Positions 1-22,445 of a DNA stretch of 22,445 nucleotides are shown here, piece after piece. Where the stretch lies: the IMG/VR virus record IMGVR_UViG_3300050132_000103, positions 1-22,445 of that record. One strand, 5' to 3'. Position numbers and translations under genes: made by a program. The notes under the pieces were generated by a model that was given only the letters and a program-made list of their open reading frames with translations, searched no databases and was not told the origin of the DNA. Position 1 is the stretch's first letter. Every line of letters begins with the position of its first letter. This DNA comes from a virus.

Positions 1-77
1 TGCAGCGTCAATCCTGAACCACCCGCGCTTATGACGCTGGGTACGATTGATACAATATCTGATGCTGGAATACTCAT
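1..77 (-). CDS. Tail sheath protein, DUF3383 family (N-terminus only)
   Basis: Only the first 25 codons lie in the window; the gene continues past base 1. The ATG at 75-77 follows a good ribosome binding site (AAGGAG on the minus strand, 82-87). The N-terminus begins MSIPASDIVSIVPSVISAGG, which matches the usual start of DUF3383 proteins, the contractile tail sheath of many myophages of Proteobacteria. The position just downstream of the neck/tail-terminator gene fits a sheath gene. If the call is right, the phage has a contractile tail. Immediately upstream lies an unusual structured insert (see 91-215) that separates this gene from the otherwise overlapping connector genes. Family assignment rests on the N-terminus and on gene order only. 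Confidence 0.7.
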   Translation of the reverse strand, partial: MSIPASDIVSIVPSVISAGGSGLTL

Positions 78-90
78 GGCAACTCCTTAT

Positions 91-215
91 GGTGAATTAC
101 CTCGCCCTAAAGGACGAGGCTTCTAACTTCAACGGCAACAGCGAGCACAGAGGACTTGCGTCCTTTGCCCCGGCTAACATTGCCTCGGTTAGCAGTACCG
201 GCGATTCCCGCCGCT
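91..215 (-). ncRNA. Omega-RNA-like 3' end of an IS200/IS605 (TnpB) element, nuclease absent
   Basis: Read on the minus strand this stretch is a chain of stems: CGGCG/CGCCG (199-213), GCTAAC/GTTAGC (173-193), AGGAC-GCAA-GTCCT with a GNRA loop (151-164), and a terminal 8-bp stem with loop TTTA (100-119), followed by TTCAC (92-96). The layout GAAG...GCC-hairpin containing CTTTAGG, then TTCAC, is the usual right end of IS200/IS605-type tnpB transposons, where the omega-RNA guide scaffold ends. The minus strand is favoured because the terminal stem has a G-U pair there but a C-A mismatch on plus, and because the GNRA loop exists only on minus. The guide would be the sequence from 91 downwards, covering the sheath ribosome binding site and ATG. 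No tnpB or tnpA gene is in the window. Assignment is by pattern recognition. Confidence 0.6.
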
Positions 216-226
216 ATAAACCTATC
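107..226 (-). pseudogene. Remnant of the tnpB C-terminal coding region
   Basis: Directly after the TAA of the neck gene (227-229), the same frame stays open for 39 codons and ends at TAG (107-109) inside the terminal hairpin. The peptide includes AAGIAGTANRGNVSRGKGRK and ends VEVRSLVL. TnpB proteins of IS200/IS605 elements often end with a similar Gly/Arg-rich, poorly conserved tail and commonly have their stop codon inside this hairpin. There is no start codon or ribosome binding site and no catalytic RuvC part, so this is a fossil or a deliberately minimal RNA-only element, not a gene. The alternative is that the frame is open by chance and only the RNA matters. Confidence 0.45.
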
Positions 227-916
227 TTACATTATCGGATGGATACCCGCAAGTGCCAATGTATCGGCAAATTGCAGCGGTGTGTAAATAACAATATCGG
301 CTTGCAGTACGGCGTCGATAATCCAGCGTTCTTCGACCTGTTGCTCGCCGTTGAAAAATGGTAATTGATTCGGTTCGCTGGCATACAGCGGCGTGACAGT
401 ATATCCCGATGCGATCATTTGATCGTATGCGTAGCCGTCGCGCAGCAACGTGCTCACAATCTGTGCGTTGTCTGCACTGACCGGCCCGTGAATATCAAGC
501 TGGATCGTTATTTTGGTCGGCTGCAATGCGGCTTTTGTGCCGTAGCTCACCGCAGTAATAACGCCAACACCTGTCACCGTGTCGCCCACGTTGAAATATC
601 CGGCAGTGATCGTGCCAATCGTTACGGTCAGGCCCGACACGGAGATGACCGTAGCCGTGCCACCTGTTGTGGCATCGGTCAATATTGCACCCACTGCGGG
701 TACAGTGAGCGTGGCAAATGTCAACACTTCGATATCAACATAGGTGTCGGTATTTTGTGCCAGGCGTTCGCGCAATATTGGGGTCATGGTAACAAAATTC
801 GCGCCGATAGGTTCGGCCACACGATTATCCAGACCACGCACGATTTCAATTCCCGCCGGCAGTATGCCCAGCAAGAATGTCCGCAATACGGTCAAAATTT
901 GAGATTCGGTTATCAT
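227..916 (-). CDS. Neck/tail-terminator protein (gp12-like) with inserted beta-rich module
   Basis: 229 residues from ATG 914-916, which overlaps the stop of the upstream gene by four bases (ATGA). The N-terminal part (LLGILPAGIEIVRGLDNRV, then GANFVTMTPILRERLAQNTDT) and the C-terminal part (QVEERWIIDAVLQADI... and ...ADTLALAGI) resemble the phage neck terminator gp12-like family, which caps the head-tail connector or tail tube. Such proteins are usually about 160-170 residues. The extra length is explained by a Thr/Gly/Val-rich segment at about residues 65-130 (TDATTGGTATVISVSG, TIGTITAGYFNVGDTVTGVG) resembling the repeats of the decoration protein at 4908-6116. It probably projects from the neck. 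Exact role is inferred from family likeness and position. Confidence 0.65.
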   Translation of the reverse strand: MITESQILTVLRTFLLGILPAGIEIVRGLDNRVAEPIGANFVTMTPILRERLAQNTDTYVDIEVLTFATLTVPAVGAILTDATTGGTATVISVSGLTVTIGTITAGYFNVGDTVTGVGVITAVSYGTKAALQPTKITIQLDIHGPVSADNAQIVSTLLRDGYAYDQMIASGYTVTPLYASEPNQLPFFNGEQQVEERWIIDAVLQADIVIYTPLQFADTLALAGIHPIM

Positions 917-1293
917 GGCACTTGACGGACCACCGCCACTTTTACCCATCCATCTTGAAATGCCCAATTTTCCAAAACTTGTACGACGAGCCACACCGAA
1001 CCGTCCGGCAATGTGATCATGTCACCACCCTTACCATCCGGGCGCGATACGCCTTCCCAGTTGCCATTCAGATATATGGCACGCTTCTCACCATTGATAT
1101 TCAGGCCGCTGATTTGCTGGAGGTCGTTATATTGCAGTGATTGAATCTGCGCGGACATTGCGATAGGTGCTGCATACGTGGGCACACGCGAACCATCGCC
1201 GGCAGTGGTATAGCCGGTCGATTTTGAATATGTTGCTGTCACCATCGGATTGACCGCCGCGACGCATACTGAGACTATTCCATTAAGATTCAT
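913..1293 (-). CDS. Conserved phage connector-region protein
   Basis: 126 residues. The ATG at 1291-1293 overlaps the stop of the preceding gene (ATGA), and its own TGA overlaps the next ATG, so it is translationally coupled on both sides. The sequence begins MNLNGIVSVCVAAVNPMVTA, has a mid-region predicting beta strands (AQIQSLQYNDLQQISGLNIN), and a C-terminal half rich in W, G and V (NGNWEGVSRPDGKGGDMITL, GSVWLVVQVLENW). No catalytic motif or membrane segment is visible. It lies between the gp10-like protein and the neck terminator, where head-tail joining or tail-completion proteins are encoded; that role is inferred from position only. Confidence 0.7.
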   Translation of the reverse strand: MNLNGIVSVCVAAVNPMVTATYSKSTGYTTAGDGSRVPTYAAPIAMSAQIQSLQYNDLQQISGLNINGEKRAIYLNGNWEGVSRPDGKGGDMITLPDGSVWLVVQVLENWAFQDGWVKVAVVRQVP

Positions 1294-1862
1294 TTCACGT
1301 CGTAGTCCACAGATTTCCACATATCGCCGGATTCAATCAACGGATCGTCAAATCCTTTTTTCCGTATCGTGCTCGGTGCGTTTGCGGGTGATTTTAAATC
1401 ACGAATCGATTGCTGCAATTCGCCCTTGATAATTTCGCCCATTTTGGCGAGCGCCTTACTAGCATCGTACTTCGATTTGCGCAGCGCTTCAGCCGACATG
1501 ACCGGCCATTTTCCAACATTTGCAGCAATCATTGTGCGGAAGAATGGACGCGGTGGAATCATCTGCCAATAGCCCTTGCTGGCATGGGTGGTCGCATAAT
1601 TTGAAAATCGCTGTTTTACAAATTGAGCATTGCGCAAAAATACGCCAGTTTTTTCATCCAGCTTACGGTAAATCGTTTGTTCACCTGGAGGATGATAAAT
1701 CATTCCGCCAAATTCGTTCGTTGCGGCCACTTGTGCAATAAATTGTCCGGTATCGGGATATACCTTCGTGTCATCCCAGCCCACTTCAACCATTGTGGCA
1801 TTGTGCATGTTTTTCATCAATTCGGCAATGTGCGCCGCGATGTGTTCAGCACGGTTGCTCAA
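1290..1862 (-). CDS. HK97 gp10-like / virion morphogenesis head-tail protein
   Basis: 190 residues from a TTG at 1860-1862 that overlaps the upstream stop as TTGA; no strong ribosome binding site is visible, so coupling is assumed. The first internal Met alternative is residue 16. Features resembling the HK97-gp10/Mu gpG-like virion assembly group are a helical N-terminus, PPRPFFRTMI in the middle, a helical segment (ALRKSKYDASKALAKMGEII) and the C-terminal signature DDPLIESGDMWKSVDYDV. Proteins of this group help join head and tail or complete the tail. Its place between the DUF4054 connector and the neck terminator supports this. Confidence 0.65.
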   Translation of the reverse strand: MSNRAEHIAAHIAELMKNMHNATMVEVGWDDTKVYPDTGQFIAQVAATNEFGGMIYHPPGEQTIYRKLDEKTGVFLRNAQFVKQRFSNYATTHASKGYWQMIPPRPFFRTMIAANVGKWPVMSAEALRKSKYDASKALAKMGEIIKGELQQSIRDLKSPANAPSTIRKKGFDDPLIESGDMWKSVDYDVK

Positions 1863-2296
1863 AACATACGCCCAGGAAAGCCATACGGTTGAAAATTACG
1901 CGGCACTGCTGGAATATAACGCGCCTGACGATATGACAATGTCACCTGAAAATAAGCTGCACCATATTTGGTCTGATTGTACCACTGCGAGCTACCAGGC
2001 ATGGATTCCATCTCGGTACGAACCGATACTGAGCCTTCTGTGGCATTGCTGATGCGCCCGACGAGTGGTGATGATGCTTGTCCGCCAAGCGGTGCATTGA
2101 GCGCGGCAATATGTGCCACTAACATGTACAAAAGCATTGTGCGGGTGGGAATGTCTGACACCGGGCTTGTGGGGGTATTGTCGAGATACAAACCCGCCTC
2201 GGTGAAATACATGCCCGCTAATGCCGGGCTGACCCATGCGGCGAGTTCAGGGTATCGGGCACTCCAATCGGCGTATACAAAAATCGAAATCAGCAC
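1859..2296 (-). CDS. DUF4054 head-tail connector protein
   Basis: 145 residues, starting at GTG (2294-2296) after AAGGGG at suitable spacing. The pattern WSARYPEL, then an aliphatic helix, LDNTPTSPVSDIPTRTMLLY, ISNATEGSVSV, and WYNQTKYGAAYFQVTLSYRQ is characteristic of DUF4054 proteins, found next to the major capsid gene in many myophages and presumed to be head-tail adaptors. It overlaps the next gene by four bases. The GTG start is preferred because no ATG lies near the ribosome binding site and the conserved domain begins within ten residues. Confidence 0.8.
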   Translation of the reverse strand: MLISIFVYADWSARYPELAAWVSPALAGMYFTEAGLYLDNTPTSPVSDIPTRTMLLYMLVAHIAALNAPLGGQASSPLVGRISNATEGSVSVRTEMESMPGSSQWYNQTKYGAAYFQVTLSYRQARYIPAVPRNFQPYGFPGRMF

Positions 2297-2318
2297 GCGA
2301 TACCCCTTAGTTCAAATG

Positions 2319-2759
2319 TTACAGTTTGCCAGCGACGCTTTTATCCATCAAGTCGGACACTGTGATCTTTTTCGGCAATTTCGTCGGATCGAGGCGTTCA
2401 AGACCAGATTGAATTTCACCACCGTCTTTTGCTTTGCCGGTGGTCGATTCGGCCTTTTCGTTCGCAAAGATCAAACCATTCTTGACCATCGCTGAATCTT
2501 TATTCTGACTCAGCCACAAATCCCACAAACCCTTATCGATGTTGTCGGTGATTGCATATCCGCCGATAATAGTGCAGTGCGGGGCTGCATTCTGAGCGTG
2601 CGACCAACCATGAACAACGGCGCTTTCTGCGCGAGGTTCCGCGATGCGTTCTGTTTTCACGCCACCACCCATAACAGGCACGTCGCGCTCAACGATCGAA
2701 AATACACGCAATACCAAACCGTGCGGAAGTTTACAAGCCACCGATACTGTTGCTGCCAT
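2319..2759 (-). CDS. Conserved hypothetical virion-region protein
   Basis: 146 residues from ATG 2757-2759 with a strong ribosome binding site (AAGGAG, then AAATAAA). The N-terminal half (VSVACKLPHGLVLRVFSIVE, then GGYAITDNIDKGLWDLWLSQ) looks like a compact beta-rich fold; the C-terminal 45 residues are Lys/Glu-rich and probably flexible, ending LPKKITVSDLMDKS. It is encoded between the major capsid protein and the DUF4054 connector, separated from the capsid gene only by the HNH gene. I do not recognise a named family. A minor head protein or head-completion role is plausible from position alone. Confidence 0.7.
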   Translation of the reverse strand: MAATVSVACKLPHGLVLRVFSIVERDVPVMGGGVKTERIAEPRAESAVVHGWSHAQNAAPHCTIIGGYAITDNIDKGLWDLWLSQNKDSAMVKNGLIFANEKAESTTGKAKDGGEIQSGLERLDPTKLPKKITVSDLMDKSVAGKL

Positions 2760-2784
2760 TTTATTTCTCCTTGAAAGTCTGGAC

Positions 2785-2863
2785 CGATCCCCAGAGCCAC
2801 TGTTTAACTACGAATCATACGTCGCGAGGGGAGACTATTAGCCAACAAGTCTCGCGGTTTTAT
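2785..2863 (-). other. Spacer with stem-loop between HNH gene and next structural gene
   Basis: Just after the HNH stop codon the minus strand carries GAGACT...AGTCTC, a 6-bp stem with an 11-base loop, nested within CGCGAG...CTCGCG. There is no following U-run, so it is a weak terminator or an RNA-stability element. It may mark the downstream boundary of the inserted endonuclease gene. Confidence 0.3.
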
Positions 2864-2864
2864 T

Positions 2865-3653
2865 TTACGGCATATCTGGCCAATAGCTATTACTTTTACG
2901 TCTATTTTCAAGCATTGGCAATATTTGTAGATTTGCTATGCAGTGCAGCCCACTGACTATCTTACTTTGCAATGGCACAATATGATCAACTTCGTATCTC
3001 ACATCGGAAGTCAAATTCATAAACTTACATTGCAGGTATATCTCATGTATCTTTTCCTCGTCATTCCATGACGGAGTTGCTTTTAATTTCAAAGCTCTGC
3101 GTTTAGCAGTGTAACCACAATACCGCCCTGGGTTAGAATCGCGCTTTTGCTTGGCTTGTGCCGGTGTCAATTTAGCCCTACGTAAATATCGAATCCGCGA
3201 GCCAGATTTAACTCGTTCGGGATTTTCAGATATCCATCGCTGTTGATTTTTAGCCGAGCGCTCTGAATTATCAATCGCCCATTTTCGTGTTCGTCGGTTG
3301 ATTGTGGCTTTATTCGCAAATCTATATATTTTTGACGACTCGCCAGTGCAAGTTTTACAGTGGGATCGTAACCCATCTTTATGAGATTTCTGCGCACTGA
3401 ACTCGCATGATTCCTTATCAATACCACATTTTGTACATTTTTTGTGAGTTGCTGCGAGTCGCCGTAGCAATTCTTGCTCGGCCAATTCTCGAAGCGCCAC
3501 TTGCTCTTCTGAATTGTAAAACGCCAGCCGCCGTTCTGTTTTTAAATCAGCATTGCATTTTTTACATGCAGCCTGATAATCCGTTCTTGTGCGCGCCTGC
3601 TTATAAAATTCGGTAAACTCTTTTTCAATACCACACTTCGTACATTTTTTCAT
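2865..3653 (-). CDS. HNH homing-type endonuclease with two zinc ribbons
   Basis: 262 residues from ATG 3651-3653, preceded by AGGTG at short spacing; an in-frame TTG 13 codons upstream is less likely. Two similar zinc-ribbon units open the protein: CTKCGIEKEF...CKKC and CTKCGIDKES...CKTC. A basic helical linker follows (KWAIDNSERSAKNQQRW, RIRYLRRAKL), then a C-terminal HNH nuclease: EVDHIVPLQ, VSGLHCIANLQILP, ENRRKSN. This is the layout of free-standing phage HNH endonucleases that cut related phage DNA and spread their own gene. The location between the capsid gene and a structural gene, flanked by stem-loops and non-overlapping spacers unlike the tight neighbours, fits a mobile insertion. 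Its likely target is the allele of a related phage lacking the insert. Confidence 0.85.
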   Translation of the reverse strand: MKKCTKCGIEKEFTEFYKQARTRTDYQAACKKCNADLKTERRLAFYNSEEQVALRELAEQELLRRLAATHKKCTKCGIDKESCEFSAQKSHKDGLRSHCKTCTGESSKIYRFANKATINRRTRKWAIDNSERSAKNQQRWISENPERVKSGSRIRYLRRAKLTPAQAKQKRDSNPGRYCGYTAKRRALKLKATPSWNDEEKIHEIYLQCKFMNLTSDVRYEVDHIVPLQSKIVSGLHCIANLQILPMLENRRKSNSYWPDMP

Positions 3654-3764
3654 ATTACACCTGGTCAAAGGTATCCATTTAAAATGTGGCAAGTTGGTGG
3701 ACTATTCCAACGGTTCGAGGTATCCCTCTAGCCACAGTTGAATCATAACACAATACACATCACA

Positions 3765-3788
3765 GGGCGACCTCGTCGGAAGTCGCCC
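3765..3788 (-). terminator. Stem-loop after the major capsid gene
   Basis: GGGCGAC and GTCGCCC form a perfect 7-bp stem with a 10-base loop, 18 bases downstream of the capsid stop codon. The following minus-strand DNA (TGTGATGTGTATTGTG) is T-rich but without a clean T-run. It may lower transcription into the HNH gene, giving capsid mRNA in excess, or protect the mRNA 3' end. Confidence 0.4.
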
Positions 3789-3806
3789 GATGCTACTTAT
3801 TGATGC

Positions 3807-4892
3807 TTATACACCAATCATCGACGCTACTGCGAACAACTGCTTACCGATCCATCCCCATGAACCTTGCGTGGCCTTTTGGGAATACGAACTGAGCGAC
3901 CTGATAATAGGGCCAGCGCGCAGCTTCTCGTTATATGCACAGAAAGAGGACTGCTGACCTTCAACTTCGTTGGCAATCAGTTGCACGATTTCGCCAGCGG
4001 CGGAACCTTGTGGATTCGATGCTGTCAGCGCACCAAATTGCACAGCGGTCTTTACTGTCAACTTGGGGAAGTTGGTTTCCAGCAGTGTGCGAACACTCAC
4101 GTTGAACGAGTTGGCCGTTTTCAACGCGGTGGCCGACACAGGCGACATGCTCAGGACCAACGGTGTATCTTCGTCGATCAGACCATTTGACTGAGCAACC
4201 AGCTTCGTGTACAGCGCCACAACGTCATTGTAGACTTCGTTCGCGGTTGCTGATACGAAGCCGTTGGTCAACCACGGACCGGATGTATTGCCGTTGTATG
4301 CTTTCGGTGCGGGTGCAATTGCTGGTGCCAGACCAGGTGCATTCAACGCGCCATAGTTTTGCAAACCTTGCACGCCGTAGAAATACGTCAAATTCTGAAA
4401 CTTGTTCAGCACCGTGATGCTCGACTGCTTCAGTTCACCAGCCCAGCCGATTTTTGCAAGTCCGGCGCGTTCCAGTTCCAGATCACCGTACTCAATGATG
4501 GTCTGGTACAGATATGCTTCGCGCTGCGGGAAGTTAGCATTCGCGCTAGCACGGCCATTCATGGAGAAATCACCATAGCTGGAAACTTCACCAGTATGCT
4601 CGATCACAGGGAACACTACTGTCGCATCGACAAAGGAACCCTTACGTTCTTCACCGTAAATGCCCGCCGCTGCATTTTTCGCAGTCAGAATGCGTAACAG
4701 TGATGGATCGATGAACGTGGTCAGGAAGGCGGGAATACCACCGTTGACCGCTGTAATCAGCGAAGGTTGTGCATCCGCCGCCAGATTGAAGTCATCTTTC
4801 CATGAATCTTCAATAAAACCGGAGGCACCCAAATCGATACCGTATTTGCGCTTATGTTCGTCAAGCGCCATTTTTGCGAATTGTTGGTTCAT
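3807..4892 (-). CDS. Major capsid protein, DUF2184 family
   Basis: 361 residues; ATG 4890-4892 follows GGAGAAATACA. The sequence fits the DUF2184 major capsid family of myophage head modules: an N-terminal arm with FIEDSWKDDFNLAADAQPSL, then FLTTFIDPSLLRILTAKNAA and GSFVDATVVFPVIEHTGEVS, aromatic sections (NLTYFYGVQGLQNYGALNAP), and a C-terminal beta-rich part (SSFCAYNEKLRAGPIIRSLS). The length suits an HK97-fold capsid protein. It lies directly downstream of the cement protein gene, in the order protease, scaffold, cement, capsid. It should form the icosahedral shell, with an N-terminal part possibly processed by the DUF2213 protease. Confidence 0.85.
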   Translation of the reverse strand: MNQQFAKMALDEHKRKYGIDLGASGFIEDSWKDDFNLAADAQPSLITAVNGGIPAFLTTFIDPSLLRILTAKNAAAGIYGEERKGSFVDATVVFPVIEHTGEVSSYGDFSMNGRASANANFPQREAYLYQTIIEYGDLELERAGLAKIGWAGELKQSSITVLNKFQNLTYFYGVQGLQNYGALNAPGLAPAIAPAPKAYNGNTSGPWLTNGFVSATANEVYNDVVALYTKLVAQSNGLIDEDTPLVLSMSPVSATALKTANSFNVSVRTLLETNFPKLTVKTAVQFGALTASNPQGSAAGEIVQLIANEVEGQQSSFCAYNEKLRAGPIIRSLSSYSQKATQGSWGWIGKQLFAVASMIGV

Positions 4893-4907
4893 TGTATTTC
4901 TCCAGTA

Positions 4908-6116
4908 TTAAAGATTTGCACTGTTGCGCATTTTGATCAGTTCGCCAGGAGCAGCGACGTTCATTGCACGCCATGTGGTTTCAACGCCAGCTTGCACACC
5001 AATTGTCTGCGAAGTCAATGCGGTGACATAGTTGGAAGTCAGGTATGTACCTGCGCCGCCCGCACCGGTCAGATTTGCATTTTGTGCATTCGTTGCGGTG
5101 ATGACTGTGCCAGTACCTACGCCCACACCGGTCAGCAAATCATTCAGGGCAAACGTGCCTGTGATGGTGCCAGCGGCTGTCAAGAACATCGCATTGGTAA
5201 CGGTGATCGTCGAAGCGGTTGCTGCGGTTGCTGCAACACGGTCAACAGTGTATGTACCCGCGCCACCAGCAGTTGCAGTACCGTATCCGGTGATGGTCGT
5301 GCCAGTCGGAATATTCGTACCGCTGATGACTTGGCCGATTGCGAAAATACCCGTGGTGTTCGCGCCAGTCAGTGTCAGACCACCACCAGACATGGTGATT
5401 GTGGTGCTCGCAACAGGTGCTTCGTAGAATTGCGAGATGGAGTATGTACCAACGCCGCCAGCGGTGCCGGTCAATTGTGCGGTGATTGCAACAACCGCAG
5501 CTGGATCGATACCTGTACCGGTGATCGTTTGGCCTACGCCCAACACACAACCTGCGCCGACAGCGGTAACAGTCAGCGTATTGCCGGCGATAGAACCTGT
5601 CGATGTGTTGGTTGTTGGCAATGCGCCGCCAGTGGTAGCAGACACGATGTTCCCCAGCGTAGCAGCCGTGGCAGACGCGCCGGTAGGTGGCGTTGCAGTC
5701 ACATTGGCGGTCGCCTGGCCGGATGCACTCAGGGCATAAATACTCATGCCGATTGCGGAAGTCACTGAACCGTTGTTGCGCACCCAGAAATCACCACCGT
5801 TGAATGCGGTAACTGGCAAGCCTTGAGGCACCAGCATGGTTTGGTACGCGAGGAACACGGTAATCAGTGCTTGTTGTTCGCGATGGACGAAACCGATTGG
5901 CAAACCTGCACCGTAGTTGTTCAGTGCGGAAGGTACAACTGAATCGGGCCATGCGAACAGGCCGACAGCACATCCTGCGACACCCGCCACAAATGCGCCT
6001 GCACCAGCGGCAACCGACATGCGAGGATTGGACGATGCGAAATCACCCTCGACGCCCAATGCGGGTTGTACGTTTACTTGCGATGGAAAACCACCGCCTG
6101 CGATAATTGCGCTCAT
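4908..6116 (-). CDS. Structural cement/decoration protein with three Gly/Thr-rich repeats
   Basis: 402 residues; ATG 6114-6116 after AAGGAA. The N-terminal 130 residues (MSAIIAGGGFPSQVNVQPAL, ...VEGDFASSNPRMSV, WVRNNGSVTSAIG) match the gp24-like structural cement proteins encoded before DUF2184 capsid genes. Residues about 170-370 are an added Thr/Gly/Ala/Val-rich part of three units of about 50 residues, each with a pattern like 'hydrophobic-G-Q/D-x-I/L-T/S-G...GTxITA...GGxGTYxxS'. The C-terminus (VETTWRAMNVAAPGELIKM) returns to a compact sequence resembling the end of the short family members, so the repeats look like an insertion. Such beta repeats on capsid surfaces are often exposed and may bind sugars or host surfaces. 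Confidence 0.75.
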   Translation of the reverse strand: MSAIIAGGGFPSQVNVQPALGVEGDFASSNPRMSVAAGAGAFVAGVAGCAVGLFAWPDSVVPSALNNYGAGLPIGFVHREQQALITVFLAYQTMLVPQGLPVTAFNGGDFWVRNNGSVTSAIGMSIYALSASGQATANVTATPPTGASATAATLGNIVSATTGGALPTTNTSTGSIAGNTLTVTAVGAGCVLGVGQTITGTGIDPAAVVAITAQLTGTAGGVGTYSISQFYEAPVASTTITMSGGGLTLTGANTTGIFAIGQVISGTNIPTGTTITGYGTATAGGAGTYTVDRVAATAATASTITVTNAMFLTAAGTITGTFALNDLLTGVGVGTGTVITATNAQNANLTGAGGAGTYLTSNYVTALTSQTIGVQAGVETTWRAMNVAAPGELIKMRNSANL

Positions 6117-6126
6117 GATTTATTCC

Positions 6127-6867
6127 TTATGCGAGGTTGTTGGATTTTTTGAATTCTGCGTATGCAGGATCGCCGGATACTGAGTCTTTGGCGATTGCAA
6201 CACGACGGACTTCACCTGGTTTAGGCTGTGCGGCCAAAATTGCAGGGAACGCGGAATCATGCACGCCTTTGACAGATACGCCCAGATTGGTCAACGCTGC
6301 ACGATACACGTCTGCGGCAGAGTCACACGCCAACGACAATTCACCTACATACGGGAATACGGCTTTGCGGGCTTCGTGAATACCGTTCACACGTGCAACT
6401 GCGGCATTGATAGCAGAATCCATCGCTTTTTTGACTTCGGCAGGACCAGCACCCACTTCAGGCTTGCCTTCAAATTCAGGTGGTTCGTCTGCGGCGGCAA
6501 CTTCGGCAGCGGCAGGCTTCATCGCACGAATCTTCTCTTCGACAGCGGCCAAATCTTCATCGGAGATTTTACCACGCAGCATCGCGAGGACTTCTTCGGC
6601 AGGATCGTCAGCATCTTCGGCGGCGTCAACTTCGCCGTCATCGAGACTGTTCAGCAATTGCACCAAATCTTCGATGTCTGCGTCAGCGGCCAGCGACGGC
6701 TTGATTGCAGCAACGATTGCGCCTTTGCGATCAAACCAATTTTTACGGGTGACTCCTGCGAGTACCTTGTCAAAATCGGGCATTTTGTCAGCAGCGATCT
6801 GTGGCTTCAAGGCGGCCAGCAACACCCCTTTCACCGCAGTCGCCTTTTTTCCAAGTGCTTTGCTCAT
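6127..6867 (-). CDS. Scaffold-like protein downstream of the capsid protease
   Basis: 246 residues. ATG 6865-6867 is chosen because it follows GGAG at good spacing; the open frame extends 13 codons upstream without a better site. The sequence is highly charged and helical: a Lys/Ala-rich N-terminus, an acidic middle (DIEDLVQLLNSLDDGEVDAA, EDADDPAEEVLAMLRGKISD, then a helix ending EEKIRAMKP) and a long Ala/Glu-rich segment, with a compact C-terminus (RRVAIAKDSVSGDPAYAEFK). Coil-forming acidic proteins between a DUF2213 protease and the capsid genes usually act as internal scaffolds; in related phages this part is often fused to the protease. Function inferred from composition and position. Confidence 0.65.
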   Translation of the reverse strand: MSKALGKKATAVKGVLLAALKPQIAADKMPDFDKVLAGVTRKNWFDRKGAIVAAIKPSLAADADIEDLVQLLNSLDDGEVDAAEDADDPAEEVLAMLRGKISDEDLAAVEEKIRAMKPAAAEVAAADEPPEFEGKPEVGAGPAEVKKAMDSAINAAVARVNGIHEARKAVFPYVGELSLACDSAADVYRAALTNLGVSVKGVHDSAFPAILAAQPKPGEVRRVAIAKDSVSGDPAYAEFKKSNNLA

Positions 6868-6883
6868 TTGTATTTCTCCAAAA

Positions 6884-8059
6884 TTAAAGGGGTTTATTTG
6901 CTGCATCCGCGACCATGACCTCTGGCCCCGCTCTCCCTTGTGATACCAGGGCGATATGATTAAAGACTATGTCGCGCATGGTAATATCGTACGGTTCACC
7001 CTTATACGTGCCAGCCTTCACGTCTGGTCGGTAGCGATAGCCACACGACAATTCTTGCGTCTCTTTATTTTTGATACGTTCGATGGCCGAAGCCTCCCAA
7101 ACGACCAATGAATTCTTCAAAAATGGTTCTTCAAATACGCCATCTGTGCCAGTCGAACCGATGACCAACTCGCGTTTTGGATCGGCAGCGCTCACACCCT
7201 CATGTATTTCAAGCAACTGCATATTGTTCGATGTTTTAGCAGCTTTCTCCAATTCCATCGGGTCGCGCAGCAGCATATATACATGCTCCGGGTCGAGTTT
7301 TAATTCTTCCCAATTTGGAATTTCACTCCCATAATACGGATTAATACACGCTTTGGAAATATTTGTCAAGTCAACATGCAATCGACCATCTACGTCAACA
7401 GTGCGGCGATCCAGCGCGATCAACTCGTCATTTGCCCGTTTGTAATTTGGTGCCGATTCGTGAACTTTTGAATTTTCAACAGGCTCGTTCGGTACTTTTG
7501 AATTTTCAACACCCGTTGCATATTCCTTCGCAACGCCTTGCCCGAAGATGGTGTAGTCGATAGCCATCATGTCAACCGTGACTTTTACGCCAGGATGTAG
7601 CGGCTGGGGAGGATTGTCGATCGGTGCCCAGACATATTCGCTGTGCTCGGACAATTGCAGCTTTGGTTTGAATTTGTGCAGAATGTGCATTTTGTACGTG
7701 ATGAAATCCACATCATCTTCGTCAGGCGTGGAATCAAGCAGTGTCAAATGCTGTGATGGGCAGGCGCCTATCTCTTCCCGGCATTCCCGCATCGCTGTCT
7801 GTTGGGGTGTTTCATTCGCATCGCTGCGACCGCCGGGGAAATCCCACGTATTCGGATGATTCGCGCCGGCGGCGCGTTTGATGAATAGTGCCATACCATC
7901 AGGTGCGATAATGCAGATGCCTGCACCTTTGATACGTGCATCGCCGGTGTAGCCATTGGCATATGCAGCTTCGGCCTGTTTCTCGGCTTGTTCACGAGTA
8001 GGGTACAACTTACCGTGATCACCCCATTTGTATTCTTCGCCCACTTTGTGAATTGGCAT
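6884..8059 (-). CDS. NUDIX hydrolase fused to DUF2213 capsid maturation protease
   Basis: 391 residues from ATG 8057-8059; a TTG two codons upstream also exists. Residues 1-40 form a short helical lead (PTREQAEKQAEAAYANGY). Residues 45-170 are a NUDIX domain with a complete box: G77, E83, R91, E92, E95, E96, G98 in the exact G-x5-E-x7-REUxEExGU spacing, preceded by NTWDFPGG. A linker with a repeated VENSKV follows (DNA repeat 7464-7480 and 7494-7510). Residues about 215-385 are a DUF2213 domain (VDVDGRLHVDLTNISKACIN, NPYYGSEIPNW, MRDIVFNHIALVSQGRAGPE), the putative prohead protease. NUDIX enzymes hydrolyse nucleoside diphosphates linked to another group. The fusion would place such an activity in or on the assembling head unless cleaved off at the linker. 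Confidence 0.85.
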   Translation of the reverse strand: MPIHKVGEEYKWGDHGKLYPTREQAEKQAEAAYANGYTGDARIKGAGICIIAPDGMALFIKRAAGANHPNTWDFPGGRSDANETPQQTAMRECREEIGACPSQHLTLLDSTPDEDDVDFITYKMHILHKFKPKLQLSEHSEYVWAPIDNPPQPLHPGVKVTVDMMAIDYTIFGQGVAKEYATGVENSKVPNEPVENSKVHESAPNYKRANDELIALDRRTVDVDGRLHVDLTNISKACINPYYGSEIPNWEELKLDPEHVYMLLRDPMELEKAAKTSNNMQLLEIHEGVSAADPKRELVIGSTGTDGVFEEPFLKNSLVVWEASAIERIKNKETQELSCGYRYRPDVKAGTYKGEPYDITMRDIVFNHIALVSQGRAGPEVMVADAANKPL

Positions 8060-8061
8060 GA

Positions 8062-8814
8062 TCAAATCTCTACAATTGATTTACTTACACATCGGCAATT
8101 ATACAACTCGCCCGGAAAAACCCAGCCATCGTCCAATTTCATACCCTCGGCAATTTTGTATCGCTTGCCATCTGCGGCAACATGATCGGGTCGAGGCTCG
8201 CGGCCACCGTGCGAGTGCAGCCATATCGCTTCGGTAATTCCCAAATCTTCCTGCCGCGCCCGAGTAATCATCGCGGTCGCTTTTGAATTCTGATCACGCG
8301 CAATAAATATGGCGCGGCGCCGCGTTATTCCGTACCGCTCAACCAGCGTGTCGGTCAGCGTTTTTAAATTGCCGCCCACAGACACATGCTGCATCACGAG
8401 CACTTCCACATCGGCCAGATATTGCTGCGGTATGGATTTTATCAATGCGACATTTTGTATCGCTGATGCCTGTACCGCATTCTTCATCACATCGGTCATC
8501 GTCATCTTAATGCCCAAATCGTGACGCTTGAACATATTGTCAACGTTGCGTAGCGAGTGATCGACAAACGTTTGAGCCATCGTCTTGCTGGCACGGTTAA
8601 ATACGCCCATCCAGCGACGGCTCAATTTCTTCATTGTGCCAGATACATCTTTCGCCGGAGTTGCATCGTGCGCAAATCCAGCACTGTCGCGCGTGAGCCA
8701 ATACAGCATCGAATTGTGCATCTCATCAATCAGGCGCAGCAACCGTGCCTGATACGCCGCGCCGACACCCGCATTAGGATGGATCGGTGGAAGGATGATC
8801 TGTTTCTTCTTCAT
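8062..8814 (-). CDS. Head morphogenesis protein, Mu gpF / SPP1 gp7-like
   Basis: 250 residues from ATG 8812-8814 (MKKKQIILPP); an in-frame ATG ten codons upstream is possible, and neither has a clear ribosome binding site. The gene overlaps the 3' end of the portal gene by 41 bases in another frame. Helical N-terminal two-thirds are followed by the conserved C-terminal module: TRRRAIFIARDQNSKATAMI, then IWLHSHGGREPRPDHVAADG, and a terminal ...GELYNCRCVSKSIVE. The pattern of R/H residues followed by a Cys pair at the end is typical of Mu gpF-like minor head proteins, which bind the portal and assist DNA entry. The order portal-gpF-protease agrees. Confidence 0.85.
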   Translation of the reverse strand: MKKKQIILPPIHPNAGVGAAYQARLLRLIDEMHNSMLYWLTRDSAGFAHDATPAKDVSGTMKKLSRRWMGVFNRASKTMAQTFVDHSLRNVDNMFKRHDLGIKMTMTDVMKNAVQASAIQNVALIKSIPQQYLADVEVLVMQHVSVGGNLKTLTDTLVERYGITRRRAIFIARDQNSKATAMITRARQEDLGITEAIWLHSHGGREPRPDHVAADGKRYKIAEGMKLDDGWVFPGELYNCRCVSKSIVEI

Positions 8815-10279
8815 GTAATGGCTTGTCCGTGGGCGGTATCTCATCAGGCACGGCGGCTATATCTAAACCATGATACGCCGATTCGAACTGATTGGCTACT
8901 CGCCCGCGAGCTTCCTCTGGTGAGATAACGCCGCGATCAATCAACATACAATCGGTTTCCGCTTCGGTCTTGCGAGCGTTGACCAATTGCGTTTCATCCA
9001 GTGCTCGCAGCGGTTCAAAGCGATATCCAATATCGGGATCAATTTCACCGAACAGCGACAGTTGAATCACATTCATAATTCGGGTCAACGGCGCCGTGAA
9101 TAAATGCACCTGCTGCGCGGCAATGTAGCTGTAGAACACATCCAGATCGGCGGCACTTGACGCATTCAAACCTGAAGGTGTAATGCCAAGCAGGATTACC
9201 AACGGGATCGATACCACCGCGCTCATATGCTCCTGGCTCTGTGCTTGGAGATGGTCCAATGAACCCAACGGAACACTGACATTCTTGAACGCCTCAGTGT
9301 CCTTATTGATTGCCAAAATGCCCATGTTGTCTCGAACAGCATTGAACAATTCAAACCGCGCTTGTTCAGCCGCACCACCACCTGCGGCAAGCACGCTAGA
9401 CATATCTGTTTCGAGCACGAACACGCTGAAGCTGTGGAGGATGTCAGACACGCTCTGACGGGTACGCAGCCAATTGTTCACATAGGGAACGAGGATTTGC
9501 GTCATCGACAATCCAGAGAAGGCGTATGCAGGTTTTAGCAGGTCGGGCATTTCTTTAGATACGAATGTGACCAATCGGGTATCATGTACCTCTTCACCCA
9601 TGACGAACCATGTTTGCGGTTTGAAATAGTCCGGCCGCAACGGATTGTCAGCGTTATATTTGTTCGGATACGTCCAAATCGGTTCGATGACACGCATCGA
9701 TAATTTGGTGCCTTTTGGGATTTTAGTGACGTTGTCGATCAGTGGGGTTTTTAATTCATCACCCGACGTATCCACATCGATATAAATTTGTGAACGGCCA
9801 TATAGACCATCCTGCAATGTGGCCCTTGAAAATAATTCCTGCACGTTCAGACGCTTCATTTCAGCATCAATGGCGCGTAATTTTTCAGTTTTATCTTCTT
9901 CGCCGGCGGCTTGCAGCTTGATCCACTTGCGGGTCATTTCTTTAGCAATGATTTCAGCAGGACGGCGGTATTCACTTCGCTGAGTCAATGCGGCCAGTGC
10001 TGGGAATCCCATAAATCCGACACCTTCCGTAAATGTCGAATCCAACGCAGCATACGAATACGCATCGGTCATTACATTGTCGGTGGCGAGCTTGTTGGCT
10101 GAGGATATGACGTGGGGAACCACGGAAGGTATCTGGAACGGATTGACCGCCTCGCCCGTGGTAGTGCGCATGGTGGCGAGAGCCGTGTGGCTGATATTTA
10201 ACTTCGGGCGAGGCACTACGGGCGCAGCATCCTGTGCTCGCCACGGTTTCAATACGCGGTCAATGAGTTTTCGTATCAT
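8774..10279 (-). CDS. Portal protein, DUF1073 family
   Basis: 501 residues; ATG 10277-10279. The sequence carries the DUF1073 portal pattern: a basic N-terminus, YAALDSTFTEGVGFMGFPAL, RPAEIIAKEMTRKWIKLQAA, YGRSQIYIDVD, the central KLSMRVIEPIWTYPNKYN, SMTQILVPYVNNWLRTRQSV, and the stem/clip region with TPSGLNASSAADLDVFYSYI. It forms the ring at the head vertex through which DNA is pumped by TerL. The C-terminus ends in an acidic tail and lacks the fused Acb1-like nuclease part seen in some DUF1073 proteins. The start codon lies where transcription from the promoter at 10287-10315 should begin, with no ribosome binding site, suggesting a leaderless message. Confidence 0.9.
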   Translation of the reverse strand: MIRKLIDRVLKPWRAQDAAPVVPRPKLNISHTALATMRTTTGEAVNPFQIPSVVPHVISSANKLATDNVMTDAYSYAALDSTFTEGVGFMGFPALAALTQRSEYRRPAEIIAKEMTRKWIKLQAAGEEDKTEKLRAIDAEMKRLNVQELFSRATLQDGLYGRSQIYIDVDTSGDELKTPLIDNVTKIPKGTKLSMRVIEPIWTYPNKYNADNPLRPDYFKPQTWFVMGEEVHDTRLVTFVSKEMPDLLKPAYAFSGLSMTQILVPYVNNWLRTRQSVSDILHSFSVFVLETDMSSVLAAGGGAAEQARFELFNAVRDNMGILAINKDTEAFKNVSVPLGSLDHLQAQSQEHMSAVVSIPLVILLGITPSGLNASSAADLDVFYSYIAAQQVHLFTAPLTRIMNVIQLSLFGEIDPDIGYRFEPLRALDETQLVNARKTEAETDCMLIDRGVISPEEARGRVANQFESAYHGLDIAAVPDEIPPTDKPLHEEETDHPSTDPS

Positions 10280-10286
10280 GCGCCCA

Positions 10287-10315
10287 ATTCTGGCAGTGAA
10301 TCAGGCGCGTGTCAA
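10287..10315 (-). promoter_or_regulatory. Sigma-70-like promoter of the structural operon
   Basis: On the minus strand TTGACA (10310-10315) and CAGAAT (10287-10292) are separated by exactly 17 bases. The -35 box sits in the loop of an inverted repeat, GGCGC/GCGCC (10304-10320), a possible operator or the terminator of the ligase message. Seven bases follow the -10 box before the portal ATG, so the transcript would start at or next to the start codon. Confidence 0.55.
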
Positions 10316-10371
10316 GCGCCGCACGTGAATTACCCACGCCTCCATCCAGCTGTGTTTTACAGATTGGCCTG

Positions 10372-11259
10372 TCATACATCACCCACCAAGCGTAATGCCA
10401 CAAATGTCGGAAATCGGGGCTTATCTTTCACACCTTTCGGGAAATGCTTATATTTTATCGTTCTCCCGATCAGCGTATCGGCACCCTCCATATAAGCTAT
10501 CCGATCAGAATGCGGCATCGCCCCGGCACCGACGGTAATCTCGCGACCCGTTTTAACGTCACGGCAAATCATCGCACCCAGCATGCCGTTCGGAGTCTTG
10601 CCCGCCGCGTGTGACGATCTGAACGTTCGCCCCAATTCGTTCACCTGGGCCTCGTTACCGTTTTCTTCGCCTTCAACCAGTTCCAGCACTACGGCATCTT
10701 CCTCCACGAATCGTTTGATGCGCAATAGTCCGCCTTCGCGCACTGTGGATCGACCTTGCTTATACTTGCCGTTCGGGTCGCGCAGTATCGTGCCCTCATA
10801 ACCCAATTCGAGCCAGCGCGAGTCGTGGAGTAACAATTCGTCCATGCTGTGCACTAGCACCGATGGCACAATCTCAACATCGGCGGGACACTCCATGAAC
10901 ACTTTTGTCACAAGCGCCTCGTATCGCTCGCTGTACGGGCGCGTCACCGTATCGTCATTGATCAAGTCAAACACGTACCATGTAACCGATGGCTCACCCG
11001 CATGTGTACCGATTGCCGACGTGGTGAGTCTGCAAAGGTCAGGGTGCGTTTTGTCTGCGGCGGCGAACTCGCCATCGTATCCGACGTATTCGGGCATGCT
11101 GAACCGTGCGGTGGTGAACCGGTTGCCGTGCGGTTTCAATCGCCTGGTGGTCAGTGTGCCATCGAGATTCAGACCGCGCACGCCGTCAATCTTCGGTTGC
11201 GCGAGTACGGGAAATTGGATACGCGATTCGTCCGCATCTTCGGCGAGCATCGGTTTCAT
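10372..11259 (-). CDS. ATP-dependent DNA ligase
   Basis: 295 residues; ATG 11257-11259 overlaps the upstream stop (ATGA). Nucleotidyltransferase motifs are present in order: motif I QPKIDGVRG with the lysine that is adenylated at residue 23, motif III WYVFDLI, motif IV LGYEGTILRD, motif V LLRIKRF. The last 90 residues form an OB-type domain ending near GRTIKYKHFPKG. Size and composition match the short two-domain ligases of phages (T7-like), which seal nicks using ATP and release AMP. It is the last gene of the chain of overlapping small genes, separate from the structural operon, which has its own promoter. It probably serves DNA replication or repair. Confidence 0.9.
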   Translation of the reverse strand: MKPMLAEDADESRIQFPVLAQPKIDGVRGLNLDGTLTTRRLKPHGNRFTTARFSMPEYVGYDGEFAAADKTHPDLCRLTTSAIGTHAGEPSVTWYVFDLINDDTVTRPYSERYEALVTKVFMECPADVEIVPSVLVHSMDELLLHDSRWLELGYEGTILRDPNGKYKQGRSTVREGGLLRIKRFVEEDAVVLELVEGEENGNEAQVNELGRTFRSSHAAGKTPNGMLGAMICRDVKTGREITVGAGAMPHSDRIAYMEGADTLIGRTIKYKHFPKGVKDKPRFPTFVALRLVGDV

Positions 11260-11471
11260 CGCACCCAGCACCAGTTGTTAGCGCCGTGCAATTTGATGTT
11301 GCCCAATCGCGAATGCTTCTGAATCAACCGATCCGCGATACGCATGCGGATGTTGTCATCAATATCTTCGGTAATCTCATCGACCAATTGTGAGGCACGA
11401 AATCCGGTCGGCGCCGCATGTGTACGCATCCATTTTTCGAGCGATTCCCGCAATTTATCGGGGACTATCAT
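11256..11471 (-). CDS. Small hypothetical protein
   Basis: 71 residues; ATG 11469-11471 overlaps the preceding stop (ATGA), and its own TGA overlaps the ligase start. The sequence is mostly helical and charged (MIVPDKLRESLEKWMRTHAA, then RASQLVDEITEDIDDNIRMR) with a basic C-terminus. The pattern of two helices around a possible turn could fit a small DNA-binding or adaptor protein, but no family is recognised. Strict coupling with the ligase gene suggests a linked role in DNA metabolism. Confidence 0.65.
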   Translation of the reverse strand: MIVPDKLRESLEKWMRTHAAPTGFRASQLVDEITEDIDDNIRMRIADRLIQKHSRLGNIKLHGANNWCWVR

Positions 11472-11689
11472 CGTGTGCGCGAATCAGTAGGTGTTTCGCC
11501 CATGAAGCGGCGCAACGTGCGCACCACCCCCTTCGTTGCTTCACGACCCGCCGCTTTGACCTTTTCACGGATCAGGCCGGCAATTGCCAGTTCGGCATCG
11601 GACATCGGAATTGGCACCTCGGTCGGCGCGGTACATTCGCCCGTCTGATCGTTGCGTACATGATAAATAATTGTGTGATGTTCGCTCAT
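11468..11689 (-). CDS. Small hypothetical protein
   Basis: 73 residues, from ATG 11687-11689 (MSEHHTIIYHVRNDQTGECT). The open frame extends further upstream, but this ATG overlaps the preceding stop as ATGA, the pattern used throughout this cluster. The N-terminal part is polar and the C-terminal part (ELAIAGLIREKVKAAGREAT) is a basic amphipathic helix ending TLRRFMGETP. Function unknown. Confidence 0.6.
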   Translation of the reverse strand: MSEHHTIIYHVRNDQTGECTAPTEVPIPMSDAELAIAGLIREKVKAAGREATKGVVRTLRRFMGETPTDSRTR

Positions 11690-11832
11690 TGCACTTCCCC
11701 GTTGACAGTCACATTCAACGCATGATCGACCAGCCATTGCGCCGACCACTCTGCATTGATACGGCATGTCGCTAACACAAACATCGCAATGCCGAACCAC
11801 CATTTCTTGCGTATTCCGAATTCAATTTTCAT
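11686..11832 (-). CDS. Tiny membrane-like protein
   Basis: 48 residues, ATG 11830-11832, starting inside the end of the upstream gene (11-base overlap ATGAAAATTGA). Sequence: MKIEFGIRKKWWFGIAMFVL, then ATCRINAEWSAQWLVDHALN. A short basic stretch followed by WWFGIAMFVLA suggests an uncleaved signal anchor or a single short membrane span with the remainder outside. Function unknown; size and topology would be compatible with a lysis accessory or inner-membrane effector, but nothing specific supports it. Confidence 0.55.
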   Translation of the reverse strand: MKIEFGIRKKWWFGIAMFVLATCRINAEWSAQWLVDHALNVTVNGEVQ

Positions 11833-12010
11833 TTTGAGGCTCCGTAGCTGCGAGGGCATTTTCTGCCAATTGAAATCCCGCATCGTAATTGCTATTGACA
11901 AGCACCGTTAGTGCATGGCGCAATTGTTTAACATTATCGGCCAGACGGTGAATTTCAGCGGCGCATTCACCATGAGGGTCGCCGTCAGGCTGTTCATCAA
12001 AGAAGGTCAT
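11822..12010 (-). CDS. Small hypothetical protein
   Basis: 62 residues, ATG 12008-12010 after AAGGGG. Acidic N-terminus (MTFFDEQPDGDPHGECAAEI) followed by one long helix (HRLADNVKQLRHALTVLVNS) and an Ala/Glu-rich end. It probably forms a coiled coil. The ribosome binding site and coupling with the next gene support it being real. No family recognised. Confidence 0.6.
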   Translation of the reverse strand: MTFFDEQPDGDPHGECAAEIHRLADNVKQLRHALTVLVNSNYDAGFQLAENALAATEPQNEN

Positions 12011-12038
12011 TTTTTAGGCCCCTTGTTAAATTTTGGAC

Positions 12039-12233
12039 TCATTTTGAATCGTTACGCCAAAGGTCACGCGTCACAATGAGCAATATTATTACCGCAACGG
12101 GCACGCTTATCGCAGGGTCAATCCAATTTGCGGTAACAGACGCTAAATATTGGTCCTTTCCCTCAAAGTCTTGCCACAGGCTGTCAATGCACAGCGATGC
12201 CGTACATCCTCGTAAGAAGTCACGCCACATCAT
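12039..12233 (-). CDS. Small protein with one C-terminal membrane segment
   Basis: 64 residues, starting at ATG 12231-12233 directly on the stop of the previous gene (TGATG), with AAAGGAG upstream. Residues about 1-38 are soluble (MMWRDFLRGCTASLCIDSLW); residues about 40-58 (AISVPVAVIILLIVTRDLW) form a membrane segment with Arg and Lys after it. Single-span proteins of this kind near DNA-processing and lysis genes can be holin-like or anchor proteins; the sequence does not decide. Confidence 0.6.
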   Translation of the reverse strand: MMWRDFLRGCTASLCIDSLWQDFEGKDQYLASVTANWIDPAISVPVAVIILLIVTRDLWRNDSK

Positions 12234-12571
12234 CACATCGCTCCTTTCATCATCGCGTAAATAATAATCGCTTGGCCCGCTTTTGTGATGTGACCCGATT
12301 CTTCCCTGGCCCACGCCGGCCACGATTCAATGCTATCACCGATGCGTCGGAGGTGATCCCGCATACTTTCCAGCGTGGTTTGACCCGATTCCAGCCCCAT
12401 AAGGAAACCGCGCGGCGCGTCGATCATCGCGAGCGTTGGTTCGCTTGCACGCAATCCGGCGATCTCATTCTCAAGCTCACAGCGGCGTTGCGCAGCATGA
12501 TTCAACAGTATGAGCGCCATATCACATTTATTTTGCAACGCCACTTGCTCAAATGCAGATAACACATTCAT
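12233..12571 (-). CDS. Hypothetical helical protein
   Basis: 112 residues; ATG 12569-12571 follows AAGGAG and overlaps the upstream stop. Predicted almost entirely helical: FEQVALQNKCDMALILLNHA, a Glu-rich coil (RRCELENEIAGLRASEPTLA) and LESMRDHLRRIGDSIESWPA. No catalytic signature is visible. It is part of the coupled series leading to the ligase. Confidence 0.6.
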   Translation of the reverse strand: MNVLSAFEQVALQNKCDMALILLNHAAQRRCELENEIAGLRASEPTLAMIDAPRGFLMGLESGQTTLESMRDHLRRIGDSIESWPAWAREESGHITKAGQAIIIYAMMKGAM

Positions 12572-12714
12572 TTTTTAGGCTCCTTGTATTTGACGCCGAT
12601 AACTTCGGAATTTTTGCCCAACTTGAACACTTCGCGAATCAGTGCGTGCAATTCGTCCGAAGGTATCAGTCCGTGCTTCGTCACCAATTTGTTACATTCG
12701 GGAATGGTTAGCAT
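12568..12714 (-). CDS. Tiny hypothetical protein
   Basis: 48 residues. ATG 12712-12714 overlaps the end of the preceding gene by seven bases, and TGA overlaps the next ATG. Sequence starts MLTIPECNKLVTKHGLIPSD and continues ELHALIREVFKLGKNSEVIG, ending KYKEPKK: a compact helical basic protein. It fills what would otherwise be a gap between two coupled genes and its 3' end carries the ribosome binding site of the next gene, which supports it being real. Confidence 0.6.
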   Translation of the reverse strand: MLTIPECNKLVTKHGLIPSDELHALIREVFKLGKNSEVIGVKYKEPKK

Positions 12715-12839
12715 GTGCCACGACCACAGCAGTCGGGACATCTCGCACCTTCACACGGAAATTCGCCCGAGCCACGGCACGTAGGACAACAGGATTCTTC
12801 ATCACCGGTTAGTTCACATACATCAAGATCATCTTCCAT
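12708..12839 (-). CDS. Small DnaJ-type zinc-finger protein
   Basis: 43 residues from ATG 12837-12839, chosen because GGAGG lies five bases upstream; an upstream TTG (12918-12920) in the same frame has no ribosome binding site. After an acidic start (MEDDLDVCELTGDEES) come CPTCRGSGEF and CPDCCGRGTC, two CxxCxGxG-type motifs as in the DnaJ zinc domain, enough to hold one or two zinc ions. Short proteins like this are frequent in phage genomes and may be adaptors; function unknown. It opens the coupled cluster that ends with the ligase. Confidence 0.65.
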   Translation of the reverse strand: MEDDLDVCELTGDEESCCPTCRGSGEFPCEGARCPDCCGRGTC

Positions 12840-13458
12840 TTCATCCTCCGTTAAATAGTAGGCTTGCCCGGAGATTTCTCCGAAAGGGTTGTTGGTGGCA
12901 GGTATTGATTTCCTGCGCAATGGCGATAGGCGCGTACCGTCGCCTAGTTTTACCCCTCACTCCCGTGTACTCACGACCTCGGCTAATGTCGGTCACTCAA
13001 AGAGTGGGTTTTCCCCAGCGGCAACCTGTGAAGGCTCGCTCATTTGATTAACGTGTCAACCCACGTAACTCCCCCAACAAGGAAGGCGACTGCTGATCGC
13101 CAAATCCCAATGTTCGGTCTTAGGTCTTTGGGCGCAGCCGCCTATCTTGTTGATTCTAGCCTTCCACCAGATCGCACCGTCATGCCGGTGTCACATTGGC
13201 CGTACTCTCCGACCTGTCACGCAACATCTCCATCGTCTCGCACTTAGCGTTTTGTGCCTCATTACAGGGATGGCTCCCGCCCGTCGTTATCCGTTCGTCA
13301 TCAGGGTATGCACTCATCGTTACAGCGGATGCAAAAATTATTGATTAGATGCGCATGATAAATTCTCCTTGCGTTTCCGCTCGGTAGGTTCGTGCTATGA
13401 CGCACATATCCATCCTCATACGGGTATATTGCGTGTTACCGTTGCTCTTGTGTTAGTA
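12840..13458 (-). other. Gene-poor structured region downstream of the DGR-like target
   Basis: About 620 bases without a convincing gene. The minus strand between 12930 and 13160 holds many short stems: TAGGCG/CGCCTA (about 12925-12945), CACTC-TTT-GAGTG (12992-13004), ACGTG/CACGT (13051-13066), GGCGA/TCGCC (13087-13103), and CGCC(C)AAA/TTTGGCG around 13097-13133. A 43-codon frame (MSAYPDDERITTGGSHPCNE...) starts without a ribosome binding site at about 13315 and is doubtful. In DGR loci this is where an accessory gene, template repeat and reverse transcriptase often follow, but none can be read here. It could be a structured non-coding RNA or the decayed remains of a DGR or other element. 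Confidence 0.4.
13345..13356 (-). other. Possible three-codon minigene with strong ribosome binding site
   Basis: AAGGAG (13365-13370) lies eight bases before ATG CGC ATC TAA. The start signal is as good as those of the real genes nearby, but the frame closes after Met-Arg-Ile and no other frame from this ATG is open. It may be a leader peptide, a minigene, or the front of a gene lost by deletion. Confidence 0.3.
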
Positions 13459-13480
13459 CTGGCGCCGCATAGCGGCGACC
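13459..13480 (-). other. Hairpin after the variable region (possible DGR initiation-site hairpin)
   Basis: On the minus strand GG-t-CGCCGC-TAT-GCGGCG-CC forms an 8-bp stem with one bulged base and a three-base loop, starting 13 bases after the stop codon of the variable protein. DGR target genes commonly have a hairpin or cruciform shortly after the variable region that helps targeted retrohoming. It could equally be a rho-independent terminator, but no T-run follows. Confidence 0.4.
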
Positions 13481-13492
13481 CGTGACCAGTGA

Positions 13493-14179
13493 TCAGAGAC
13501 CGATTGGCTTGGTGCAGCGAAAGCCGATGCGGTCGGCGCGACTGCCGGGCCAGCAGTAGTCGAGACGGAAGACGCCGGCACGCGACTCGGAGTCCCAGTA
13601 GCCACCCCGGATGAGCGCAACGCCAGACCAATCCCATACTTCGTAGTTGCCCATGCCCTTTTCTTCGCTGGGGAACTGCGGCGTGGTGATTGATGGCGAA
13701 TCTTCGGAAAATTCACTTGAGATGATGCCGTTTTCGTCGCCCTGTACGTTGTCGAATATCCACTGATAGACGTTGCCGTTCATGTCGCAGATGCGTTCTC
13801 CGTTGCTTAGGGTGAGCCAGCGCTGCTCGGATGAGTCGGCGGGAACATAATCACCTGGCTGAGCTTCATTCACGGTGTCATCGCGTAATCCCTGGAACAG
13901 TTCGCCTTCACCGACCTTCCCGCCAGTCCAATTGCAATCCTGATTGACTACATCGTGCGCGATGGCCAGCCACTGCAATTCAGTGATTAGCGCAAAGCCG
14001 GCCGCTGCGCACGCCGCCTTGGCTTCCTCGAAGTTGATGCGTACCCATGGCGCGCCTTCGGCGGTGACTGCTGCAAGGCCATCCTCGCTTTTGCTGCAAG
14101 CGTATTGGCCTACCTGAAACGATGGAACTACAGTGCCGTTTGGCAGAGTTACTTCTGGTACGGTGATGAACTTATTCAT
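13493..14179 (-). CDS. DGR-type variable protein, FGE-sulfatase / C-type lectin fold
   Basis: 228 residues. ATG 14177-14179 is chosen because AAAGGAGG precedes it and it overlaps the upstream stop (ATGA); the frame extends 42 codons further without signals. The fold is that of formylglycine-generating-enzyme-like (CLec) proteins: WVRINFEEAKAACAAAGFAL, LITELQWLAIAHDVV, CDMNGNVYQWIFDN, MGNYEVWDWSGVALIRGGYW and the final IGFRCTKP. FGE catalytic chemistry is unlikely. The last 35 residues before the conserved IGFRC have Y, D, S, R, C, W and G at just the places where DGR template repeats encode Asn (AAC/AAT). Such proteins are phage receptor-binding or surface-display proteins diversified by adenine-directed mutagenesis. 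Its own promoter and position beside TerL set it apart from the tail genes. Confidence 0.8.
   Translation of the reverse strand: MNKFITVPEVTLPNGTVVPSFQVGQYACSKSEDGLAAVTAEGAPWVRINFEEAKAACAAAGFALITELQWLAIAHDVVNQDCNWTGGKVGEGELFQGLRDDTVNEAQPGDYVPADSSEQRWLTLSNGERICDMNGNVYQWIFDNVQGDENGIISSEFSEDSPSITTPQFPSEEKGMGNYEVWDWSGVALIRGGYWDSESRAGVFRLDYCWPGSRADRIGFRCTKPIGL
13501..13606 (-). repeat. Putative DGR variable region (VR) with conserved 3' end
   Basis: The stretch encodes GGYWDSESRAGVFRLDYCWP followed by GSRADRIGFRCTKP. Codons at presumed variable places (TAC, GAC, TCC, CGT, CGT, GAC, TAC, TGC, TGG, CGC, GAC, CGC) can all be reached from AAY/AAN codons by changing A only, whereas framework codons (GGC, TGG, GAG, GCC GGC GTC TTC, ATC GGC TTT CGC TGC) match the invariant part of known templates. 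The invariant end (13501-13527) would be the initiation-of-mutagenic-homing site. No second copy (template) was found elsewhere in the window on either strand. Confidence 0.65.
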
Positions 14180-14349
14180 GGTGCCTCCTTTGTGATTGAT
14201 GATTGACTGCGACCTTGCATCCACAGTATTGTCGCACTGACACCGTGCTCGTATGTCTCCCCGTCGAAATGTGTCCCGAGCGTGAATTTTTCTGCATCCG
14301 CGCACCAGTCAAGAACATCCTCAATTTCGCTTTGTGTTGGCACGGCCAT
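14176..14349 (-). CDS. 57-residue protein coupled to the variable protein
   Basis: ATG 14347-14349 follows GGAGG at seven bases; TGA overlaps the start of the variable protein gene (ATGA). The protein begins MAVPTQSEIEDVLDWCADAE and continues KFTLGTHFDGETYEHGVSAT, ILWMQGRSQSS, ending ITKEAP. It is acidic and helical at the N-terminus, with no membrane segment. Its first position after the dedicated promoter and its coupling suggest it works with, or sets the translation level of, the variable protein. It could be a chaperone or partner; no family is recognised. Confidence 0.65.
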   Translation of the reverse strand: MAVPTQSEIEDVLDWCADAEKFTLGTHFDGETYEHGVSATILWMQGRSQSSITKEAP

Positions 14350-14384
14350 TTCGACACCTCCGGTTAGTTATTGACCACAGCGTC

Positions 14385-14413
14385 ACTATAATACGCCTAC
14401 CACACGTTGTCAA
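14385..14413 (-). promoter_or_regulatory. Strong sigma-70 promoter of the variable-protein cassette
   Basis: TTGACA (14408-14413) and TATAGT (14385-14390) on the minus strand with a 17-base spacer; transcription should start near 14378, giving a leader of about 29 bases with GGAGG. The -35 box is perfect and contains the TGA stop codon of terL (14410-14412). It allows the cassette to be expressed independently of terminase. Confidence 0.65.
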
Positions 14414-16002
14414 CGATTTTTAAATCTATTTAATGCCCCGCCCGTTATTATCATCGGACGATGCGTGGCTGAACCGAAACGAATCATCAATGCATCAAAT
14501 AGATTCGGGCTTTTCTGGCCATCGGGTGCTTTGTCAATGACGATTTTACCCACGCCGTTCGTCTTGTACGTGGGCTGCGACATTTCGTTGATCAGGTCGC
14601 GATAATTTTTCAAACTGCTTGAAATGGATAAAATTTCATCCGGATCGCATTCTTTACCTTCGACCACCCAGCGATACGTGCGTTCCACCCGTGCCCGCAG
14701 CGCCCACGCGCCTTGCGCTTTTTTATTGGCGAAAGCGTCAATATTTTTCAATCCGCGAATATCCTCATTGTTTGGATAGTCCACACTGGCCGATCCACGG
14801 AATGCCTTGATGTGCAATTTGACCGACCGACCTTCATTGATCACCCGAGAATCGCCACGCACCCCGGCGCCCAGGCCATCGCCATCGTATGTGAATCCCG
14901 GATAGCCTTTTTTATCACATATTGCAAATGCTTTTTGTGTGGTGGCGAAAATATCCGCACCTTTGCCGGACCATTGTTCGAGCGTTTCAACCAGTATGCC
15001 ATGTGTGCCGCATAATGCGTTGCTGTCGATACCCGCATCGGCAACGTCCAGCGCGGCCACTTTTGCCCCCGTAGGCGTGATCTTCAATCGCACATGCGAA
15101 TCAATGCACGCGCGCGCCCATTCGGACGGTATGAGTACGCCTTCTACGCTGGCGCTGTAGTCAAGATCAAGTTCCTGCGCGACAACAACTGGTGGCAGTT
15201 CCAGACACTTTTTTGCGTACCACGCATCGTCCTTTCTCGGATCGGACCTCCAGTGAAAAACGAAAACTTCAATTCGCCCACTGTGGCGTTTTTCAGCAAA
15301 TGGATTTCGCATTCCGTTAACGGATGACATATCAATCCGGCAATCGGTCGTGGCAGATAATGAGTAATCAACCAACTCGGGTCGTTCCAGATGAGCCGCT
15401 TCATCGACGAAATACAGGCTACAGCGATCGCCGCGCCCGATGCCGTCGCCAGCTTCACCCGCAATAAATGATTCCGTGTCGGGGAAGCCAATTCGCAAAA
15501 ATGGTGCGTCGGCTTCCGTCCACGTTCCACGAAATTCGCGCGGTAAGCGTTTTATAAATTCACGCCCCTTCCAGAATAGTGATTTTGGTGAACCTTTCAA
15601 ATCAACATATTCTTCCTTGCGTGACCCGAAGCCGATCACCACCCCCGTATTGTGCAAGCATACCGTGCAAGCGTATGCCATAGTGAGCCATGACGCACCA
15701 ACGTCACGAGATTTTTCAATCAACCCGGCCTCACCCGCTTTCCACTTGCGCGTGATGTACTCAATCATCTCGCGCTGTCGGTCAAACAATAGGAACGGCA
15801 CCACGGCGGGCAGCCCACGGCTCACCAGGCGCGGATCGGACGTGGTGCCCCAATCATTGATGAAGTCGGCAGGATTCTCCTTGTAGTGTGCACGCACATC
15901 CTGTAGCAATATCGGATCGCTGCGAAGCAGATTCAGTCGTTCAAGCCGCTTCGCAAAAATCGCGTGATAGTCAGGATTGAGGAAGTCAAATTTATTGCTC
16001 AT
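14410..16002 (-). CDS. terL: Terminase large subunit
   Basis: 530 residues from ATG 16000-16002, which lies in an 11-base overlap with the upstream gene. The ATPase part has a Walker A variant at residues 97-105 (KSRDVGASW) and Walker B CSLYFVDEAAHLE with D200-E201. The nuclease part shows AALDVADAGIDSNAL, TYDGDGLGAGV and SPNLFDALMIRF, with acidic residues expected to bind metal in an RNase H-like fold. TerL cuts concatemeric DNA and pumps it through the portal into the prohead. Unusually, the probable small terminase gene is about 3 kb away, with recombinase and MazG-like genes between, and the portal gene is 4 kb downstream. Confidence 0.92.
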   Translation of the reverse strand: MSNKFDFLNPDYHAIFAKRLERLNLLRSDPILLQDVRAHYKENPADFINDWGTTSDPRLVSRGLPAVVPFLLFDRQREMIEYITRKWKAGEAGLIEKSRDVGASWLTMAYACTVCLHNTGVVIGFGSRKEEYVDLKGSPKSLFWKGREFIKRLPREFRGTWTEADAPFLRIGFPDTESFIAGEAGDGIGRGDRCSLYFVDEAAHLERPELVDYSLSATTDCRIDMSSVNGMRNPFAEKRHSGRIEVFVFHWRSDPRKDDAWYAKKCLELPPVVVAQELDLDYSASVEGVLIPSEWARACIDSHVRLKITPTGAKVAALDVADAGIDSNALCGTHGILVETLEQWSGKGADIFATTQKAFAICDKKGYPGFTYDGDGLGAGVRGDSRVINEGRSVKLHIKAFRGSASVDYPNNEDIRGLKNIDAFANKKAQGAWALRARVERTYRWVVEGKECDPDEILSISSSLKNYRDLINEMSQPTYKTNGVGKIVIDKAPDGQKSPNLFDALMIRFGSATHRPMIITGGALNRFKNR

Positions 16003-16363
16003 GCGGGGCACGCAGCACGGGTTCCAGCGCCAACATCATTGCCGGCGTCACCGCAACATCACCGAATGACTCAATGCTCAGACCGTACAATTCCAGCGGA
16101 ACGTCGGTGTTCAAGATCGCATCGTTGCCGACCTTGAATTCTTCCAACTTGTCGTCGGGAATATTCATCATTTGTGACGCTTCGTCCAGCACACCCAGCG
16201 ATTTATACAGCGCCATGTGCGATTGCGATGCCGCATATACGACACGGGCAATTTGCTTCAATATGCGGCTCGTACCATATGCCAATTTTGCAGGCATGGG
16301 CGTGTTCGACAATTTTGTCAGAACGTCTTGAATTTGTAACAATTGCGATATTTTGAGGCTCAT
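15992..16363 (-). CDS. Conserved phage protein before TerL (DUF1617-like)
   Basis: 123 residues; ATG 16361-16363 overlaps the previous stop (ATGA). The opening MSLKISQLLQIQDVLTKLSN and MPAKLAYGTSRILKQIARVV resemble the DUF1617-type small phage proteins, all-helical and found beside packaging genes. The C-terminal part (DVPLELYGLSIESFGDVAVT, PAMMLALEPVL) is acidic-hydrophobic. Its overlap with terL implies linked translation; a packaging accessory role is possible but unproven. The family likeness is weak. Confidence 0.6.
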   Translation of the reverse strand: MSLKISQLLQIQDVLTKLSNTPMPAKLAYGTSRILKQIARVVYAASQSHMALYKSLGVLDEASQMMNIPDDKLEEFKVGNDAILNTDVPLELYGLSIESFGDVAVTPAMMLALEPVLRAPHEQ

Positions 16364-16548
16364 TTCATTATCTCCTTACATTTTTCACAGCACCATTTGC
16401 CCGCGATGATCACGCCACCCGATTGCGGCGCGGCGTGATTGCCATAATAGCAACGCCGCTTCTTTGGCATTCGCAAGTCAATCGCGGGCTTATTTGCAAG
16501 CTCGTGCATTTCTTGCAATATGTCGCCTAGGCTATCTCTTGTCCGCAC
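16360..16548 (-). CDS. Small zinc-binding protein
   Basis: 62 residues if GTG 16546-16548 is the start (overlapping the end of the MazG-like gene); ATG at 16507-16509 would give 49 residues. No strong ribosome binding site supports either. The C-terminal half has RRCYYGNHAAPQSGGVIIAG followed by KWCCEKCKE, with a CxxC knuckle plus an upstream Cys/His, a probable single zinc ribbon. It resembles many short phage zinc-ribbon proteins of unknown role. Confidence 0.55.
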   Translation of the reverse strand: MRTRDSLGDILQEMHELANKPAIDLRMPKKRRCYYGNHAAPQSGGVIIAGKWCCEKCKEIMK

Positions 16549-17356
16549 GGGCGATGGCCGCTTCGTTGTTGTATTTTTTACCGTACCGCACCTGCAATTT
16601 GGCCATATTTGCCGCTTTGACCGATTCGACGGTTACGTCCATTTCATCACATGCCGCGGCAAGATGATATTGCAAATGGCCAAGTGACATGCCTATAGCA
16701 AACACGTCCAACTCCTTGCCATAAATTACGTGCTTCTTCACATGATCAAGCAAGTCGCCGGCGACAACTACCATCAACTTCTCAGTGACTATGATGCCGC
16801 GCTGCGCACCGGTTAACTGGTAAATACGTTCAATATAAAATCCCGCGTCACCGATTTCTTCGATCGCGTTTTCAGTGCTACACGCGTCGCACAATTCGGC
16901 AATTTCACCACTCACGCCGACGGCCATGTGCAACAAATCTGCCTTTTCTGGCGTGAGTGAGTCAATAACATCTTGCCCAGGCTTGACAAGTGCGGCAACC
17001 ATTTTGCTGTATTCATCCATTTTTGCATCTCCAGTTGTGTCTAAAATTTCATCAATGGCGACCAATTGATCAAGGGTCAACGTGCCAAAATGGAACGATT
17101 TGAACTTATGCGCTAATTCCGCCACTTGCCGCTTGTAGTTAACTTCGGCAATTTGTTCGAGCGTAGCTGGTTTTGGAATATCACCATATCCGCCGATTTC
17201 CCTGCCGGTGTCACGATTAAACTTGCGGGCACATTTAGTGTGAATTTGCTTTGCGGTGACGCGCGTTATTTGCAGAGATTCAATTTTAGGCAGTCCCCAT
17301 GAGAAATGCCGCACATATTGCCATGAATCGCCTTCCCCGATCTCCTGTAATTTCAT
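16532..17356 (-). CDS. MazG-like nucleotide pyrophosphohydrolase with N-terminal extension
   Basis: 274 residues; ATG 17354-17356 follows TGGAG. Residues about 140-240 are MazG-like: LLHMAVGVSGEIAELCDA, then ENAIEEIGDAGFYIERIYQL, giving the EIAE...EEIGD metal-binding pattern of all-alpha NTP pyrophosphatases, which hydrolyse NTPs or dNTPs to monophosphate and may also act on ppGpp-type signals. The first 135 residues are unusual: a beta-rich start (SWQYVRHFSWGLPKIESLQI, TRVTAKQIHTKCARKFNRDT) and a helical linker; I do not recognise this part. Phage MazG proteins are thought to tune nucleotide pools or stress signals during infection. Confidence 0.75.
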   Translation of the reverse strand: MKLQEIGEGDSWQYVRHFSWGLPKIESLQITRVTAKQIHTKCARKFNRDTGREIGGYGDIPKPATLEQIAEVNYKRQVAELAHKFKSFHFGTLTLDQLVAIDEILDTTGDAKMDEYSKMVAALVKPGQDVIDSLTPEKADLLHMAVGVSGEIAELCDACSTENAIEEIGDAGFYIERIYQLTGAQRGIIVTEKLMVVVAGDLLDHVKKHVIYGKELDVFAIGMSLGHLQYHLAAACDEMDVTVESVKAANMAKLQVRYGKKYNNEAAIARADKR

Positions 17357-17375
17357 AATATCTACTCCAGTTACG

Positions 17376-17513
17376 TTAAAATTGGCGACTTATCACAGTT
17401 ATCGAATCTATAATTATGTACACATCGATTTGACCATGCGTTGCCCCATATGAAATCGGTACGGGTGGGACAACAGGCACTATGACGCTTACGTTTTGAT
17501 GCTGTCGGCGCAT
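17376..17513 (-). CDS. Possible 45-residue protein
   Basis: An open frame from ATG 17511-17513 to TAA 17376-17378: MRRQHQNVSVIVPVVPPVPI, then SYGATHGQIDVYIIIDSITV, ending ISRQF. There is no good ribosome binding site, though the frame stays open for another 20 codons upstream (CKFNGGTPSYEL just before the Met), so the true gene might be longer with a non-standard start or be a fragment. It lies in the otherwise empty stretch between the recombinase and MazG-like genes. Confidence 0.3.
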   Translation of the reverse strand: MRRQHQNVSVIVPVVPPVPISYGATHGQIDVYIIIDSITVISRQF

Positions 17514-17544
17514 CAGTTCATAGGAGGGTGTACCACCGTTAAAT

Positions 17545-17709
17545 TTACAACGCCATCGGTGCCAAAATAGCAGGATGACTCACGTAATTATGCAGCACAA
17601 TATCCGCCGGCTCAATACCGTCAAGCGACCACGATGTCCAGCAAACCATAGCCCCGAAGGCGCAACCGATAAATTGAGATATTGTTTCATTTATGAGCCT
17701 ACTATTCAC
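17545..17709 (-). CDS. Possible 54-residue protein after the recombinase
   Basis: From GTG 17707-17709, ten bases after the recombinase stop, to TAA 17545-17547. The peptide reads MNSRLINETISQFIGCAFGA, then MVCWTSWSLDGIEPADIVLH, ending NYVSHPAILAPMAL, with a short hydrophobic stretch at residues 12-28. The spacing to the recombinase supports a second gene in that transcript; the lack of a ribosome binding site argues against it. Function unknown. Confidence 0.4.
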   Translation of the reverse strand: MNSRLINETISQFIGCAFGAMVCWTSWSLDGIEPADIVLHNYVSHPAILAPMAL

Positions 17710-17719
17710 TTAAAATTGC

Positions 17720-18388
17720 TCACTGTGTCACTCCCGCTACTCCAGCCACCGTACTTGCCCACCACTTACCGCCACGCGGTGCCGCATGCCCCAACTGATT
17801 CATTTTGTCCGCGACCGCCTTCAGGCTATCACCCTGTGCCAGCAGCATGCCCACCAAGCCGCCGTGAGTAGCCCTAAAATCGACCGTTGGGGTACGCGGG
17901 CGACTACCCCCTACCGAGCGGCCTGCCAATTGATTTAAGCGGCCTTCTGGCGTGTTTGCAATACCAGGTTTCCAGTCAGGTTCGCGTTTGCGCTTCGCAT
18001 CAAGTGCTGCTTTGGTACGCTCACTGATCATCCTGCGTTCCTTCTCAGCCAATGATGCGTACAGATGCAGCAGGAACGGGTCAACATCAATGCCGAGTGC
18101 CGCAACGATGAACGGTGAGCCTGTTGCCATCAATCCGCTAATGAAATGCACGTCACGGCTCAGACGATCCAGTTTGGCGACCAGAACGGGCATTCCACTC
18201 GCGATAGCGGCTTGAAGCTGTGGGCGAGCACGTAACGATGCGCCGCCGCTGACCACTTCGGTAAATACTTTCGTTATTGTCAATCCCTCCGCAGCAGCAA
18301 ATGCCTCACACGCGGTGCGCTGCGCCTCAATACCCAAGCCGCTGTCGCCCTGCTCCCGCGTTGAAACTCGTAAATACATCACAATCAT
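17720..18388 (-). CDS. Small serine recombinase (resolvase/invertase family)
   Basis: 222 residues; ATG 18386-18388 after GGAGGAG. Catalytic domain: [20 protein letters not shown] with nucleophile S9 and R7, later KLDRLSRD and the dimer/E-helix region [20 protein letters not shown]. The C-terminal 70 residues carry a basic linker ([14 protein letters not shown]) and a helix-turn-helix-like end ([28 protein letters not shown]). Enzymes of this kind cut and rejoin two DNA sites through a Ser-DNA bond, for inversion, dimer resolution or, with larger proteins, integration. It is too short for a large serine integrase. Its own promoter, a 14-bp inverted repeat and several tandem repeats lie immediately upstream and may include its recombination site. 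Confidence 0.85.
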
Positions 18389-18410
18389 TTCAACTCCTCC
18401 GTGTTAACGC

Positions 18411-18438
18411 ATCTTACCACTACTGACGGTTATGTCAA
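18411..18438 (-). promoter_or_regulatory. Promoter of the serine recombinase
   Basis: TTGACA (18433-18438) and TAAGAT (18411-18416) on the minus strand, 16 bases apart; transcription should start near 18404, about 16 bases before the ATG, leaving just room for GGAGGAG. The -35 box overlaps one arm of the inverted repeat at 18424-18437, so a protein bound there would block the promoter. Confidence 0.55.
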
Positions 18439-18490
18439 GCCAGTTTATAAAAAATTATAAAAAAATTTTACAGGTGTGACATAACCGTCA
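18424..18490. repeat. Perfect 14-bp inverted repeat upstream of the recombinase
   Basis: TGACGGTTATGTCA (18424-18437) and its exact reverse complement TGACATAACCGTCA (18477-18490) are separated by 39 bases of almost pure A/T. Each arm is itself partly symmetric (TGAC...GTCA, and TGACA at the other end). The left arm covers the recombinase -35 box. Likely operators for looping repression, or the paired binding sites of the recombinase (autoregulation or a recombination site). Confidence 0.6.
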
Positions 18491-18550
18491 TTAGGTAATC
18501 TGACGAAATTGTAAAAAATCTACGAATGGTGGGGGGAGCGACTTAGGGGG

Positions 18551-18626
18551 CCTACCCCCAGGTAGGGATTGCCCTAGGCTGTGGTAGGAATCGCCCTAGG
18601 CTGTGGTAGGGATTTTCCTAGGCTGA
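18551..18626. repeat. Hairpin plus three 22-bp tandem repeats carrying CCTAGG
   Basis: CCTACC-CCCA-GGTAGG (18551-18566) forms a hairpin, overlapping the first of three 22-bp units (18561-18582, 18583-18604, 18605-18626). Each unit holds GGTAGG...CCTAGGCTG, so GGTAGG and CCTAGG alternate down the array; within each unit TAGG/CCTA can pair while the bases between vary. This looks like an array of protein-binding sites or small cruciforms rather than coding DNA. Confidence 0.65.
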
Positions 18627-18702
18627 GAGTAAGTGTTTGATTTTAAAGGGGAATTTTGCGAGGTTGGTGCATCCTATTGAGTAGCCAGACGTCTAGTTAA
18701 CA

Positions 18703-18957
18703 GGATGCTGCCTGGATGCTGCCTGGATGCTGCCTGGATGCTGCCTGGATGCTGCCTGGATGCTGCCTGGATGCTGCCTGGATGCTGCCTGGATGATGCC
18801 TGGATGCTGCCTGGATGCTGCCTGGATGATGCCTGGATGCTGCCTGGATGCTGCCTGGATGATGCCTGGATGATGCGAGGCTGTGCTGCCAGGATGATGC
18901 GAGGCTGTGCTGCCAGGATGATGCGAGGCTGTGCTGCCAGGATGATGCGAGGCTGTG
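18703..18957. repeat. Compound tandem array: fifteen 11-bp units then 24-bp units
   Basis: Fifteen copies of GGATGCTGCCT (18703-18867). The first eight are identical; then a GGATGATGCCT variant recurs every third copy, giving a 33-bp higher-order period. From 18868 the unit becomes 24 bp (GGATGATGCGAGG followed by CTGTGCTGCCA), with three full copies and a partial one that runs into the stop codon of the small terminase gene (18958-18960). All frames on both strands are open across the array because the unit contains no stop codon, so long Cys- or His-rich frames here are artefacts. Position next to the small terminase gene makes a packaging (pac) or replication site possible. Confidence 0.8.
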
Positions 18958-19398
18958 CTAGCCCTCAATCAACCGGCTGTATGCCTTACTGGCAGCAATT
19001 GGATCATCCCTTGCGCTATCGGGCAGGGCAAGCGGCCCGTTATTGATTTGTACGTTAACGGCAGCGGACGAACCGCCTTTATCTAGCGGCTTGTATCGAT
19101 CATCTATCCAGCCAGCCCTTTTTTCCCAGTGCATCGCCAGATTCTTGGCAGCAGTTGCGTCAATTTCCCCGCTCTTGTAAAGCGCTGATTGCAAAACAGT
19201 TTCTGCATTTTCTATGTACTTATCCGCCAGCGTTTCCCTGATCAATTTCACGCGATTGTCGCGTTCGCTGTCAGCGTGCAAATATCGATCAATCACATCT
19301 TTTGATACGCCATACTCCGCGGCTAACTGTCTGATTGAATAGCCATTTTCAATCTTGTGGAGAATATCTTCGAAAGGGATTAAGTCTAGCACTGCCAT
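18958..19398 (-). CDS. Probable terminase small subunit
   Basis: 146 residues; ATG 19396-19398, without a clear ribosome binding site. An N-terminal helix-turn-helix (DILHKIENGYSIRQLAAEYG, then VSKDVIDRYLHADSE) is followed by a helical oligomerisation part (LADKYIENAETVLQSALYKS, GEIDATAAKNLAMHWEKRAG) ending WIDDRYKPLDKG, the arrangement common in small terminase proteins, which bind the packaging site and recruit TerL. The last 35 residues are flexible. It is the first minus-strand gene after the divergent control region, and its stop codon merges into a tandem repeat array. A transcription regulator with an HTH is the main alternative. Confidence 0.6.
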   Translation of the reverse strand: MAVLDLIPFEDILHKIENGYSIRQLAAEYGVSKDVIDRYLHADSERDNRVKLIRETLADKYIENAETVLQSALYKSGEIDATAAKNLAMHWEKRAGWIDDRYKPLDKGGSSAAVNVQINNGPLALPDSARDDPIAASKAYSRLIEG

Positions 19399-19933
19399 GA
19401 TGAGCTGCCGGAATTGTTGAGATGCTCAATTATGCCGCGAACGGGCAATACTACAGAAATAAATAACAGTGTAGAAAAATAGTTGTTAGCTAAATGACTG
19501 ATTTAATTGATTATTTTTATAGTAAGATACAATACTACAATAAATTACTATACTGTAAAGAATAAATTATATATAATAAAGACATAACACAGTACTATAT
19601 ATCTATTATTTATGAGGAAGATAAATAAGGGAGTATTCAAAAAAAGTGTAGTAATTGAAAAAAGTGTATTAAACGATTAAAAACAGTAGGTTATGATGTA
19701 GTAACGATTGTAGTAGTTCGTAGTATGCTATAAAATGTTTAATAAAAACAATAGGTTATAATTTGCAATACTACACATTAAATCACGCTTCATAATTTTA
19801 AATCACGCTTCATAATTTTAAATCGCGCTTCATAATTTTAAATCACGCTTCATAATTTTAAATCACGCTTCATAATTTTAAATCACGCTTCATAATTTTA
19901 AATCACGCTTCATAATTTATAAGGAAATATAAA
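19399..19933. promoter_or_regulatory. AT-rich divergent control region
   Basis: No gene. This separates the minus-strand late genes from the plus-strand early genes. It contains three exact copies of CAATACTACA (19446-19455, 19530-19539, 19766-19775), related TGTAGTA boxes on the other strand (for example 19647-19657), two near-identical 20-bp direct repeats (19678-19697 and 19743-19762, 18 of 20 matching), a -10 like TATAAT at 19757-19762 within the second of these, an extended -10 like TGCTATAAA near 19727-19735, and the 20-bp iterons at 19781-19920. Together these suggest an early promoter with operators, and possibly a replication origin. Confidence 0.55.
19781..19920. repeat. Seven tandem 20-bp iterons
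   Basis: Seven head-to-tail copies of AATCACGCTTCATAATTTTA, exactly 20 bases each with no spacer. Copy 3 has G for A (AATCGCG) and copy 7 ends TTTAT. The period of about two helical turns puts all copies on the same DNA face. TAAAT and ATTTA flank each unit as an inverted pair. They stop 13 bases before the first early gene and thus lie in its leader or promoter. Likely binding sites for a repressor or a replication initiator; the downstream HTH-containing protein is a candidate binder. Confidence 0.85.
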
Positions 19934-20353
19934 ATGTCACAAATTACCGTCGAATTAATCCGCATAACGCCATTCAGCGATTTATCGAGCATTGATAAAC
20001 TGGGATATAATAAGACTATACAGGGGGCCGGAAATTATAGACTGCCTACGGCGGGCAATTATGAAGTAACGGCGCGCGCTTATGACTATATAACAGCGGA
20101 CGGTTTAATACTGCATGACTGGCTCATGATCGAGGGCATGCAGGTTGGTTACGTGCTCCGATTGCCCGAATATGTGCAACCCTGCCCGATTGATCCGAAC
20201 GCGCCCGCCATTGGCTCAAAGTTGCAGCGGGCAGTTGATTATTACATCGCACACCCAGGCTGCTCGCAATCAGAAGCGGCTCGATCGTCAAGATGCGCAC
20301 CCAGTAACTTGAATGCTCGATTAAAATATTTAATAAATAATGGAAAAATTTAA
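19934..20353 (+). CDS. Early protein with C-terminal helix-turn-helix
   Basis: 139 residues; ATG 19934-19936 after AAGGAAATATAAA. The first 85 residues look like a beta-rich domain (MSQITVELIRITPFSDLSSI, then AGNYEVTARAYDYITADGLI). The C-terminal 45 residues form a winged-helix/HTH-like unit (LQRAVDYYIAHPGCSQSEAA, RSSRCAPSNLNARLKYLINN). It is the first gene after the iterons, so it may bind them and control its own operon or start replication. No named family recognised. Confidence 0.7.
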   Translation: MSQITVELIRITPFSDLSSIDKLGYNKTIQGAGNYRLPTAGNYEVTARAYDYITADGLILHDWLMIEGMQVGYVLRLPEYVQPCPIDPNAPAIGSKLQRAVDYYIAHPGCSQSEAARSSRCAPSNLNARLKYLINNGKI

Positions 20354-20362
20354 ATAAAACGC

Positions 20363-20390
20363 TTGCAATAATAAATATAACAGTTATAAT
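20363..20390 (+). promoter_or_regulatory. Second early promoter
   Basis: TTGCAA (20363-20368), 16-base spacer, perfect TATAAT (20385-20390) followed by G; transcription should start near 20397, giving a 29-base leader with AAGGAG before the next gene. It uncouples the following small genes from the HTH gene. Confidence 0.6.
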
Positions 20391-20425
20391 GTACTCACTG
20401 AAGCAAATAACCAAGGAGAATTAAA

Positions 20426-20569
20426 ATGAAAAATTATAAAGTTACTCTCGAAAATGATGCAGGAAAATGCAAACGCGTAATTGTTTCAGCGTTCAATGAG
20501 TACGATGCAATGGCGCTGGCTCAAAAGGGCGCATGGTATGCGGTTGAAGCTGTTTTGCTGGGATCATAA
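20426..20569 (+). CDS. Tiny early protein
   Basis: 47 residues; ATG follows AAGGAG and ATTAAA. Sequence MKNYKVTLENDAGKCKRVIV, then SAFNEYDAMALAQKGAWYAV, EAVLLGS. A beta-strand pair followed by a helix and a last strand; a small ferredoxin-like or ArfA-like fold is conceivable. Similar short 'MKxYKVTL...' proteins are common in phage early regions and lack a known role. Confidence 0.65.
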   Translation: MKNYKVTLENDAGKCKRVIVSAFNEYDAMALAQKGAWYAVEAVLLGS

Positions 20570-20571
20570 TC

Positions 20572-20712
20572 ATGACAAACAGAACGAAAATAGCATTGCG
20601 GGCCGTCGAATTAAAGCGCACATGCGGACCGGATGCAGCACGGCGCTATGCTGCAAACAACGGATGCCTGGCATTGTATCGCCTGGCTTTGCAATTATCA
20701 GCAACTAACTAA
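20572..20712 (+). CDS. Tiny basic early protein
   Basis: 46 residues, beginning two bases after the previous stop, so translation is probably coupled. MTNRTKIALRAVELKRTCGP, then DAARRYAANNGCLALYRLAL, QLSATN. Two helices around a CG/P turn, strongly basic, as in short phage proteins of the type 'RALELKxTxGxxAARRYLxxNG'. Could bind nucleic acid; unproven. Confidence 0.6.
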   Translation: MTNRTKIALRAVELKRTCGPDAARRYAANNGCLALYRLALQLSATN

Positions 20713-20729
20713 TTAAAGGAGTAATTAAA

Positions 20730-21089
20730 ATGGAAAACGATATATACACAGAAGAATTCGCCGAGATAATGGCCGGCGCGCGTGAACGTAACGAAGCGCG
20801 GAAAATCCTGAATGCATGGGACGCGGCCGGACTACCTGACGATTTTTCTGATGACGGCGTCAAATTCGCATTCAACCGTACTTCGGGCAATGTATTTCTT
20901 ATCAATTCTGACTATCAGTGCGCAATGCGGAATGATGACGCTCTCGAATCATTTTATACTACGCCGTATGATGGGCGCGAGGGCTTCTGGAATGAATTGA
21001 CCGAGCAGTATTCTGACATGTGCGAAGAGGATCAGGAATATATGCGCGATATTGCGAACGGGCGCGAACTGCCTACAATTGAGGAGTAA
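20730..21089 (+). CDS. Acidic early protein
   Basis: 119 residues; ATG after AAAGGAG and TAATTAAA. Highly acidic, with net charge clearly negative: MENDIYTEEFAEIMAGARER, ILNAWDAAGLPDDFSDDGVK, NELTEQYSDMCEEDQEYMRD. The middle (FAFNRTSGNVFLINSDYQCA) looks beta-stranded. An acidic protein of this size in an early operon could mimic DNA, as several anti-restriction proteins do, but that is only a suggestion from charge. It is the largest member of the small-gene block after the HTH protein. Confidence 0.7.
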   Translation: MENDIYTEEFAEIMAGARERNEARKILNAWDAAGLPDDFSDDGVKFAFNRTSGNVFLINSDYQCAMRNDDALESFYTTPYDGREGFWNELTEQYSDMCEEDQEYMRDIANGRELPTIEE

Positions 21090-21094
21090 TTAAA

Positions 21095-21250
21095 ATGAAT
21101 GCCACTATTCAGCGACACGCTTCAACCGATACCTACACGGTACGGGTATATCGCACCGACGGCAGCGAAATACTAAGCAACTGGTGTGGTAGTTATGCAA
21201 CTGCTGAGCGGATCGCCCGGCAGTACGAATGTTCTGTTACTAACATCTAA
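21095..21250 (+). CDS. Tiny early protein
   Basis: 51 residues; ATG 21095 after GAGGAG and TAATTAAA. MNATIQRHASTDTYTVRVYR, TDGSEILSNWCGSYATAERI, ARQYECSVTNI: strands followed by a helix. The alternation resembles a single beta-beta-alpha-beta unit. Function unknown. Confidence 0.6.
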   Translation: MNATIQRHASTDTYTVRVYRTDGSEILSNWCGSYATAERIARQYECSVTNI

Positions 21251-21266
21251 CCGAGGAGTGAATAAA

Positions 21267-21443
21267 ATGAAAAACGTGCAACTAGCTGTCTATAAATATT
21301 CCGAATTATCCGATGCAGCAAAAGAAAAGGCGCGCGCCTGGTATGCATCCGGTGATAATTTTTATGATGAAGGCGTAATTGACAATTTTACGACAATCGC
21401 CGGCATGATGGGCAATTTTAAACCACAACAAAGGAGTTATTAA
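21267..21443 (+). CDS. Early protein with 'YKYSELSDAAKEKAR' motif
   Basis: 58 residues; ATG 21267-21269 after GAGGAG. The start MKNVQLAVYKYSELSDAAKE, then KARAWYASGDNFYDEGVIDN, matches the N-terminus of a broad group of phage proteins with 'Y-x-F/Y-x-E-L-S-x-x-A-K-x-K-A-R-x-W-Y'. Those proteins are often longer; here the frame ends after FTTIAGMMGNFKPQQRSY, so this is a short version or a truncated one. The longer frame upstream overlaps the previous gene and lacks a ribosome binding site. Confidence 0.65.
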   Translation: MKNVQLAVYKYSELSDAAKEKARAWYASGDNFYDEGVIDNFTTIAGMMGNFKPQQRSY

Positions 21444-21444
21444 A

Positions 21445-21693
21445 ATGAAAAACAATTTTTATCGTTGCACCGACAAGGGCAATAACATGCCGCATTTATC
21501 ATACGGCGCGCCCAGCAAATTTTGTACGTACTGGATTGAATATAAAAATAACCGACCAGTGCGCGGCCATCTGCACCCCGATGAAGTACAGATTTATGAC
21601 TATCAAAAGCAAGAATTTTACGCGGTGCATGCCGGATTTATCAGTTTGACCGGTCGTGCCATGCCAAAAATTGCGGGCTTTAATCATGTATAA
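21445..21693 (+). CDS. Small early protein
   Basis: 82 residues; ATG directly after the previous stop (one base between), with AAAGGAG inside the previous gene. MKNNFYRCTDKGNNMPHLSY, TYWIEYKNNRPVRGHLHPDE, then VQIYDYQKQEFYAVHAGFIS. Aromatic-rich, mostly beta by pattern. No cysteines arranged for metal. No family recognised. Confidence 0.6.
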   Translation: MKNNFYRCTDKGNNMPHLSYGAPSKFCTYWIEYKNNRPVRGHLHPDEVQIYDYQKQEFYAVHAGFISLTGRAMPKIAGFNHV

Positions 21694-21832
21694 AATTATC
21701 TGCATTAATGAGCGCACCGGCGTGCGGCATGCTTCAGGTTTTGCGCCGGCGTCATTGTCAGAGTGCTACACATTGCGCAGCAAAATGACGGCGCACGCAT
21801 GGCGCCGGATCATAATTGAAGGAGTTAGATAA
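21686..21832 (+). CDS. Tiny early protein
   Basis: 48 residues; ATG 21686-21688 overlaps the end of the preceding gene by eight bases, and its TAA overlaps the next ATG (TAATG). MYKIICINERTGVRHASGFA, then PASLSECYTLRSKMTAHAWR, RIIIEGVR. Basic, beta-alpha-beta pattern. The 3' end supplies the GAAGGAG of the next gene. Function unknown. Confidence 0.6.
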   Translation: MYKIICINERTGVRHASGFAPASLSECYTLRSKMTAHAWRRIIIEGVR

Positions 21833-22041
21833 TGCATCGTTTCCCAATAGGCACGCAATACACGGGTCGCAATGGCAAGGTCACGCGCGTTTGCACAGTT
21901 AGCGAACAGCTAACCGTCACAGATAGCACGGGCGCGATCGTTAAAGAATATTATCATTCTACTCATGAATTTTTAGGCGGGCGTATAACTGACTATGATG
22001 TCTGTGAAACGACTATTGCCCGCAATTTGATCATTAAATAG
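21832..22041 (+). CDS. Small early protein
   Basis: 69 residues; ATG after GAAGGAGTTAGATA. MHRFPIGTQYTGRNGKVTRV, CTVSEQLTVTDSTGAIVKEY, then YHSTHEFLGGRITDYDVCET. It has the look of a small beta-barrel (KOW/SH3-like spacing G-T-x-Y-x-G-R-x-G-K-V), as found in short phage proteins of unknown role that may bind RNA or DNA. Confidence 0.6.
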   Translation: MHRFPIGTQYTGRNGKVTRVCTVSEQLTVTDSTGAIVKEYYHSTHEFLGGRITDYDVCETTIARNLIIK

Positions 22042-22055
22042 AGGAGCAATTCAAA

Positions 22056-22232
22056 ATGAAAATTACGACATCAAAAACCGGCGCCTATGTGACGTTTGAA
22101 AAATGCGCCGGATGGTACGCCGTGCGCCTGGTTGATAGTGCTGGACGGTTGATAGATAAAATCCGGTGTGATTCCTACCGGATGGCGTGCGAATACCGGC
22201 GGGCCTTTGTCGCAATTGCACGCAATGAATAA
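22056..22232 (+). CDS. Small early protein, last of the block
   Basis: 58 residues; ATG 22056-22058 after GAGGAG. MKITTSKTGAYVTFEKCAGW, YAVRLVDSAGRLIDKIRCDS, then YRMACEYRRAFVAIARNE. Strands then one basic helix, the same plan as the 51-residue protein encoded at 21095, suggesting related folds or duplication. It is followed by a weak terminator and a tandem array. Confidence 0.6.
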   Translation: MKITTSKTGAYVTFEKCAGWYAVRLVDSAGRLIDKIRCDSYRMACEYRRAFVAIARNE

Positions 22233-22233
22233 A

Positions 22234-22267
22234 ATCCAGCGTCTGGATAATACCGGGCGTTTCTTTT
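22234..22267 (+). terminator. Weak terminator after the early block
   Basis: ATCCAG-CGT-CTGGAT (22234-22248) forms a 6-bp stem; a T-rich run (TTTCTTTTT) begins 11 bases later. The gap makes it weaker than a classical intrinsic terminator. Confidence 0.3.
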
Positions 22268-22281
22268 TGCTTATTGTGCAC

Positions 22282-22445
22282 GGCCCAGGTCGGCGATGCA
22301 GGCCCAGGTCGGCGATGCAGGCCCAGGTCGGCGATGCAGGCCCAGGTCGGCGATGCAGGCCCAGGTCGGCGATGCAGGCCCAGGTCAGCGATGCAGGCTC
22401 AGGTCAGCGATGCAGGCCCAGGTCGGCGATGCAGGCCCAGGTCAG
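22282..22445. repeat. 19-bp tandem array at the right edge
   Basis: Eight full copies and a partial ninth of GGCCCAGGTCGGCGATGCA, running to the end of the window. Copies 6 and 7 (and the partial copy) have AGCG in place of GGCG, and copy 7 also has GGCTCAGG. No frame makes a convincing protein. It may continue beyond the window. Confidence 0.85.

Follow-up and report, generated by a model that had tools for sequence, protein, structure and literature searches.

The short region between the neck and tail sheath genes of a myovirus carries the guide-RNA end of an IS200/IS605-type tnpB element from which the nuclease gene has been lost. The reading proposed here, taken as a whole, is that an intact omega-RNA scaffold has survived the loss of tnpB and is competent to guide a TnpB protein supplied in trans; a probability of about 0.5 is assigned to it. 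The identity of the element, considered alone, is virtually certain.

The window (the whole stretch of DNA analysed, 22,445 bases) is an entire IMG/VR record and represents a fragment of the phage genome. The nearest relatives of its terminase are found in Bordetella and Burkholderia phages (59%). About 149 bases separate the stop codon of the neck gene from the ATG of the next gene, in which 20 of 24 residues are identical to the N-terminus of a DUF3383 protein from L001 (PF11863). The gene begins at 77, and DUF3383 proteins are tail sheaths. Only 91 bases lie between the element and the contig end; the element is on the strand of the head-tail genes, and the neck-sheath gene order agrees with that of all relatives (Table 1).

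Several other features of the record deserve mention. The major capsid gene is separated from the following head gene by positions 2865-3692 (minus), which encode a protein that looks zinc-finger/HNH-like by eye, has no Pfam match and is possibly a homing endonuclease. The protein encoded at 13493-14305 (minus) has the FGE-sulfatase fold (PF03781) and a C-terminus like that of the variable proteins of diversity-generating retroelements; neither a template repeat nor a reverse transcriptase for it was found in the 22,445-base fragment. Strong short-period tandem arrays (11/33, 24, 20 and 19 bases) occupy 18703-18959, 19778-19918 and 22277-22443, the last of which runs into the contig end.

Table 1. 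Features of the neck-sheath region of the window. Element numbering assigns -1 to the final C of TTCAC (92).
Feature	Position	Strand	Basis
Neck/tail terminator gene	227..994	minus	PF23961
Start of DUF3383 (tail sheath) gene, cut by contig end	1..77	minus	Match to N-terminus of L001 protein
Omega-RNA scaffold and right end (element-derived, -126 to -1)	92..217	minus	R1; left edge by comparison with intact copies
Extent of R1 match	92..222	minus	Covariance model
39-codon open frame, TAG stop, C-terminal TnpB tail	107..226	minus	Alignment with TnpB tails
Stem 1 (214-209 with 203-198), loop GAA 207-205	198..214	minus	Covariation in 5/6 pairs
Outer stem, CTAAC 192-188 with GTTAG 127-123	123..192	minus	Compensatory changes in relatives
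Stem inside outer stem, GGCAAT with GTTGCC	184-179 with 139-134	minus	Compensatory changes in relatives
Hairpin AGGAC-GCAA-GTCCT	151..164	minus	Fold
Terminal hairpin GCCTCGTCC-TTTA-GGGCGAGGT	99..120	minus	Fold; alignment of relatives
UUC of TTCAC, pseudoknot partner of GAA 207-205	94..96	minus	Paired in 18/18 relatives and window
Predicted guide CATAAGGAGTTGCCATGAGT	72..91 (16 nt: 91..76)	minus	DNA following right end

Related right ends were reached from a Klebsiella plasmid through a betaproteobacterial genome to phage-borne TnpBs in IMG/VR. A covariance model, R1, was trained on 18 omega-RNAs from related elements with the window left out; in their alignment (A1) the L191 and L202 stretches are incomplete, and the tnpB of L191 is partial. 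The model finds a single match in the window, on the minus strand only, over its full length (model positions 1-131), with 120.6 bits and E=8e-31. Since this value comes from a model without the window, a chance origin is excluded. The score is on a par with those of intact copies linked to tnpB (42-129 bits), which supports a role as guide in trans. Neither the rest of the window nor any of 17 neck/sheath relatives, all with the empty site, gave a further match. Rfam searches with the window, L208, L180 and L206 found nothing, which shows only that Rfam lacks this omega-RNA subfamily. The right end of a tnpB element claimed by the first-pass annotation is thus recovered by a covariance search with R1, and the curated models of Rfam stay silent. 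Blastn of the element gave no match among phages and, among plasmids, hairpin-sized matches only, one of which is the genuine right end of a Klebsiella tnpB element. Searches with tight DNA patterns for the 3' hairpin returned no or few matches. The candidates L028, L030, L031 and L033 were rejected as copies of the scaffold, being hairpin-only matches with none to R1. In one Desulfobacterales MAG (G003; e.g., L031, L036), dozens of short GAAGCC-TCGTCC-TTTA-GGGCGAGG hairpin matches are scattered, some without an adjacent tnpB, so that many solo right-end-like hairpins occur within a single genome.

The scaffold follows the plan of ISDra2, with stem 1, a GAA-UUC pseudoknot, two long stems, a terminal hairpin and TTCAC (PMC10097598). 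The ISDra2 scaffold extends from -116 to -1, with a pseudoknot between loop bases at -105 to -103 and those at -5 to -3; all sequence 5' of -117 can be deleted with no loss, and the TnpB tail overlapping the scaffold is dispensable (PMC10097598). The chain of minus-strand stems, the CTTTAGG hairpin, the TTCAC and the GNRA loop (GCAA at 159..156) noticed at first pass are all present, and the choice of strand is settled by homology. All helices of the window, including the ISDra2-type pseudoknot, are intact, with no decayed stem. Among 25 pairs the sole non-standard one is 214:198 (G-G), which is also G-G in L202, L203, L241 and L242. Two pairs differ from those of L242, the nearest copy (82% identical), and both are compensated. 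This integrity argues for competence as a guide, and a TnpB of the subfamily is therefore expected to accept the scaffold. In the 18 relatives, RNAalifold predicts 24 pairs, 15 of them with compensatory change; with the pseudoknot included, 94.4% of cells are paired, against 77% in shuffled alignments and 30-51% when slid by 1-3 columns. The scaffold overlaps the 3' end of tnpB: the 39-codon frame, which ends inside the hairpin as annotated, reads DRFIAAGIAGTANRGNVSRGKGRKSSVLAVAVEVRSLVL before its stop, its first three codons being phage DNA and the remainder the TnpB tail that follows the NAA-N-I motif (IAAGIAGTANRGNVSRGKGRKSSVLAVAVEVRSLVL in the window, LAGGAPAAASRGNVSPKPKRNLRSKAVPVEARSLRL in L083, each followed by a stop).

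The nuclease gene itself is missing. No PF07282 was detected in the 22,445-base record, and with the scaffold complete this bears out the claim that only the RNA part has been kept. Homology starts at A217, where intact copies read AATGATAGCGGC and the window TTTATAGCGGC, and the neck stop codon lies 9 bases before this point, leaving no room for a left end like that of the relatives. Lacking tnpB, tnpA and a left end, the sequence is an immobile, 5'-truncated remnant; the nuclease-free element first annotated is thus a truncation rather than a mobile element. As homology begins a few bases 5' of stem 1 (start about -123), almost exactly the minimal scaffold remains, and its closeness to that of ISDra2, where the 5' region is dispensable (PMC10097598), favours the guide reading. 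The lack of a TnpB in the record counts against it, and one may be encoded in the missing part of the phage genome. A non-autonomous, MITE-like mini-element moved by TnpA in trans is very improbable here: L180 and L181 show what could be such a form, but the 9 bases at this junction cannot hold a comparable left end. In those two loci (L180:717-1000, minus, 76 bits; L181:7600-7982, plus, 100 bits) an LE-like hairpin is followed by about 100 nt with a shared CGAAAACCAAG motif, the omega-RNA and the right end, all without tnpB. PF07282 is absent from the 101-kb record of L180, and that of L181 encodes one divergent TnpB. These mini-elements constitute a separate guide-only form that is possibly mobile.

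The empty site, whose existence in related phages had been proposed, is present at the neck/sheath junction of 24 IMG/VR relatives, which mostly show stop codon, RBS and ATG, and in a few cases a short unrelated spacer. Together with the shared strand of element and head-tail genes, it supports the reading as a guide. The neck proteins of these 24 relatives are only 35-56% identical, and the guide is not matched in them; such relatives are too distant to carry a guide match, which weakens the case. The neck protein was found in none of 399 genomes of one order, so no prophage sister exists there. Among the outcomes that the first-pass annotation had named as refuting it, only the lack of a match to a curated model (Rfam) was observed; ends of related elements exist, and relatives have the empty site. 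The RNA fold of 226..86 reaches -57 kcal/mol (z -3.5; 0/200 shuffles equally good). A stable fold placed 12 bases 5' of the sheath RBS might tune sheath translation or mRNA processing independently of TnpB, and its closeness to the RBS agrees with such a cis-acting role. This explanation is nonetheless improbable, as relatives have no comparable conserved structure there and omega-RNA ancestry fully explains the fold.

In TnpB systems the guide is the 16 nt of DNA after the right end of the element (PMC8612924). The predicted guide in the window had been thought to include both the RBS and the ATG of the sheath gene. The RBS (AAGGAG, 88-83) falls within it, and the ATG (77-75) does so with 20 nt (91..72), whereas 16 nt reach only AT. 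A phage search for the guide sequence gave chance-level matches only, which also counts against action in trans. No TAM emerged clearly when left ends of relatives were compared; the TTTAT found at 220-216, where the break lies, is suggestive but falls short of proof. Since phage-encoded TldR guides exist (PMC13418256) and the predicted guide covers a gene start, the RNA could serve a nuclease-dead, TldR-like repressor of the sheath gene, as had been suggested at first pass. This has very little likelihood: a flank-derived guide would miss its own locus, which is preceded by TTCAC instead of a TAM, the record encodes no dead TnpB, and related TnpBs retain their RuvC motifs.

Outside the record, intact TnpB proteins occur next to 80-82% identical scaffolds in phages L202 and L214. 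L214 encodes a full-length TnpB (IDVGL, VEDL and DRDIN; all three Pfam domains) with a scaffold 80% identical, and this partner, like that of L202, makes use in trans more plausible. The same can be said of tnpB-less copies elsewhere, above all L208 (117 bits), whose breakpoint at about -134 lies within 8 bases of that in the window. A second L208 scaffold (31.5 bits) directly follows the first and starts a few bases before a stem-1 hairpin. Both lie downstream of a major capsid gene that is accompanied by a duplicated fragment of itself; at L208:1909-2142 a phage structural operon thus holds a direct tandem of two omega-RNA scaffolds with no tnpB, and the guide of the first is the start of the second. 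The three breakpoints just 5' of stem 1 hint at selection for a minimal RNA, in a small sample for which the window was chosen for this feature. L206 (88 bits), located where a DNA methyltransferase gene ends, also lacks tnpB, and its stem 1 region is replaced. The surroundings of the L206 scaffold contain the motif CAACTGTAATCGGAT(T)AC twice (324-345 and 683-705), and a further occurrence lies near an unrelated hairpin of an archaeal MAG (L030). Four further loci (L193, L203, L205, L241) have kept the full scaffold beside a truncated or internally deleted tnpB. R1 matched nine of 399 genomes of one order at 1e-5, and two of these scored more than 112 bits: G441, where the tnpB beside the scaffold is truncated, and the bacterial genome G555, where the copy, 80-82% identical in its scaffold, is cut by the contig end.

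These copies also feed the most serious competing explanation, namely that the same truncated end was never used and persists as an inert relic because it is short and recent and does no harm where it lies, between stop codon and RBS. Truncated or internally deleted copies are common in these phages and genomes and their breakpoints vary, which speaks against the guide reading as well, and the recurrence of scaffold-only copies is biased because the searches selected for scaffolds. The absence of a TnpB from the record agrees with a relic, and integrity may simply mean recent truncation, the phages compared all being distant from this one. On the other side stand the undecayed state of every stem and the breakpoint just 5' of the minimal scaffold in both the window and L208. 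An inert relic is a substantial possibility, if somewhat short of even odds, and it and homing-like action in trans are about equally likely.

In the proposed reading, a tnpB element of a phage-borne subfamily inserted just upstream of the sheath gene, and a later deletion took its left end and the whole of tnpB, stopping a few bases short of stem 1. This left the complete scaffold and right end with the sheath RBS and ATG as a fixed guide. Read-through transcription could supply the RNA, as we infer from its co-direction with the head-tail genes. A promoter-like TTGGCA-17-GATAAT also lies at 259-231, and its RNA would start near 225; in shuffled sequence, chance alone yields 0.4 such sites. 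A TnpB of the subfamily from a co-infecting phage, a prophage or a host copy would load the RNA and would cleave DNA carrying a TAM and CATAAGGAGTTGCCAT, i.e., relatives without the insert, in a homing-like manner. The occupied site would be immune, its guide being preceded by TTCAC and not by a TAM. Transcription, loading, empty-site cleavage and any benefit are inferred steps.

With the IS200/IS605 tnpB elements of the ISDra2 type and their omega-RNA (reRNA), of which L202, L214, L083 and L242 are the nearest copies, the window shares the scaffold plan, a TnpB tail coded through the scaffold and a flank-derived guide. It differs in having neither tnpB nor left end, in being immobile and in needing a TnpB in trans. 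Standalone omega-RNAs, chromosomal guide RNAs without an adjacent nuclease gene, are known for IscB systems; the window shares this lack but is of TnpB type and lies in a phage tail operon. TldR systems likewise include a phage-carried guide RNA of TnpB lineage, but they encode their own protein and target a host gene, whereas the window encodes no protein and its guide is its own flank (PMC13418256). Phage homing endonuclease genes would be similar if the remnant is active, with the empty site cut and the occupied site protected; the window, however, carries only the guide and not the enzyme. A keyword search of open-access papers found no earlier reports of solo omega-RNAs in phages. It is conceivable, but unlikely, that phages carry recurrent solo omega-RNAs as guide-only selfish or exclusion elements, minimal scaffolds in coding orientation within late operons, which would use the TnpB of a co-infecting phage or a host to cut competitors without the insert. 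If the proposed reading is true, the guide RNA of a TnpB system can persist in phages as an intact module after its nuclease gene is gone, and guides encoded elsewhere could direct the TnpB in a cell. Surveys based on tnpB genes would miss such guides, and the use of omega-RNAs in trans in phage competition becomes testable.
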